A stretch of DNA of 55,073 bases from a virus. Under the pieces are notes generated by a model. It was not told the DNA's origin and did not search any database. It was given only the letters and a program-made list of their open reading frames with translations. A program made the position numbers and the translations under genes. This document shows positions 1 through 55,073 of this stretch, piece after piece. Position 1 is the stretch's first letter. Each line of letters starts with the position of its first letter. The stretch is taken from the IMG/VR virus record IMGVR_UViG_3300042469_000249, positions 1 to 55,073 of that record. One strand, written 5' to 3'.

Positions 1-182
1 CTTGCTTTTTTGAATGCTCCTTGCTCTTCTGTTCCAATAGCGTCAATAGCTTTGATTGCATGGATGAGTGTGGTTACTCCTTCTGGTGGGGTTACATTAA
101 GCAGCAAATACGCTTGTAGCTTGTTCCAGTCTTCGTGTGAGGTTATTGCCGCGCATAGGGATTTTACTTTTTCTGTTGTCAT
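1..182 (-). CDS. Small helical protein, truncated by the window edge (left copy)
   Basis: The first 60 residues or so are present and the C-terminus is cut off at base 1. The frame starts at the ATG complementary to 180-182 and overlaps the stop of the upstream gene by four bases (ATGA), a translational coupling. The sequence begins MTTEKVKSLC and is nearly identical to the complete 81-aa gene at 51972-52217. I do not recognise the family. Its place between the portal-linked gene and the scaffold gene suggests a role in head assembly, but this is inference. Confidence 0.75.
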   Translation of the reverse strand, partial: MTTEKVKSLCAAITSHEDWNKLQAYLLLNVTPPEGVTTLIHAIKAIDAIGTEEQGAFKKA

Positions 183-766
183 TCTTGTGGTAGTTGTGTT
201 TTTAACCAATCTGCCCATCGTTTTTGCATGGGAGTTATTGTTCCTACTGATTCATCTCCCGCAATAATACGGGCTAAGAAACTTTGTTTTAATGGAGTCT
301 TGTCTTGAATCTTACCATACTGAGTTCCAGAAAATGCTTTTTCTTGTTCTGGAGTTAAATTAAATTTTGGTATAATTTGTTTTTCTTGAATGAATTTTTG
401 TATAAATTCATTTTTATTTTGATTGGAAATTGATCGTGGAGACTCAGGAGATTCATCTGGTTGAGCAAAAAAAGGTAATTTTTTAGATTCTCTTTCTTTT
501 GCAAACTCAACAGCCTTTCTTGTAATTGATTTATTTAACTCTGGATTTACAGTATTTAATTTATCTGCTGGAGTAGAAAGAAGATATTTTAATTCATTAT
601 CATCCAAGGTTGGAACCATTGTTGGGATAAGTTTTTCTCCACTACCCCAGTCGATTCCAATAGATAATTCCGTAGAAACATCTTTAGGATTATCTAATCT
701 TGGGATTGCACCAAGAAATCCAGAACCTTTTATTGTGCTATCTGGTCTGAGATTGCTTGTGTTCAT
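179..766 (-). CDS. Virion-region protein with GFLGAIPR / MVPTL motif (195 aa, short allele)
   Basis: The N-terminal part (residues about 15-60) has the pattern GFLGAIPRLD...STELSIGI...IPTMVPTL, which resembles a motif I know from phage structural or ejection proteins where it reads roughly GFLG...P.G...TE.SVG...IPTLVPTL. The C-terminal part is charged and helical and ends MQKRWADWLKTQLPQE. Its start overlaps the portal stop by four bases and its stop overlaps the next start, so it is part of the portal transcript. It lacks a 59-residue middle block present in the homologue at 52214-52978. The exact function is unknown. Confidence 0.75.
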   Translation of the reverse strand: MNTSNLRPDSTIKGSGFLGAIPRLDNPKDVSTELSIGIDWGSGEKLIPTMVPTLDDNELKYLLSTPADKLNTVNPELNKSITRKAVEFAKERESKKLPFFAQPDESPESPRSISNQNKNEFIQKFIQEKQIIPKFNLTPEQEKAFSGTQYGKIQDKTPLKQSFLARIIAGDESVGTITPMQKRWADWLKTQLPQE

Positions 767-3255
767 AGTGTTGCTGGTGGTGGCTCCTCTGTTTCCATCT
801 CAACTTCTTCGGTGGCTTCTGGTGTCTCAACTTCTACCTCTTCAATTTCTGTTTCTTCTTCTTCCATTTCTGGCTCTTCCATTTCTGGAGCAGGTTGTTC
901 AGTTACCATCTTACCTTTAGCCTTCTGAATCTCCGCACGGGCTTTAGCCTTCTGAAGCGCAAGTTGTGTGATACCTTGTTCTTTCCGTTGTTCGGTGCGT
1001 TGAGCGTGGCTGATAGAAGCCTTACCGATTGCGATGTCAGAAAGTTTTTTCTTAGTATCAATCTCAATACCAGATTTAGCAGCGAGGTATTGCAGTTTGA
1101 TATCTTCCTCAGAGTTAGGTTGACCAGATTTTTGAGCTTCAGCTTCTGCCATCTGAATATACACCTGTTGTAGTTCATCAGCCATTGCTTGAGCCTCACC
1201 CATACCCTGCATGAATTGTTTCAAAAAGTCCTGCTTTGATTGATCTCTACTGATATACTCAACGTGTGCCATGATGTGACCACCCTTGAATTTGACTGAG
1301 CGCACTGCCCTTGAAAGCTCTGCAAGCTCTGGTTGACCCTGCTGCACAGATTGCATATTCATCTGCAACTGCATAATCATGTCTTGGAAGTGACCAGTTG
1401 CGTGTTCGATATGCGGATCGGTTGGTAGCACTGGGAAGTTTTGCGGGTTAACAAACGCATCTGTCATACCAGCATTCTCAAATCCAATGATACGAGCTGT
1501 ATCATCAATCTTGCTTGGCTTAGTATTACGATAGCGAGCTACGTTGTCTCTGCCAGAAAGCGCGGCGATTGCGTCTTTAACAGCATTCTCTTGCCCTTCG
1601 TTTGCTGGAGTGATTGCTGTAATCTGCAACAACTTTTCTGCGGTAATCAGTTTGAATGATGGACTGCCCGCCCCACTAATAAGGTTGGAACGGATGCTTG
1701 TGATGTTCTTATATGCAGCCGCTTCTTTTGGAGTTCCAAGTTCTTCCAAAACTTCATAGAACTTCTTCACAAATTCATATCCATCATCGCTGGACTTAGA
1801 GTTAACAAAGCGTTTGTAGAGTTGCTTGAAGTAAAGGGTTTGGCACTCATTAAATCGACGTATTTGAGTTCCAGATAGTTTTGCTGATTCGGCGGCATCA
1901 AGTTCTGCTTCGCCTTTTGTCCTTTGTTTACCACCAGCAGTTGGAGCGTTGATACGATACTGCCCCATGCCCCTATACATATCTCCCATAAAAAACTGCA
2001 TGAAGCTCATGCTTTCTGCAACTGGAAGTTGGAATCGGTTTTGAATGAACTTAGCTCCATCTGGCATTACGCTAATAGGTAGCCATTCCATTTGCTTGAG
2101 CATCTTAGTTGAGTCTGGCCCCTGTCCCTCAATCATCAACATGGAGTTGAGTCGCACTGCATCAACCAATGAGTTCATTGTGAAGTCATATTGGCGGCAA
2201 GCAACGAACGCCGATTCAGCTTGGCTCTTGATGTCTTGGAATAGTCCGCTACCTACAGAGTCAGTAAGCATATACAAAATTTCATCCCAAGAATCATAAA
2301 GTCCAATCTTGAGCATCATAAACCCGTGTTGAGTTCTGATGTCATCTTCACTGATCTTGCCAGCCCCTTTTACATTGGAGTTAATGTAATCAGCTATTGG
2401 TTGATAATCTTGAAGGATAATTGTTTTACTGATTTTACCATCAAACTCTCTCCAGTAAACTTCGTATAGGTCGATTTTTTGGTTTACTGAAAGTGACCAG
2501 TTAAATCCTGACTCGCTGATCGTGCGGAAGAAATCTTCGCGGGTCTTTCTATGATTTGTAAAAGCGCGATGGAAACGGATAGCATCAATAGCTGCATCCA
2601 CATTCCATCCCATCGCTTCTGCTGCGGCACGATTCTCAATTTTTTTATAGAGTTCGTATGGAGTCAAACGGACACGCCTGACAAATTCCTCAAGGTTTGA
2701 AAAGTCGATCCTAATGTCGTCTGGAAAGAGAAGGTCGGATAGGAAAACGTGTTCTGGCATCCATCCAAGTGGACTATCCCACATTCCAATTCCCTTTCCA
2801 TACAATAGCATTTCCTCAAGGTCTTGTTCTGCATTGTAGAGGTATCCGGGCCATTCACGCAAGGCTTGGTCAAATGCGGTTGTGATGTTTTCTGTATTAA
2901 CGAGGCGTTCTTTGTCATTTCCATATTTGGTCTTGATTGTGCAGCAAGCCTGACGTTCAGTAATTACATCGTAGTAACTGGACTTTTGGTTATCAACAAT
3001 AAATCCAAGTTGTCCATAGTTAACATCCGATTGCCAAGGTAGTCGCTTTTCGGCAAGCTTGCTGTATCCCGTGGGAGGAAACATTTTGTAAGCTTTATAA
3101 ATACGGATGCGCTTATTCTCACGCCCAATGTTAGCCAACCTCAGATTGTTTGCTATGTTCCACGCATGATTTGCGTTGGAAATTCGTGTTTCTGGTGGCT
3201 TACCATCTTGGTCAAGAGTGGCTAAACTGAAGTTATCATTACCGATTGAGAGCAT
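763..3255 (-). CDS. Portal protein (head-tail connector, 830 aa)
   Basis: This would form the dodecameric ring at the capsid vertex through which DNA enters and leaves. The call rests on size, the mixed alpha/beta sequence with many conserved aromatic residues (WPGYLYNAEQDLEEMLLYGKG, around 130-150), the position before scaffold and capsid genes in circular order, and closeness to terL. Residues about 650-780 form a long charged helical stretch, followed by a very acidic Glu/Pro/Val tail of about 50 residues, longer than in typical short-tailed phage portals. The start region encodes MLSIGNDN from an imperfect copy of the genome's palindrome. A near-identical second allele lies at 52975-55073. 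Portal identity is inferred, not proven. Confidence 0.75.
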   Translation of the reverse strand: MLSIGNDNFSLATLDQDGKPPETRISNANHAWNIANNLRLANIGRENKRIRIYKAYKMFPPTGYSKLAEKRLPWQSDVNYGQLGFIVDNQKSSYYDVITERQACCTIKTKYGNDKERLVNTENITTAFDQALREWPGYLYNAEQDLEEMLLYGKGIGMWDSPLGWMPEHVFLSDLLFPDDIRIDFSNLEEFVRRVRLTPYELYKKIENRAAAEAMGWNVDAAIDAIRFHRAFTNHRKTREDFFRTISESGFNWSLSVNQKIDLYEVYWREFDGKISKTIILQDYQPIADYINSNVKGAGKISEDDIRTQHGFMMLKIGLYDSWDEILYMLTDSVGSGLFQDIKSQAESAFVACRQYDFTMNSLVDAVRLNSMLMIEGQGPDSTKMLKQMEWLPISVMPDGAKFIQNRFQLPVAESMSFMQFFMGDMYRGMGQYRINAPTAGGKQRTKGEAELDAAESAKLSGTQIRRFNECQTLYFKQLYKRFVNSKSSDDGYEFVKKFYEVLEELGTPKEAAAYKNITSIRSNLISGAGSPSFKLITAEKLLQITAITPANEGQENAVKDAIAALSGRDNVARYRNTKPSKIDDTARIIGFENAGMTDAFVNPQNFPVLPTDPHIEHATGHFQDMIMQLQMNMQSVQQGQPELAELSRAVRSVKFKGGHIMAHVEYISRDQSKQDFLKQFMQGMGEAQAMADELQQVYIQMAEAEAQKSGQPNSEEDIKLQYLAAKSGIEIDTKKKLSDIAIGKASISHAQRTEQRKEQGITQLALQKAKARAEIQKAKGKMVTEQPAPEMEEPEMEEEETEIEEVEVETPEATEEVEMETEEPPPATL
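3233..3248. promoter_or_regulatory. Degenerate copy of the 16-bp palindrome
   Basis: TTATCATTACCGATTG has three mismatches to the consensus and sits in the first codons of the portal gene, 19 bases from the perfect site at 3268. It may be a second, weak operator in tandem. Confidence 0.35.
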
Positions 3256-3267
3256 AGGATTTTATGT

Positions 3268-3283
3268 TTATCGTTTACGATAA
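3268..3283. promoter_or_regulatory. 16-bp palindromic site 1 (TTATCGTTTACGATAA)
   Basis: A match to TTATCG-N4-CGATAA lying in the gap between the 125-aa gene (its stop codon is inside the site) and the portal start at 3255. It would cover the portal ribosome-binding region on the mRNA. Confidence 0.75.
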
Positions 3284-3652
3284 TGAATTCAAGGCATTTC
3301 TTCGTTTGTTACACGAACTACACCCGCGAGCTTTATGCTCAAGTTTAGTTCCTAAAACTTTATCTGTAGCTGCCGCTACTGTGTGAATGGCTTGAGCGAT
3401 ACGATCACCAAGTCCATCATTATACCAGCAACGATCACTTGGTTGGCGTTGGCAGGTTTGATCCTCTACCATTTGTTCGATGTTACTTGGAACTTCAACC
3501 CCATTGGATCGGTAATCTTTTTGGATATTCTGAAGAAGACTATTCCATGTGCTTCCATAAACTATCGCTGGATACACAACGCCATTACGCTTTATCTCAT
3601 ATTTCCACCACCATCCTCCGACTGGTGCGAGATTTTTGTTTTTCAGTTTCAT
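3275..3652 (-). CDS. Hypothetical protein with C-terminal CxxC (125 aa)
   Basis: The protein starts MKLKNKNLAPVGGWWWKYE and ends with GLGDRIAQAIHTVAAATDKVLG...CSSCNKRRNALNSLS. A C-terminal GLGD...CxC..R...LN arrangement occurs in small phage proteins of unknown role that I have seen near packaging genes; this is recollection, not a database match. It contains several Trp and Cys residues. It is the first gene downstream of the minus promoter at 3668-3695 and precedes the portal by 19 bases, so it is probably co-transcribed with it. The start ATG is complementary to 3650-3652. Confidence 0.7.
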   Translation of the reverse strand: MKLKNKNLAPVGGWWWKYEIKRNGVVYPAIVYGSTWNSLLQNIQKDYRSNGVEVPSNIEQMVEDQTCQRQPSDRCWYNDGLGDRIAQAIHTVAAATDKVLGTKLEHKARGCSSCNKRRNALNSLS

Positions 3653-3667
3653 CTTGCCTTTTCACCG

Positions 3668-3695
3668 AAAATATATTTTCTTATTGATATGTCAA
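3668..3695 (-). promoter_or_regulatory. Promoter for the 125-aa gene and portal operon
   Basis: On the minus strand TTGACA (3690-3695), 16 bases, then TATTTT (3668-3673); transcription would start near 3661, nine bases before the 125-aa gene. The stretch around the -35 box (ATATGTCAAGAGTTTTTT on plus) recurs almost exactly at 49941-49958, where the same promoter form precedes the capsid gene. The -35 box overlaps the proposed terL start codon on the other strand. Confidence 0.65.
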
Positions 3696-5542
3696 GAGTT
3701 TTTTCTTCAAGCAAAGGGATTCAAAAATATGGTATTAAATTTTCAGAGGACATGGATGAATTGGGAATTGAGCTTTATTGTTATGCTATTTCCCGTGGTG
3801 AGTATGGAAAAGACTACTGCATCAAACATAATATTAACCTAAAAGATTTTAAGTTACTTACACCAGCGGAGCATTTTATTAATGCTGTGAAACTTCAATG
3901 GCCGACTGAGGTTTCTATCTACAATAGGGGATATACCAATACTCAACTTCTTAGAACACTGGAAGAACTCTGCAATAATACAGATGTTTGTTTGGCTGGC
4001 GCAGCTTCGATGGGAAAAAGTTTTCCAGTTGCTCTTTGGGTTTATCTTGATTGGTGTTCTGCCCCACATTGCACTTCAGCATGGGTTGCTACTACTACTC
4101 TTGGCGCATCTGAGGATCGTATTTGGGGTATCATTTCTAAACTTTGGAAGTGCGCTCGCATCCAATATGGTAAACTTATCGACTATCGCCACATGATTGT
4201 TTGGGGTGGCGCATCGAACGATGAAGATAAAGATTATCGTAATGCGATTAAAGCACTTGCATTTCAATCAGGTAACGAGGGTCAGAAGGCTATTGATACC
4301 ACCCGTGGTCGTAAGAATGATCGAGTTCGCTTGGCACTTGACGAGTTGCCAGAAATGGAACTCGGAGCAATTACTGCTCGCGTTAACCTTTCAGCTAATA
4401 ACGATGTTACCTTTATTGGTATTGGAAACCCATCAGCGGGAGATAACCCACATACCCGTTGGGCAATGCCAAAAGGTAAATCTAACTTCGATACAGTGAA
4501 TCCTGATTTGATGAATTGGGAAACTGAAACTGGAATTTGTTTATTTTACAACGGCATGAAGTCTCCTAACTTCGATGCTCGCCCAGATGAGCCATCCCCA
4601 TTCCCCTTCCTCATGGATCGGAAGAAGCAGGAAATCATGCTCAAACAATGTTATGGTGATGAGAATGCCATTGACTATGTTCGTAACGCTATCGGTTGGT
4701 GGCCGAAGTCTGGGTTTATTCAGACCGTAATTACTTCTGATCTTATTCGCAATGCCGATACAAACGAGGAACCAATCTGGGATTCTGAAGGATTCACTAA
4801 AGTAGCAGGCTTTGACACTTCGTTTACAATTGGTGGTGACCGATGCGTTCTTACCATTGCTAAACTTGGCTTTGTTCGTGGAACCCGTAATCGTGTTATG
4901 TGGCTTGAGAGTCAGAAGGTAATCCAACTATCTGCCAATGCCGCCGCTGAGTTTGAGATTCAACTTGCTACTGAAGTTGTTTCTTTGTGTAGGGCGGCTG
5001 GAGTTCAACCTACTAAATTTGGTATGGACGTTTCTGGTGATGGTGGTCGAGTCGGACAGGCTATCATTCGTGAATGGCTACGCACTGACTCTAATGGCGC
5101 GGCCATTGCCCTTATCTCGTCCATGGGTAAGCCTACCGATAGAATCGCAGCAGAGGTTGACAGAAGACCTTGTAAGGATGTCTATGATCGTTTGGTCAGT
5201 GAATACTACTACTCAGCCTATCATGCTTTCAAGAGCCGAGTTCTTTTCGGCGTTGATCCAAGCTCTGAGTTGGCGCGGGAACTCTGCCTTCGTCGCTATA
5301 CTATCAAGAATAAAAAGATCGCCATTGAAACTAAAGATGATCTTAAAAGCAGAAGTGGATACTCGCCGGATTTGAGTGACAGTTTAATCTACGCACTCGA
5401 AATGGCGCGGCGTAATGGACTCGTTTTTATCGGTAACGATAAACCTGTTCCGACTAACCGATTCTGGGCGCGGGAAGAGAAACTAACGGAATCATTTTCA
5501 GAAGATGATAGCTACTCTTCTGATGATAATGGAGACTGGTGA
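3689..5542 (+). CDS. terL: Terminase large subunit (ATPase and nuclease)
   Basis: This is the packaging motor that pumps DNA into the prohead and cuts it. The 617-aa product has a Walker A motif GAASMGKS at 104-111, a Walker B-like segment RLALDELPEM with the DE pair at 218-219, and an RNase H-like nuclease domain with acidic residues at D376 (AGFDTSF), D447 (FGMDVSG) and D561/D564 (SPDLSDSLIYALE). The frame stays open upstream to 3383, but that part is antisense to the 125-aa gene, so I start at 3689. An in-frame ATG at 3752 is an alternative because 3689 overlaps a divergent promoter. Codons 581-585 (IGNDK) lie in palindrome site 2. Confidence 0.93.
   Translation: MSRVFSSSKGIQKYGIKFSEDMDELGIELYCYAISRGEYGKDYCIKHNINLKDFKLLTPAEHFINAVKLQWPTEVSIYNRGYTNTQLLRTLEELCNNTDVCLAGAASMGKSFPVALWVYLDWCSAPHCTSAWVATTTLGASEDRIWGIISKLWKCARIQYGKLIDYRHMIVWGGASNDEDKDYRNAIKALAFQSGNEGQKAIDTTRGRKNDRVRLALDELPEMELGAITARVNLSANNDVTFIGIGNPSAGDNPHTRWAMPKGKSNFDTVNPDLMNWETETGICLFYNGMKSPNFDARPDEPSPFPFLMDRKKQEIMLKQCYGDENAIDYVRNAIGWWPKSGFIQTVITSDLIRNADTNEEPIWDSEGFTKVAGFDTSFTIGGDRCVLTIAKLGFVRGTRNRVMWLESQKVIQLSANAAAEFEIQLATEVVSLCRAAGVQPTKFGMDVSGDGGRVGQAIIREWLRTDSNGAAIALISSMGKPTDRIAAEVDRRPCKDVYDRLVSEYYYSAYHAFKSRVLFGVDPSSELARELCLRRYTIKNKKIAIETKDDLKSRSGYSPDLSDSLIYALEMARRNGLVFIGNDKPVPTNRFWAREEKLTESFSEDDSYSSDDNGDW
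5427..5442. promoter_or_regulatory. 16-bp palindromic site 2 (TTATCGGTAACGATAA)
   Basis: A consensus match inside the 3' part of terL, encoding IGND. No promoter is evident nearby, so this one would act as an intragenic site. Confidence 0.7.
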
Positions 5543-5679
5543 TACTGGGCCAAGACGTTACTCTTGGTCACGGTTTTAGTTACGGCCCCGTGTATTGCCG
5601 CTTGGCTTTTTTCGCCATTCAAACAAGACTACTTTAAAGCTCGTAGTTAGCTACATGACTCCATGCTTCCCAGTAAAGA
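5543..5679. other. Convergent gap between terL and the minus operon
   Basis: This stretch holds a GGCCAAG/CTTGGTC hairpin (about 5548-5570) and a T6 run near 5600, which may end terL transcription. No convincing gene is visible. Confidence 0.4.
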
Positions 5680-5904
5680 TCAATCGAGAATTCCTTCAAG
5701 CTCCAAGGTATTTGCTACTTCTTCTGGAACTACGATACGAATTACTTTCTCTCCGTCAAGGAAACCAAGGTTTTCTTTTACACGAATATCGCTTTTGCTC
5801 ACCCAACATTGGTTGAACCTCTGCCTAAACAGAATCTTAGTTGGGCTTTCGCTTACTTCTGTTCCTTCGCAAACGATGCGTGATTCAAAGTTATTTGTAG
5901 TCAT
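5680..5904 (-). CDS. Hypothetical 74-aa protein
   Basis: Starts MTTNNFESRIVCEG and continues with a beta-rich, charged sequence (WVSKSDIRVKENLGFLDGEK). No family recognised. It is the last gene of the minus operon that begins with the XRE regulator and overlaps the end of the HNH gene by 14 bases. Its Cys residues do not form a zinc motif. Confidence 0.6.
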   Translation of the reverse strand: MTTNNFESRIVCEGTEVSESPTKILFRQRFNQCWVSKSDIRVKENLGFLDGEKVIRIVVPEEVANTLELEGILD

Positions 5905-6190
5905 AAATTATATATCCATTTTCTCTCGCCCACCCTACTTCGTGGTGGCATTTATTGTGACAGGTGCGGCATAAAACCATGAATGAGGACTTGTCACATA
6001 AGAACTTGCCCCTACCTTTCTTATGGTGTAAGTCCGTTCCATGCCCATTACATATTTCGCAAGTGAAATTTTTCTCTTCAAAGTATTCTGCTTTAGCTTT
6101 CTCGTAGTCAGCATTTTTTACTTTTCTTGATCCTGATAAACTCTTTAACTTTTGTCCCGTTTTTTTGAACCCCGTTTTTCTTCGTAACAT
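5891..6190 (-). CDS. HNH endonuclease (99 aa)
   Basis: A small metal-dependent nuclease. A basic N-terminus (MLRRKTGFKKTGQKLKSL) precedes the HNH core: CEIC at about 44-47, LHHKKGRG at about 53-60 with the catalytic His pair, and LCRTCHNKCHHE at about 72-83 with the second zinc-binding Cys pair and the final His. The order Cys-x2-Cys, HH, Cys-x2-Cys-H is complete, so the enzyme is probably active. Short HNH proteins next to terL are common in tailed phages and assist cleavage during packaging; here it lies just past terL on the other strand. A homing function is the alternative. Confidence 0.85.
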   Translation of the reverse strand: MLRRKTGFKKTGQKLKSLSGSRKVKNADYEKAKAEYFEEKNFTCEICNGHGTDLHHKKGRGKFLCDKSSFMVLCRTCHNKCHHEVGWARENGYIIYDYK

Positions 6191-6369
6191 CTATAGTAGT
6201 CTGTTAGCTGTTGAAGTCCGAGGGCGGCCAATTCCAATTTGTCGTAGCTTTCTCTGACTGATTCGGGGAAGGACTTTCCCCTTTGGTGCATGGTGGTTGG
6301 ACTTCCTGCGGAGTAGGGGCTGACTCTGAGGTAGTATTTACCTTCTTGAATTTCGAGAAAGACGTGCAT
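6145..6369 (-). CDS. Hypothetical 74-aa protein overlapping its neighbours
   Basis: Begins MHVFLEIQEGKYYLRVSPYS and has a helical middle (ESYDKLELAALGLQQLTDYYR) and a basic tail. The first 55 codons lie in another frame of the XRE gene's 3' end, and its own 3' end overlaps the HNH start by 46 bases. The sequence looks more like a folded protein than the Pro/Ser/Thr-rich XRE tail in the overlapping frame, so I call both. No family recognised. Confidence 0.55.
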   Translation of the reverse strand: MHVFLEIQEGKYYLRVSPYSAGSPTTMHQRGKSFPESVRESYDKLELAALGLQQLTDYYRCYEEKRGSKKRDKS

Positions 6370-6611
6370 AGGGAAATGATTTTATCTACCTGTTCTTTTT
6401 TAAGAATGCTCTTGGAGTTTACTTCGATCTGGTTAATCAACGATCCAGTCACGCCGATCTTGTCTCCAAGTTCTCTAACAGTCAGTTTAAGCGTTCTCCT
6501 TGTTTCACGAAGTTGGTTTGCAAAAGTCTTTCGTCCAATAGAACGAACCATGCGTGATTGCTCGTAGGCAGTCGCGCAAGCGTCATAAGCATCTTCTAAT
6601 GGATGTTTCAT
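6204..6611 (-). CDS. XRE-family helix-turn-helix regulator (135 aa)
   Basis: A DNA-binding protein. Residues about 28-80 form a lambda-repressor-like HTH: FANQLRETRRTLKLTVRELG, then DKIGVTGSLINQIEVNSKS, the usual scaffold-turn-recognition pattern. The remaining 55 residues are Pro/Ser/Thr-rich and probably flexible; there is no peptidase domain, so it is not a LexA/CI-type cleavable repressor. I start at the ATG complementary to 6609-6611; a TTG three codons upstream is possible. It is divergent from the gene at 6673 across a palindromic operator-promoter, the classic layout of an autoregulated switch. It is one candidate for the protein binding the 16-bp palindromes. Confidence 0.85.
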   Translation of the reverse strand: MKHPLEDAYDACATAYEQSRMVRSIGRKTFANQLRETRRTLKLTVRELGDKIGVTGSLINQIEVNSKSILKKEQVDKIISLCTSFSKFKKVNTTSESAPTPQEVQPPCTKGESPSPNQSEKATTNWNWPPSDFNS

Positions 6612-6633
6612 TTGGATCAAAGTAAACCAAGAC

Positions 6634-6664
6634 TATTGACAAGTCAATACTTTTTTGATATATT
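6634..6664 (+). promoter_or_regulatory. Divergent promoter with palindromic operator
   Basis: TATTGAC-AA-GTCAATA (6634-6649) is a palindrome whose halves contain -35 boxes on both strands. On plus, TTGACA (6636-6641), 17 bases, TATATT (6659-6664) predicts a start near 6671, almost at the ATG of 6673, so the mRNA would be nearly leaderless. On minus, TTGACT (6642-6647) and TACTTT (6619-6624) likewise point to a start next to the regulator ATG. Confidence 0.6.
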
Positions 6665-6672
6665 TGTTACCG

Positions 6673-7053
6673 ATGAATAAAGAAAATTCTAATAAAGATT
6701 TAGATACCAAGCTTCAAGACTTACTGGCAAGTGTCAGGAAGACTGTATTAATTTCCAACATGGCCCTCTCTACGGCCAGCCGCACTTCCTTCATGGCTAC
6801 CTATGAGTCTAATGATGGTATTTGCTCAATGGCTATCAAACCAAACAACATTGCTATTCTCGCCGCAGTATCGACTGGTGGAGCTACAGTCTATAAGGCT
6901 GATTTTGTAGTAACCGATGAGGGTATTGGCGAGCGGCGTTGCATATTCAAGTGCGAGACTGAGCAAGACGCTGATGAGATTTGGGAACTGATGAACGATA
7001 AGATGTATGCTTGGTCGCAGGGTGATATTGAGTCTGTAGATGTAGAATTGTAG
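6673..7053 (+). CDS. Hypothetical 126-aa protein
   Basis: Starts MNKENSNKDLDTKLQDLLAS. A helical N-terminus is followed by a beta-rich middle (MATYESNDGICSMAIKPNNIAIL) and an acidic C-terminus. I choose the ATG at 6673 because the frame upstream uses TTG inside the promoter. It is the first gene of the plus-strand early region and is followed four bases later by palindrome site 3. No family recognised; an early host-interaction protein is a guess from position only. Confidence 0.65.
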   Translation: MNKENSNKDLDTKLQDLLASVRKTVLISNMALSTASRTSFMATYESNDGICSMAIKPNNIAILAAVSTGGATVYKADFVVTDEGIGERRCIFKCETEQDADEIWELMNDKMYAWSQGDIESVDVEL

Positions 7054-7056
7054 AAA

Positions 7057-7072
7057 TTATCGTTACCGATAA
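7057..7072. promoter_or_regulatory. 16-bp palindromic site 3 (TTATCGTTACCGATAA)
   Basis: An intergenic consensus site ending 10 bases before the -35 box of the plus promoter at 7083, so it is well placed to act as an operator for the replication operon. Confidence 0.75.
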
Positions 7073-7082
7073 AAAAAGATGC

Positions 7083-7111
7083 TTGACATGGAATACAACC
7101 TATAGTAGTTT
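7083..7111 (+). promoter_or_regulatory. Promoter for the replication operon
   Basis: TTGACA (7083-7088), 17 bases, TAGTTT (7106-7111); start predicted near 7118. The -35 box is perfect and the -10 box weaker, which would fit a regulated promoter. Palindrome site 3 lies just upstream. Confidence 0.5.
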
Positions 7112-7117
7112 TCAGTT

Positions 7118-7262
7118 GTGCGAGAAATTGCACCTTCGGGGTAGGAGCCGAAGTGAATGAAAAGTCAGTAAATTAACATAACAATATATGATCCCTTGTG
7201 GCATTGCCACTCCTTCGCGTCTGTTGCCGCACTTTTCCAGTGTCACAAGGGGTCGCCTTTTT
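7118..7262 (+). ncRNA. Structured leader RNA with a terminator-like end
   Basis: A 145-base leader before the gene at 7268. It has a CTTCGG/CCGAAG hairpin (7134-7153), then an 11-bp stem joining 7190-7200 (GATCCCTTGTG) with 7244-7254 (CACAAGGGGTC) that encloses GTGGCATTGCCAC and CACT/AGTG hairpins, followed by GCCTTTTTC. This looks like a three-way junction ending in a terminator, so it may be an attenuator or a separate small RNA. No known riboswitch consensus is recognised. Confidence 0.4.
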
Positions 7263-7267
7263 CTAAA

Positions 7268-7582
7268 ATGAAAAAATATGACGATTGTCCAATAAGGACA
7301 AAGAACGGGATAATAATTAAACGAAAAGTAATGCGTATTAAAGGATTGAATCCTCTGCAACGAACATTATTAGCATACATCGAAAATTGGGATAGAGGGT
7401 GCGTGAATGACAAAGAATATTTGGCCTTTGTTTTTGATGTATCAAAATATCGTATAGAGTGTGCATTGGATTTTTTAGCATCGCTTGACCTTATCTACTG
7501 TGAAAATAATTGCGATGAAGTAAAAATATTCTGCAACATCAATTATATTAACGATGTTTATGGGGAGGGAATTGAATTATGA
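7268..7582 (+). CDS. Winged-helix DNA-binding protein (104 aa)
   Basis: The segment GLNPLQRTLLAYIENWDRG...EYLAFVFDVSKYRIECALDFLASLDLIY (about 25-78) has the pattern of a winged helix-turn-helix domain as found at the N-terminus of phage replication initiators. I use the ATG at 7268; upstream codons lie in the terminator-like leader. The stop overlaps the start of the initiator gene by four bases (ATGA), so it is coupled to replication. It probably assists or regulates origin recognition, which is inference from context. Confidence 0.65.
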   Translation: MKKYDDCPIRTKNGIIIKRKVMRIKGLNPLQRTLLAYIENWDRGCVNDKEYLAFVFDVSKYRIECALDFLASLDLIYCENNCDEVKIFCNINYINDVYGEGIEL

Positions 7583-8307
7583 GCGAAAAGAACGAAAGGG
7601 TATTTCGCGGAGTATGGGTTCCAGTAGAGATATGGGAATCTCAATCGCTATCGTGGATGGAGAAATGTTTGTGGGCAGAAATCAGTTCTCTTGGAACTGA
7701 AGAGAAACCATGCTTTGCAAGTAATGGTTATCTTGCAAAAATGTTTCATAGCACGGAATCAAGTATGTCAAACATGATTTCAAAATTGAGGTCATTGAAG
7801 ATGATTAAACAAATTTCTTACGATGGAAGAAGTAGGAAAATTCTCGCTGTTTTACCAAGCGGGACTTCACCCACAAGTGAAGTCAGAGTTCACTCACAGG
7901 TGAAGTCTGACTCAACCCCCAAGTGCAATCAGAGTCAACCTGCTGGTGAAGTCAGAGTCAACCCACAGGTGAACATAGATACTAAGGTAGATAATAGTAG
8001 AGATACTAAAGGAGAATTATCTCTTAATCTCTTAACTTTTCAACAACGAGCAAACCGACTTCTCGGAAGACGCGATGCTACGAACTGGACACCAAAAGAA
8101 ATAAAGGCAGCTAAACCAAACCTCGATACCTGCGAAGAAGACTGGAAGTTACTCGAAAACTTTTATTCCAAACGAAACGAAAAAGATGTTTACACCCGCC
8201 GTTCAATGGAAACCCTCCTCAACAACTGGGCAGGCGAAATAGACAAGGCTCGCGCCCATAAGGAAAGCGAAAGTCAAACAGCTTTCTTTAACAACAATAC
8301 ATTCTAA
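7579..8307 (+). CDS. Replication initiator with origin iterons inside its gene (242 aa)
   Basis: Residues about 10-90 form a winged-helix domain of the phage replication-protein type (WVPVEIWESQSLSWMEKCLW... then YLAKMFHSTESSMSNMISKL). Residues 98-136 are a linker whose DNA consists of five 23-bp repeats. Residues about 150-242 form a helical C-terminal domain (RANRLLGRRDATNWTPKE...). An N-terminal origin-binding domain, a linker encoding the origin and a C-terminal helicase-contact domain is the layout of lambda O, and the next gene is a DnaB-like helicase. The role in origin binding and helicase loading is therefore well supported by architecture, though I see no sequence match to O itself. 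A Shine-Dalgarno (GGGGAGGG) precedes the start. Confidence 0.75.
   Translation: MSEKNERVFRGVWVPVEIWESQSLSWMEKCLWAEISSLGTEEKPCFASNGYLAKMFHSTESSMSNMISKLRSLKMIKQISYDGRSRKILAVLPSGTSPTSEVRVHSQVKSDSTPKCNQSQPAGEVRVNPQVNIDTKVDNSRDTKGELSLNLLTFQQRANRLLGRRDATNWTPKEIKAAKPNLDTCEEDWKLLENFYSKRNEKDVYTRRSMETLLNNWAGEIDKARAHKESESQTAFFNNNTF
7871..7985 (+). repeat. Five 23-bp iterons: putative replication origin
   Basis: The core GTGAAGTC (or close variants) starts at 7877, 7900, 7923, 7946 and 7969, exactly 23 bases apart; the following bases AGAGTCAAC are also repeated. A reversed copy (ACTTCACC) lies just before at 7864-7871. Because 23 is not a multiple of three, the reading frame shifts from copy to copy, so the repeat is kept at DNA level, not protein level. 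This is what binding sites for an initiator look like. Confidence 0.8.
7975..8045. other. AT-rich stretch beside the iterons (possible unwinding element)
   Basis: Directly after the last iteron the coding sequence becomes strongly A/T-rich (ATAGATACTAAGGTAGATAA and following). Iterons followed by an AT-rich unwinding region is the arrangement at lambda ori and many plasmid origins. Confidence 0.5.
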
Positions 8308-8337
8308 CCAGAACGATTCTCCAACTTTTAAACCCTA

Positions 8338-9570
8338 ATGAAAAAAGTCCCAATAGCACGAAAGAGTGAAGCGGCAGCACTCTCATTAATCGCAATCGAC
8401 AGAAACATACTTTCCCAACAAACATGGGATAGTGGTTATTTCGCCATAAACGCCAACAGGCTCGTCTTTGATGCCCTCCAAGGGGTTCACCAGCGGACAG
8501 GAGTTTGCTGCCCGTTCTCAGCCATTGCTGAGTTGGAAGCTACCAGCAATCTCGAAGCGGCTGGTGGTGAAGATGGAGTCCATCAGATTCTATCCACGAT
8601 GAACGTAGCATCTGGAAAGGTTTGTCAGGACATGGCAGACGATTACCGCAAGCATCTACATCGCACCAAATCCTACCGAGATGTAATTACTTTGATGGAG
8701 AAGGAAGAGCCAAATCTACGGACAGGTAAAGCAAATCTAAAGGAATTATCGGAAACGATAATGAAGTGCGCCGAGGATCGGACGAACAAAGTGAAACCAG
8801 TTAAAGACCTAATCATCGAAATCATTGATGAGATGGAAGGAAAGGTAAAAGAAGAAGTCTATCCTACTGGATTAATAAAACTGGATCGTGCGCTCAAGGG
8901 TGGGATGCACAAAGGAGAGATGATGACAGTAGCTTCAGAGACTGGTGGTGGTAAATCCATCTACCTCGTCCAAGCTGCACTTGCAAATCTCTTGGATGGC
9001 AAGTCAGTTCTGTTCTTCAGCCTTGAAATGAAAGCTAAAGACATCCTAACTCGCATGGCTTGTAATATCGCAGGCTATCCAGTGAGAGAACCAGAAGAAT
9101 ACAAGACAGTAAACAAAGATGAACTCGCCAAAATCAGTGCCGCATTGTTGAAATTACACCAGTTGCCCCTTGAAATCGTGGACGGCATAGCTGAAATTGA
9201 CGAGATTGAGGCCAATATCAACCGATACACAGGGGAAAATCGGGCAGATATTATTGTCGTAGATTACCTGCAAATTATCTCATTTGATGGTGTAGAAAGC
9301 AGAGAAGGGCAGTTATCCGAGATTGCAAGGCGTTTAAAACTGGTAGCACTGAAGAATAATGTGATTGTTTTGACTGCTTCACAGCTAAATGACGAGGGAA
9401 GACTGCGTGAATCACGGGCAATTGGAATGCACTCTGACCAAGTAGTGTATATTGAGCATATCAAGGAGAAAAGTAGGCTCACGGTGAAGAAAAACCGCCG
9501 TGGCGCGAGGAATTACACCACAGAAATCATCATGCGTGGAGATATTTCAAAACTTGAGGAGGTTTATTGA
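8338..9570 (+). CDS. DnaB-like replicative helicase (410 aa)
   Basis: The hexameric 5'-3' helicase for phage replication. The N-terminal domain (about 10-115) has the DnaB pattern of small helices. The RecA-like C-terminal domain has Walker A ASETGGGKS at 199-207, the FFSLEM motif typical of DnaB at 227-231, Walker B VVDYLQI at 307-313, and a downstream LTASQLNDEGRLRESR segment (345-360) including the sensor Gln. At 410 aa it is shorter than bacterial DnaB (about 470). It follows the initiator by 30 bases. Palindrome site 4 lies inside, encoding LSETIM at 137-142. Confidence 0.93.
   Translation: MKKVPIARKSEAAALSLIAIDRNILSQQTWDSGYFAINANRLVFDALQGVHQRTGVCCPFSAIAELEATSNLEAAGGEDGVHQILSTMNVASGKVCQDMADDYRKHLHRTKSYRDVITLMEKEEPNLRTGKANLKELSETIMKCAEDRTNKVKPVKDLIIEIIDEMEGKVKEEVYPTGLIKLDRALKGGMHKGEMMTVASETGGGKSIYLVQAALANLLDGKSVLFFSLEMKAKDILTRMACNIAGYPVREPEEYKTVNKDELAKISAALLKLHQLPLEIVDGIAEIDEIEANINRYTGENRADIIVVDYLQIISFDGVESREGQLSEIARRLKLVALKNNVIVLTASQLNDEGRLRESRAIGMHSDQVVYIEHIKEKSRLTVKKNRRGARNYTTEIIMRGDISKLEEVY
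8746..8761. promoter_or_regulatory. 16-bp palindromic site 4 (TTATCGGAAACGATAA)
   Basis: Consensus match inside the helicase gene, in the hinge between N- and C-terminal domains. No promoter seen nearby. Confidence 0.65.
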
Positions 9571-9764
9571 TGACAACTGACCAAGCATATGGAAAAGCGT
9601 TGAAATATTTGGAGGCGGCTAACACAATTTGGGAATCTCAAGACAAGGAAAGGTATTGCATTGCAGAGAACTATCACAATGAAGGAGTAAAAATCATGAA
9701 TCAGTATTTTTCTGAAACAAAAATATTGACAGAGATACAAGATATTGACAATATGCTGCCATGA
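9570..9764 (+). CDS. Hypothetical 64-aa protein
   Basis: Starts MTTDQAYGKALKYLEAANTI with a TGATG overlap to the helicase stop and a good Shine-Dalgarno (GAGGAGG) 10 bases upstream. The sequence is helical throughout (TPR-like spacing of A/Y residues, but only one such unit). Unknown function; coupled to the helicase, so probably expressed with replication proteins. Confidence 0.7.
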   Translation: MTTDQAYGKALKYLEAANTIWESQDKERYCIAENYHNEGVKIMNQYFSETKILTEIQDIDNMLP

Positions 9765-10210
9765 ACGACACACCAGAAACTGAAGCTGCAGTAATTGCAT
9801 CTGGTGGCGATTGGTCACCAGTATTGCGTGAGACTTGCCGCCGACTTGAGCGTCAACGAGACGAATATTATAACAAAGCCATGACGAATGCTGGTTTAAT
9901 TTTAGACGCAAGAGCAGAGCGCGACGAGGCGCGGGAGCATTTGAGAGAAATAAAAGAATACGGCACGGATGAAATCAACGCTGCCGTAGAACTTCGCCAG
10001 AAACTTGCTCAGGCTCTTGTTGATTTGGATAATATGCAAGACCAACGCGATCTTGCAATGAAAGTGATAACACGTCTTAAACAAGAACGCGACGAGGTGC
10101 GGGAGGTGTTTTGGGAGATGTGGCAATCTGGAGATGCTTTTTTACCTCACGTTGACGAAGAAACAACAAACCGCTGGCGCAAGGCCGCTGGATGGGAAGA
10201 AACAAAATGA
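9761..10210 (+). CDS. Coiled-coil protein of the TPET type (149 aa)
   Basis: The N-terminus MNDTPETEAAVI followed by LRETCRRLERQRDE and a long heptad-rich helix is the form of many small phage proteins that begin with TPET(D/E)A and contain LERERDEA repeats. Its own DNA has repeated RDEAREHL/RDEVREVF units. Residues about 20-125 should form coiled coil; the C-terminus (TTNRWRKAAGWEE) is conserved-looking. Function unknown. ATGA overlaps on both sides place it in one translational chain with 9570 and 10207. Confidence 0.75.
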   Translation: MNDTPETEAAVIASGGDWSPVLRETCRRLERQRDEYYNKAMTNAGLILDARAERDEAREHLREIKEYGTDEINAAVELRQKLAQALVDLDNMQDQRDLAMKVITRLKQERDEVREVFWEMWQSGDAFLPHVDEETTNRWRKAAGWEETK

Positions 10211-10383
10211 GCAGACCTACACCAGAGACGGATGCGGAGGCTTGGATTGAAACTGACCGGGCAAACGCTGTAGTCTTTGCAAAATTCGCTCGCGGTATGG
10301 AACGCGAACGCGACGAGGCGAGGAAACAAATTGATGATTATAGAGAACGACACGATTTACTTCCAATAAGTTGGGAACTTTAA
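10207..10383 (+). CDS. Second TPET-type small protein (58 aa)
   Basis: Starts MSRPTPETDAEAWIETD and contains ARGMERERDEARKQ, the same elements as the preceding 149-aa protein, so the two are probably paralogues or share a domain. I choose the ATG at 10207, which overlaps the previous stop; an ATG five codons earlier is possible. Unknown function. Confidence 0.7.
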   Translation: MSRPTPETDAEAWIETDRANAVVFAKFARGMERERDEARKQIDDYRERHDLLPISWEL

Positions 10384-10388
10384 ACACT

Positions 10389-10718
10389 ATGATAAACTCA
10401 AGAGCTAAAGGAGCAAGAGGCGAGAGGCAGTGGAGGGATCAACTCCGTGCAGAAGGTTACACAGCTAAACGAGGTCAGCAATTTGCAGGAGGACAAGACT
10501 CGCCAGATGTGGTATGTGAAGAACTAAAAGGTAAACTCCACTTTGAAGTAAAGTGTGTTCAGAATTTGAATTTAGATAAAGCTTGCGAACAGGCCGAGCG
10601 AGATGCTAATGGCATTGCTTGGGCAGTGGCTCACAAAAAAAACAATAAGAACTGGAAGGTAACAATCCCTGCCGACTTGTTCTTTAAACTTCTCAGGGAT
10701 GGAATTGATGGATTATGA
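10389..10718 (+). CDS. PD-(D/E)XK nuclease, Holliday-junction-resolvase-like (109 aa)
   Basis: MINSRAKGARGERQWRDQLR at the N-terminus supplies the Lys/Arg-rich helix and the first acidic residue (E13), SPDVVCEEL (about 38-46) the catalytic Asp, and HFEVKCVQ (about 52-59) the ExK pair. Motif order and length match small archaeal-type Hjc resolvases and related phage nucleases. It would resolve branched intermediates before packaging. The start ATG is at 10389, six bases after the previous stop. Confidence 0.8.
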   Translation: MINSRAKGARGERQWRDQLRAEGYTAKRGQQFAGGQDSPDVVCEELKGKLHFEVKCVQNLNLDKACEQAERDANGIAWAVAHKKNNKNWKVTIPADLFFKLLRDGIDGL

Positions 10719-10900
10719 AACCAACAACTAAAGTAGGTAAGGCCGCAAAGGTGGCTAAGGTAATGAAAGAATACAAGGCTGGCAAACTGAAAGCTGGCAT
10801 CAACCCCAAAGGCCCAAAGAAAGCACCAATGGCTAAGAGCCGTAAACAAGCCGTAGCAATCGCACTTTCACAAGCAGGAATGTCTAAAAAGAAAAAATGA
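10715..10900 (+). CDS. Small basic histone-like protein, DUF6496-type (61 aa)
   Basis: The sequence MKPTTKVGKAAKVAKVMKEY...KSRKQAVAIALSQAGMSKKKK is Lys/Ala-rich and matches the pattern I associate with DUF6496 in phages (KVMKEYKxGKLKSG...SRKQAIAIALSEAG). It would bind nucleic acid through charge. It overlaps the nuclease stop by four bases and begins a cluster of five basic small genes. Confidence 0.7.
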   Translation: MKPTTKVGKAAKVAKVMKEYKAGKLKAGINPKGPKKAPMAKSRKQAVAIALSQAGMSKKKK

Positions 10901-11043
10901 AAACTGGACTCTACGCAAATATCGCAGCAAAGAAAAAACGCATCGCTGCGGGAAGCGGTGAGAAGATGAGGAAGGTTGGCAGCAAAGGCGCACCAACTGC
11001 AAAAGCATTTAAACAATCAGCAAAAACAGCAAAGAAAAAATGA
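10897..11043 (+). CDS. Small basic protein (48 aa)
   Basis: Reads MKTGLYANIAAKKKRIAAG then SGEKMRKVGSKGAPTAKAF and ends KTAKKK. The GLYANI..KR.RIAAGSGEKMR.PGS.GAPTAKAF pattern recurs in environmental phages as I recall it. ATGA overlap with the previous gene. Function unknown; probably nucleic-acid or capsid associated because of the charge. Confidence 0.7.
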   Translation: MKTGLYANIAAKKKRIAAGSGEKMRKVGSKGAPTAKAFKQSAKTAKKK

Positions 11044-11162
11044 AAAAAGAAAACGGGAAAAAATGTTGTAAGAAAGACAAAAGTTGCAGCAAAAAAATGC
11101 ACGAAAAAATGGAGTCTAAAGCCATGAAGAACATGGAACGTAAGCGCGGCAAGAAATCCTAA
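11040..11162 (+). CDS. Small Cys/Lys-rich protein (40 aa)
   Basis: Reads MKKENGKKCCKKDKSCSKKM then a Met/Lys-rich tail. It overlaps the preceding stop (ATGA), which is the main support for a gene this short. CC...C may bind metal. No family recognised. Confidence 0.55.
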   Translation: MKKENGKKCCKKDKSCSKKMHEKMESKAMKNMERKRGKKS

Positions 11163-11185
11163 TTATAACAAAGTTAGTATAGTTT

Positions 11186-11428
11186 ATGGAAAAGCGATTC
11201 ACGAAAATAGTTAAGAACCCAAAGACTGGCAGGACTAAGACGGTTAAGTATGGTCAAGCAGGTAAAACTAAAGATGGTAAGGATCGTATTCAGCCACTCA
11301 CAAAAAAAGCAGATGCCTACTGTGCCCGTTCAGCTAAGATCAAAGGCGATTGGAAGTCCGACCCTAACAGTCCAAACCGACTTTCACGCCGCAAATGGAA
11401 ATGCAAGGGAAGCAAGTCAATGAAATGA
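11186..11428 (+). CDS. Small basic protein, DUF6321-like (80 aa)
   Basis: Contains KRFTKIVKNPKTGRTKTVKY, then KDGKDRIQP, DAYCARSAKIKGDW and SDPNSPNRLSRRKWKC. This KKGDAYCARS...NSPN.LSRKKWKC pattern is one I recall from phage proteins grouped as DUF6321. Basic, two conserved Cys. Function unknown. Confidence 0.7.
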   Translation: MEKRFTKIVKNPKTGRTKTVKYGQAGKTKDGKDRIQPLTKKADAYCARSAKIKGDWKSDPNSPNRLSRRKWKCKGSKSMK

Positions 11429-11595
11429 AAGTTAACGGAAAAGAAATGGAAGGTAATGTCAAGGGTGACGATGCCAGAGTAGGATGGAAGTATCCATTAA
11501 ACTCAAAACAAATTAGTAGAGCTTGCGAAGACTTCTTCAAAAAGCGAGGTATTAAACAATACAATCTTTGCGGAAAAGTAAAAAAAACTAAATGA
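11425..11595 (+). CDS. Hypothetical 56-aa protein
   Basis: Starts MKVNGKEMEGNVKGDDARVG and has a helical, basic C-terminal half (ISRACEDFFKKRGIKQYNL). ATGA overlaps on both sides support the start at 11425 rather than the ATG ten codons upstream. No family recognised. Confidence 0.65.
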   Translation: MKVNGKEMEGNVKGDDARVGWKYPLNSKQISRACEDFFKKRGIKQYNLCGKVKKTK

Positions 11596-11846
11596 TTTGT
11601 CCAAAATGTGACTCACTTACTCAGGTCATCAATAGCAGAAAGAAAGATGGCAATGTAGTAAGAAGGAGACTTTGCGCCTGCGGAGAAAGGTTCTCAACTA
11701 AAGAAGTAATTGTAGACTCCAAGCAAGTTAACTTCAAGAAAGTAATCAAAGCCCTGTCCATGACTAAAGCGGATACAGGAGAGTGGACAATCAAAGTAGA
11801 TGAAGACACGCCCACATGGGCAAAAAAGATGTTACTTAACCTATGA
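11592..11846 (+). CDS. NrdR-type zinc-ribbon protein (84 aa)
   Basis: Residues 3-36 form a zinc ribbon, CPKC...RRRLCAC.ERFSTKE, closely following the N-terminal ribbon of the NrdR repressor (CPxC...RRRxC..C..RFTTYE). The ATP-cone domain of NrdR is absent; instead there is a short basic/acidic tail. A DNA-binding accessory factor is plausible; regulation of nucleotide reduction cannot be claimed because no reductase gene is present. Its stop lies one base before palindrome site 5. Confidence 0.75.
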   Translation: MICPKCDSLTQVINSRKKDGNVVRRRLCACGERFSTKEVIVDSKQVNFKKVIKALSMTKADTGEWTIKVDEDTPTWAKKMLLNL

Positions 11847-11862
11847 GTATCGGTAACGATAA
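11847..11862. promoter_or_regulatory. 16-bp palindromic site 5 (GTATCGGTAACGATAA)
   Basis: It fills the gap between the zinc-ribbon stop and the XRE gene start at 11866, covering where a ribosome-binding site would lie. One outer base departs from consensus. Suggests autoregulation of the XRE gene. Confidence 0.75.
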
Positions 11863-11865
11863 CCT

Positions 11866-12108
11866 ATGAATATTTTTCACGAACTATTAACAAGTCAGCT
11901 TGAGTTAGAATATTTAAAAAACCATATTCTAAATATTCTACCAGCATTTGGGGAACAAATGAAAAAAGGTAGAAAAGAAAAAAAGATAACAATTAGACAA
12001 CTATGCGAATCATTGGATATAAGTATAGGATTCTATTGTGACTTGGAGCGCGGCGCAAGGAAGCCATCTATAGAACTAATGCGTAAAATAGAAAAACTAC
12101 TTTTGTGA
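11866..12108 (+). CDS. XRE-family HTH regulator (80 aa)
   Basis: Residues about 30-80 form the HTH: FGEQMKKGRKEKKITIRQLC, then ESLDISIGFYCDLERGARKPS and IELMRKIEKLLL. The pattern (R..K.IT..+L....DIS.....D.ERG.R.PS) is that of a Cro/CI-like domain with conserved Arg and Ser after the recognition helix. The N-terminal 28 residues are helical and may dimerise. It starts three bases after palindrome site 5 and is the best-placed candidate for the palindrome-binding protein. GTG of the next gene overlaps its stop. Confidence 0.85.
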   Translation: MNIFHELLTSQLELEYLKNHILNILPAFGEQMKKGRKEKKITIRQLCESLDISIGFYCDLERGARKPSIELMRKIEKLLL

Positions 12109-12248
12109 ACTGGGATGAAAAATCTCGCAAGTCTTTGGAAAAGCATAAAAAAATGTCGCACACATACGTAGGGAAATTGAAAATACTCAGTAGGGAGAAC
12201 CCAAAAAAAAATCAATTTGTCGCACATATAAAGGAGGGGAATGTATGA
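12105..12248 (+). CDS. Small basic protein with GTG start (47 aa)
   Basis: A GTG start overlaps the XRE stop (GTGA) and the stop overlaps the deaminase ATG, so the frame is held between two coupled genes. Contains NWDEKSRKSLEKHKKMSHTY. Basic and helical; function unknown. The AAGGAGGGG near its 3' end is the Shine-Dalgarno of the deaminase. Confidence 0.6.
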   Translation: MNWDEKSRKSLEKHKKMSHTYVGKLKILSRENPKKNQFVAHIKEGNV

Positions 12249-12757
12249 ATTGGGATGAATACGCAATGAGTATAGCAGAGGTAGTGGCTAAGAAGAGTAA
12301 AGACCCGTGGAGGAAGGTAGGAGCAGTAATCCTTAGAGAAGACAACTCTATAGCCTCAGTAGGATATAATGGGTTCCCTCAAGGTGTAGAAGAAGACTGG
12401 TCATCCAGAGAAGAGAGATCAAAATTCGTAGTCCATGCGGAACAGAACGCACTCAGGTATACTCAACCCGGAGAAGGAAAGACACTGGTCTGCACCACCC
12501 TGCCATGTAGAGACTGCCTAAAGGCCATAGCCACCTATAAGATAAAGAGAGTCCTCTACAAAGATATCTACCAAACCGATCCTATAGCACTGGAAATAGC
12601 AGAAAAAATGGGAGTCACACTAATCCAATTTACAAAAGAAAAACTCTCCTCACACTGGGATCACTCAACAAAACCATCCTTTTTCGTAGTGAAAAAGGGG
12701 CAAGAGGAAATCTATCGCGGAACCTACCCAGACGGAGCAAAGATACTCGGTATATGA
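12245..12757 (+). CDS. dCMP/cytidine deaminase (170 aa)
   Basis: Converts dCMP to dUMP (the precursor of dTMP) to raise the thymidine nucleotide supply. The zinc site is complete: HAEQNAL (H64, catalytic E66) and TTLPCRDC (C88, C91). The core GAVI...GYNGFPQGVEED is typical of the deoxycytidylate deaminase family, and about 25 extra C-terminal residues follow the fold. A strong Shine-Dalgarno (AAAGGAGGGG) lies upstream. I see no thymidylate synthase in the window, so the host enzyme would use the product. Confidence 0.9.
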   Translation: MNWDEYAMSIAEVVAKKSKDPWRKVGAVILREDNSIASVGYNGFPQGVEEDWSSREERSKFVVHAEQNALRYTQPGEGKTLVCTTLPCRDCLKAIATYKIKRVLYKDIYQTDPIALEIAEKMGVTLIQFTKEKLSSHWDHSTKPSFFVVKKGQEEIYRGTYPDGAKILGI

Positions 12758-12837
12758 CAGACCAAATCATGGCCCTCATTCTCGCTTGGTCGATCATAGT
12801 AGCCTGCTTCATCATAGAGATGATAACCAAGAAATAA
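12754..12837 (+). CDS. Single-span membrane peptide (27 aa)
   Basis: Reads MTDQIMALILAWSIIVACF followed by IIEMITKK: one transmembrane helix with a short basic tail. The ATGA overlap with the deaminase stop is the main argument that it is translated. Function unknown. Confidence 0.5.
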   Translation: MTDQIMALILAWSIIVACFIIEMITKK

Positions 12838-12950
12838 TTTGAGATGCAATAACGTGGTATTGTGGCGGATAACTCTTGGCGGGGTTTATCTGGTTAAAGT
12901 GAACACCATTCCTGTAACCACATAAAACAGGAACTCTCATTACTAATAAT
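12838..12950. other. Intergenic leader with hairpin
   Basis: TTCCTGT (12909-12915) pairs with ACAGGAA (12927-12933) ahead of the 60-aa gene. No T-run follows, so it is a leader structure rather than a terminator. Confidence 0.4.
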
Positions 12951-13133
12951 ATGAACCGAGAACAAGAAATACTCCAACTAATCAAAGATACAGTAGATAA
13001 ATTCAAATCTGAAGATGAACACAAGGACAGGATGTTCAATCTTGGAGAAATAAACGATACCAAGGGAAACAGACAAAGGGTATGGCTAACCTTCACATCG
13101 ACTATTATGCCACTCAAAAATAGAGAACTCTAA
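12951..13133 (+). CDS. Hypothetical 60-aa protein
   Basis: Starts MNREQEILQLIKDTVDKFKS with a helical N-terminal half and a beta-like C-terminal half. No family recognised. It is the last gene before the non-coding block, and its stop abuts palindrome site 6. Confidence 0.6.
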   Translation: MNREQEILQLIKDTVDKFKSEDEHKDRMFNLGEINDTKGNRQRVWLTFTSTIMPLKNREL

Positions 13134-13149
13134 TTATCGTTAACGATAA
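13134..13149. promoter_or_regulatory. 16-bp palindromic site 6 (TTATCGTTAACGATAA)
   Basis: A perfectly symmetric copy directly after the 60-aa gene, at the left edge of the 1-kb non-coding block. Confidence 0.75.
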
Positions 13150-13266
13150 CCAAGTAGACTCCAGCATATGTGAACATCTGTTAATAGATTTCTATTGACA
13201 TACAAAAAGGCAGTTTTTCTGTGGAGAGGGGTTTTCCGCATTGGGAGTTGTCGCGCATGGGTGCAT

Positions 13267-13286
13267 GGGGCAGGGGGCGGGCGGGG
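13267..13286 (+). other. G-quadruplex-type tract
   Basis: GGGGCAGGGGGCGGGCGGGG has four G-runs separated by one or two bases, with a further GGG eight bases upstream. It stands out in otherwise AT-rich DNA. Confidence 0.6.
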
Positions 13287-13774
13287 TCGAGCCTCACAGA
13301 AAAAAGAGATTCCTTAGGCTCACGGCCTGCCTATGCTGTGCGCTGTGCTATGCTCATAGTATAGTGAAGCATGGCCAGCGTGCGGCGTGCAGCATGATCG
13401 AGTGATGCGTTGCTTTGCTTATTGAGACAACGAATGCCGCGACTATCGACGCTATGTCATTATGTGATGTTATCAATCTCAACAAGGATCATGGTATAAT
13501 GCAAGTCAGTTGCAATAATCTTTGCGCTACGTTGGCGTAGGATGCGTTTGAATTGAACGAGCGGTGTGATGACATGGGGAGAAATTGGGTGCAATCGCTG
13601 TTTGATTGGGACGCTGGAAAATGGCAATCGCTATTTGAGAGAATAGCCAGAAGAGTGATTTTGATTTACTGTGACATTCGCGCAATAAGCTTTTCTGTAT
13701 ATGGCGAGACATCGCTTTTCTCGTTATCGTGACACCGATAAATTCCCATACTCTGGATACATCGATGAATCGTT

Positions 13775-13920
13775 ATATCGTTATATAGCGATATATCGAT
13801 ATTGTCTCTCATATCATCATATCTTGATATGTTTATATGTTCCCTGCTTTGCTTGTCATATCTTCATATCTTGATTCTTTGATATGTTCATTGCCTTGTC
13901 TTATTCCATATCTGATATGG
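13775..13920. repeat. Cluster of AT-rich palindromes (CATATC/GATATG words)
   Basis: Includes ATATCGTTATATAGCGATAT (13775-13794, one mismatched pair), CATATCTTGATATG (13818-13831) and the perfect CCATATC-T-GATATGG (13906-13920), with further single CATATC/GATATG words between. Resembles a multi-site protein-binding or unwinding region. Confidence 0.55.
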
Positions 13921-14181
13921 CAAGTATCGTTGTGTAGCGATAGAGCGATGGCACAAGATTTGCTTATGCTGCCTGAAAAAAAATCAAATTAGGCATTGCC
14001 AAAAATACAAGATGTAGTATCTTTATCTCTGTTGCGTCCGCTATGCCGCTTGTGTAGCAGGTTTGCGGGTGAATCAACGAATGATCTTTGAGATAAAAAA
14101 ACTTTTCGCACTGGCTGATTGTCAGTGTCGAAACAATACAAACCTTGGATGCTTTCGAGCATTCACAAATAGAAAAACCCT

Positions 14182-14454
14182 ATGACATACAAATACGCTA
14201 TGACCTCAAAAGGCATGACACAGAAATACAGCATGACAATAAAAGCCGTGACACATAAGACAACGGGAGATCGTTTCCTTTGTGTTGATGAGGGGTTGAT
14301 TCCAATTGGAATCGCTTCCATGTGCATTGACCCTCGCATTTCTGGCTTTGAAATCAAATGCACGGAGTGCCGAGTAAAGTATCCTGTGCGCGATTTGAAT
14401 GAAGGCGGGTATTGTGAATCCTGCGTGAATGCCGACTTTGAATCCTGTGAATAG
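14182..14454 (+). CDS. Small protein with a two-CxxC zinc motif (90 aa)
   Basis: The C-terminal part reads FEIKCTECRVKYPVRDLN followed by GGYCESCVNADFESCE: two CxxC pairs 15-20 residues apart that could hold zinc. The N-terminus repeats YxMTxK units (KYAMTSKGMTQKYSMTIK). First gene after the non-coding block. Function unknown; a zinc-dependent nucleic-acid binder is plausible. Confidence 0.65.
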   Translation: MTYKYAMTSKGMTQKYSMTIKAVTHKTTGDRFLCVDEGLIPIGIASMCIDPRISGFEIKCTECRVKYPVRDLNEGGYCESCVNADFESCE

Positions 14455-14557
14455 ACAACTCTATGCGCTGAAGATCAAACTTGCGTCTATGACCGATGCA
14501 AAAAAGATTCACGCGCTTCAACTCAAAATACAACAATTAGAAAAAACCCAAAAATGA
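14447..14557 (+). CDS. Small helical protein with GTG start (36 aa)
   Basis: The GTG start lies eight bases before the upstream stop and the TGA overlaps the next ATG. Contains KIKLASMTDAKKIHALQLK and a coiled-coil-like end. Support is from coupling and composition only. Confidence 0.45.
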   Translation: MNRQLYALKIKLASMTDAKKIHALQLKIQQLEKTQK

Positions 14558-14904
14558 AAATGACACTGAACACATACCAAATTGCGGATGCACTCAAAAA
14601 CGACACTTGCGCCCGTTGGTCTTATAATGGCTCACTTGCCCTTGCTGAACACTTGGAAGAATACGAAGAGAGCACGGGGGAACAGTTAGAGTTGGACGTG
14701 TGCGCGATTCGTTGCGACTTCTCCGAATATGCCAGCCTTTTAGACTGGGCGAATGATTATTTCTCTAATGCTCTGGAGGAACTGGGATTCGATGAAACGG
14801 AAGAGAATGACGATGACGACGTTGATTCTAAAATCCGCGATTACATTCAAGAACACGGTCAATTGATCGAATTCAACGGCGGAATCATTGTTTCCTCATT
14901 CTAA
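14554..14904 (+). CDS. Acidic phage protein (116 aa)
   Basis: Contains YQIADALKNDTCARWSYNG, ALAEHLEEYEESTGEQLELD and VCAIRCDFSEYASL, then an Asp/Glu run (EENDDDDVD) and a beta-like end EFNGGIIVSSF. I recall this general pattern (LAEYLEE.EE.TGE...D..AIRC..SEY...EF.GG.I) from many phages, with no known function. The strong negative charge could suggest a DNA-mimic, but that is a guess. Confidence 0.75.
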   Translation: MKMTLNTYQIADALKNDTCARWSYNGSLALAEHLEEYEESTGEQLELDVCAIRCDFSEYASLLDWANDYFSNALEELGFDETEENDDDDVDSKIRDYIQEHGQLIEFNGGIIVSSF

Positions 14905-14911
14905 TCTAATC

Positions 14912-14935
14912 GCGGCAAGTTCAACCCTTCGCCGC
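14912..14935 (+). terminator. Weak terminator-like hairpin
   Basis: GCGGC (14912-14916) pairs with GCCGC (14931-14935), followed by a pyrimidine-rich TTTCCTTCTTATTTT. A partial terminator between the 116-aa gene and the next small gene. Confidence 0.4.
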
Positions 14936-14950
14936 TTTCCTTCTTATTTT

Positions 14951-15061
14951 ATGAATAAATTATCCTCTTCTCTTCAATACAACAAAGCAAAGTCCCGCTT
15001 CTTTAGCCTTTTGCTTATCCTCTCCACGCTTGGCGCAATCCTGATATTTCAAATCCTATGA
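14951..15061 (+). CDS. Small membrane protein (36 aa)
   Basis: Reads MNKLSSSLQYNKAKSRFF followed by one transmembrane helix (SLLLILSTLGAILIFQIL). Its TGA overlaps the ATG of the next gene. Function unknown. Confidence 0.5.
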   Translation: MNKLSSSLQYNKAKSRFFSLLLILSTLGAILIFQIL

Positions 15062-15258
15062 ATTACTTAGAAATAACCTCACTTTATGACTTAGGCAACC
15101 TCTCACAGTTTGAATTTATTGATCTGTTAGAAAAGCGATGGATTGTTTTAGATCGAAAGATCAAATCCTGCACGTCTGGCGATTCCACATGGAATGACTT
15201 TCAATTCTGGAAAAGCGAATGGCATGACATTGACGATTTACTCAAAAAATTAGTTTAA
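15058..15258 (+). CDS. Hypothetical 66-aa protein
   Basis: Starts MNYLEITSLYDLGNLSQFEF; Trp-rich and acidic, ending WHDIDDLLKKLV. ATGA overlap to the preceding gene. No family recognised. Confidence 0.6.
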   Translation: MNYLEITSLYDLGNLSQFEFIDLLEKRWIVLDRKIKSCTSGDSTWNDFQFWKSEWHDIDDLLKKLV

Positions 15259-15278
15259 TCCTCTCCACTGTGCGGGCG

Positions 15279-15443
15279 ATGTTCAATCCATGCCTGCTCA
15301 TATTTGCCTTCTGCCGCGCTTTTCCTATCTTTCCGCACCCTATGCACCATTTTCAATCTTCGCGCTCCACAAGAGGCATGATCGTTTCCGATAATTTTCC
15401 CCTCCATAACACCAACACAACACAAAAACCAACTAATGAATAA
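15279..15443 (+). CDS. Doubtful 54-aa frame spanning palindrome site 7
   Basis: An ATG frame beginning MFNPCLLIFAFCRAFPIF and ending past the next start. It has a hydrophobic N-terminus and contains GMIVSDN from the palindrome. Composition is odd (many Phe, Pro, Thr); it may simply be a leader region. Confidence 0.25.
   Translation: MFNPCLLIFAFCRAFPIFPHPMHHFQSSRSTRGMIVSDNFPLHNTNTTQKPTNE
15379..15394. promoter_or_regulatory. 16-bp palindromic site 7 (TGATCGTTTCCGATAA)
   Basis: Two outer bases of the left half depart in part from consensus. It lies 41 bases before the ATG at 15436, in an A/C-rich leader. Confidence 0.65.
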
Positions 15444-15708
15444 CACACTCCACAATCGCCAGTTCCCTCTTGGAATAATACACAATGATGATAAGCTTAT
15501 TGTCATTACTTCACAAGGGACGCACTACGCGACAACATATGATCCCTCTGCCGCTCGTTTAATCTCCTCCGCACCGGATTTGCTGGAAGCATTGCGCTTT
15601 CTATTGGCCGATTATATCGCAATTGAGGGCGAACGTTTGACTGGTTCAGATGCTCCTTTGAAAATGGCACTCTCCGCAATCGCCAAAGCAGAAGGGAGGG
15701 TAAAATGA
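15436..15708 (+). CDS. Hypothetical 90-aa protein (SAPDLLEAL type)
   Basis: Contains DPSAARLISSAPDLLEALRF and a C-terminal ALSAIAKAEGRVK. The motif A.LIA.APDLLEAL...AI.KA.G is very common in small phage proteins, none characterised to my knowledge. The leader CCAACACAACACAAAAACCA has no Shine-Dalgarno. Confidence 0.75.
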   Translation: MNNTLHNRQFPLGIIHNDDKLIVITSQGTHYATTYDPSAARLISSAPDLLEALRFLLADYIAIEGERLTGSDAPLKMALSAIAKAEGRVK

Positions 15709-15926
15709 TTCAGAAGCTAATTTTTCCCGGTGGTATTTTCTCGCCGGGGTCATTCGCACTCCACAAGATCAAAGGCAAGTTTACGGGAAAATGCTCGGCG
15801 TGGTATGACTCAGAAGGAAATATGACAGATTGCGAATGGATTCGCAAAGATGGAAGGGTCTGCATTATCCCTCCACATAAGCCTATGTATCGGTTTCTGG
15901 AATCCTTGGGGCCAATCTGGAAATGA
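15705..15926 (+). CDS. Hypothetical 73-aa protein
   Basis: Starts MIQKLIFPGGIFSPGSFALH; a compact beta-type sequence with two Cys and aromatic residues. ATGA overlap with the preceding gene. No family recognised. A bidirectional hairpin follows. Confidence 0.65.
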   Translation: MIQKLIFPGGIFSPGSFALHKIKGKFTGKCSAWYDSEGNMTDCEWIRKDGRVCIIPPHKPMYRFLESLGPIWK

Positions 15927-15936
15927 TTTCACAAAT

Positions 15937-15962
15937 GCGGGGTTAGTTCTAACCTTCCCCGC
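15937..15962. terminator. Bidirectional hairpin between convergent genes
   Basis: GCGGG-GTTAG (15937-15946) pairs with CTAAC (15949-15953) and CCCGC (15958-15962) with a small bulge. It contains the stop codon of the minus-strand 198-aa gene and lies 11 bases past the plus-strand gene, as expected for a shared terminator. Confidence 0.6.
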
Positions 15963-16545
15963 TTTCGACTATGGTTGCCAATTCCGATTCGTTTTCCAAG
16001 TCCTCCGCTCCACGGACATATTCAGCGGATACAATTTCAATCTTATCGGCTTTCGTTGGGCCTGTCACATGAAGATTTATCATCGCATTTACGCTTAAGC
16101 CTTTCTTATCGTGCATATTATTCTCATCCAGTCCCAATGCCCTCGTTGCCAGTTTCTCGTATTCCGCGAGGACATCCAGACGTTGAGATTGTTCTTTGAT
16201 GTTCCCCGTTTTGTGTCTCTCCTCAATCTGTTTTCTCTCCGCCGCAATCTCGCGCAGCATAAAGGTGTAATGGTTAGCGGTTTCCACTACCATCAAGTCT
16301 TCAAGCTTAGGCGCAACCACATTCGCCACTTGTTCTCTCAATCTCTTTCGCTTCTCAATCCACTTGTTTTTGACCATGCAATTTTTGAGATAAAAGCGCG
16401 ACATTTGCGCGAACTCAGGAAGCTTGAGAATGTCCGACATCTCAGCCCCACCCATGAATAAGGTTTCAATCTTTTCCATGTCCCATTTTTTCCGACCCTT
16501 TCCACGGCCTAACTTTTCGACTGGCGTTTCTGGCGTTTTGTTCAT
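15949..16545 (-). CDS. Possible terminase small subunit (198 aa)
   Basis: The N-terminal 60 residues look like a helix-turn-helix with a basic end (WDMEKIETLFMGGAEMSDIL, then FYLKNCMVKNKWIEKRKRLR). Residues 65-140 are long helices, and the C-terminus is beta-like and acidic (IEIVSAEYVRGAEDLENESE). This plan, HTH then helical oligomerisation domain then tail that contacts TerL, fits small terminases, and no other candidate exists in the window. But it lies 10 kb from terL as a lone minus gene, so a regulator is an alternative. Confidence 0.5.
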   Translation of the reverse strand: MNKTPETPVEKLGRGKGRKKWDMEKIETLFMGGAEMSDILKLPEFAQMSRFYLKNCMVKNKWIEKRKRLREQVANVVAPKLEDLMVVETANHYTFMLREIAAERKQIEERHKTGNIKEQSQRLDVLAEYEKLATRALGLDENNMHDKKGLSVNAMINLHVTGPTKADKIEIVSAEYVRGAEDLENESELATIVESGEG

Positions 16546-16614
16546 ATTTTTATATTGTCAAAACCCTGATAGATTGTCAAATAAATTTCCCTCCACAACA
16601 CAACCAAACCTAAA
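16546..16614. promoter_or_regulatory. Divergent promoter region with paired TTGACA boxes
   Basis: On minus, two TTGACA boxes (complementary to about 16558-16563 and 16575-16580) precede the 198-aa gene, with AT-rich TATAAAAATATG next to its start. On plus, an A/C-rich leader (CACAACACAACCAAACC) precedes the gene at 16615. Spacing of the minus boxes is not ideal. Confidence 0.4.
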
Positions 16615-16752
16615 ATGAAAATAACACCAAACATCACAAAAACAGAATCCACCTGCCTACCTCCAGAAGCCTATATTCGACTCTGGAATGCTGCCGCCAA
16701 ACAATCCAAAGGCCCAAAAATTCAATCCACCGTTTACCCTACAAAAAAATGA
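16615..16752 (+). CDS. Hypothetical 45-aa protein
   Basis: Reads MKITPNITKTESTCLPPEAY and continues with a helix IRLWNAAAKQSKG. The ATGA overlap to the next gene and the clean A/C-rich leader support it. Unknown function. Confidence 0.55.
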   Translation: MKITPNITKTESTCLPPEAYIRLWNAAAKQSKGPKIQSTVYPTKK

Positions 16753-16937
16753 GAACATTTACCCTACACAAACAGAAGCCAGTATTCCGTATCAAGAACA
16801 CTCCACTCTCTGGCGAGTCAGTGAAGCGGGAGTTAATGGAAGCATTGGAAGCAGTCTTGGATTGCTACGGAGATGGCGATACTCTCCTGATGATGCAATG
16901 CCGCGCAGCTTTAGATAGAGCGAGGAGGAACCCATGA
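16749..16937 (+). CDS. Hypothetical 62-aa protein
   Basis: Starts MRTFTLHKQKPVFRIKNTPL; the C-terminal half (LMEALEAVLDCYGDGDTLLM, then QCRAALDRARRNP) is helical and resembles the ALEA...GD..LL..CR.AL..AR pattern seen in other small phage genes. A Shine-Dalgarno (GAGGAGG) for the helicase lies in its 3' end, and the ATGA overlap couples the two. Confidence 0.65.
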   Translation: MRTFTLHKQKPVFRIKNTPLSGESVKRELMEALEAVLDCYGDGDTLLMMQCRAALDRARRNP

Positions 16938-18559
16938 ATATCAATGACCTCATGGCAACAGTTGAGTGGTCGCAACCCATTCAACTAAACACTAAACGAG
17001 GCGTTCGCTTGCTAAAGAAAGCACCCATTGAGCAAGCCTTTTGGAAAGTCTATGGCGAAGATAAAGAGCTATTCAGGAAGCAGATGGGTGACGCTGGCAT
17101 TCAGCTTGGCAAGTTCCGCGATGAGTGGCAACTAACTTGGTGGTCTGGCGATGATCTGAAGTTTAAGCAGATTATCGTTACCGATACTCAGCAAGAAGCT
17201 ATTCAAGAATTAGATTTAGTTCCTCTACTTCACCCCGAAGGTTTGTTAGAGTATCAGATTACCTCGGTGCAGATGGGCGTTGCCTCGATGAATAAATACA
17301 ATCGCGCTCTTCTCGGTCACTCCACTGGCGTAGGTAAAACATTCTGTGCATTAGGTATTGCCAGAGAGTTAGGCAAACGTATTGCGGTAATCTGTCCGAA
17401 ACCCATTACTACAGATTGGCATCGTGCCGCGAAGATGATGGGCGTTGAGGTCTTTGAGATATGCGGATGGGAATGGACAAAGACAGGCAAGAGTCAGCTT
17501 GGCCGTTGGACAGACGACAAGAAGAAAGAATTCCGCTTTATGCTACCCGCTGATGTCCTTCTGGTATTTGATGAGGTTCACAGAGGCAAAGGTGAAGCCA
17601 CCCAAAACGCCTATCTCGTTCGAGATTCAGTCAATCAGAACATCCCTGCCATTGCTCTATCTGCTACCATTGCAGATGATCCTACCAAATTGTGGGCTTT
17701 AGGTCAGTTCCTCGGTCTACACCAAGGAGGCAAAGATTACTTCCGATTCCTCAGTCAGAACGGATGCAGGAAGACCCGATTTGGAATGCAGTTCACAGGT
17801 GGGCATTCAGTCCTAAAGAAGTTGCACTCTCGTATCTACCCAGAACGAGGCAATCGGCTTAGACACTCTGATCTCGGTGACGCATTCCCTGAGACTCTGA
17901 TTAAGGCAAAAGCCTTCGATATGGATAATGCCAAGAAGATCGCCAACGAATATGATGACCTTTGCAACCGCATTGAGGAACTTCGTATGCAGGAAAACTT
18001 CTCAGCCAATGTTTTGGCAGAACAGACTCGCGCTCGCCAAAGAATTGAAATGTTAAAAGCTCCCGCTGTAGCAGCAATGACACGCGATTTGCTGGAAGAA
18101 GGTCATAGTATTTTCATTGCAGTCAACTACACCGAGAGTCGCCAATGGTTGATGGAAGAGTTGAAAACCGATTGCGCTATCTATGGTGGTCAGTCTGACA
18201 TGGAACGCCGAGGCAAAATTGACTCGTTCCAGAATGATAAAAGCCGAGTCATCATTGGACAAATTCAAGCGTGTCGTGAAGGATTAAACCTACACGATCT
18301 TAATGGCAATCACTCGCGCGTTTCTCTAATAATGCCCAGCCCAAGCATTTACGACACCAAGCAGGTATTGGGTCGGGTGCATAGGTCAGGCGGAAAAACG
18401 AAATCAATCCAGTTTTTGGTATACGCAGCGGGTGTTCCTATCGAAGAAAATATCTGTGAGAAGCTGGATGTTAAACTAAAGCGACTTGATGTTTTAGCGG
18501 ACGGTGAATGCGATCCAACCATTTCACTACTTCCAAAAGATGAAGAAAAACTAATCTAA
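16934..18559 (+). CDS. Superfamily 2 DNA helicase/translocase (541 aa)
   Basis: The two RecA domains are clear. Motif I is GHSTGVGKT (128-136), motif II DEVH (213-216), motif III SAT (243-245), and motif VI QVLGRVHRSG (477-486). Motif VI of the Q..GR.HR type and a second domain with REGLNLHDL are like SNF2/UvsW/ERCC3-type helicases. It could promote branch migration or recombination-dependent replication as UvsW does in T4, but this is by analogy. Residues 1-110 are a distinct N-terminal extension. Palindrome site 8 lies in this extension (QIIVTDT). Confidence 0.9.
   Translation: MNINDLMATVEWSQPIQLNTKRGVRLLKKAPIEQAFWKVYGEDKELFRKQMGDAGIQLGKFRDEWQLTWWSGDDLKFKQIIVTDTQQEAIQELDLVPLLHPEGLLEYQITSVQMGVASMNKYNRALLGHSTGVGKTFCALGIARELGKRIAVICPKPITTDWHRAAKMMGVEVFEICGWEWTKTGKSQLGRWTDDKKKEFRFMLPADVLLVFDEVHRGKGEATQNAYLVRDSVNQNIPAIALSATIADDPTKLWALGQFLGLHQGGKDYFRFLSQNGCRKTRFGMQFTGGHSVLKKLHSRIYPERGNRLRHSDLGDAFPETLIKAKAFDMDNAKKIANEYDDLCNRIEELRMQENFSANVLAEQTRARQRIEMLKAPAVAAMTRDLLEEGHSIFIAVNYTESRQWLMEELKTDCAIYGGQSDMERRGKIDSFQNDKSRVIIGQIQACREGLNLHDLNGNHSRVSLIMPSPSIYDTKQVLGRVHRSGGKTKSIQFLVYAAGVPIEENICEKLDVKLKRLDVLADGECDPTISLLPKDEEKLI
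17172..17187. promoter_or_regulatory. 16-bp palindromic site 8 (TTATCGTTACCGATAC)
   Basis: Inside the SF2 helicase gene; one outer base off consensus. No promoter evident. Confidence 0.65.
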
Positions 18560-18568
18560 AATTAGTTT
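18548..18568 (+). other. Hairpin over the helicase stop codon
   Basis: AAACTAAT (18548-18555) pairs with ATTAGTTT (18561-18568) around the TAA. It may protect the mRNA 3' end or assist the terminator that follows. Confidence 0.45.
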
Positions 18569-18580
18569 CACTCAAACTTA

Positions 18581-18618
18581 AAAACCAGATTGGAAAAAAT
18601 TCCTTTCTGGTTTTTTTT
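18581..18618 (+). terminator. Intrinsic terminator of the plus-strand replication block
   Basis: AAAACCAGA (18581-18589) pairs with TCTGGTTTT (18606-18614), with an inner GGAA/TTCC, and runs into eight T residues. A textbook rho-independent terminator after the SF2 helicase. Confidence 0.85.
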
Positions 18619-18661
18619 GTTTTTTATTTTAAAATATTTTTTCTTTTTTCCCCGAATCTTA

Positions 18662-18728
18662 CACTGCTTCTGGAAGGTTTGAACTGGCAGTGCAGAGACA
18701 CTTCGCCTGTTGTGAGGAATAAGTGTCT
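18662..18728. other. Two adjacent hairpins in non-coding DNA
   Basis: CACTGC (18662-18667)/GCAGTG (18687-18692) and AGACACTT (18696-18703)/AAGTGTCT (18721-18728), the latter with an inner CCT/AGG. No T-run follows on either strand. On minus they lie downstream of the decayed frame and could be an RNA 3' structure. Confidence 0.4.
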
Positions 18729-18749
18729 GAGTCTACTTCCGTATAGGAA

Positions 18750-19022
18750 TCACAGTATAGTTCTTTCGACATTTACGTTGTTGTTTTTATCGGCCCGCAC
18801 TAACACTCCATATTCAGCCTCAACAACGCCTTCGCCAACCTTTCGGTTGCGTGTATCCCAAGCTTTCGCTTGAGCGGGTCAGGTGGCATGGCTACATCAT
18901 TCCGACCCCGTGCGTGTTATAGTGAGTGCAACCAAAGTTTCGTCACCATGTTCTCGGTCATATTTCGCTTACCGATACAGCATACTAACACGGGTTACTC
19001 TGGGGAACTGCGTAAGCTTCAT
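18750..19022 (-). pseudogene. Decayed gene with three internal stops (about 91 codons)
   Basis: A single minus frame from the ATG at 19020-19022 reads MKLTQFPRVTRVSMLYR, stop TAA (18969-18971), AKYDREHGDETLVALTI..., stop TGA (18897-18899), CSHAT, stop TGA (18879-18881), PAQAKAWDTRNRKVGEGVV, EAEYGVLVRADKNNNVN and VERTIL, then TGA at 18750. Every piece is protein-like and no frame change is needed, so an eroded gene is likely. A short overlapping frame (MPPDPLKRKLGIHATERLAK, 29 aa) is a less likely alternative. No family recognised. Confidence 0.5.
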
Positions 19023-19055
19023 ACCAAGTAAATACCCGCTGCATCCAACGGTGGC

Positions 19056-19150
19056 AAAAAAATTGGGCCTGTCGTAGCTTGCGGACTACAACAGACCCAT
19101 TTTATTGACTCAAAATTGATCTCCAAAGTCCGCAAGAACTCGTATTGGAT
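19056..19150 (-). ncRNA. Predicted small RNA with terminator and competing stem
   Basis: Transcription from the promoter at 19157-19184 would begin near 19150 and end at a seven-U run (19056-19062). The terminator is a 14-bp stem, 19086-19099 with 19064-19077 (TGGGTCTGTTGTAG / CTACGACAGGCCCA), loop TCCGCAAG. The upstream segment CTTGCGGACT (complement of 19127-19136) pairs perfectly with AGTCCGCAAG, which contains that whole loop, so the two folds exclude each other or make a pseudoknot. A tiny frame Met-Gly-Leu-Leu-stop lies on the terminator's first arm. Either an attenuator or a regulatory RNA. Confidence 0.6.
19064..19099 (-). terminator. Intrinsic terminator of the small RNA
   Basis: 14 paired positions (two G-U) with an 8-base loop, followed on minus by AATTTTTTTG. 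A strong predicted rho-independent terminator. Confidence 0.8.
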
Positions 19151-19155
19151 ACGAG
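19139..19155. promoter_or_regulatory. Palindrome at the small-RNA start site
   Basis: CTCGTAT-TGG-ATACGAG, seven paired bases each side, overlaps the predicted +1. Could be an operator in DNA, or a 5' hairpin if the start is a little further upstream. Confidence 0.45.
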
Positions 19156-19156
19156 G

Positions 19157-19184
19157 AATCTAACAGAGCAAAGACCAATGTCAA
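19157..19184 (-). promoter_or_regulatory. Promoter of the small RNA
   Basis: On minus, TTGACA (19179-19184), 16 bases, TAGATT (19157-19162): identical boxes and spacing to the promoter at 22599-22626. Palindrome site 9 lies nine bases upstream of the -35 box. Confidence 0.7.
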
Positions 19185-19193
19185 ATACTTTTT

Positions 19194-19209
19194 TTATCGT
19201 TTCCGATAC
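19194..19209. promoter_or_regulatory. 16-bp palindromic site 9 (TTATCGTTTCCGATAC)
   Basis: Sits between the stop of the 93-aa gene (19211) and the small-RNA promoter, close enough to the -35 box to regulate it. Confidence 0.75.
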
Positions 19210-19210
19210 T

Positions 19211-19492
19211 TTAGCTGATAATCCGTGGAGCCTCCTCTTTCTCCTCTTCCTTATCGAATCGCTTGCGGAATTGGGACTCGCGGTAATAAAAAAACGCCAA
19301 TTCCATGTGCTTGATGGCTTCAAATCCTTCACCCTTACGGGATTCTGATTTAATTACCATCATTGATGCCGTATGCAACAGGCTTGCCATTGCATGGACT
19401 CGTTCGTTTAGTGTCTCGTCATCGCATTTATGAAAACTAAAAGCTTCCAGAATTGATTTCGAGGTTTCGTTTTGTGGTGTTTGTTCTGACAT
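19211..19492 (-). CDS. Helical-hairpin protein, possibly Acb2/Tad1-like (93 aa)
   Basis: Residues about 28-80 read LNERVHAMASLLHTASMMV, a loop, then GFEAIKHMELAFFYYRESQF. Two helices with R..A..L......S+...A...+E.A.F.....S/A.. recall the hairpin of Acb2/Tad1-type phage proteins that sequester cyclic nucleotides made by CBASS or Thoeris defence. The resemblance is from memory of the pattern and the size (about 90-100 aa), not a measured match, and the binding residues cannot be assigned. Last gene of the minus early operon. Confidence 0.65.
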   Translation of the reverse strand: MSEQTPQNETSKSILEAFSFHKCDDETLNERVHAMASLLHTASMMVIKSESRKGEGFEAIKHMELAFFYYRESQFRKRFDKEEEKEEAPRIIS

Positions 19493-19495
19493 AAA

Positions 19496-20482
19496 TTATT
19501 GTTCTTTCAAGAATCTCAACCATGCGTTCTCTGCTGGATCAAACCATGACTTGTCGCCAAGATCGATCAAGAGTTGGTGTTCTTGCACTTCGTCTGGCAT
19601 ATTGCGGAGGACTTCTGAGTTAGAGAAGTTACCAACATTGAGGAGAAGGAAGCGATGAGTTGCTGGTTTATCGTCCTTACCTTGCTCACTACGCACTCGG
19701 TTTCTAACCTCAGTTGAGGATAGCTTCTCGTTCTTCGCGGCCTCAAGAAGCTCACTCTGCTTTTTAGCGTTGGTCTTCTCATCTCCGAAGTTAGCATTTC
19801 CAATCTCTCGATAGACTGTAAACGGAAGCATTGGATCACGTTTAACAGCGGGGAAGGCTTTGCAAGCGCGAGCATAACCTGACACGGTAGGGTAACTTTT
19901 CTTAAAATTAGAACAGAGTTGGTTGACTACATCATCATGTCCAGCTGCCTCCAGGGCTACTACTGAATCGCCAATGATCCATTGCGCTCCGCTTTCCAGA
20001 GTAAGACCGAAGGCAAATGCTGCCACCCAGTCTTTCATATCTACTTCACCTTTGGGAACGCACTGAGTCATTCCCGCGCCAATGTCAAACTTCTTGGTGA
20101 AGGAAGAGAGTTCCAATCCATTCTTAACACTCTCCACAAGGGAGAGGGATTCATTGACTGGCTCTTCGATTGGCTCATCTTCAGTCAGTTCAACCTTCGC
20201 TTCGACTACTGGTTCACTCAAGCGTTCTTCTTCCATTTCCTCTGCCATTTCCAAGTCAGCACTCATCCTCTCATACATCTCCAGCATCTCATCTGGTGCA
20301 TCATCCTCAAGGTATTCGTTCTTCTTGAGTTTCGCCCATGCTTTTTTGATATGGGTTTCGGTAATGTTGATGCCCGGCCATTCGGTTTTGACATACTCAC
20401 CCATCTGAGTGAGGTATTTTGACAGAGGGACAAGAACGCCCTCTTGAGTTGGACTGAATAGTTCTAATTCTTTCTTTTTCAT
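19496..20482 (-). CDS. 328-aa protein with a KorB/ParB-like helical part
   Basis: Residues 1-60 look like a small helical DNA-binding part; 60-115 are a very acidic linker. Residues about 150-260 contain WIIGDSVVALEAAG, SYPTVSGYARACKAFPAVKR, LPFTVYREI and LEAAKNEKLSSTEVRNRVR, the order (W.lGD...Y...A..fP...R...l.f..y.e...A....S..e.R) found in phage proteins related to the helical DNA-binding domain of ParB/KorB. No CTPase motif is seen. It is upstream of the 93-aa gene and downstream of SSB in one operon. It could be the palindrome-binding protein; unproven. Confidence 0.6.
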   Translation of the reverse strand: MKKKELELFSPTQEGVLVPLSKYLTQMGEYVKTEWPGINITETHIKKAWAKLKKNEYLEDDAPDEMLEMYERMSADLEMAEEMEEERLSEPVVEAKVELTEDEPIEEPVNESLSLVESVKNGLELSSFTKKFDIGAGMTQCVPKGEVDMKDWVAAFAFGLTLESGAQWIIGDSVVALEAAGHDDVVNQLCSNFKKSYPTVSGYARACKAFPAVKRDPMLPFTVYREIGNANFGDEKTNAKKQSELLEAAKNEKLSSTEVRNRVRSEQGKDDKPATHRFLLLNVGNFSNSEVLRNMPDEVQEHQLLIDLGDKSWFDPAENAWLRFLKEQ

Positions 20483-20521
20483 TTTAGTGTTATTAGGTTA
20501 GGTGTTCTGGGGAGAACAGAA

Positions 20522-21340
20522 TCAATATGGAATCTCGTCTACGTCTTCTTCAATAGGAGCATCGAGGTTGAAGTCTATCGCGGCTTGCTCTACGCACTTA
20601 GCGAATGGAGTTGTGAATCCCTTCTCCAAGTAATACTGGTAGAGTTTAGTGAGTGCAGGCTTTCCAATCTCTCCAAGCTTCTTATCCTTCTGTGATCCAC
20701 TTGGAACGATAGCAGATGCCCAATCTTTAGGATCAAGTTCTGCTTTTGGTTCCTCCACTTTAGGTTCAGACTTTGGTTCTGACTTAGAGATAGAGATTCC
20801 CTTGCGGTTGGCTTCGATGAAAACCGACGAGACATATGCCCGAAGAGTCTCCTCATCTGTCACCTTTCCAAGATAGGCCATGCGAACCAAGGAGTCGATA
20901 TAGAGGTGAGTCTCTACAATTTGATCGAGTGCCTGCTCTGGATTATCGGAAACGATAACCTTGGGTGTAGATGCAACACGGGGAGGTTCCTCGTTTTGAT
21001 TTTGGAACTCAACTTTACCTGTAGCCGTTACCTTGATGATGTCACGATCAACTTTCCCGTTCTTACCATCGTAGGTTTCATGCTCAAGTGACACACCTGT
21101 CATGCCATGCTTGCCTCGGATTGAAGAGAGCGTTACTACATTTCCCTTCAATGATTGCTCTTGATTATTGTTGAAGAACTTGAGTCCATAGGTTTGCCCG
21201 TCAATCTCAATGTCTCCACCTTGGATCACGAACTCACCTTTCGGGCCAGTAAATGTCTTTGGTTCCCACAATTTAGTGACCTTGCCAGTCACTCGCTTGA
21301 TGATATCTTTCTGTTCGATTCCTTCTAATTGGTTACTCAT
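20522..21340 (-). CDS. Single-stranded DNA-binding protein (272 aa)
   Basis: The N-terminal 110 residues have OB-fold character (VTGKVTKLWEPKTFTGPKGE, then IDGQTYGLKFF and LKGNVVTLSSI). A flexible Glu/Lys/Ser linker (about 175-200) leads to a second small domain and an acidic tail EEDVDEIPY, close to the DDDIPF tip by which SSBs recruit partners. The neighbour encodes a recombination-type nuclease, as in many phage ssDNA-annealing/SSB modules. It overlaps that nuclease gene by eight bases. Palindrome site 10 encodes IVSDN at about 128-132. Confidence 0.7.
   Translation of the reverse strand: MSNQLEGIEQKDIIKRVTGKVTKLWEPKTFTGPKGEFVIQGGDIEIDGQTYGLKFFNNNQEQSLKGNVVTLSSIRGKHGMTGVSLEHETYDGKNGKVDRDIIKVTATGKVEFQNQNEEPPRVASTPKVIVSDNPEQALDQIVETHLYIDSLVRMAYLGKVTDEETLRAYVSSVFIEANRKGISISKSEPKSEPKVEEPKAELDPKDWASAIVPSGSQKDKKLGEIGKPALTKLYQYYLEKGFTTPFAKCVEQAAIDFNLDAPIEEDVDEIPY
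20943..20958. promoter_or_regulatory. 16-bp palindromic site 10 (TTATCGGAAACGATAA)
   Basis: Inside the SSB-like gene, in the linker after the OB fold. Same N4 (GAAA) as site 4. Confidence 0.65.
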
Positions 21341-22202
21341 TTGATTTGTATGTTGATTTATAATAGTTGCAGAAGGGTGCTACTGAGCAATAACGCTCGC
21401 AACGAATATCCCCTCCGTTTCGTTTTTCGATTGAGTGTTTCGCGCCATAGGTAGGAAGTAAGTTTTGCGCTTCCTCAAATGTCTCGCACACTTTTGCTGC
21501 TCGTTTGTTCCCGTCCTTCTTGATCGCAAAGGTATCTGGTTTTGCCCATCTTTCCTTTGGTTCACAGATAGAAATGGTATCGTCTGGCATCACCGCCGCT
21601 GCTTGGTGCAGTTTGATTCTCTCAGCAGCGTATCGGATTACTTCGCAGTTATCCCAGAGTGGAATGTCAACGATGTGGACTGCACACTGGGGATACTCTT
21701 TGTCAAACTCAGCCTTACTCGCCTGCCAGTCACGAAGGATGGCGACGATCTGACCTTTCTTAACTTGATAACCATACTCTCTCCAAAGCATTGCGTTCAA
21801 ATTAATTTGCGTCTCCCACTCAAATTTCCCTCCGAGAAGGAATGAGAATACCGAGGTTACTTTGAAGTCTGAGATAGTTTGGTTGCCTGTCTCATACAAG
21901 TCGGTCTGACCTGTGAGAGTCCAACCATTGATCTCTTTATAAAGACGCTTCTCAGTCATCTCTTCTTCACCGCCTGCCAATTCAAGAACCTTGTGAACTG
22001 ACTGACCGAGTAATGCCCACACCCTATCGGATGCGTCTTCCACGATTTGGTCGGAGTAACGTTTCTTGAGTTGGTTGATTTTCGGTGGCCCGATTAGAGT
22101 AGTCACCGAGATGTCCGCCTTCCTTTGTCCTGCCATATACCCATCATGGGACAAGGCGCGAAACATTGGGGCAGGCAAATCGTGGTTATTCGTTATCGTC
22201 AT
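21333..22202 (-). CDS. Cas4/RecB-like PD-(D/E)XK nuclease with Cys cluster (289 aa)
   Basis: Motifs in order: GQSVHKVLELA (66-76, the helix with the His typical of RecB/Cas4), LTGQTDLYE with D101, and TISDFKVTS with D112 and K114 (D-x-K of the active site). The C-terminus has C268, C272 and C278 (RCERYCSVAPFCNYY), resembling the iron-sulphur cluster cysteines of Cas4/AddB nucleases; the fourth ligand would come from elsewhere, for instance a Cys near 190-245. It probably processes DNA ends for recombination together with the SSB next door. Confidence 0.82.
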   Translation of the reverse strand: MTITNNHDLPAPMFRALSHDGYMAGQRKADISVTTLIGPPKINQLKKRYSDQIVEDASDRVWALLGQSVHKVLELAGGEEEMTEKRLYKEINGWTLTGQTDLYETGNQTISDFKVTSVFSFLLGGKFEWETQINLNAMLWREYGYQVKKGQIVAILRDWQASKAEFDKEYPQCAVHIVDIPLWDNCEVIRYAAERIKLHQAAAVMPDDTISICEPKERWAKPDTFAIKKDGNKRAAKVCETFEEAQNLLPTYGAKHSIEKRNGGDIRCERYCSVAPFCNYYKSTYKSNE

Positions 22203-22341
22203 AATTTCTCGGATTAGGGTCTATGCCATCCTGCATATCGCGGCGAGCGCAAGCATAGAGAAAGTCTTCCTCTCTCTCTTCCTCAATCTCACCGCTAAGA
22301 TCGTAGGGTTCTTCTTCCCCATCGTTACAAGCGAGACTCAT
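22186..22341 (-). CDS. Small acidic protein (51 aa)
   Basis: Reads MSLACNDGEEEPYDLSGEIE then EEREEDFLYACARRDMQDG and PNPRNYDDNE. The start touches the upstream stop (TAATG) and its 3' end overlaps the nuclease start by 17 bases. About a third of residues are Asp or Glu. Function unknown. Confidence 0.65.
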   Translation of the reverse strand: MSLACNDGEEEPYDLSGEIEEEREEDFLYACARRDMQDGIDPNPRNYDDNE

Positions 22342-22559
22342 TATTCGGTAACTGCTGGAAGTTTCTCTTCAAACGAAGCTGCCAGAATTTCCGATACACC
22401 GCGAAGGTGATCGCCAGTTTTAACCAGAGTTGCTGCACTGGTCAGATTGCCGAGGTCGAACTTGCCATCCGCTGCTGTAGCGGTAATCAGGCGAAGGTAG
22501 ATTTCTTTTTGAAGCTCACTTGGAGCGGTTGTTCTTGTAGGTGTAGGTTTATCTTTCAT
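22341..22559 (-). CDS. Hypothetical 72-aa protein, first gene of the minus early operon
   Basis: Starts MKDKPTPTRTTAPSELQKEI and continues with a helical region (YLRLITATAADGKFDLGNLT, TLVKTGDHLRGVSEILAAS). I choose the ATG at 22559; a GTG 11 codons upstream coincides with the predicted transcription start. No family recognised. Confidence 0.65.
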   Translation of the reverse strand: MKDKPTPTRTTAPSELQKEIYLRLITATAADGKFDLGNLTSAATLVKTGDHLRGVSEILAASFEEKLPAVTE

Positions 22560-22598
22560 TAGAGTTTTATGGACGGATGTTGTGCCGTTCACAAGGCC

Positions 22599-22626
22599 AA
22601 TCTACATTCTGCGATTATCGTGTCAA
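22599..22626 (-). promoter_or_regulatory. Promoter of the minus early operon
   Basis: On minus, TTGACA (22621-22626), 16 bases, TAGATT (22599-22604); start near 22592, 33 bases before the 72-aa gene. Palindrome site 11 lies 20 bases upstream of the -35 box. Confidence 0.7.
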
Positions 22627-22646
22627 CATTTTTTTGTAGTTATTTT

Positions 22647-22662
22647 TTATCGGTAACGATAA
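22647..22662. promoter_or_regulatory. 16-bp palindromic site 11 (TTATCGGTAACGATAA)
   Basis: Intergenic, between the terminator of the virion block and the promoter of the early operon. Confidence 0.75.
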
Positions 22663-22664
22663 AC

Positions 22665-22698
22665 AGAAAACGCACCCCAGATTTCTCCAAGGTGCGTT
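22665..22698 (-). terminator. Terminator downstream of the virion operon
   Basis: AACGCACC (22669-22676) pairs with GGTGCGTT (22691-22698); on minus it is followed by TTCTGTTT. It separates the end of the 1770-aa gene from the early promoter. Confidence 0.6.
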
Positions 22699-22771
22699 CC
22701 CTAATGAATAACACGAAACAACAGCAACAAGCTGCGGGGGTAGATTACATGAGCCTCTGCGGATGTCAACC

Positions 22772-25700
22772 TTATTTATTCGGAAGCTTGTTCAAAAATA
22801 TATTGTAGTTCTTTTGATATTGGCTTTCGAGCTTCTGAATCTCATCAAATTTTTCTTTGCTCACTTTTTCTTTGAGCCATTTCTTAAATGCTGTTTTCTC
22901 CGCTTGATCCATTGGCCCACTTCCAAGTCGCAATGGTTGACGATTCCTTGCGCCCGATTGCATACTTTGAATTGCGTTTGCTCGTTCCTTTTTTGGAAGG
23001 GAATTCAAATACTCTTTTGCATACGCCACCGCTGCTCCCGGTTCACCACGCTGGAGATAACTTGCAATCTCTCGATTGATTGGTGTCATTTTACCGGGGG
23101 CAATATCCATTGGTCGCTTAGTCCTGTATTCCAAACCTGCACTTTCAGCCCACCTGCGAGCATACTTATTGATCGAAGCAACCTCTCTTCTGAACATTTC
23201 TTCTGCTACGGTTGGGGCTTTTGAATATCCCAATCCACTCGCAGCGGTTTGATACAAGCGTTGAGCAACCCTGTATCCAGAGAATGTTCTGTTAAGGTAG
23301 TTGTTAATATCTCCAAGTGTAATCTTACCTTGGTCTGCGGCATTCTGAATAAGTGTTGCGGTTTCTTTGAAGATACTGAGAGCTGGAGGATCAAGGGGAT
23401 TTTTTACTCGTTCACGATCCTGCCAGTCCATGAAGAATTGACCATAATTTCCTATGAGTCCAAGCGCACCCATACCAATCAGATTATACCATGCGCGTTC
23501 AAGGGACAGATAGAGTTCATCGTCATCCTCGTCATCTTCAAATGCCCTGATAATATCTTCGTAACTTGGCCCCTTCATCAGCACACCGAAAAGCATATCG
23601 CGCATACGAAGGATTACTTCACCACCAACATAAGCAGAAGCAAGCCACATCATCACAGGAATGATTGTGAGTGCCTTACCTTCGGCTTTTGTTACCTTCT
23701 TAGGTATCTCATCCAGTGTAATCTTACGATTGTCACCAAGCTCTTTTGCTTCAGCCAACCTCAAACGATATAGTAATTGTCGAGTTGGATCGGGAAGTTG
23801 AAAGGTTTCATTCTTGTTGGTTACTGCTTTCCAAGCTGGCTCAAATGTATTCTTCCAGCTTTGACGCATGACTTGAGTTGAGAACTTCTGATACTTAAAC
23901 AAGAACCTTCCAATAGGAGTATCTGTAAAGATTGGAGTTTGAGCAATCGTGTAGCTTCCTTGCGAGATGTTGGCAAAGTAACGAAGTAGTTTGTCAGTTT
24001 CTGGGCCAGTGCCCCGCTCAACGATTAGCTTATCAGCATCAATGTTGTTTCGGTTCAACCATGTTAATGCTCGTTTAGAAAATGAACTATCAGGGTTCTT
24101 AGATAGACTGGAAAGTGTTTTCCTCAAAAATGATTTTCCAATAATCATGCTTTGAGTTCTGACCATTTGTTCTACTGGTGTGAATCCAGACCATTTCAAC
24201 AAAAAATCAGTTGTTTTCTGCCCTGCTTTAGCAATTCCACTTGACTCAAGAACAACTTGATTGTCACCAATTATGTTCATCAAGTCACGGGATACGATAC
24301 CTTTTTCTCTCGCATCTTTAAGTTCTCTTCCAAGTTTGCGTAGTTCTGTAAAAGATGAAACATAACTTGAAAGTGCCCCTGGTTGTCCAACCATCGCATT
24401 CAAAGTTGTTCCACCAAAGAAGTTCAACATGGATGATGCAGGGTTTCCAAGCTGAAGTCCAGATGACCAAATATTTAGAGTCGCCATTCCCTTTACAATT
24501 GGATCATTTGGATAGTAACCCTCAACTCGTTCTTGTGCCGCTGTGATATAGTCAATCGTTCTCCGATCTCTGGTTGATTCTCTTGATCTATCCCAAAGAG
24601 TTTTTGAGTTCTCTCCAAGCTTCTGACCAAATTGTTCGATTCGACTGCTATGCTGTGCCCATCGTGCAACATAATCCGTCATTACTTGGGCAGAGTAATC
24701 GTAAAGTTCTTCTGGGAATGCTTGTCCACGGGCAACTTCAATTCCAGAAAAGTAATCATTCTGACTTCCCGTTCCTTGATAGTCAGAGATAAACGCTTCT
24801 GCTTCCTCTGGAGTTTGAATCCTACCAGATTTCATCAAGGCATCTACAATTTCATTGTATTCCTTTTGATATTTGTCTGGCTCCATCAATGCTCGCTTAT
24901 ACTCAGGCTTGAAAACTCGCGGCCAAAACTTTTCTACTTTTCCGATTGGTCGCCATCTTTGTAGCCCTTTATCAAAAACTTTGATTCCGATCCTTTGGTT
25001 TTCATTTCCAGATTCTTCACCAAACTTTTGCCAAGCGGTAACAATCTTCTGAGTGATTGGATTTAGTTCATCAAAGAACTCAGCGGTATCTCGTTTGTTT
25101 TCTTGTGCTGCAAAAAACCTTTTGACTTCTTCATCAATCTTTTTCTTGGTTGATTTGGATTGCTTGGAATATTCATCAAATGCTGGCAGTAGAATCTTGT
25201 TTGCGAATCCAAGTCGGCGTTGAGCTTGATCGTAGTAATCATCAATAGCTGTAGCCAGTTTAGTGAATTTAGCCCTACGCAACCTGTCACTTGCCGATTC
25301 AAAAATACCACGGACAAAAGCAAAATTCTTGATATGACTCTCAATCTTATTGTTGATTGGCATATTGTTTTCTTTGCCAATATCAATTCCTTGAACCAAT
25401 CCTTCCGTAATTGTTTTTACTTCTGGTTCTATTGGGGTTGGTTCTACTGCCGCCTTACGAACTCCAAAATCTTCTGGACGCTCAAGAAATTCGCCAGACT
25501 TAAATCTATCTACAGCACCAGCAAGTATTGCTGCTGCATCACGATCAGTCATTTTGAACTTAGTTTTAAAATTATCGTTCAACCATTTTTTGACTGCATC
25601 AAGTAGTCTTTGAAATGCACTTCTATTTTCTCCAGCATTTAAACGAGCAACAAATGCGTAAACTTGTTTCTCTTCCAATCGAACTTCGCCCGTTTCATCA

Positions 25701-28084
25701 TTGTAAACATTCTCAACAAATCGCTCTAACTTTGCTTTTTCTTTTGCTGGCAAACTATTCCAAAATTCTTCAAATGCTGATTTAACTGTTGGATCACCAA
25801 GAATATAATGACCAAGTTCATGCGCGATGTAGTCACGAATATTGTCATCCGTTGAAAGATATGCTCTGTTTAGGTAAATTGTTCCAGTCCCAATTTCATA
25901 TCCTGCCTTACCTTTCTCATTAACATCATCAATGAGATTCAAATATTCACCAACAAAGTCTTCTCCAAACATCTTTATTACAGCATTAATGATGTTTTTT
26001 GCTGGAACCAATTTATCATCAGGTGTTGGAATTACCCCTGCAACAACTTTGCGAATTGGCATCTTCTTAATGGGTTTCAAGTCTTTAGCTTCTACTACCT
26101 GCATCTCTCCTGTTCGCTCGCTTTTTACAGAATAAAACTGCTCGTTATTAGCCTTTTCTGCTTCAGTCTGTGGGATTGCTTCTTCTACGATGTATGCTTG
26201 TGGTGACTTACCAAGTTTGATGCGGTTGCCTACGGATATACCTGTGGGTTCTGCTGGCGTTATCGTTTCCGATACTGCGGATGGTTTAAACAAATTTACC
26301 TTTTGGATTGCTTCACGGACATCTTGCATCTTGCCCTTTAATGATTCTTGAAAATCTTTATCTTTTTTTATCATTTCTGGTAATTGCATTAAAGAATCAA
26401 CCAATGCTTTATCAGATTTTTGTTCTGGCGATCTGTTAGATATAATTTCCGCCAATATAGAAAACCTTTGTCCGTTTTCAGTATTTATCCAGCCTTCTTG
26501 ATTTTGACCTTCTGCCAAGTTGAGCATATCTTGAAACAAGTCTGCGCTTGAAACATCGTTATTATTTCTCCGATAACGCTCCAATTCTACTTGAGCATAT
26601 TGGTCTTGCAATTTCGCATACTCATTGCGTTTTGCTCTGTTTTGCAAGATTGCATTTCTGCTTTTTGGATTTTCAATATCCTTCTCTATCTTATCAATTT
26701 CATTGACTCGCTGATTGTATATTTCATTAAAAGCATTATCATCCAATTCTTGTAGAGATAAGTCTGCTTGCTGTGGACGGAGCGTGCCAAGTGGTATATC
26801 TTCTTCAAGACTTACAATCTCCATTGGTGCAGTTTCCTTTACAGGAACAGGCGTAATAGCGGAAACTTCTGTGAGTGGTGCGGCAACTTCGGGTGCAGTA
26901 ATCGCTTTTGCCAACTCAATCTGTTGCTTCTCTGCTTCTACTACTGGCTCATTAGAATCTACTATGCTATCAACTTGCCCTTGTGCAGCGGCAAGAATAG
27001 CTTCTTTCTCTTTAAGTTCTAACTTGAGCTTCTGTGCGATTGGATCGGTTGATTCAATAGCCTGCAACACCTGCTTTGCATCAGCAACTTCTTGTTCAAG
27101 CTTCTGTTTGTTTGCCAACACTGCTTTGCCTTGAGGATTATCGTTACCGATAAAAAGATTCTCAGCCTCTTTGTTTGCACTCTCGTTAATTTTAGCTTCT
27201 GCAATTTGCTCTGGTGTGAATGGTGCGGAAACGATAGTAGCCGCTGCGCCTGCGCCACCACCAATCAATGCTTCACCGATTGCTTGCTTAGGACTAACCT
27301 GTATTCCTTTTTTAGTTTCTACAGTCTCACCAACTTGTTGAATCAATGCGTCTATTCCTTCTGGAAGTCCTTCGCCTAAAAAAGAAGACGCAAGGCGTTT
27401 AGAGAATGAACCAACTGCCTTCTCTCCACCCGGAAGATACTTGGCTCCGAAAGCATTTAGCAAACCAGAACCAGCAGCGGTGACAATAGCATAAGCCATG
27501 TCTTCATCAGTTGGTTCTGTGTAACCATTGTTCTTGGCTCGTTCTAAAGCAACTGGCCCCACGATCTGCGCTGCTTGGGTTAATGCTGGCCCTGCAAATG
27601 CACCCGCCGCTGCACCAGCAACTGCCCCGCCACCGCCACCTATCAACCCACCAAGCCCACCGCCAGCAACTGCACCCGCAATGCGTGATCCAATGCTCAT
27701 TAGAATCTGACCAGTCTGTTCTGCAATAGCCCTTGGAGCATACTGAGGAGCGAAACCAGCAACTTGAAACTCACCTTCTTGTGGCTCCATGAATCTTTGA
27801 CCAGCGGAAACATAACCTTCTGGTTCTTGAATTGCACCCTTCAATGCTGTGCCTACTGCGGGAAATCCAGAAACTTGCGCCGTCTCACCCATAGCTTCAA
27901 GCGGTTGACCAAACGATTGCTTGAGTGCCGCTGGAAGCTGAGAGATTTCTTGACCAATAGAAGTTCCTACTGGTTCTTTTGTTTCGGTTGGAATTTCTTG
28001 TTGATTATCATCAAGAAAAACAATTCTACGCTTCTGTGCTTGCGGAGCCTCGGAAACTTCCTCGTCTAAAAATACAATAGCCAT
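22772..28084 (-). CDS. Giant internal virion/ejection protein with HELGH metallopeptidase motif (1770 aa)
   Basis: The largest gene. Residues 1-30 contain two IVFLD repeats. Residues 133-167 are a Gly/Ala zipper (SRIAGAVAGGGLGGLIGG...), a membrane-inserting feature of podovirus ejection proteins. Residues 330-650 are helical and charged. HELGH at 755-759 with surrounding DYIAHELGHYILGDP is a zinc metallopeptidase (gluzincin-type HExxH) motif. The last 700 residues are helical, ending KNYNIFLNKLPNK. It probably enters the cell with the DNA, forms a conduit and may cleave a host or virion protein. Sites 12 and 13 lie inside. Confidence 0.75.
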   Translation of the reverse strand: MAIVFLDEEVSEAPQAQKRRIVFLDDNQQEIPTETKEPVGTSIGQEISQLPAALKQSFGQPLEAMGETAQVSGFPAVGTALKGAIQEPEGYVSAGQRFMEPQEGEFQVAGFAPQYAPRAIAEQTGQILMSIGSRIAGAVAGGGLGGLIGGGGGAVAGAAAGAFAGPALTQAAQIVGPVALERAKNNGYTEPTDEDMAYAIVTAAGSGLLNAFGAKYLPGGEKAVGSFSKRLASSFLGEGLPEGIDALIQQVGETVETKKGIQVSPKQAIGEALIGGGAGAAATIVSAPFTPEQIAEAKINESANKEAENLFIGNDNPQGKAVLANKQKLEQEVADAKQVLQAIESTDPIAQKLKLELKEKEAILAAAQGQVDSIVDSNEPVVEAEKQQIELAKAITAPEVAAPLTEVSAITPVPVKETAPMEIVSLEEDIPLGTLRPQQADLSLQELDDNAFNEIYNQRVNEIDKIEKDIENPKSRNAILQNRAKRNEYAKLQDQYAQVELERYRRNNNDVSSADLFQDMLNLAEGQNQEGWINTENGQRFSILAEIISNRSPEQKSDKALVDSLMQLPEMIKKDKDFQESLKGKMQDVREAIQKVNLFKPSAVSETITPAEPTGISVGNRIKLGKSPQAYIVEEAIPQTEAEKANNEQFYSVKSERTGEMQVVEAKDLKPIKKMPIRKVVAGVIPTPDDKLVPAKNIINAVIKMFGEDFVGEYLNLIDDVNEKGKAGYEIGTGTIYLNRAYLSTDDNIRDYIAHELGHYILGDPTVKSAFEEFWNSLPAKEKAKLERFVENVYNDETGEVRLEEKQVYAFVARLNAGENRSAFQRLLDAVKKWLNDNFKTKFKMTDRDAAAILAGAVDRFKSGEFLERPEDFGVRKAAVEPTPIEPEVKTITEGLVQGIDIGKENNMPINNKIESHIKNFAFVRGIFESASDRLRRAKFTKLATAIDDYYDQAQRRLGFANKILLPAFDEYSKQSKSTKKKIDEEVKRFFAAQENKRDTAEFFDELNPITQKIVTAWQKFGEESGNENQRIGIKVFDKGLQRWRPIGKVEKFWPRVFKPEYKRALMEPDKYQKEYNEIVDALMKSGRIQTPEEAEAFISDYQGTGSQNDYFSGIEVARGQAFPEELYDYSAQVMTDYVARWAQHSSRIEQFGQKLGENSKTLWDRSRESTRDRRTIDYITAAQERVEGYYPNDPIVKGMATLNIWSSGLQLGNPASSMLNFFGGTTLNAMVGQPGALSSYVSSFTELRKLGRELKDAREKGIVSRDLMNIIGDNQVVLESSGIAKAGQKTTDFLLKWSGFTPVEQMVRTQSMIIGKSFLRKTLSSLSKNPDSSFSKRALTWLNRNNIDADKLIVERGTGPETDKLLRYFANISQGSYTIAQTPIFTDTPIGRFLFKYQKFSTQVMRQSWKNTFEPAWKAVTNKNETFQLPDPTRQLLYRLRLAEAKELGDNRKITLDEIPKKVTKAEGKALTIIPVMMWLASAYVGGEVILRMRDMLFGVLMKGPSYEDIIRAFEDDEDDDELYLSLERAWYNLIGMGALGLIGNYGQFFMDWQDRERVKNPLDPPALSIFKETATLIQNAADQGKITLGDINNYLNRTFSGYRVAQRLYQTAASGLGYSKAPTVAEEMFRREVASINKYARRWAESAGLEYRTKRPMDIAPGKMTPINREIASYLQRGEPGAAVAYAKEYLNSLPKKERANAIQSMQSGARNRQPLRLGSGPMDQAEKTAFKKWLKEKVSKEKFDEIQKLESQYQKNYNIFLNKLPNK
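26260..26275. promoter_or_regulatory. 16-bp palindromic site 12 (TTATCGTTTCCGATAC)
   Basis: Inside the 1770-aa gene, encoding VSETIT on minus. Identical sequence to site 9. Confidence 0.65.
27138..27153. promoter_or_regulatory. 16-bp palindromic site 13 (TTATCGTTACCGATAA)
   Basis: Inside the 1770-aa gene, encoding FIGNDN on minus; 878 bases from site 12, the closest pair of full sites. Confidence 0.65.
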
Positions 28085-28094
28085 TGGTATTATC

Positions 28095-29396
28095 TTATTG
28101 TTGATTGTCAGATTTTACTGTGGCTTTTCTATATTTTTTTGTTTGAGAATCGTAAATATAAATGATTGTTCCAGCATCAAGATTTGCTTTTTCAGCTTCT
28201 GCTACTGAACCAAATTTTCGACCAGCAAGTTCTCCCGTTGCTGGCCCTCCTTTAGTTACCGCTTTGATTCCTGTTCTTGATGCAAATGCGGGGAATCCTT
28301 TTACTCGACCAAAAGCATCAAAGGTATCTTTATCAATTGGATAACTTTGACCTCCTTTAATTTTAATGGAATACTCTTCACCGCCAGATGTTGCTGGAAT
28401 AATATTTGCAACTCCTCCAGCTTCTTGAACTATATCAGACCATGTTTTGTCTTCTTCTGATGGGCCATTTCCAGATAGGAAATTTACAGACTCTTGCAAT
28501 TTAGAAGCATATTCATTAGCCTTCTTGTTCAGAGCGTCATCAACTTCAACCTTCTTTGTTCCAGAAAATCTTGCTCCGGGTTTATCAGTTTCACCAGACC
28601 ATGTTTGACTATACTCTGTAGTAGAACCAATCGGTGCAATTCGTATTTCATCAGAAATATTTTCTTTCGGGAAGAAACTTGATAGTCCAGCAATTTCAGT
28701 TGGTTGCCAATTATTATCTTTATCAGACTTGTTAATTGTAGCTCCCTCAACTGCTTTACTATATCTTGCTGGAGTTGCGTCAGTAGCTTGAGCAGCCGCA
28801 TTAGCTGCATCAAGTTGGGTTTTATCTGGTTGCATTGCAGGCATTCCAGTTTGAGTAGCGGCCCCAGTTTCATCTGGTAATAAAACATCATTTGCAGCCG
28901 CATTAGCTGCATCTTGTTTTATTTGTTGTTGTTCAGCTAAAGGAATATTGGAAGTTGTATTTTGTTGTCCTCCAAAAACCATTTGCTGTGCCATTTCTGC
29001 GCCTGATTGTTGAGGTTCGCCGCCGCCTCCAGCATAACGATCTTTATATGCTTCAATCTGACTCTTACGTAGATAATCATCAGCAAATTGTTTAGACATT
29101 GCTGCCATCTGCTGATTCATGTTTTGGATAAATGGATTGTTCGATGCTCCAAATTGGAGTTGAGCATTCATCAATTCACCATATCCCTCACTCAGATTAC
29201 CTTGTCCAATTTTATCAAACGCACTCTTATATGTGGCTTGCAATACTGGTAGCACAGCTTGAGCTTGGGTTTGCGCCTCTTTCTGTGCCAATGCTGCACC
29301 TACATTCTGACCAAGTTTAGCCAAAGATTCTCCAACCCATGCGGTAGATTGCGATGAGCGATTGGTTCCCTGCATTATGAGTTCTGCGATAGACAT
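28095..29396 (-). CDS. Internal virion protein, Gln/Ala-rich (433 aa)
   Basis: Starts MSIAELIMQGTNRSSQSTAW. Residues 20-120 are helical and Gln/Ala-rich (LAQKEAQTQAQAVLPVLQAT), typical of ejected or internal core proteins; 120-220 is low complexity; the C-terminal 200 residues have beta character and end RKATVKSDNQQ. It lies between the 374-aa and 1770-aa genes, a three-gene set like T7 gp14-15-16. Role assigned by position. Confidence 0.65.
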   Translation of the reverse strand: MSIAELIMQGTNRSSQSTAWVGESLAKLGQNVGAALAQKEAQTQAQAVLPVLQATYKSAFDKIGQGNLSEGYGELMNAQLQFGASNNPFIQNMNQQMAAMSKQFADDYLRKSQIEAYKDRYAGGGGEPQQSGAEMAQQMVFGGQQNTTSNIPLAEQQQIKQDAANAAANDVLLPDETGAATQTGMPAMQPDKTQLDAANAAAQATDATPARYSKAVEGATINKSDKDNNWQPTEIAGLSSFFPKENISDEIRIAPIGSTTEYSQTWSGETDKPGARFSGTKKVEVDDALNKKANEYASKLQESVNFLSGNGPSEEDKTWSDIVQEAGGVANIIPATSGGEEYSIKIKGGQSYPIDKDTFDAFGRVKGFPAFASRTGIKAVTKGGPATGELAGRKFGSVAEAEKANLDAGTIIYIYDSQTKKYRKATVKSDNQQ

Positions 29397-29402
29397 AATA
29401 TT

Positions 29403-30527
29403 TTATTTTCCAGTATATGCGTTTGGAATTGCAAATGGCCTGTCACTCATTGATGCAGTAGCTACATTTCCTCCTTGATAAACTCTTCCTCCTGCAACTT
29501 GACCATATTGATCTCCCCTTGTTGCAAATGTGTATTGTTGATTGTAAAGTGGCGTTGCTCTTGGCCCAGTTCCCGCTCCTCCCATTCCACCACCTTGCAT
29601 TGATCCCATTTTACCAAGCGCACTACTATATCCAGACAAAGCGCCAGAAGTTGCTTGTCCAATATCAGAGACACCTTGGCCGACTGCTTGCTGTGCGGCG
29701 TAGCTTGAAGCAATATTTTCTTTGTTTGCTCCGTAGATTTGAGAAGCCAATCCAGATTGTGCATTGTAGATATTAGAGAACATATCGGAAGTCATTTTAG
29801 CTTTTTGCAATCCAACTTCTGCTCCTGCTGTTTGATAGCCCAGTTGCAGTCTACCTACATCCAATGGCTCTGCTGTGAATGCTCGCGCCAATTGCTGCCA
29901 GTTCTGTGCTGTGCCTTGAATACTTGGGATTGCTGCCATTCCCTGCCTTTGAATATCAAGAGAGGTTAGTCCAAGATTACGGGCCATCTGCCCTTGCGCT
30001 GCTTGAAAACCACCAACTTGCCCTGCCGTTGCTGGATTAAACCCTGCACCTGCACTCTCAGCGACATTACGCATGATCTGTTCTTTGACATCTTGCGGCA
30101 CTTCTCCGCGAAGATATTGAGAAATCACATCCATTGCTTGCCCAATTTGAGCTTGAGCTTGTCCACGTTGTTGCGCTGCTCCGGGTTGGAATGTTTCAAG
30201 TTGTTTGCGATAGTAATCTGAAATCTGACCAGCATCACCTATCATTGCTCCAAGGTTATACTCTGGAGCTTGAACATCAGCGATCATTCCTTGGACTTGT
30301 TCTTGTCCTTTGACGAGTTCTTTGGTTGCTTTTCTCTGTTGTTTTTTAAATTGTCCTGCTGCTGCGCCTTGAGCTTTCTTTGCCCTATCTGCCGCCGACA
30401 TAGAGATAGCCGCTGATCCTGCTGCCGCACCTACAGCAACTACACCAGCAGCAATAGCAAATCCGCTGGTATGAAACATCATTGAATGTTTATCGTTGCC
30501 TAAGTGGTCTGGTAAAAGAAATCTCAT
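29403..30527 (-). CDS. Internal virion protein with N-terminal membrane segment (374 aa)
   Basis: After MRFLLPDHLGNDKHS comes a Gly/Ala/Val hydrophobic stretch (FAIAAGVVAVGAAAGSAAIS, about 23-42), then a helical Gln-rich body (AAGQFKKQQRKATKELVKGQ) and a Gly-rich C-terminus. This is the layout of T7 gp14-type proteins that insert in the outer membrane during ejection. The start region contains a degenerate palindrome half (TTATCGTTGCC near 30489). ATGA overlap with the upstream gene. Confidence 0.65.
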   Translation of the reverse strand: MRFLLPDHLGNDKHSMMFHTSGFAIAAGVVAVGAAAGSAAISMSAADRAKKAQGAAAGQFKKQQRKATKELVKGQEQVQGMIADVQAPEYNLGAMIGDAGQISDYYRKQLETFQPGAAQQRGQAQAQIGQAMDVISQYLRGEVPQDVKEQIMRNVAESAGAGFNPATAGQVGGFQAAQGQMARNLGLTSLDIQRQGMAAIPSIQGTAQNWQQLARAFTAEPLDVGRLQLGYQTAGAEVGLQKAKMTSDMFSNIYNAQSGLASQIYGANKENIASSYAAQQAVGQGVSDIGQATSGALSGYSSALGKMGSMQGGGMGGAGTGPRATPLYNQQYTFATRGDQYGQVAGGRVYQGGNVATASMSDRPFAIPNAYTGK

Positions 30528-31012
30528 TTGATTAAGTCAGTTCGGTTATGCCGCCATTTTTGAACCCTTGGGTCTTCCTTGGCGATATGGGGATTAAAGT
30601 CTCTTGAAGTAATGCTGTCAATAATTTCGTCTGGATCAGTCAAGTCTGTGACATGGCAGGTTGTCCAAATTGTATCTTTGTGAGTGGCAAGCATACGTCT
30701 TGTTCCTGCTTCTGTGATGCCCGTGTAGCCTGTTTTATATCTGTGGGCTGGGATGCCATGATACCAGACAGTCACATCGCCTTTCATTATAAAAAATGGA
30801 TGAGTAGTCAGATGAAGCAAAGTTGTGAGAATAGTATCCTTCGGCATATAGATTTCCCGAATATACATTCCCGGCGTGAACTTGTGAATCAATGGACATT
30901 CCCGTGGAGGTAACTTTAGAATTTCCAAATCCATCAAGTTAAGTTCGTAGTCAGGATCACCATATCCAACTACATTCCTCGCATCAATCTTATCTGGAAT
31001 TGTCAGTGTCAT
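30524..31012 (-). CDS. Cupin-like phage protein (162 aa)
   Basis: Contains REIYMPKDTILTTLLHLTTH, PFFIMKGDVTVW and TGITEAGTRRMLATHKDTIW, then TTCHVTD. The pattern with His residues at the end of one strand, the G-D-V turn and the late His is that of a cupin barrel commonly encoded next to tail-tube genes in environmental podoviruses. Whether it is structural or enzymatic is unknown. ATGA overlaps on both sides. Confidence 0.65.
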   Translation of the reverse strand: MTLTIPDKIDARNVVGYGDPDYELNLMDLEILKLPPRECPLIHKFTPGMYIREIYMPKDTILTTLLHLTTHPFFIMKGDVTVWYHGIPAHRYKTGYTGITEAGTRRMLATHKDTIWTTCHVTDLTDPDEIIDSITSRDFNPHIAKEDPRVQKWRHNRTDLIK

Positions 31013-31971
31013 CTCGAAAGGAAATAATCGTTTGGTGATGGTGACAATAGATCAGACCCGATTAGGTTATCTGCCCTACTATAGTTTGAAAACCTAATTG
31101 GCGCGGCAGTGGGGATTTCTGCGCCTTCCATTTCTTTCTCTTGTTCTTGCACGGCCAATGCCAAGTTACTCATGAACTCTTGCGCCTTACGATTCTCACG
31201 CGAGTTTAATGCAAGAACCGCATAGATCATCGCATCAGGAATAAACTCTACCAAATCCTTTGGATCGGTTAGATCAAAGTATTTCTTAGATGCATAAAGC
31301 GTAATACACTCGCAGGTCTTCGGGGCTTTGAACCTACGGAATGTAGGATGAGCATCGTTAGGTTGATAGATGGCAATGAGAGTCTTTGCTTCCAATGCCG
31401 TGTCGTAGGCATATACCCGAATCCTACCTTTAGTTACTGGCTTAGTTACCGCCCGAATCCCTTTAACAAGAAGATCAGACTTAGCCAGCGTTGGTGGATT
31501 AGCAGTAGTGACCTTAACCTTATGATAGGTGTCATACTGGTCTTGTGCTTCAAACATCAACTCTACGCCGATGTCTTCAGCTTCCTCTGCCATCACGCCG
31601 ATTTGGTATGGATGGGTAGTGTAATCGCGGAAGAGAACGTGGAGTCCTCCTACTTCAGTAATTCCTCTATGGCATGAGTGATCCGCATGAAGAGCAAACG
31701 CATTGGTCGCATTGAACCATTCATCTGCGAGAGATGCTGATTCATTGCCAATCCATGCGAGTTTGATTTGCTCATAGCGAGATGGAAGCGTAAAGCAATT
31801 GTTTACGCAACAAATTTGGACATATTCTTCTATGCTCGTCCAGCCACGCTTATTCCACAAAAGTCGTCTTGCTTGGTTTACGGCTTTGACTCCGCGCTCG
31901 TATGAACAAGTGCCTGAGTCTCCGGCGAATCCCTTCACAAGCTCAACCATCTCTTCGAGGGTATCAGCCAT
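31009..31971 (-). CDS. Tail tube protein A-like adaptor (320 aa)
   Basis: The N-terminal half is helical (KAVNQARRLLWNKRGWTSIE), followed by beta-rich repeats (LPSRYEQIKLAWIG, TTANPPTLAKSDLLVKG) and a C-terminal helical segment (DAMIYAVLALNSRENRKAQE) characteristic of connector proteins similar to T7 gp11. It sits among nozzle, ejection and cupin genes as expected. Palindrome site 14 ends 4-19 bases upstream of its ATG, over the ribosome-binding region. Confidence 0.65.
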   Translation of the reverse strand: MADTLEEMVELVKGFAGDSGTCSYERGVKAVNQARRLLWNKRGWTSIEEYVQICCVNNCFTLPSRYEQIKLAWIGNESASLADEWFNATNAFALHADHSCHRGITEVGGLHVLFRDYTTHPYQIGVMAEEAEDIGVELMFEAQDQYDTYHKVKVTTANPPTLAKSDLLVKGIRAVTKPVTKGRIRVYAYDTALEAKTLIAIYQPNDAHPTFRRFKAPKTCECITLYASKKYFDLTDPKDLVEFIPDAMIYAVLALNSRENRKAQEFMSNLALAVQEQEKEMEGAEIPTAAPIRFSNYSRADNLIGSDLLSPSPNDYFLSR

Positions 31972-31974
31972 AGG

Positions 31975-31990
31975 TTATCGTTACCGATAA
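31975..31990. promoter_or_regulatory. 16-bp palindromic site 14 (TTATCGTTACCGATAA)
   Basis: Exactly fills the gap between the 52-aa gene (stop at 31991) and the 320-aa gene (start at 31971). Confidence 0.75.
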
Positions 31991-32149
31991 TTACTTTTGG
32001 TAGCCTTGCTTTGGAGTGCCAGCGGTCGTATAGATGCTTGGCTTCTTAGCTCCAAGGTTGGGCATATTCCCCATACCTTCACGGATACTTCCGCGAGTTG
32101 GTGATCCACCAGAAACAAGTTTTGGGTCGGTTCCTTTTAGTGTTGTCAT
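31991..32149 (-). CDS. Small Gly/Pro/Lys protein (52 aa)
   Basis: Reads MTTLKGTDPKLVSGGSPTRG then SIREGMGNMPNLGAKKPSIY and ends KQGYQK. Extended, disordered-looking; such short genes occur in virion operons of many phages. Its stop abuts palindrome site 14. Function unknown. Confidence 0.6.
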   Translation of the reverse strand: MTTLKGTDPKLVSGGSPTRGSIREGMGNMPNLGAKKPSIYTTAGTPKQGYQK

Positions 32150-32173
32150 ATGTTTGGTTTTCTTTGTGATGGC

Positions 32174-32683
32174 TTATGGTGTCGAGGAATGAACCGCCAT
32201 CCAGTTCAAGCTCGTAATTTGTGCAATGTTGTTATCAGCCCGAAATGTAAATCCTGCTGTATTTTGTGAAACAATAGTGTAAAGTGGCGTTGTTAATGGA
32301 GTTCCAGTTGCGTAAATTGGAGTCAGCGAGATTCCATAAACGGCAGATGGAAGAGGAGAGCTAAAGGTAATTCCAATAGATAATGTGTCATCTGGCGCAA
32401 TTGGAGAGTATACGCCATATCTAACCTTAATTGTTGGATTTAATTCTAAAGCATCTACTCGCGTATCAAGCGCAGTTATCTGAGTTTGCTGGTCAGCAAG
32501 GTCTTCGTTAATCTGCTGAATCTGCTGTGGAGTAACATCGCCAAGGCCGGGAACATTGATGGTTCCGTTGGACAAAACTTCATCAATGAATATTTGAAAT
32601 ATATTTTGCCAGTTACCAGCAGGACAAAAGTCATCTGGAACATTTGGAAATGTAAGTGCAGGAGATGAATCTTGATTGTCCAT
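32174..32683 (-). CDS. Virion protein with coiled coil and beta domain (169 aa)
   Basis: Residues about 50-80 (VTPQQIQQINEDLADQQTQI, TALDTRVDALE) are a trimeric-type coiled coil; 85-169 form a beta-rich domain (VRYGVYSPIAPDDTLSIGIT). This suits a small tail fibre, needle or adhesin. No family recognised. Confidence 0.65.
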   Translation of the reverse strand: MDNQDSSPALTFPNVPDDFCPAGNWQNIFQIFIDEVLSNGTINVPGLGDVTPQQIQQINEDLADQQTQITALDTRVDALELNPTIKVRYGVYSPIAPDDTLSIGITFSSPLPSAVYGISLTPIYATGTPLTTPLYTIVSQNTAGFTFRADNNIAQITSLNWMAVHSSTP

Positions 32684-32688
32684 TGGAT

Positions 32689-34683
32689 TTAATTTACGAT
32701 ATTATATTCCCAATACTTTTCTTGGCAACACAAAAATGGTTCACATTCCTCATTTTCTTCTGGGCAGTCGCCAACTGGAGAATCGTCGTTGTTCTTAATG
32801 TTTGCCATTAGTCGAACTCGGTCAACAGTAGCCGCACCAGTGAGGTTTACTTTGATCTGAAATTCACTTCCTTCTACGGATGGGATGCCAGCCAAGTCAT
32901 TGCACTCGCTTGGGTCAGGCGTATTGAACTTATATCGCTTGTAGCGATTACCATTTTTTTGTGGAACGCATTCAGTTACCTTAGGTGAACACGGGTTGCA
33001 TCCGTAGCTTGTAGGAACTTTTAGTTCTGACCAGCATGGATTGGAATCGGCGCGAAACTCAACATCGCTATCTACCACTCCTTTAATTTCACTCATCCAC
33101 ATTTCTCCACCAGTAATCTTTTTACGAAGGAACTTGTTCGTCGCCCCACTTCTGTTGAAGTCATACCTACCAGTAGTGAAGAAGGAATCAATCTGCCTTG
33201 TTCCATTAGGCCCGTAATCGTCGCCTTGTGAGGTAGTAAATTCGTAGAGTCGGTTCTTGTTGTCTTTATCAAACGAGAATCCGAATCCACGCTTTTCACC
33301 TTGGATTAGTGCAGAGAGTAGCTGAGTTGGTCTAAAGCCCGTCCAGATGCCATTCCAACGAAAGGAAAGCTGTGCATCTGGTGCGGGTGAAGATGATTGG
33401 TCAAGATCAAGAACTACCATTCCCCTATGATAGCGGTTCAATCCTTCCACACCTGCTGCTCGATAGGTCTGCGGAGCTACTGTGCTAATGATGTAGTTAT
33501 CAAAAAACATTGTAGAAGCAAATTGCTTTAGCCAAGGAGTATCATTCGTAACCCACTTGTTTACTTCTCTCGAAAGTTTACGAAGTGAAAAGTATCGGGC
33601 AAATTCAGATTGGCTATTGGAGTAGAATGCCCAACCATCGTGTGATCTAAACCAAAGTTCCGAGTTTGCCAATCCCAAGTATGGGCTTGTGCATCCGCGC
33701 CCAAGCAATGAAATTCTTTGAATGTTCGATGTGTTCCATTGGCTTCTTGGTATAGATACATCCATTGAGAATGCTCCGTTACCAGTTAGGATAACAAGCT
33801 CACCTTGGCCGCGAAGGTTGGTTCCAATCTGTGGCATTACTCTCATGCCAGTGATATTCCCCATCATTGCTGGAGTAGAGAACGCGCCACCTTCTGCCCA
33901 ATATCCAATCTCTGTGAAGTTCTCGGTATTCTTGGTGTCAGTAAATCCACCACCATAGATAATATCTGAAGCGTAGATTTGATTGAACCTATCAGAAACA
34001 AATACTCGTCCGAAAGCATACTCCATCACGGTTCCAATCGGCATCTTTGCAAGGTATGGATTCAAACGATAAGCAGGTATTTTAATTGTCCCAGTTCCTA
34101 CTCCACTTCCAGTTGCCGTGAACTTGACTCCAATTGTATTGGATGGCGCACCGATCAATGTAAAGTCAGTAGTGCCAATCGAAACGATTTCGCAGTAGTC
34201 TTGATTTTGAATTTCGCCTGCGGTCAATGTTCCTAATATTCCATCCCATGCAATTGCATTTTGGTATCCGTTTTGGATATACGCCCGATCTTCAGCTTGC
34301 ACAAAAAATGTGTGCATCATGCCCGGATCGTTGCCTTCGATGATTTTGTATGCGTATGCTTGGTTGTTTACGATTTTTAGAAAGTAAATAATTCCAGATA
34401 CAGATAGCAAAAGTCCATCGCTGGTTCTGTAGTTGGTTGCCCGATATGGATACGCACCTTGGAAACTCCCGCCAAGAATATCGTTAACGATAATCTCGTC
34501 TTGCCCCGCTCCAGCGACAATCGAGATATTCCGAATGCTCGGTCTGGTTCGATTGATGCCGCCTCGGAATGTCCTATTTACCGACTCTGCTACTACAGAC
34601 TCTGGCAAATACGATGGGTGAGTATCTGCGTCTTGCGCGATGATACTTGTAAACCCATCAAAGACTGATCCTTCGGCTGGCAT
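32689..34683 (-). CDS. Tail nozzle / tail tube protein B-like (664 aa)
   Basis: Long beta-rich protein starting MPAEGSVFDGFTSIIAQDAD; contains GINRTRPSIRN, repeated YIQNGYQNAIAWDG and RVFVSDRFNQIYASD segments consistent with a beta-propeller-like nozzle as in T7 gp12 or P22 gp10. The C-terminus is Cys-rich (ECNDLAG..., ECEPFLCCQEKYWEY). Position next to the gp11-like gene supports it. Palindrome site 15 lies inside, encoding IIVND. Confidence 0.65.
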   Translation of the reverse strand: MPAEGSVFDGFTSIIAQDADTHPSYLPESVVAESVNRTFRGGINRTRPSIRNISIVAGAGQDEIIVNDILGGSFQGAYPYRATNYRTSDGLLLSVSGIIYFLKIVNNQAYAYKIIEGNDPGMMHTFFVQAEDRAYIQNGYQNAIAWDGILGTLTAGEIQNQDYCEIVSIGTTDFTLIGAPSNTIGVKFTATGSGVGTGTIKIPAYRLNPYLAKMPIGTVMEYAFGRVFVSDRFNQIYASDIIYGGGFTDTKNTENFTEIGYWAEGGAFSTPAMMGNITGMRVMPQIGTNLRGQGELVILTGNGAFSMDVSIPRSQWNTSNIQRISLLGRGCTSPYLGLANSELWFRSHDGWAFYSNSQSEFARYFSLRKLSREVNKWVTNDTPWLKQFASTMFFDNYIISTVAPQTYRAAGVEGLNRYHRGMVVLDLDQSSSPAPDAQLSFRWNGIWTGFRPTQLLSALIQGEKRGFGFSFDKDNKNRLYEFTTSQGDDYGPNGTRQIDSFFTTGRYDFNRSGATNKFLRKKITGGEMWMSEIKGVVDSDVEFRADSNPCWSELKVPTSYGCNPCSPKVTECVPQKNGNRYKRYKFNTPDPSECNDLAGIPSVEGSEFQIKVNLTGAATVDRVRLMANIKNNDDSPVGDCPEENEECEPFLCCQEKYWEYNIVN
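34478..34493. promoter_or_regulatory. 16-bp palindromic site 15 (ATATCGTTAACGATAA)
   Basis: Inside the nozzle gene near its 5' end; one outer base off consensus. Confidence 0.65.
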
Positions 34684-34850
34684 TACTCAGATACACCAAG
34701 CCATTTAAGCCAGTTTTTATGTTCTTCAGTAGCAGCTTTCTCAAAGTCTGCACCGCTCTCAATAGACTCAAACTCTACAGTTTTTTTATTCTCTTCATGC
34801 GAAAATTCATAAACTGCCTTATTATTGGTTTTTGAAATCAAGGTTTTCAT
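34683..34850 (-). CDS. Hypothetical 55-aa protein
   Basis: Reads MKTLISKTNNKAVYEFSHEE, then KKTVEFESIESGADFEKAA and HKNWLKWLGVSE. TAATG overlap with the nozzle start and four-base overlap with the fibre gene stop support translation. Function unknown. Confidence 0.6.
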   Translation of the reverse strand: MKTLISKTNNKAVYEFSHEENKKTVEFESIESGADFEKAATEEHKNWLKWLGVSE

Positions 34851-35773
34851 ACATTGTAAAATGGGATTTTGCGAGCAGTTCCATTGATATTTACTACCAA
34901 ATATCCAACTGGAGTTGCGGGAAGCGCACTTGCTCCACCAGCAGCACCAACTGTAGTTGCCGTTGTTGCTGATGTTATGGTCACATCTCCTGCAACATGA
35001 AGTTTGCTTGATGGCAATGGAGTGTTTATACCGACATTTCCAGCAGCACCATCAATGCACAGACGATTAGCATAGTTTGAAAAATCATTTCTTGTGCTAA
35101 AATTAATCGCAGTTGGAATCTTCCCAATAGCTGGAGTTCCGTCAACAGATGCACTAATTATTGCAGCTAAGTTATCAGTTGTTCCATCGTATCCAGAAAA
35201 AACAAGCGATCCAATTCCATCGCCATTTTGGACAATTGTAGGGGATGCTTGGGTTCCTCGACTTTTTTTAAAGTGAGCATACGATATACCAGTTCCACTT
35301 GAATTAAGAAATGATTGAGAACTGGATTCCGATGTAATGCTTACAACATTACTTGCTGAAATTCCTTGATTTCCAAAATTTGGACTAATTTTAGTTCCAT
35401 CAATAGCTGCGGAGGCATTTATATCAGCATTTACAATTGTTCCATCAACAATCTTTGCTGAAGATACAGATGAATCAGCGAGTTTTGCAGTCGTTACCGA
35501 TGAATCAGTAATTTGATTTGTGGTTACTTGTGAAAACTCAATTTTACCAGTAGAATCTTTAGTAAGAACTTTATCATTGTCTCCGTTTGTCCAAGTCAAA
35601 TTTCCAACTCCATCAGTCTTTAAAACTTGTTGTGAAAGTGGAGTCTGAATCGTCTTTTGACAAGCAGCAGAGTCTTCTACTACCAATCGTTTTCCATTGG
35701 CAGTTGTTTCAAGTGGTTCACACAACAACGGAAAGTTCGTGTCGCATGGTGGGCATGGTGTGTAGTAGCTCAT
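34847..35773 (-). CDS. Tail fibre-like protein (308 aa)
   Basis: Begins MSYYTPCPPCDTNFPLLC and has repeats of the DSSVTTAKLADSSVSSAKIV type, which form triple-stranded fibre shafts in phages, then a C-terminal region with NVGINTPLPSSKLHVAGDV, seen often in fibre head domains. I use the ATG at 35773; a TTG eight codons upstream overlaps the previous gene. Probably part of the host-recognition apparatus. Confidence 0.7.
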   Translation of the reverse strand: MSYYTPCPPCDTNFPLLCEPLETTANGKRLVVEDSAACQKTIQTPLSQQVLKTDGVGNLTWTNGDNDKVLTKDSTGKIEFSQVTTNQITDSSVTTAKLADSSVSSAKIVDGTIVNADINASAAIDGTKISPNFGNQGISASNVVSITSESSSQSFLNSSGTGISYAHFKKSRGTQASPTIVQNGDGIGSLVFSGYDGTTDNLAAIISASVDGTPAIGKIPTAINFSTRNDFSNYANRLCIDGAAGNVGINTPLPSSKLHVAGDVTITSATTATTVGAAGGASALPATPVGYLVVNINGTARKIPFYNV

Positions 35774-35778
35774 AGATT

Positions 35779-37644
35779 TTATGGTTGTATTAAACAAGAA
35801 CCAGCAAGGTCAACTTGCAGTCTATTTTCTGATCTGGAAGATGTGTTTGCTATTGCAACATCCAATGTTGTTGCTGTTCTGCTTGCTGAAATTATAACTC
35901 CAGATACACGGCTAACTTTTGATACAGGTATTGGAGATGGGGTTAATGATGAAGAATCATCCCAAGTAAGATTTGTTCCATTCCATGTAATAACTTCAAC
36001 ATCGTAAGCCCTATCAAATGAATTTCCACTTGTTAAAGTCATTGTCAATTCACCATAAATCCTGTCTGTTGATTTTGCTGGTAAAAGTGTTTTGTATGAT
36101 GTGCCTGCTGGATAAGTGAATTCAGAAAAAATAAATTTTGGATTGATAATAACAATTTGTATATCTGTTGGTGATATATTGTTTGTGCAATCAATAAAAA
36201 TATGATCTCTAATTGTTGCTACTTCATACGCATTTGAAGATGTTCCGTTTGTAATTCCAATATCACAATTTTTTGTTATATTGTTTGATATAGTAATTGC
36301 ACCATCAAATAACGCAATTCCTTTTTCACAATTAGTAATTATATTTCCTTCAACAACAATTGCGTCATTTACAGTTGCAACAGAAAATATTCCTCTATTG
36401 AAATTATCAATTACATTGTTAGATATAATAATTTCAGTAGCTGGATTTTGATTTAATGAATTAAATATAAGGCCAATTGCGTCAGTTCCCAAATCTTTTG
36501 ATGGGCCATTCTGATACATTGTATTGCCAATAATTGTAATGTGATTTGGCCTTTCTTCTGAACCTCCAACTTGGTTTGCATTAAATTCAATGCACCTGCA
36601 TTGTGTTGATGTTCCATTATTTATAGAGAATCTATTTCCCTCAATTGTAATATAATCGCTATTTTCTTCGATGTGAATTGCGTCTGTATATGACCCAATA
36701 AAGAAGTTGTCACTAATAGTAACATATTTTACTGATGCCAACGCTACTCCTAACGATTGAGTCACTTCTCCCGCTGCAATGGATTGGTTGTTTTCAAATG
36801 TATTATTTGCAATAACGATATTATTCATTATTCCATTTGGACTATTTAGTCCACAATCATTGTAATAATTTGCTGTAAACAAATTTCCAACAATTTTCCA
36901 ATTATTTGAAATTGACGATGAAAGATTATCTTTTAGAAAAGGATATGTTAATCTGGTTAATTTGGAATTTTCAATTACAAAATTATCTGAAATAAAACTA
37001 CTATCTCCTCCGTGAGAAATTCCAAAAACGTTATGTGATATTGTCGTGCCAGAATGAGTAACACTTCCATCTAAAGTGCAATTATTAATTGATACATTAC
37101 TTGCCCTCAATGAAATCAATGTAAGATTATTTGCAGGTTGCACTTTTGCTGTGATTTTTAACCCTGTAAACTCTATTCCTTGGTTTATTAAACTAAAAAA
37201 AACAGGAAAACTACTTGATGTAAATCCTTGGGGAGATGCAATTATTTCTGTATTCAAATCACCATCACCCTCAATTACAATATTTGCTGGAGGAGTAAAG
37301 CAAATATTAGTTGTAAATTGAATTAAATATCTGCCAGATGGAATATAAAGTTTTTTTCCTGCTGCTGCTGCCATTGCATTTTGAAATGCAATTGTATTAT
37401 TAGTTCCTGTAGTTCCATTCCAGTCACCAACCGCACCGAAGTCTTTTACATTTACCCAATCAGCAAACCTATTAGCTAATGTCCTTGATGTAGTCGATCC
37501 AGTTGCCGTCACACTGGAGCCATTCAGCCCTACAAAGCTATTTGCCGTAACTATGCCAGCGTTACTCACAGTCATCTGGTCTACGCCACCTACCCCGATG
37601 ATTGCCTGTGTTCCGTCTGTGGATGCTTTAATATTTGCGCTCAT
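35779..37644 (-). CDS. Tail spike, right-handed beta-helix (621 aa)
   Basis: Residues about 55-110 contain RFADWVNVKDFGAVGDWNG and KKLYIPSGRYLI, the entry cap of pectate-lyase-type spikes. Residues 150-480 are a long run of ITISNN/ENNTFENN-type rungs (IVIANNTFENNQS, ITIIGNTMYQN), the hallmark of parallel beta-helices. The end is a beta-sandwich-like tail. It probably binds or cleaves host surface polysaccharide. The cap is shared with the 932-aa spike. Confidence 0.8.
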   Translation of the reverse strand: MSANIKASTDGTQAIIGVGGVDQMTVSNAGIVTANSFVGLNGSSVTATGSTTSRTLANRFADWVNVKDFGAVGDWNGTTGTNNTIAFQNAMAAAAGKKLYIPSGRYLIQFTTNICFTPPANIVIEGDGDLNTEIIASPQGFTSSSFPVFFSLINQGIEFTGLKITAKVQPANNLTLISLRASNVSINNCTLDGSVTHSGTTISHNVFGISHGGDSSFISDNFVIENSKLTRLTYPFLKDNLSSSISNNWKIVGNLFTANYYNDCGLNSPNGIMNNIVIANNTFENNQSIAAGEVTQSLGVALASVKYVTISDNFFIGSYTDAIHIEENSDYITIEGNRFSINNGTSTQCRCIEFNANQVGGSEERPNHITIIGNTMYQNGPSKDLGTDAIGLIFNSLNQNPATEIIISNNVIDNFNRGIFSVATVNDAIVVEGNIITNCEKGIALFDGAITISNNITKNCDIGITNGTSSNAYEVATIRDHIFIDCTNNISPTDIQIVIINPKFIFSEFTYPAGTSYKTLLPAKSTDRIYGELTMTLTSGNSFDRAYDVEVITWNGTNLTWDDSSSLTPSPIPVSKVSRVSGVIISASRTATTLDVAIANTSSRSENRLQVDLAGSCLIQP

Positions 37645-37647
37645 GTT

Positions 37648-37851
37648 TTATTTTTCTTGGTAATCTTCTGTCTTATCATGCTTGCTTGGGAAGTCGGATG
37701 GCCAATTTAAAATTTTTATATCTTCAGCCCTTCCAGTATCCTTTACATATTCAGAAGATTCATTTTCTGTATATGTTTTGACTGTTCCATCTTCTTTTAT
37801 AATTGAAATTGTATTTTCAATTAAATTCCACATTACTTCATTATTTTCCAT
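37648..37851 (-). CDS. Hypothetical 67-aa acidic protein
   Basis: Starts MENNEVMWNLIENTISIIKE; acidic and hydrophilic, between two spike genes. A chaperone or attachment peptide for one of the spikes is possible from position. No family recognised. Confidence 0.55.
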   Translation of the reverse strand: MENNEVMWNLIENTISIIKEDGTVKTYTENESSEYVKDTGRAEDIKILNWPSDFPSKHDKTEDYQEK

Positions 37852-37860
37852 AATATTATA

Positions 37861-40659
37861 TTACCAAATTGGATATTGACAAATATATCTAAATTCAGAC
37901 GATAAAGTATTTACTGCTGTAAAAGCAAGCATAATTGTATTTTCATTTGGAGCAGTAACATCTGCTGTAACTACTCCAGTGACGTCAACAGGGATTGTTG
38001 AAACAAGCATTCCAGCCGTCGATGCGGTTGTTGAAAGTAAATCAAGCTGTGATGGTATTGGTGGAGAGAATTGAACTGATGTGGATAAAAGCGCAGTTGG
38101 GGTAATTGTAACTCTACCAGAAAGAGTGCAAATTCTATCTTTTATTGAAAAATGGCACAAAGAAAATACAACTGTAGTAACATTTGTTGATGCAACAAGC
38201 GATGGTATATATGTTCCAGAATCAACATATTTGTTATCAATATTTGGATCATATGTTAATCCGAATATTGCTTGCGCTCCAATTGTATCTCCAAAAAATT
38301 TATTTCCACTCCAATACACCATATTGGTTCTGTATTTATATCCACTTGTTGGATATGCAGTCAAATCAGTTAAAGTTCCAACAAAAATAGGAAGTGCAGT
38401 TCCAATATCTGAAAACATATTATCTCTAATATTTATTGAAAAAACATTATCTGCAACATAAACACAATATGTTACAATTTGGCCTATAAAGTTATTTCCA
38501 ACAATTGATATTCCATTTGCATATTCTCTAAGATAGATGTGAAAATCTGAATTTGTTATTGTATTATTAGAAATAATAATATTCATTAAGTCAGCACTTT
38601 TATGATAATTATCACTTCCAGTAATAGTAATTGCTGTTTCAGTTTGTGAAATAATATTGTTTAATATATTTGTTTTTACATTTTTTATTCCAAAACCCAA
38701 CTCGCCTACACCCGGAGAAATTATGATTCCAGATTTAAAATTATTAATTGTATTATTTGAAATCAAAGATTCCCAAGCATAATTAATTAATCCAATTCCC
38801 GTTCCTACAGAATTAGAAGTTCCTGTAATAAAATTATTTGCACATAATGAATTTGGCGATCTTAAAAAGATTCCAGTATTGCAGTATAAAAATTGATTAT
38901 TTGTAACCTTTACACCATACGACCCAGAATGCGATGTCATTCCATTTGCACAATTTGTAGAAATACATCTATCTACATATGCAAACATAGAAGGTGAAAA
39001 TACTCCACTTCCAAAAATACCACTACTATATGTCACATCAAATCCTTGAAAAGCATTTTCAAGTTTACAATCTTCATAACCACAATTCCAACTTGAAATA
39101 TTTGATAGTGGATTGTAAGTAAATGTAGTTGCAATTCCAGCGGTATAATAAACTGAACAACCAACAGATTTTGTGTTATAACAATTTATGTAATTTATTG
39201 CTTCTCCGACACTATTTAAACTAAAATCACAATTTTTTATTAATCCATCACTAACACCATAAAAATTAATCTTATTTGTTCCTGTTCCAGAAATAAATTT
39301 AATGTTTTGGATTATTGGGTTTTCAACAAATGTGACTTTTCTAATATCAGAATTTGCTCTGCTGTTGATTGTAAAAGTAAGCGTTGTTCCGTTTGTAAGA
39401 GTAAATCCAGCATTGGATGAAGAATACATCCTGATTTGTGTAGAATTTATAATTGCAGAAATCCTAACAACATAACTTGATGGAATGCCAGTTCCAGTTA
39501 CAGTCATTCCCTCAACAAGTCCAGTCGTGTTACCAGATGCAAGTGTAATTGTAAAAGCATTATCTCCTAAAGCTACTGTTGGAATATTACAAACTCTTGT
39601 TGTATTTGGAGTTTCTGCCGAGTTACTTGTATTGTAGTCAGGAAAAACAAGAGGAGGATAAAATTCAAATGTATCAGAATCATTTACTGTTTGAACATTT
39701 AGAATTTCACTATAATACGATGCTTTTAGTGACCCAGTTCCAATACCCAATTGCCAATCACCACCATCAGGAGTCAAAGCATTTCTTTGCGATAACAACG
39801 CATACTTGTCTCCAACAGATGCGCCATGCGGTGATACTGTTGAAACGCTCGTATCATATCTTCCAATATTAGAAGATATTGCTATTGGTGATCCAACTGT
39901 TGGAACTGTGTATATGAAGTCACCAGTTGTTTGAGTTGAGTAATCAAAAATTGTAGACCCATTAATATCACCGCTTATCGTAATATTACTGTAAGTTTGA
40001 AGTTGGTTTGAGATTTTATATTTACCAGAAGGAATGTATACAAATTTTTTATTTACAGATAAATTTGCATAATTTATTGCATTTTGAATAAATGTTGCAG
40101 AATTAACTACTCCAGTAGGATCAGCACCAAAGTCCAATACATTCACCACATCAGCAAACCGATTAGCAAGCGAGCGAGCAGTCGAACTGCTTGTAGCAAG
40201 AGCGGTAGCACTCGATGCGTTGCCTGATAGCGTTCCTCCGATAACACTACCTGTAAAAGTAGCATCAGTTCCATTGGTTCCGTTCTCCAAAACTTTGCTT
40301 GTTCCATTGCTCGCAAATACATCACCAGTCAAATTGCCCGTTGTATTTCCAGTGACATTTCCAGAAAGGTTTCCCGTGACATCACCAGTTACATCGCCAG
40401 TAACATCACCAATAACATTTCCTGTTAGATTGCCAATGACATTCGCTGTGATAGTCCCAGTGATAGCTCCATTAAACCCCTGCGGAAACGATACAACGCC
40501 AGTGTTACTCACGGTCATCACATCCTGCGTAGTTGCTCCAGCATTACCCCTAGCCAGCTTAATCGTGCCGTCTGGTGACGATGGCACTGCCAGCGTGAAG
40601 TTCTGCGTTGCTGTAGGTGATTGTCCGATCTGGACTGCGTTTGCTTTAATGAGACTCAT
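37861..40659 (-). CDS. Tail spike, beta-helix with a GNVTGDVTG shaft (932 aa)
   Basis: The N-terminal 60 residues (MSLIKANAVQIGQSPTATQN) look like a tail-attachment part. Residues about 70-120 are repeats of GN(V/L)(T/S)G(D/N)V. At about 165-190, SLANRFADVVNVLDFGADPT forms the same beta-helix cap as the 621-aa spike; beta-helix rungs follow to about 780, then a C-terminal domain. The two spikes probably offer different specificities on one adsorption device. Confidence 0.8.
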   Translation of the reverse strand: MSLIKANAVQIGQSPTATQNFTLAVPSSPDGTIKLARGNAGATTQDVMTVSNTGVVSFPQGFNGAITGTITANVIGNLTGNVIGDVTGDVTGDVTGNLSGNVTGNTTGNLTGDVFASNGTSKVLENGTNGTDATFTGSVIGGTLSGNASSATALATSSSTARSLANRFADVVNVLDFGADPTGVVNSATFIQNAINYANLSVNKKFVYIPSGKYKISNQLQTYSNITISGDINGSTIFDYSTQTTGDFIYTVPTVGSPIAISSNIGRYDTSVSTVSPHGASVGDKYALLSQRNALTPDGGDWQLGIGTGSLKASYYSEILNVQTVNDSDTFEFYPPLVFPDYNTSNSAETPNTTRVCNIPTVALGDNAFTITLASGNTTGLVEGMTVTGTGIPSSYVVRISAIINSTQIRMYSSSNAGFTLTNGTTLTFTINSRANSDIRKVTFVENPIIQNIKFISGTGTNKINFYGVSDGLIKNCDFSLNSVGEAINYINCYNTKSVGCSVYYTAGIATTFTYNPLSNISSWNCGYEDCKLENAFQGFDVTYSSGIFGSGVFSPSMFAYVDRCISTNCANGMTSHSGSYGVKVTNNQFLYCNTGIFLRSPNSLCANNFITGTSNSVGTGIGLINYAWESLISNNTINNFKSGIIISPGVGELGFGIKNVKTNILNNIISQTETAITITGSDNYHKSADLMNIIISNNTITNSDFHIYLREYANGISIVGNNFIGQIVTYCVYVADNVFSINIRDNMFSDIGTALPIFVGTLTDLTAYPTSGYKYRTNMVYWSGNKFFGDTIGAQAIFGLTYDPNIDNKYVDSGTYIPSLVASTNVTTVVFSLCHFSIKDRICTLSGRVTITPTALLSTSVQFSPPIPSQLDLLSTTASTAGMLVSTIPVDVTGVVTADVTAPNENTIMLAFTAVNTLSSEFRYICQYPIW
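40320..40480 (-). repeat. Degenerate tandem repeats encoding GN.TGDVTG
   Basis: About ten imperfect 12- to 15-base units in the spike gene (plus-strand words like ACATCACCAGT and ACATTTCC). Unit length is a multiple of three, consistent with a repeating shaft peptide. Confidence 0.7.
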
Positions 40660-40961
40660 ACGATTGTATATGTGCTACCCGATGGCACTGTTAGTGTGAC
40701 TCCGGGGTTTACTGTGATTGGCCCTGCTGACATTGCGTTGCGGTCAGTTGTGATGGTGTAGTCTGTTACCATTACTTGGTCATTCTCGTAGAATACTCCA
40801 AAGGTATTTCCACCAGTTGGAGCTTTGCCGCCCGTTGTTCCCCCAGAGGCTTCTACCGCAATACGAGCATAGTAAGCTGCACGATTTACAATCTCATTCA
40901 ATGCTGCCTCACTTGGGCCGCACGGATTGCATTTAGAACTTTGGGAATTTCCGCAACTCAT
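40656..40961 (-). CDS. Small virion-region protein (101 aa)
   Basis: Starts MSCGNSQSSKCNPCGPSEAA, then a helix (LNEIVNRAAYYARIAVEASG) and a beta end with VTVPSG-like turns (TVNPGVTLTVPSGSTYTIV) that often closes phage fibre or head-fibre proteins. ATGA overlap with the spike gene. Palindrome site 16 lies four bases upstream of the start. Confidence 0.6.
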   Translation of the reverse strand: MSCGNSQSSKCNPCGPSEAALNEIVNRAAYYARIAVEASGGTTGGKAPTGGNTFGVFYENDQVMVTDYTITTDRNAMSAGPITVNPGVTLTVPSGSTYTIV

Positions 40962-40965
40962 AGTT

Positions 40966-40981
40966 TTATCGTTAACGATAG
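40966..40981. promoter_or_regulatory. 16-bp palindromic site 16 (TTATCGTTAACGATAG)
   Basis: Intergenic, between the lysis-type gene (stop 40993) and the 101-aa gene (start 40961). Confidence 0.75.
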
Positions 40982-40992
40982 TTTAGGTTAAG

Positions 40993-41535
40993 TCAAGATG
41001 TTTGTTCCACTAAAAGATAGGGAATCGTCTTTTGGTTGTATCTATTCATTTCCGAATAGACGAGATTGATGAACCCATCCCATTGTGCGGGGTAGATTGT
41101 TTGGCATCCTTCGCTTGAGGTAGATTTGTAACTGCCCTTATGGATGTTGATAGCGATGCCCATATCATCTCCAGTAATGTCTCGCGTGACGGGCAATTGT
41201 TCTTTTGCGTTAGCAGGTCGCAACGCTGGATAGCCACCTCCGGGTTTACTAATGCCATGATTCCCCTTACGAAATCTATGAACGCCCGTTTTAAGAACCG
41301 CAATACCTTTTCTAAAAACTGATGGATCAGTATTAGCATTAAATGTAGCGTGAACGCTTGGTGATAGTAATATAATCGCATCATCGTATATGCCGCGATT
41401 GTTTCCTGATGGAGCAAATGTTTCAGAATAATACCCTCTAATCCCTACCAAAACGACACGATCTTCGATTCTTGCTTTGATAACCATTGCAAGAGTCTTT
41501 TCTTTCGATTGCTGCGGTCTGGAATTTGGAACCAT
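40993..41535 (-). CDS. Putative peptidoglycan-active enzyme, YkuD-like (180 aa)
   Basis: Contains GYYSETFAPSGNNRGIYDDA, HATFNANTDPSVFRKGIAVL and INIHKGSYKSTSSEGCQTIY followed by PAQWDGFI. The INIH...S.S.GC.T core resembles the HG...S.GC active site of L,D-transpeptidase/carboxypeptidase folds, with Cys as nucleophile. I recall the same motif order in uncharacterised phage lysis-region proteins. It is directly followed by a holin-like gene, so endolysin is the best guess. Confidence 0.65.
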   Translation of the reverse strand: MVPNSRPQQSKEKTLAMVIKARIEDRVVLVGIRGYYSETFAPSGNNRGIYDDAIILLSPSVHATFNANTDPSVFRKGIAVLKTGVHRFRKGNHGISKPGGGYPALRPANAKEQLPVTRDITGDDMGIAINIHKGSYKSTSSEGCQTIYPAQWDGFINLVYSEMNRYNQKTIPYLLVEQTS

Positions 41536-41705
41536 TAGCCTTTGCGGATTACATTGATAAGTCCAACAAGTCCAAGTCCAGCAACAAGGATTGCTTCTTG
41601 GAGTTCTGGCTCAATCTTAACTCCAACTGCCGTAGCAATCAGAATCAATCCGCGCCATGTGCTATTCTCTGATAGCCGCTGAAGTAGTGTATTTACGATT
41701 TTCAT
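41535..41705 (-). CDS. Holin-like small membrane protein (56 aa)
   Basis: Reads MKIVNTLLQRLSENSTWRGL, ILIATAVGVKIEPELQEAI, LVAGLGLVGLINVIRKG. Two hydrophobic segments with a short loop and a basic C-terminus, the usual look of a small phage holin (STWRG...PE...I...G..GLIN..RK). The stop overlaps the endolysin-like start. Would permeabilise the inner membrane at lysis. Confidence 0.75.
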   Translation of the reverse strand: MKIVNTLLQRLSENSTWRGLILIATAVGVKIEPELQEAILVAGLGLVGLINVIRKG

Positions 41706-41893
41706 TTTTTTGTTCCTTTTGGTTGTGGAAGTTCATATGTAAACATTCCATAGTCTGTCTGTAGGGAAATTCCAAGTGTCTCGCATCCAGTCAAAAATGC
41801 CATTGCAAGAAAAATAAATGAAATCAAAATCATTATAAATGCAATTTTGCTTGGTTTCATTTTACGAGCGATAATAAGTTTCGAGGTATTCAT
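41702..41893 (-). CDS. Small lipoprotein, spanin-like (63 aa)
   Basis: Reads MNTSKLIIARKMKPSKIAF, a hydrophobic signal segment, then lipobox LTGC at about 35-38 and a short mature part ETLGISLQTDYGMFTYELPQ. A short lipoprotein in a lysis cassette suggests an outer-membrane spanin subunit, which would imply a Gram-negative host; no inner-membrane partner is evident. The start overlaps the upstream stop (ATGA). Confidence 0.6.
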   Translation of the reverse strand: MNTSKLIIARKMKPSKIAFIMILISFIFLAMAFLTGCETLGISLQTDYGMFTYELPQPKGTKK

Positions 41894-42066
41894 AGTTTTT
41901 CTATTTTCTTCCACATATACACGCAAGTCAAAAGACCAGCGATTAAACCAACTACTGCACCAGAAATTCTTAATCCAGTTTCAACATGAGGCAACATAGA
42001 TATAATAACCCCACTAATACTCGTTGCTGTTCCCATTAATCCTGCAAGTGTTGGATGTTCATTCAT
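41890..42066 (-). CDS. Second holin-like membrane protein (58 aa)
   Basis: Reads MNEHPTLAGLMGTATSISGV, IISMLPHVETGLRISGAVV, GLIAGLLTCVYMWKKIEKL. Two transmembrane segments and a basic end. Coupled by ATGA on both sides. It may be a second holin or antiholin. Confidence 0.65.
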   Translation of the reverse strand: MNEHPTLAGLMGTATSISGVIISMLPHVETGLRISGAVVGLIAGLLTCVYMWKKIEKL

Positions 42067-42482
42067 GGCGATGTAAGAATAGTAAGAGTTTCGCTTAGTG
42101 TTTCCTCGAATGTGTGAGGGGCGGTTGGCCAGTTGCTGGACGCTGGGGCGAAGCCAGAGGCGATCATGCCATCGAGCCAGCCTTGCACGGCGTTGAGCTT
42201 GGGCGAGGATTTCGCAGCGGCGTCAAGGCGGAGTTTTTGGTAGAGGAGAGTCGTGCTGCGGTTTCCGCCGTAGCCTTGCGAATCAGTCCACTCCTCGGCG
42301 GTGTAGACCGGCGCGGATGGCGTGACCCATTGGCCATCTTGCCACATGGCGTCGTCGCTGGGCTTTGGCGGGGCGGCTTCCCACTGCTCTGCCTTCGGAT
42401 TCCCGGCTGCGATGAGGTCGGCGATGTAGGATTCAGGGAGTTCGCGGAGTTCGTTGGTGATTGTATTTTTGTAGAGGCTCAT
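42063..42482 (-). CDS. Fibre-associated protein, paralogue B (139 aa)
   Basis: Shares the pattern LRELP...W..APPKPS..A.W..GQWV.PS.PVYTAE.W...QGYG....TLL...L....A..S.KLNAV..W with the 141-aa product at 45360-45785. The position just after fibre genes suggests a fibre-assembly or tip protein, like Tfa-type chaperones. The DNA is strongly GC-rich, unlike the AT-rich paralogue, pointing to separate origin. Confidence 0.7.
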   Translation of the reverse strand: MSLYKNTITNELRELPESYIADLIAAGNPKAEQWEAAPPKPSDDAMWQDGQWVTPSAPVYTAEEWTDSQGYGGNRSTTLLYQKLRLDAAAKSSPKLNAVQGWLDGMIASGFAPASSNWPTAPHTFEETLSETLTILTSP

Positions 42483-43126
42483 GGGTAGATGCGTGGATGG
42501 TTGGAAACGGTCGCGCTGTTGTTATTGGTGATGACGAGTCCGCCCTTTTGGTCAAGGAGATCACGAACGAGGGGAGCGTAGAATACGAGACTCTGCGGGC
42601 GAACCTTGTCGCAGGTCATCCCCTTGGAGAGGGAGGCGACTTCGGCGGCGGTGAGGGCGGCGGACCAAATGCCGACTTCGGCGAGCCGGCCATCCAAATA
42701 ACTTGATGGAGTGCTTGTCGCGTTAAAATAAATGCCAATGCCAATCCTAGTAAATGTTGGCGTTGCTGTATTGTTTACAGTATTTGTCGCTGAATTTCCT
42801 CCATCCAAATATACTGTCCTAGAATTATTTGCTGCAAATACAGCGGCCCCGTGTTGCCATTGTCCTGTTACATATCCAGCAGTTGTCCGTGCTGCGTTAT
42901 ATACGTTTCCACGAAAATCGGACGCAGCGACAGGATCGCCAGCGTCTCCTCCTCGCGCATCTAAAGCGAGTGTTGCTCCTGTGGTTCCGCTGGAAAGATT
43001 AACTAATGCATGAAAACCATTCAAACTGTCGGGGTAAAACCACGCACAAATAGACAGCGGGAGAGAGCTCGTTGGGACCGAGGTCGTGTAAAGATACTGC
43101 GTAGTCCCGTTGAATTCGTAAGCCAT
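42479..43126 (-). CDS. LamG/concanavalin-like lectin protein (215 aa)
   Basis: Starts MAYEFNGTTQYLYTTSVPTS; contains SICAWFYPDSL, WQHGAAVFAANNSRTVYLDG and DGRLAEVGIWSAALTAAEV, the strand order of the laminin-G/pentraxin jelly roll (FDG...SAW...W.H.A.......LYLDG...DG.I.EV.IW). Likely binds surface glycans. The ends are GC-rich and the centre AT-rich, so the gene itself seems mosaic. It touches the next fibre gene by TAATG. Confidence 0.75.
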   Translation of the reverse strand: MAYEFNGTTQYLYTTSVPTSSLPLSICAWFYPDSLNGFHALVNLSSGTTGATLALDARGGDAGDPVAASDFRGNVYNAARTTAGYVTGQWQHGAAVFAANNSRTVYLDGGNSATNTVNNTATPTFTRIGIGIYFNATSTPSSYLDGRLAEVGIWSAALTAAEVASLSKGMTCDKVRPQSLVFYAPLVRDLLDQKGGLVITNNNSATVSNHPRIYP

Positions 43127-44106
43127 TACGCTGCGCTCCTTACTTCGACGGCGATGAGTTCGGCATCGCCCGTCATGGTGTCGTTGGTGGTGTCGCTGCT
43201 ATCGCGGTAGACGCGGAGGCGGAAGCGGTCGCCTGCGGCGAGGGAGTCGAGGGCGGTGCAGGTGAGGGTGGTGGTGGCCTCGATGCCGGATGTGGCGGGT
43301 GCGGCGGTGTGGGCCTCGGTGGAGGAGTCGAAGGAGTCGGAGTCGAGGTCGGTGCCGGATTTTTCCCATTGGGCTCCCCAGCGGCAGTTGCCGGAGGTGG
43401 CGGAGGTGGCCATCCAGCGGATGCTGACGATGAGGCCCGTGCTGAGATCGGCGGCTTCGGGGATGACGCCGCAAAAGGTGGTGGATTCGTTCGTCGCGCC
43501 ATCGTCAAAGTCAAGCACGGCGATGGAGTTTCGCGTGTCCATGGTGGCAAATGCGGTAGCAGGCGGGTAATTATTGCGAGGTGTAAAAACCGCAATTGTT
43601 TTTGTTCCGGGAGCAGCAATAAGATTAGGGTGAGAAGTGCTTGCTTTACTATCAAGGGCAGTTTGCGTTGCCGTGGATATAGGTTTATTTGCATCCGAGG
43701 TATTGTCGCAATTTCCAAGACCAACATCTGTTTTATCAAGAGTTACCGAACCCGTGCGTGTGTTAACGGAAGTTACACCAGACACACTTCCAGAAATGTC
43801 AGATAATGTCGCAATCGTTCCAGACGCATTAGGTAGAACAAAAGTTTTTGTTGAACCTCCAGCAGTTATGGTAAGATTACTATTATTTTGCAGTTCTAAA
43901 AGTTGACTATTATCAGACGAGTAAAGTTCGTCGTGTGAATGCACAGACATTCCGCCAATTTCTTGTATCGAACCTGTCGATGGATGCTTGGCGTAAAGTT
44001 TTTTGTCGGCGTGATTTATACAAATCTCACCGCTTCCGAGATCGGAACTCAACGGAATTTTCGCAGATTGAACCGATTTTTTAGGAATTATTTTTGGATT
44101 TGCCAT
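43126..44106 (-). CDS. Tail fibre protein, mosaic (326 aa)
   Basis: N-terminus MANPKIIPKKSVQSAKIPLS and LYAKHPSTGSIQEIGG are of the fibre-attachment type; 95-150 have VTSVNTRTGSVTLDKTDVGL, a common fibre repeat. The C-terminal 150 residues are homologous to the end of the 488-aa protein (TPR.N.PPAT.FAT.DTRNSIAVLDFDD, DAELIAVEVRS.A). The DNA changes from AT-rich to very GC-rich at about 43560, at the start of this shared domain, so it looks like a domain swap. Confidence 0.75.
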   Translation of the reverse strand: MANPKIIPKKSVQSAKIPLSSDLGSGEICINHADKKLYAKHPSTGSIQEIGGMSVHSHDELYSSDNSQLLELQNNSNLTITAGGSTKTFVLPNASGTIATLSDISGSVSGVTSVNTRTGSVTLDKTDVGLGNCDNTSDANKPISTATQTALDSKASTSHPNLIAAPGTKTIAVFTPRNNYPPATAFATMDTRNSIAVLDFDDGATNESTTFCGVIPEAADLSTGLIVSIRWMATSATSGNCRWGAQWEKSGTDLDSDSFDSSTEAHTAAPATSGIEATTTLTCTALDSLAAGDRFRLRVYRDSSDTTNDTMTGDAELIAVEVRSAA

Positions 44107-44127
44107 TCTTATAGAAGATGGGTTCCC

Positions 44128-44147
44128 CCGTGGATTTTACTCCACGG
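44128..44147. other. Hairpin between fibre genes
   Basis: CCGTGGA (44128-44134)/TCCACGG (44141-44147), loop TTTTAC. No T-run on minus, so it is not a convincing terminator; it may modulate the 326-aa gene leader. Confidence 0.45.
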
Positions 44148-44167
44148 AGGACTTGTTTTCTTTAATT

Positions 44168-45085
44168 TTAGTAAGTTCCGCCATCAATGACAGACTCAAG
44201 AGCGGCGATGCGGGATTCGTGATCCGCGACATCAGACTCAAGATCAGTCAAACGACCAGAAACACCTACGGTCTCAAGCGAATCAATACGATTGCTCAGG
44301 TTGGTGTCTGCGGTAGAACGAGCAGAAGCTTCGGCAGTGATGTTACCTTGCAGGGTCGTATCAGCGGAAGCACGTGTGCTGGCTTCAGCGGTGATGTTCG
44401 ATTGCAGAGTAGAATCAGCAGCGATGCGAGCGGCTTCTTCGTCCGAGATATCAGTCTCGGCGGCAGAAACTCGGCTGGTCAGCGCGGTTGCGGCAGTCTC
44501 TACGGTAACGATGTCAGCAGCAAGTGCGCTGTCGCCAGACTGGCGGTCAGTGACTTCTTGTGCAAGAGCGGCGTTGTTAGAAAGAACATAGCCAGCAAAT
44601 GCGCTGTCGTTAGTCGTATCAACGCTGTTGATGAGCGAGACGATTTCAGCGAAAGTATCTTTGTCTGCATCAACGGCGGAGAGGATCGCATCAATGCGGC
44701 CTTTTTCCGTGCTGATTTTGCCATCGAGGCTCGTATCCGCAGAAGAGCGGGTCGAAGCTTCAGATGTGATAGCAGCAGCGCGAGCTGTAGCCTCTGCGGA
44801 GATGTCGTCAGCGAGGTCGCTTTCAGCACCTTGAGCGCGGCTGATTTCAGCGTTAAGATCGCTGGTCAGGGTTGTGTCAGCAGCTTCGCGGGCAACTTGC
44901 TCGGTCGAAACAGCAGAGTCAACATAGGTTTTCTTGGCGAAAATGTGTTCGCCGCCGATTGGAAGAACTCCAGTGGCTGTGCCAATGAAGAAGCTTTTGT
45001 TTACTGTGTCAAACGCAACTTCGCCAACTTGAAGGCTGACTGGTGCGCCGGAACCACGTTTGATTTTGATGATGGGATTAGCCAT
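44168..45085 (-). CDS. Coiled-coil tail fibre (305 aa)
   Basis: After an attachment-type N-terminus (MANPIIKIKRGSGAPVSLQV), residues 60-290 are an almost unbroken heptad series with repeats such as AEASTRASADTTLQGNITAE, typical of trimeric phage shaft fibres. The C-terminus (SRIAALESVIDGGTY) is also coiled coil. The long antisense frame on plus is a by-product of this repetitive composition. A G-free A/C-rich leader precedes the ATG. Confidence 0.75.
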   Translation of the reverse strand: MANPIIKIKRGSGAPVSLQVGEVAFDTVNKSFFIGTATGVLPIGGEHIFAKKTYVDSAVSTEQVAREAADTTLTSDLNAEISRAQGAESDLADDISAEATARAAAITSEASTRSSADTSLDGKISTEKGRIDAILSAVDADKDTFAEIVSLINSVDTTNDSAFAGYVLSNNAALAQEVTDRQSGDSALAADIVTVETAATALTSRVSAAETDISDEEAARIAADSTLQSNITAEASTRASADTTLQGNITAEASARSTADTNLSNRIDSLETVGVSGRLTDLESDVADHESRIAALESVIDGGTY

Positions 45086-45133
45086 ATTTTTTTATTATTT
45101 TTTGGTTTTTGGTTTTGGTTTTGTTGTGTTTTC

Positions 45134-45349
45134 TTAGTATCCTCCCGCATCAACTATTGTGATAGCGGCTGGAAATTGAAATCCTTTTGCAATAATTTTA
45201 GAAATTAAAAGCTCTTGCTGTGATTTATCCATCGCGGAAAAGCATCCGAATGAAAAAATATTAGAATCATTTATAGCTTCAGCAATGGAAAGGTATCTTT
45301 CGTAATTTAGTTGATCTAAAGTATAATATGAAGCACAGGAAACATTCAT
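45134..45349 (-). CDS. Small fibre-region protein with FGCF motif (71 aa)
   Basis: Reads MNVSCASYYTLDQLNYERYL..., FSFGCFSAMDKSQQELLISK. The CF....D...(Q/R).L motif is shared with the 90-aa protein at 47277 and the N-terminus of the 488-aa protein, suggesting one small helical repeat domain in several virion proteins. Function unknown. Confidence 0.6.
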   Translation of the reverse strand: MNVSCASYYTLDQLNYERYLSIAEAINDSNIFSFGCFSAMDKSQQELLISKIIAKGFQFPAAITIVDAGGY

Positions 45350-45359
45350 TGTATTTTAA

Positions 45360-45785
45360 TTAATTTCCAAGTTCTTGATATGCTTCAATAACAGTTTCAT
45401 TAAATGTAAATGGCGCAACCTCCCAATTTTCTTTAGGTTCATTATTTTGAACATACTCACCGAGAATTCTATTTGTCCATGCTTTAACTGCGTTAAGTTT
45501 TGCTGAAGTTTTGTTTGCTATGGATAATGCAGCATATAAGTCTAATAAAGTAACAAGTTGTGTAGCTCCATATCCTTGTTTAGATAACCATTTTTCTGCG
45601 GTATAAACAGGAGGCGATGGAATAACCCATTGCCCATTCTCCCACACAGCATTTGGTGATGGTTTTGCAGGCGCAAGAATCCATTCTTGCATCTTTGGAT
45701 TATTAACATCTACCCAAGTATCAATAAGACTTTGCGGTAAATCACGAAGATCAGATAAGTTATTTTTGTTGTAGTAATTAGCCAT
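45360..45785 (-). CDS. Fibre-associated protein, paralogue A (141 aa)
   Basis: Homologous to the 139-aa product at 42063 through LRDLPQSL, W.LAPAKPSPNAVWENGQWV, PVYTAEKWLSKQGYG and the SAKLNAVKAW segment. Starts MANYYNKNNLSDLRDLPQSL. AT-rich, like its surroundings. It directly follows the 488-aa fibre whose C-terminus is also duplicated, so the two genes were duplicated or acquired as one cassette. Confidence 0.7.
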   Translation of the reverse strand: MANYYNKNNLSDLRDLPQSLIDTWVDVNNPKMQEWILAPAKPSPNAVWENGQWVIPSPPVYTAEKWLSKQGYGATQLVTLLDLYAALSIANKTSAKLNAVKAWTNRILGEYVQNNEPKENWEVAPFTFNETVIEAYQELGN

Positions 45786-45787
45786 AA

Positions 45788-47254
45788 TTACGCTACGCTC
45801 CTTACTTCTACTGCGATTAGTTCTGCATCTCCAATCATGGTATCTGATGCACTTGTTGCATTACGAGTTACTTTTAATCGGAATCCATCACCAGACACAA
45901 TAGAATCAATAGTTGTTAATGTTATTTCTGTATAGTTTGGAACTCCACTTGTTACATTTGTTGTGGCCGTTAAACTTTCTGCTGTATCAAATGAATCAGT
46001 ATCAATATCTGTAGTCATTTTTTCTAAAGCGGTTTGCCACACACAATTTCCTGTTGTTGCAGTTGTAGCTGTCCAAATCAAAAGAATTTTTAATCCACTC
46101 CCAAGTAATACCGCTTCTGAAATTACATTAAGAAATATTGCGTTTTCATTGGTAGTATCATCGAAATCTAATACAGCAATGCTATTACGGGTATCCAATG
46201 TTGCAAAATCTGTAGCAGGTGGTTGGTTCTCGCGTGGAGTGAAACGAGAAATAGTTTTTGTTCCTAATGCCGAATTGGTCAACGTGCCAGCAGTAAGCGA
46301 TAAACCTGTTCCAATCGTTATTTGTTCCGCAACTCCAGTTCCTACCGTCGATCTACCAAGTAAACGGTTTGTCGTCATGCTGGTTGAGATTGTTGGGGTC
46401 GCTCCACCAGAACTTGTAATTGGCGAGGTTGCTGCTACCGAAGTAACTGCTGCTGTTGTTTGAACTGTATTGTCGTTAAATTTAACTCCAGTTGAAGCAA
46501 GAACCAATTGACCACTCATCGTGTCACCAGTTTTTAAAACATAAGCAGAAAGGTCTACAGAAGGAAGGGAAGTAGTAGTTTGAGCAACATTTGCATCTTC
46601 AAAATGCATTGTCATTGTTCTACCAGTAAGATCAAGTGCGTAAAATTTAACTACAAGTCGATCTGTAGCTAAAACAATTGTCGCAGGGACTGGAATGCTC
46701 CACAAATACAATTCATTGAGAGTTCCAGAAGTAATTGGATGTGGATTAGAAACATTTGTTGCAATTAGCGTTTCTGTTCCAGCAAGATTGCGAACATAAA
46801 TTTCACCATAAATTTTAGGTGTTCCACCATTGGAACTCATAGAAACATAATTTTCAAAATTCCAGTTACCTGATGGGATCGTTGTAACATTTGGATCATT
46901 TAAAACTGTTGCAAATGACCCTACTAATTGTGTGCCTGCACCAGTAGCCGTGAGCGTAGTCCCCGCGCCAATTACCAAGTTTTTAGACATCTCATAGTAT
47001 CCAGAGATACTTGATGCATTTGAGCGATTGAAATAATATATTGCGCCAAAAGCACCGCCTCCACCTCCACCACCACCTCCAGTTATTCCTTGAATGGCGC
47101 GGAGAATTTCAAGCCTTTGAATATCCTCGGTTGCGTCTTTGAAGCAATCAGCAGTTAGCGGGCTAACATATGTTCCCTGCTCTTCTGCCGCTTGTAGAAT
47201 AGCGAGTCTTTGCAAATCGCTTGTTGCATCTAAAAACTGAGGATCAGTAAGCAT
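45788..47254 (-). CDS. Tail fibre protein (488 aa)
   Basis: The N-terminus has two copies of a helical motif (FLDATSDLQRLAILQAAEEQ and CFKDATEDIQRLEILRAI), then a Gly tract (ITGGGGGGGGGAFG), a beta-rich middle domain (residues 65-240), LKTGDTMSGQLVLAS (a classic phage fibre repeat) and a C-terminal domain (about 340-488) homologous to that of the 326-aa protein. Palindrome site 17 lies seven bases upstream of the ATG. Confidence 0.75.
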   Translation of the reverse strand: MLTDPQFLDATSDLQRLAILQAAEEQGTYVSPLTADCFKDATEDIQRLEILRAIQGITGGGGGGGGGAFGAIYYFNRSNASSISGYYEMSKNLVIGAGTTLTATGAGTQLVGSFATVLNDPNVTTIPSGNWNFENYVSMSSNGGTPKIYGEIYVRNLAGTETLIATNVSNPHPITSGTLNELYLWSIPVPATIVLATDRLVVKFYALDLTGRTMTMHFEDANVAQTTTSLPSVDLSAYVLKTGDTMSGQLVLASTGVKFNDNTVQTTAAVTSVAATSPITSSGGATPTISTSMTTNRLLGRSTVGTGVAEQITIGTGLSLTAGTLTNSALGTKTISRFTPRENQPPATDFATLDTRNSIAVLDFDDTTNENAIFLNVISEAVLLGSGLKILLIWTATTATTGNCVWQTALEKMTTDIDTDSFDTAESLTATTNVTSGVPNYTEITLTTIDSIVSGDGFRLKVTRNATSASDTMIGDAELIAVEVRSVA

Positions 47255-47260
47255 AATATT

Positions 47261-47276
47261 TTATCGTTAACGATAA
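47261..47276. promoter_or_regulatory. 16-bp palindromic site 17 (TTATCGTTAACGATAA)
   Basis: Fully symmetric; abuts the stop of the 90-aa gene (47277) and precedes the 488-aa gene start (47254). Confidence 0.75.
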
Positions 47277-47549
47277 TTACAAAACTGGGGTAATAGCAGC
47301 AGCGAGTGCTTCATTAAGAAGAAAAAGTTGCTGGTCTTCGGTATCTTGCACAAAGCAATTTTCTGTTACTGGTGTCAATCCAGCGATGAGTGCAAATCCA
47401 AGATAGAATTGATAGAGTCTTGATGCGTCACTTGCAGAGTCAAAACATCCAAAAGATACTGGATCAGTCAATGGCGTGATTGCAGAAAAAATTGTTTGAA
47501 GCAGTGGGTAGAACTTATTGCGGTAAGGAAGATCGGTAAAGCAGGCCAT
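47277..47549 (-). CDS. Small virion-region protein with CF motifs (90 aa)
   Basis: Starts MACFTDLPYRNKFYPLLQTI; contains FGCFDSASDASRLYQFYLG and NCFVQDTEDQQLFLLNEALA, two copies of the CF...D...(R/Q)LF helical motif. I use the ATG at 47549 because upstream codons lie in a hairpin. Probably a minor structural part near the capsid or fibre. Confidence 0.6.
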   Translation of the reverse strand: MACFTDLPYRNKFYPLLQTIFSAITPLTDPVSFGCFDSASDASRLYQFYLGFALIAGLTPVTENCFVQDTEDQQLFLLNEALAAAITPVL

Positions 47550-47565
47550 AATTAGAAAATGGTAT

Positions 47566-47593
47566 GGGTGAGGAAGGATAGACTTCCCCACCC
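47566..47593 (-). terminator. Terminator-like hairpin after the decoration gene
   Basis: GGGTGAGGAAG (47566-47576) pairs with CTTCCCCACCC (47583-47593) except one A-C mismatch. On minus it is followed by ATACCATTTTC. A partial terminator that could lower expression past the capsid genes. Confidence 0.5.
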
Positions 47594-47603
47594 AAAAGTT
47601 AGG

Positions 47604-48218
47604 TTAGTAGTAGATGCCTACAACGTAAGCATTAACATAGAGCGCACCAACGCGCCCTGCGGTATCAGCACCAGAAACAACATCAGCACCAGCGTTTGCA
47701 TAGGTGAAGGTGGTTGAATCAACAACAGTAACTTCAGCCTGCACATCATTGAATGTGCTGTCAGTCATGCTGGCAATCGTGATCGTGTCACCCGTGGAAA
47801 AACCATGGGCAGCACCAGTCACAATCGTAGCCACACCAGAGGTGCGAGCGCGAGTTGCGGTAGCTTGACCAAGACCAACAGTGGATTTCAACAAACGAAG
47901 TTTGCTGGAACCAGTGATAACATAAGGATTGGCGGCAATCGCAAGAGGATTGTAGCGTCCTTGGTTATCAAGAGCGTCAGTGATAGTAAGCGAAGCTGTG
48001 ATGTTTTGGCCAGTGGTTCCGTTGTCCACGATCACAATTGGATCAGTGGCAGTGGTTCCGCGAGCGTAGGCAGTCTCCAGCACGATGCTTGTTGGAAAGA
48101 ACTTAGTCTCTTGGTCGTTGAGAACCAAAAGATCAGCATCTCCAGCAGCGAGAAGGTTAACGGCAATCGGGCCAAAAAGGTTAACCCGATCATAAGCGAG
48201 TGGTCGTTTATTAGACAT
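47604..48218 (-). CDS. Capsid decoration or head-fibre candidate (204 aa)
   Basis: Begins MSNKRPLAYDRVNLFGPIAV; beta-rich with an inserted domain (VATIVTGAAHGFSTGDTITI, MTDSTFNDVQAEVTVVD, TFTYANAGADV) of the immunoglobulin-like kind frequent in head and tail proteins. It follows the major capsid gene by 57 bases, where decoration proteins often lie. Confidence 0.6.
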   Translation of the reverse strand: MSNKRPLAYDRVNLFGPIAVNLLAAGDADLLVLNDQETKFFPTSIVLETAYARGTTATDPIVIVDNGTTGQNITASLTITDALDNQGRYNPLAIAANPYVITGSSKLRLLKSTVGLGQATATRARTSGVATIVTGAAHGFSTGDTITIASMTDSTFNDVQAEVTVVDSTTFTYANAGADVVSGADTAGRVGALYVNAYVVGIYY

Positions 48219-48274
48219 ATATTTTTATTTAAGGTTGTGGGGAGAGGCTTGAATAAGCCCCCCCCCTATTTAAC

Positions 48275-49687
48275 TTAGGCGGGCACAACGATGTCACCCA
48301 CACCAGCGCAGCTATAGCAATCCTGATTGTTCTCAGGAACGATGTAGCTCTGAACTGGGCAGCAGGAACCATAGAGGTTTTTGCTCTTAGGCAGACGATG
48401 CAAGAACGAGTGCATGATGGTTGGGTCTTTGACCTGTGCGGCAAGACGGAACTGGGCCTGATAGAAGCCCGATTTACGCCAACGGTTGCACTCCCAATCT
48501 GGATTCTTCCACTCCCAATCGCCAGCGTAGTTCTGGGTCATTTGTTGAGCTTCGCCATATCCAGTCGAGGATGGCATTGTCCACTTGCACATGGCCTTGT
48601 TTACCATAGCAACCGAGATACCGAAGTCGGCATTGCGGTAAGCTTTGTTTGGAACGTAGGCACATCCGTTTTCAAGGACGGTCTTGACATAACGGGGAAC
48701 GCGAACGAGACGCGCCCATGTTGCGGGATCAGCTTCGTTGAACGGAGCGAGGCCAGCATTGAAGGCGGTGTCAGCGTTGAAACGGGCCGAGTTGATGTCG
48801 TATCCGAAGGCGTAGTCGCCGATGATGCGGTTGATGCCGAGCTTCAGACGAGTAAGACGCTCATCGAAGTCGGTGTTTGCATCCCAGTAACCATTGTTAC
48901 GCTTGGCTTGGAAGTAAAGCGCACGGCCAACTTGAGGATCAGGGATAACGATGTCGAGCAAAGGCTGACCAGTCGCGTCTTGGAGATCAAGGCGGAAAGC
49001 GTCATCTTCGTCTTGGAGGTCAACGAGTGCATCGTCAAGCATATCAAGCGAGAGATAAGCAATCTTGTTGAGGTCAGCAGGAGCGAGCTTAACGCGAAGA
49101 GCGCAAAGATCGTAACCAGCTTCGTTGTTGACGGTATGCTCTGGAACGAACCAAGCAGAATCATCAACCAGACCGCAGTAAGTGCCGTCATCCGTAGTGA
49201 TGCCCATCCACTTGTGGCCGGAACCACCGATGTAGTTGGAACGAAGGAACTCTTCGTGGACATTCTTGGTGATGCGAGCATTCGACTCCTCGAACTGAAG
49301 AATCTCTTCAGCAGGGAAAAGGCGATAGAGAAGGCTCTCAACGCAAATCCAGTCAGTGGTCATCTCTTTACGGAGAAGCTCGAAAGTGTAGCTCTCAGTG
49401 CCGGGACGCTGAATGACTTCTGGTTTGCTGTCGCAAGAATCAGTCTCGCAATAGGTGTCGTTGATTGCACGGAAAGGTGTGCAGGGATCGTGGAATCCAC
49501 GGCCAAAGCGGAAAGCTTTTTGCTCGGTGGTGTGGTTGAGGGGCCATGCTTGCTCCTCGAAACGTGTGAAGTATGCACTGTTAGTAACAAGCTTCTTAAC
49601 GTAGAGGTCGTTGAAATACTCACGGCCCTCGCGGAAGAAACTGTCAATCTCAGCACATGAATTGAAATACAATTGATCTGATGCCAT
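48275..49687 (-). CDS. Major capsid protein (470 aa)
   Basis: Assigned from position after portal and scaffold genes, from size, and from features: an N-terminal arm (MASDQLYFNSCAEIDSFFRE), a central helix-beta region (LGINRIIGDYAFGYDINSAR) and a C-terminal segment rich in aromatic residues (DWEWKNPDWECNRWRKSGFY). It has about 14 Cys, many conserved-looking pairs (SCC, DCYSC), unusual for a capsid protein in the cytoplasm and perhaps stabilising the shell. It has its own promoter at 49921-49948. Leader is A/C-rich without Shine-Dalgarno. Confidence 0.75.
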   Translation of the reverse strand: MASDQLYFNSCAEIDSFFREGREYFNDLYVKKLVTNSAYFTRFEEQAWPLNHTTEQKAFRFGRGFHDPCTPFRAINDTYCETDSCDSKPEVIQRPGTESYTFELLRKEMTTDWICVESLLYRLFPAEEILQFEESNARITKNVHEEFLRSNYIGGSGHKWMGITTDDGTYCGLVDDSAWFVPEHTVNNEAGYDLCALRVKLAPADLNKIAYLSLDMLDDALVDLQDEDDAFRLDLQDATGQPLLDIVIPDPQVGRALYFQAKRNNGYWDANTDFDERLTRLKLGINRIIGDYAFGYDINSARFNADTAFNAGLAPFNEADPATWARLVRVPRYVKTVLENGCAYVPNKAYRNADFGISVAMVNKAMCKWTMPSSTGYGEAQQMTQNYAGDWEWKNPDWECNRWRKSGFYQAQFRLAAQVKDPTIMHSFLHRLPKSKNLYGSCCPVQSYIVPENNQDCYSCAGVGDIVVPA

Positions 49688-49882
49688 AATGATTGGTTTT
49701 GTTTGGTTTTAGTTGGTTTGGTTTAGTTATGCACTCCATGACAAATCCGAAGATAGCCAAAGCGAGTGCTTGGTTTTCTTCGGCTGGAGTCAACCCCGAA
49801 ACCTTCTTGAGAAGGCAGTCCAGAATAGAATTTTAATTAGAGAATCTACAACTCTAAGGCCGGGTTCGCCTACGCACTAATT
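49688..49882. other. Long leader of the capsid gene
   Basis: About 195 bases between palindrome site 18 and the capsid ATG. The last 40 bases on minus are almost G-free (AACTAAACCAAACCAACTAA...). A hairpin-forming part (CGAAG...CTTCGG near 49747-49780) lies upstream. No gene seen. Confidence 0.5.
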
Positions 49883-49898
49883 TTATCGTAAACGATAA
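49883..49898. promoter_or_regulatory. 16-bp palindromic site 18 (TTATCGTAAACGATAA)
   Basis: Lies at about +16 to +31 of the predicted capsid transcript, where a bound protein would block elongation rather than initiation. Confidence 0.75.
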
Positions 49899-49920
49899 TT
49901 TCGTCTATCCCGATGCGACG

Positions 49921-49948
49921 AAAATATGCGAGGTGTAATATATGTCAA
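49921..49948 (-). promoter_or_regulatory. Promoter of the capsid operon
   Basis: On minus, TTGACA (49943-49948), 16 bases, TATTTT (49921-49926); start near 49914. Same boxes and spacing as the portal-operon promoter at 3668-3695, and the flanking 17 bases are also shared. It overlaps the end of the HNH gene. Confidence 0.7.
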
Positions 49949-50565
49949 GAGTTTTTTTCAGACCAAACAAATATTTTTTTGTTATGCTTTTTACGATTAA
50001 TTGATCTTGGTATTACTTGCAGATTACTTGGAGCATGGATTCCTCCAAGTGAGATTGGGTTTATATGATCTACTTCAAATGGAATTCCAATTATTTTAGA
50101 TAATCTTTGAGCTTGTTCAAAAAGTGAGGAGATTATCATTTTTGATTCATTTGAAAGGTCTGGAGTTTGAGCAACTTTTTTAGTTCTGTATTTCGCAAGC
50201 AACCCACTCATTCTTGCCCAGTTTTTTTCTCTCCATTTTTTATTTGCTAATGCAACTCTATCCTTATGGTTTTTGTAGTAATTCCTAAAGTATTCTTTTA
50301 TTTTTTCCTTGTTTCTTTCTCTCCCTGCTTTTGCAACTAATAGGTATTCTTCTCTATTATTTTTCCTTCTTTCTTTTCTTTGAAGACTTCTTTTTTCTCT
50401 ATTTTCATCATAATTTTTTTTTGTAGTATTTTGTCTTTTCTTATATAGGTCATTGAATTTTTCTGGTGTTACCCAATATTCATTGTTTGGATAGCATTTC
50501 CCATAAGCCCAAAACACTAATCCATTAGAATTAACTGCACCTCTTTTATGTTTTATCGTTTCCAT
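49945..50565 (-). CDS. Free-standing HNH (homing-type) endonuclease (206 aa)
   Basis: A very basic central region (KKNYDENREKRSLQRKERRK, NREEYLLVAKAGRERNKEKI) precedes a C-terminal HNH core: FEVDHINPISLGGIHAPSNL with His-Asp and Asn, then QVIPRSINRKKHNK with the final His. The N-terminus (YGKCYPNNEYWVTPEKFNDL) may recognise DNA. I start at METIKHKRG (50565); the upstream extension uses an alternative start. The gene is AT-rich and sits between a terminator and the capsid promoter, typical of a selfish insertion. Confidence 0.85.
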   Translation of the reverse strand: METIKHKRGAVNSNGLVFWAYGKCYPNNEYWVTPEKFNDLYKKRQNTTKKNYDENREKRSLQRKERRKNNREEYLLVAKAGRERNKEKIKEYFRNYYKNHKDRVALANKKWREKNWARMSGLLAKYRTKKVAQTPDLSNESKMIISSLFEQAQRLSKIIGIPFEVDHINPISLGGIHAPSNLQVIPRSINRKKHNKKIFVWSEKNS

Positions 50566-50612
50566 TCCAACAATGATAATGAGCGACAATTTATAATCAA
50601 GCAACTTTTTTT

Positions 50613-50654
50613 AAAAAAAGTAAGGGGGGAGGTAAGACAAATTTACCTCCCCCC
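50613..50654 (-). terminator. Strong terminator after the scaffold gene
   Basis: GGGGGGAGGTAA (50624-50635) pairs perfectly with TTACCTCCCCCC (50643-50654), loop seven bases; on minus a seven-T run (50613-50619) follows four bases later. Ends the portal-scaffold transcript. Confidence 0.85.
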
Positions 50655-50681
50655 ATGACAACCAGAATTAGGAATGATGGG

Positions 50682-51968
50682 CTATGCAGTCAAACGATTT
50701 TGCGGCGAGAATCTTGCGATTTTCGCGGCCAGTCCCTCTGTCATACTCACTCTTGGTTTCTGGGAATCCGATGCACTTGGCGATGAAGAAATGCGAGATG
50801 ATCCTTTAAGCTGTGCTATGTAAGCATCTTTTTCTTTTACCATCTCTTGGTATGCCTTGAGTTGTGCTTGAATCTTTTGATATGCGCGGCCTTGGTGGAT
50901 TAGGCGGTTCATATCTTCAACTGATGCCTGCTCATTACTTTGCTGAGTAGCAGCAAGCGCGATGGCTTCGTCGCGGGAAAGGTCAAAGTTAATTCCTTTT
51001 TCCTTCATGTATTCCGCAACATTATCTGGAACTGATGTGGCATTATCAATTTCCTGCTGAGTATTCTTGTAGCTTTCGCGCCATTGATTCAAATACTTAT
51101 TCCGGCCTTCTTGCTCTTTCTGTTTAGCGGTTTGCAGTATATTCTGCTTGGTTTCTTCAAAGTTGACAAGAGCTGCGTGATGTCCCTGAGTTGCTTTGAT
51201 AAAGCTGTTGACTTGCTCCGCGAACTGGTATTGTTTGAATTGCGAAAGCGAGTTTGTGATTTCTTCAAACGCTTGATCTCGATCTGTTTCTGCTGCTCTA
51301 CGATCTTCTTCGGATGTCGAATTAAAGATGGAGGCGTTTGCATTGACAGCACGGGAGAAGGTTGAAAGAAGCGTTGGATCATTCGATAGCAACTGCCTCG
51401 CAGTGTCGTATGTATTCTTGATCGGATCGAGGTAAGTCTTCTTGAAGTCTGGATTGCTTGTAATATCGTGGAAATCCAACTTGCCCCTGAGTTCTTTGAT
51501 TTGCTCTGATAGTTGTTGCTCAACTTCAACTTTCTCTTGGTTGGCTTTGTTGAGTTGTTCTTGGTAATGATTCGCTTCTTTGGTCGATGTTGACTCGGTG
51601 ACCATTCGCTCAAGCTCTTGGATTTTGGTTTCAAACTTGGGGATTTCATCCTTTTTGTATTTCTCAAGTTCTTCTTTGAGCTTGCGGTTTTCTTCGATTT
51701 GACGTTCAACAAATCCTTTTTTCTTGCCTGTTCGGTCTGAAGTAATTTCAGACTCAGTAACTCCCATTGCTTCTTCTGGTGGTTCTTCTTCATTGAATTT
51801 TTTCATTCCAAGATTAGGGTCGCCCATGTTGGTGGCACTCGGCTTGCCATCATCAGTTTGTTGTTTACTGAACTTCTTGAGGAAGTCAGATGTATTACCC
51901 TTAATCGCAACTTGAGGTTTAGCCTTCAGTTCTTTGATTACTTCTGCTGTGTTGTTTGTATCTGCCAT
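50682..51968 (-). CDS. Scaffolding protein (428 aa)
   Basis: Highly charged, Gln/Glu/Lys-rich and mostly coiled coil from about 75 to 390 (VERQIEENRKLKEELEKYKK, EVEQQLSEQIKELRG, YQEMVKEKDAYIAQLKG). The N-terminus contains KEEL/EEPPEEAMGV acidic parts and the C-terminus a basic end (GLAAKIARFSPQNRLTA) that could contact the capsid shell. Position between portal and capsid genes is the standard place for the internal scaffold. Confidence 0.75.
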   Translation of the reverse strand: MADTNNTAEVIKELKAKPQVAIKGNTSDFLKKFSKQQTDDGKPSATNMGDPNLGMKKFNEEEPPEEAMGVTESEITSDRTGKKKGFVERQIEENRKLKEELEKYKKDEIPKFETKIQELERMVTESTSTKEANHYQEQLNKANQEKVEVEQQLSEQIKELRGKLDFHDITSNPDFKKTYLDPIKNTYDTARQLLSNDPTLLSTFSRAVNANASIFNSTSEEDRRAAETDRDQAFEEITNSLSQFKQYQFAEQVNSFIKATQGHHAALVNFEETKQNILQTAKQKEQEGRNKYLNQWRESYKNTQQEIDNATSVPDNVAEYMKEKGINFDLSRDEAIALAATQQSNEQASVEDMNRLIHQGRAYQKIQAQLKAYQEMVKEKDAYIAQLKGSSRISSSPSASDSQKPRVSMTEGLAAKIARFSPQNRLTA

Positions 51969-51971
51969 AAA

Positions 51972-52217
51972 TTAGATTTCGTCAAGGTCTGGATCAATCG
52001 TGCTATCCGCTGGCTCTTTATGCTTTGCAGTAGCTCTTGCTTTTTTGAATGCTCCTTGCTCTTCTGTTCCAATAGCGTCAATAGCTTTGATTGCATGGAT
52101 GAGTGTGGTTACTCCTTCTGGTGGGTTTACATTAAGTAGCAAATATGCTTGTAGTTTGTTCCAGTCTTCGTGTGATGTTATCGCCGCGCATAGGGATTTT
52201 ACTTTTTCTGTTGTCAT
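51972..52217 (-). CDS. Small helical protein (81 aa, complete right copy)
   Basis: Reads MTTEKVKSLCAAITSHEDWN, KLQAYLLLNVNPPEGVTTLI, then HAIKAIDAIGTEEQGAFKKA and an acidic end DPDLDEI. Complete counterpart of the truncated gene at 1-182, from which it differs by one residue in the compared part (VNPP against VTPP). Four-base overlap with the upstream gene and three-base gap to the scaffold start. Unknown family; probably in head assembly. Confidence 0.7.
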   Translation of the reverse strand: MTTEKVKSLCAAITSHEDWNKLQAYLLLNVNPPEGVTTLIHAIKAIDAIGTEEQGAFKKARATAKHKEPADSTIDPDLDEI

Positions 52218-52978
52218 TCTTTTGGTAGTTGTGTTTTAAGCCAGTCAGCCCAACGCTTTTGCATTGGGGTTATTGTTCCCGCCGATTCATCTCCTGTAAG
52301 GATACGAGCTAATACGCTTTGCTTTAGCGGAGTCTTGTCTTGAATCTTTCCGTATTGAGTTCCAGCAAATGCTTTTTCTTGTTCTGGAGTAAGGTTAAAT
52401 TTTGGTATGATGTTTTTTTCATCAATAAAGTTCCTAATAGCTTCGTTTTTAGCTACTGCCATTTGTTGTTCATTACTCAAGTTGCTAAAAGGATTTAGAA
52501 CAATTGAACGAGGAACATCTGTTGATGAATCATTTTTTCCTGCACCCCATTGCATTCCTGTTGTTTGTGGATTTTCCTTAAACCACTTCAAAAGGTCTTC
52601 ATCAGGTTCTACAATTGGATAACCTAAAATTGATCGCGTTGTTTTTCTTGCTTCTTTAGGAGATTCATCAGGTTGAGCAAAGAAAGGTAATTTTTTAGAT
52701 TCTCTTTCTTTTGCAAATTCAACCGCTTTTCGTGTAATAGATTTATTTAAATCTGGATTTACAGAATTTAGTTTATCTGCTGGAGTAGAAAGTAGATATT
52801 TTAATTCATTATCATCCAAAGTTGGAACCATCGTTGGGATAAGTTTTTCTCCGCTACCCCAGTCGATTCCAATAGATAATTCTGTAGAAACATCTTTAGG
52901 ATTATCAAGTCTTGGAATTGCACCAAGGAATCCTGTTCCTTTTACTGTATTATCTGGCCGAAGATTGTTTGCGTTCAT
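52214..52978 (-). CDS. Virion-region protein with GFLGAIPR / MVPTL motif (254 aa, long allele)
   Basis: Same N-terminus and C-terminus as the 195-aa product at 179-766, with an extra middle block beginning after FFAQPDES: KEARKTTRSILGYPIVEPDE, LLKWFKENPQTTGMQWGAG and VPRSIVLNPFSNLSNEQQMA. Because the block ends near a similar RSI.N context it could be a deletion between short repeats in the other allele. Overlaps both neighbours by four bases. Confidence 0.75.
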   Translation of the reverse strand: MNANNLRPDNTVKGTGFLGAIPRLDNPKDVSTELSIGIDWGSGEKLIPTMVPTLDDNELKYLLSTPADKLNSVNPDLNKSITRKAVEFAKERESKKLPFFAQPDESPKEARKTTRSILGYPIVEPDEDLLKWFKENPQTTGMQWGAGKNDSSTDVPRSIVLNPFSNLSNEQQMAVAKNEAIRNFIDEKNIIPKFNLTPEQEKAFAGTQYGKIQDKTPLKQSVLARILTGDESAGTITPMQKRWADWLKTQLPKE

Positions 52979-55073
52979 AGTGTTGCTGGAGGTGGTTCTT
53001 CTGTTTCCATCTCAACTTCTTCAGTAGCTTCTGGAGTTTCAACTTCCACTTCTTCAGTCTCTTCTTCCTCTGGCTCTTCTTCTTCCATCTCTGGTTGCTC
53101 TGCCTTCATCTTGCCTTTGGTCTTTTGAATCTCAGCGCGAGCTTTAGCCTTTTGAAGCGCAAGTTGAGTGATGCCTTGTTCTTTCCGTTGTTCTGTGCGT
53201 TGAGCGTGACTGATCGAAGCCTTGCCGATTGCGATGTCAGAAAGTTTTTTCTTAGTATCAATCTCAATACCAGATTTAGCAGCGAGATATTGCAGTTTAA
53301 TATCTTCTTCAGAGTTAGGCTGACCAGATTTTTGAGCTTCAGCTTCTGCCATCTGAACATACACTTGTTGAAGTTCATCAGCCATTGCTTGAGCTTCACC
53401 CATGCCCTGCATGAATTGTTTCAAGAAGTCCTGCTTTGATTGATCTCTACTGATATACTCAACGTGTGCCATGATGTGGCCACCCTTGAATTTAACTGAG
53501 CGCACTGCCTTGGAAAGTTCTGCAAGTTCTGGTTGACCCTGCTGCACAGATTGCAAGTTCATCTGCAACTGCATAATCATGTCTTGGAAGTGACCAGTTG
53601 CGTGTTCGATATGTGGATCAGTTGGTAGAACTGGGAAGTTTTGCGGATTAACAAACGCATCTGTCATGCCAGCATTTTCAAATCCAATGATACGAGCTGT
53701 ATCATCAATCTTGCTTGGCTTAGTATTACGATAGCGAGCTACGTTGTCTCGTCCAGAAAGCGCGGCGATTGCGTCTTTAACAGCATTCTCTTGCCCTTCG
53801 TTTGCTGGAGTGATTGCTGTAATCTGCAACAACTTTTCTGCGGTAATCAGTTTGAATGATGGACTGCCTGCCCCATTGATGAGGTTTGAACGGATACTTG
53901 TGATGTTCTTCCAAGCCGCCGCTTCTTTTGGAGTTCCGAGTTCTTCCAAAACTTCATAGAACTTTTTAACAAACTCATATCCATCATCGCTGGACTTTGC
54001 ACTTACAAAGCGTTTGTAGAGTTGCTTGAAGTAAAGGGTTTGGCACTCATTAAATCGACGTATTTGAGTTCCAGATAGTTTTGCTGATTCGGCGGCATCA
54101 AGTTCTGCTTCGCCTTTTGTCCTTTGTTTTCCGCCAGCAGTAGGAGCGTTGATACGATACTGCCCCATGCCCCTATACATATCTCCCATGAAGAACTGCA
54201 TGAAGCTCATGCTTTCTGCCACTGGAAGTTGGAAGCGGTTCTGGATGAACTTAGCTCCATCTGGCATTACGCTAATAGGTAGCCACTCCATTTGCTTGAG
54301 CATCTTAGTTGAGTCTGGCCCTTGTCCCTCGATCATCAGCATGGAGTTGAGTCGCACCGCATCAACCAATGAGTTCATCGTAAAGTCATACTGGCGGCAA
54401 GCAACGAACGCCGATTCAGCTTGGCTCTTGATGTCTTGAAAGAGTCCACTACCTACCGAGTCGGTGAGCATATACAAAATCTCATCCCAAGAATCATAGA
54501 GTCCAATCTTGAGCATCATAAACCCATGCTGAGTTCTGATGTCATCTTCACTGATCTTACCTGCTCCCTTTACATTGGAGTTAATGTAATCAGCGATTGG
54601 TTGATAGTCTTGAAGGATAATTGCTTTACTAATCTTACCATCAAACTCTCTCCAGTAAACTTCGTAGAGGTCGATCTTTTGGTTTACTGACAATGACCAG
54701 TTAAATCCTGACTCACTGATCGTGCGGAAGAAATCTTCGCGGGTCTTTCTATGATTTGTAAAAGCGCGGTGGAAACGGATAGCGTCAATAGCTGCATCCA
54801 CATTCCATCCCATCGCTTCTGCTGCGGCACGATTCTCAATCTTTTTATAGAGTTCGTATGGAGTCAAACGGACACGCCGGACAAACTCCTCAAGGTTTGA
54901 AAAGTCGATCCTAATGTCGTCTGGAAAGAGAAGGTCGGATAGGAAGACGTGTTCTGGCATCCATCCAAGTGGACTATCCCACATTCCAATTCCCTTTCCA
55001 TACAATAGCATTTCCTCAAGGTCTTGTTCTGCATTGTAGAGGTATCCGGGCCATTCACGCAAGGCTTGGTCAA
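52975..55073 (-). CDS. Portal protein, partial (right allele, at least 695 aa)
   Basis: The frame runs off the right edge, so about 135 N-terminal residues are missing. It is almost identical to the portal at 763-3255, with few substitutions (for example SKTIIL/SKAIIL, VNSKSS/VSAKSS, NMQSVQQ/NLQSVQQ) and a tail four residues shorter. Mostly silent differences show that both alleles are under purifying selection. Confidence 0.8.
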   Translation of the reverse strand, partial: DQALREWPGYLYNAEQDLEEMLLYGKGIGMWDSPLGWMPEHVFLSDLLFPDDIRIDFSNLEEFVRRVRLTPYELYKKIENRAAAEAMGWNVDAAIDAIRFHRAFTNHRKTREDFFRTISESGFNWSLSVNQKIDLYEVYWREFDGKISKAIILQDYQPIADYINSNVKGAGKISEDDIRTQHGFMMLKIGLYDSWDEILYMLTDSVGSGLFQDIKSQAESAFVACRQYDFTMNSLVDAVRLNSMLMIEGQGPDSTKMLKQMEWLPISVMPDGAKFIQNRFQLPVAESMSFMQFFMGDMYRGMGQYRINAPTAGGKQRTKGEAELDAAESAKLSGTQIRRFNECQTLYFKQLYKRFVSAKSSDDGYEFVKKFYEVLEELGTPKEAAAWKNITSIRSNLINGAGSPSFKLITAEKLLQITAITPANEGQENAVKDAIAALSGRDNVARYRNTKPSKIDDTARIIGFENAGMTDAFVNPQNFPVLPTDPHIEHATGHFQDMIMQLQMNLQSVQQGQPELAELSKAVRSVKFKGGHIMAHVEYISRDQSKQDFLKQFMQGMGEAQAMADELQQVYVQMAEAEAQKSGQPNSEEDIKLQYLAAKSGIEIDTKKKLSDIAIGKASISHAQRTEQRKEQGITQLALQKAKARAEIQKTKGKMKAEQPEMEEEEPEEEETEEVEVETPEATEEVEMETEEPPPATL

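Follow-up and report, generated by a model that had tools for sequence, protein, structure and literature searches.

Tandem iterons inside the initiator gene of an uncultured phage mark a probable replication origin and vary with the initiator's DNA-binding domain

The replication origin of an uncultured phage most probably lies inside its own initiator gene. We analyzed a viral DNA sequence of 55,073 nucleotides (IMG/VR record IMGVR_UViG_3300042469_000249, hereafter the window) and, judging from its sequence and that of its relatives, assign a probability of about 90% to the region from 7863 to about 8045 being this origin. Published precedent for an intragenic iteron origin is found in the phages lambda, P22 and L (PMC7466680, PMC8022706). 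Every structural and genetic feature that characterizes initiators with such an origin, as represented by lambda O and P22 gp18, is present. Tandem direct repeats with dyad symmetry lie inside the initiator coding sequence and are under DNA-level selection, and AT-rich DNA of low stability adjoins them. The encoded protein is modelled by AlphaFold2 with an N-terminal helix-turn-helix domain, a linker over the iterons and a C-terminal partner domain, and the gene immediately downstream is for a helicase. By sequence, the membership of the initiator in the lambda O family is marginal. The intragenic-iteron plan itself is already known; of more interest is an unusually clear modular exchange of origin specificity. 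The features discussed are as follows.

6204-6620, minus strand: divergent HTH repressor-like gene (HTH_3/HTH_19 matches)
6636-6664, plus strand: promoter-like site TTGACA-17-TATATT, the second hexamer being preceded by TG (11 of 12 positions match in a consensus scan)
7190-7262, plus strand: conserved leader hairpin of ~70 nt followed by a T-run (stem 7190-7254; 15-bp stem with compensatory changes)
7268-7582, plus strand: small gene (P0003) of 104 aa that precedes the initiator gene and overlaps it (translation)
7579-8307, plus strand: replication initiator (P0001) of 242 aa (PHROG matches, AlphaFold2 model)
7579-7863, plus strand: N-domain of the initiator, a winged helix (AlphaFold2 models m8ca74aa4d8f5 and m96496ce00e3d; Foldseek)
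7863-7977, plus strand: iteron array of five 23-bp units (repeat searches, recoding tests, synonymous constraint)
7978-8045, plus strand: AT-rich stretch, proposed DNA-unwinding element (GC, duplex stability, synonymous constraint)
8029-8295 (codons 151-239), plus strand: helical C-domain of the initiator, proposed to contact the helicase (model)
8338-9570, plus strand: DnaB-like replicative helicase of 410 aa (PF03796, 2e-32; PHROG 19, 1e-53)

In the proposed mechanism, dimers of the winged-helix N-domain would occupy neighbouring dyads along the five iterons and strain the adjacent AT-rich stretch until it melts. The C-domain would bring the DnaB-like helicase, the product of the next gene, onto the opened DNA. 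The iterons lie in the coding sequence just behind the domain that would read them; lock and key would therefore be inherited and exchanged together.

Iteron array, initiator and selection on the DNA

The five units start at 7863, 7886, 7909, 7932 and 7955, and each consists of a 22-bp dyad plus 1 bp. An initial annotation had reported GTGAAGTC-type cores every 23 bases, and their starts were reproduced at 7877, 7900, 7923, 7946 and 7969. Tandem Repeats Finder delimits the array at 7866-7973, with a period of 23 and 4.7 copies. Unit 1 reads GACTTCAC-CCACAA-GTGAAGTC, an inverted repeat that is perfect over 8-bp arms; later units are less perfect and the dyads as a whole are imperfect over 22 bp. 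The exact form TTCAC-N6-GTGAA occurs at only two sites in the whole window, 7866 and 7889, both inside the array. GC content is 50% in the array and 42% in the initiator gene.

The array occupies DNA that encodes a protein linker. P0001 matches two PHROGs annotated as replication initiation protein (PHROG 270, 2e-12; PHROG 2880, 6e-10). In an AlphaFold2 model built from 32 related sequences, the winged-helix domain comprises residues 16-90, with the recognition helix at about 60-72 and the wing at 76-90. Residues 96-145 are predicted to be disordered (96-110 and 112-145), and the helical part of the C-domain, modelled with pLDDT of about 90, spans about 143-239. Because codons 95-132, which make up the array, encode a segment without confident structure, the array can be regarded as linker-coding DNA. 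The model thus agrees with the earlier placement of the repeats between the winged-helix and C-terminal domains.

Foldseek searches with the whole model and with the N-domain returned MarR-type winged helices and RepA_N initiators as N-domain matches; only the fold class is concluded from them, because the E-values exceed 0.007. A PDB sequence search with the initiator returned no meaningful match. PHROG 186 (DnaD-like helicase loaders) matches residues 12-156 of P0001 only (E = 1e-6), and Pfam DnaD_N matches 10 of the 32 relatives (best 3.5e-5), P0001 not among them. RepA_N (PF06970) was found neither in P0001 (E up to 0.5) nor in the 32 relatives (E up to 0.01).

The initial annotation held that the repeat crosses reading frames and is selected as DNA, and both recoding and comparison of relatives bear this out. 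Lag-23 identity over the codon-aligned stretch is 68/97, compared with 40.3 +/- 4.8 in synonymous recodings of the same peptide (0/20,000 as high). In a search of lags 14-35, the array scores 30.5 against 7.7 +/- 1.6 in peptide-preserving recodings, none of which reached it (0/400). We then compared codons among 16 distinct initiator genes of equal length from close relatives. Synonymous divergence (pS) and pN/pS, in that order, are 0.343 and 0.03 for the N-domain, 0.057 and 0.98 for the array, 0.042 and 2.03 for the AT-rich stretch (codons 133-150), 0.240 and 0.09 for the C-domain, and 0.412 and 0.26 for the tail. Codons 112-145 form a run of 34 consecutive codons with zero synonymous change in the 16 genes. 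The constraint on the block 95-150 was never equalled by random codon sets (0/20,000), and the lowest 56-codon stretch is at 0.22 in the helicase gene of the same phages versus 0.03 in the initiator gene. The synonymous freeze, together with pN/pS of about 1-2 in the array and AT-rich stretch, therefore indicates that selection acts on the DNA. Rather than keeping the linker peptide and losing the 23-bp period, these relatives keep the array DNA while the peptide drifts. A second, weaker synonymous dip of about 0.10-0.14 lies in the C-domain at codons 186-210 (8134-8208), possibly a further cis element.

The AT-rich stretch noted behind the array was also substantiated. The 68 nt directly 3' of the array have 28% GC, and the least stable 50-bp duplex of 7300-9550 begins at 7988, yet another segment of the initiator gene has lower GC. 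Such a stretch follows the array in most families compared. By eye, these AT-rich runs look alike behind unrelated arrays (ATACAA/ATACTA/AGATAATAG-type), sometimes in different reading frames; this likeness was seen in L034, L035, L114, L115, L117, L118, lambda (L120) and the P22-type L121. Neither exact consensus DnaA boxes nor TTWTNCACA were found in 6000-11000. Cumulative GC skew gave no usable minimum and is uninformative for origin mapping because it follows gene orientation.

Array sequence, DNA-binding domain and cassette exchange

Relatives were found by protein similarity and sorted into crossed combinations of N-domain and C-domain, since the same C-domain also occurs behind unrelated N-domains. 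In L021-L025, the N-domain is that of the window and the C-domain is about 45% identical or unrelated; the 23-bp GTGAA/TTCAC units are kept. In L026-L036, the C-domain is that of the window and the N-domains are unrelated; the detectable arrays differ but occupy the same place. Array lengths in relatives with the same C-domain and a different N-domain are 16, 21, 22-23 or 25-26 bp (25-26 bp in L026, L028, L030 and L031; 16 bp in L032 and L035; 21 bp in L034). These relatives are metagenomic contigs with many near-duplicates, and counts are on distinct or non-redundant genes that are not phylogenetically independent.

Internal repeats extend well beyond the close relatives. For 30 of 33 initiators, including distant ones from Pseudomonas, Halomonas, Lysinibacillus, Oceanospirillum, Endozoicomonas and Clostridia, the repeat was reached by peptide-preserving recoding in at most 5 of 400 trials; L033, L078 and L112 had no significant array in this test. 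The last of these is Leptospira phage LE1, where an N-domain relative sits between parA and parB; its origin may be organised differently, because no internal array reached significance in this relative. In four Halomonas-type genes, the top-scoring repeat is a nearby one of lag 14, though 22-bp units are visible. Several arrays have only two clear units, and in some the units are few and degenerate. A strict test on six consecutive dyad pairs was significant in the window and many families; it was not significant in the GGTAAC-type, 16-bp and some other families, where the arms are short or imperfect, and we therefore do not claim perfect dyads for every family. A scan of viral contigs by C-domain alignment found no loci beyond those already found, and a scan of a genome collection found only distant N-domain relatives, in Pseudomonas, Halomonas/Vreelandella, Clostridia and Endozoicomonas.

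As judged from these gene comparisons, array sequence follows the DNA-binding domain, not the C-domain. The Mantel correlation between N-domain and iteron is 0.65, and that between N-domain and C-domain 0.02. Given that the partial Mantel correlation of C-domain and iteron controlling for the N-domain is also significant (r 0.32), we base the claim on the crossed contrasts together with the permutation within C types. In a set of 51 non-redundant genes, linker DNA shares 8-mers at a level of 0.166 when the N-domain is the same and the C-domain differs, and of 0.014 when the N-domain differs and the C-domain is the same. When N labels were shuffled within C types, the observed effect was never reached (0/2000). 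A weaker effect of C type on linker similarity remains in these 51 genes, probably through shared ancestry of whole genes. Within type N1 (see below), recognition helix and half-site change jointly: SEP..KK is paired with GGTAAC, SEETTRK with TGAAC, and SEPTAKR with GGTAAG/A. The expected co-variation of iterons with the DNA-binding domain was thus recovered in two datasets (Mantel and 8-mer permutation) and in the N1 pairing.

Exchange of this module is seen at loci that share the leader hairpin, the fixed left flank of the exchanged cassette before the replication genes. A pattern scan for the leader retrieved 83 stretches of viral contigs. At nearly every readable locus, the replication genes start directly 3' of the leader and the initiators differ. 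The 68 distinct initiator genes at these loci represent seven N-types, unrelated to one another, together with at least three C-types; a helicase with the signature VPIAxKSEA is present in most loci with a long enough contig. When loci of different N-type are compared, identity is 85% in the leader and 81% in the protein sequence at the start of the helicase, whereas N-domain identity does not rise above the 17% background. At least seven unrelated types of DNA-binding domain therefore lie between the same leader and the same helicase, six with a detectable array.

N1: GGTAAC-N4-GTTA or TGAAC..GTTCA, 25-27 bp
N2: the window's unit, 23 bp
N3: GGAAGATTCTTCC, 22-23 bp
N4: TCCCGANTCGGGA-like, 16 bp (not significant in 4 of 8)
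N5: AAATACCTA..-type, 21-22 bp
N6: no clear array
N7: CCGCAAGGTGCGG, 21 bp

Twelve of the 68 genes, most N6 genes included, have no significant array. A search of 6500-8400 against Rfam gave nothing above the gathering score, leaving the leader without an Rfam family. It may be a terminator or attenuator, act in antitermination, or anchor the exchange. We see even chances that, in one lineage of uncultured phages, a plug-in cassette sets the specificity of the origin, that switching it would let phages escape origin-directed interference, and that the leader may anchor exchange or be a regulatory RNA. If so, a change of origin type would evade decoy origins, co-infecting relatives, satellites and origin-targeting defence.

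These loci constitute a natural experiment, with seven unrelated types of DNA-binding domain, one helicase, shared flanks and, inside one type, paired recognition helices and half-sites. As a result, a joint change in the specificity of initiator and origin is directly testable. The combination of synonymous constraint with a period not divisible by three also offers a sequence-only rule for origins in viral metagenomes.

Other possible roles of the array

Tandem dyads would also be fitting targets for a winged-helix protein that regulates its own gene, and in known replicons iterons often serve both as origin and in autoregulation. The array could accordingly be an operator through which the initiator represses or paces its own operon, with replication starting elsewhere. 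We consider this unlikely. The promoter-like site at 6636-6664 is distant, the array being about 1.2 kb into the transcription unit, and no further exact dyad occurs near that site or elsewhere in the window. Selection also reaches past the array into the AT-rich stretch, within the 34 codons lacking synonymous change. A partition or incompatibility site of a phage-plasmid is less probable still. It is suggested by LE1, whose distant N-domain relative lies beside parA and parB, but LE1 itself has no significant array, no ParA/ParB-like protein was present among the window proteins scanned (a subset of ORFs), and the array changes together with the DNA-binding domain of the initiator itself.

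N-domains are often exchanged at this position, which raises the prospect that the constraint reflects a recombination hot spot or an RNA element for cassette exchange, with the origin elsewhere. However, what the loci share is the leader at 7190-7262 together with the genes downstream, not the array; because the arrays at the junction are unrelated, there is no shared sequence there to recombine on, and we rate this reading as improbable as the partition site. Least credible is that the DNA has no role and that the repeat, in a flexible linker, is one of the peptide or a product of slippage. The encoded segment is predicted to be disordered, where repeats are cheap, but the period of 23 is not a multiple of three, recoding with the same peptide never reproduces it, and synonymous sites are frozen while amino acids change. 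Synonymous constraint refutes this explanation, unless another DNA-level signal causes the constraint. An origin of replication within the initiator gene remains our preferred reading.

Comparison with known systems and genome surroundings

The initial annotation likened the region to the lambda O/ori/P plan. This is well supported, and gene 18/gene 12 of phages P22 and L is a closer plan, because a helicase gene, not that of a loader, comes next. As anticipated, that gene encodes a DnaB-like helicase. The same order, initiator then helicase, is found in every close relative and in most loci with sufficient contig downstream. Lambda, P22 and L have different iterons, each inside the initiator coding region, and in P22 and L a DnaB-type helicase gene accompanies the initiator (PMC8022706). 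Their gene 18-gene 12 region resembles the window in its O-like initiator with internal iterons, the AT-rich DNA after them and the DnaB-type helicase gene next (PMC8022706), as well as in iterons whose sequence differs with the DNA-binding part of the initiator. The P22-type control L121 reproduced the layout of intragenic iterons and DnaB-type helicase gene. The window, from an uncultured phage, differs from P22 and L in iteron sequence and length (23 bp, five units) and in its C-domain.

Lambda shares with the window tandem inverted-repeat iterons in mid-gene, an adjoining AT-rich tract and a partner gene next (PMC7466680; L120). It has four 18-bp iterons with uneven spacing and the helicase loader P, whereas the window has five regular units and a helicase, and sequence similarity is not significant. 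The initial statement of no visible similarity to lambda was nearly right, the exception being a match to the O-like PHROG 345 at E = 0.004. Profile-profile comparison (hhalign) with lambdoid O N-domains aligned 35 helix-turn-helix columns at 76% probability, and many relatives match the O-like PHROGs 678 and 391 strongly. Uncultured phages that resemble lambda hardly at all in sequence would thereby share the lambda/P22 plan, in which the origin lies within the initiator gene.

Two further groups of initiators are comparable. RepA_N plasmid initiators of the pSK41 type likewise have a winged-helix N-domain, central Rep boxes in rep, an origin-encoded linker and a separate C-domain for the replication partner (PMC5703833). 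Their structures 4pql, 4pt7 and 5kbj are among the best Foldseek matches of the N-domain by query-normalised TM-score (about 0.60-0.65). In contrast, the window is from a phage, not a plasmid, its initiator has no RepA_N Pfam match, and the pSK41 C-domain contacts DnaG primase. Initiators of PHROGs 270, 2880 and 428, from Pseudomonas, Halomonas, Lysinibacillus, Oceanospirillum and other phages and prophages, have a homologous N-domain with the motif GVWIPxExW. In nearly all of those examined, a tandem array lies right behind it, as in the window, but iterons and C-domains are different and a DnaC-like loader or other partner is often encoded downstream.

The putative promoter at 6636-6664 precedes the early/replication operon, opposite the divergent HTH repressor-like gene. 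P0003 has no Pfam match and no significant PHROG match, and relatives have other small ORFs in its place; at many loci, a small gene of 86-104 aa with variable sequence lies between leader and initiator. Many relatives carry an additional gene between those for the initiator and the helicase, adjoining the proposed origin; its product is DNA methyltransferase-like (MNELHLFAGAGGG... or ...DCIVTDPPYG...). It is present in L132, L134, L139, L141, L154, L164, L177, L203 and others; the window is without it (8308-8337). The two ends of the record, 1-2873 and about 52036-55073, overlap with 88-93% identity, as would be seen if two strains had contributed to the assembly of a circular or permuted genome of about 52 kb.
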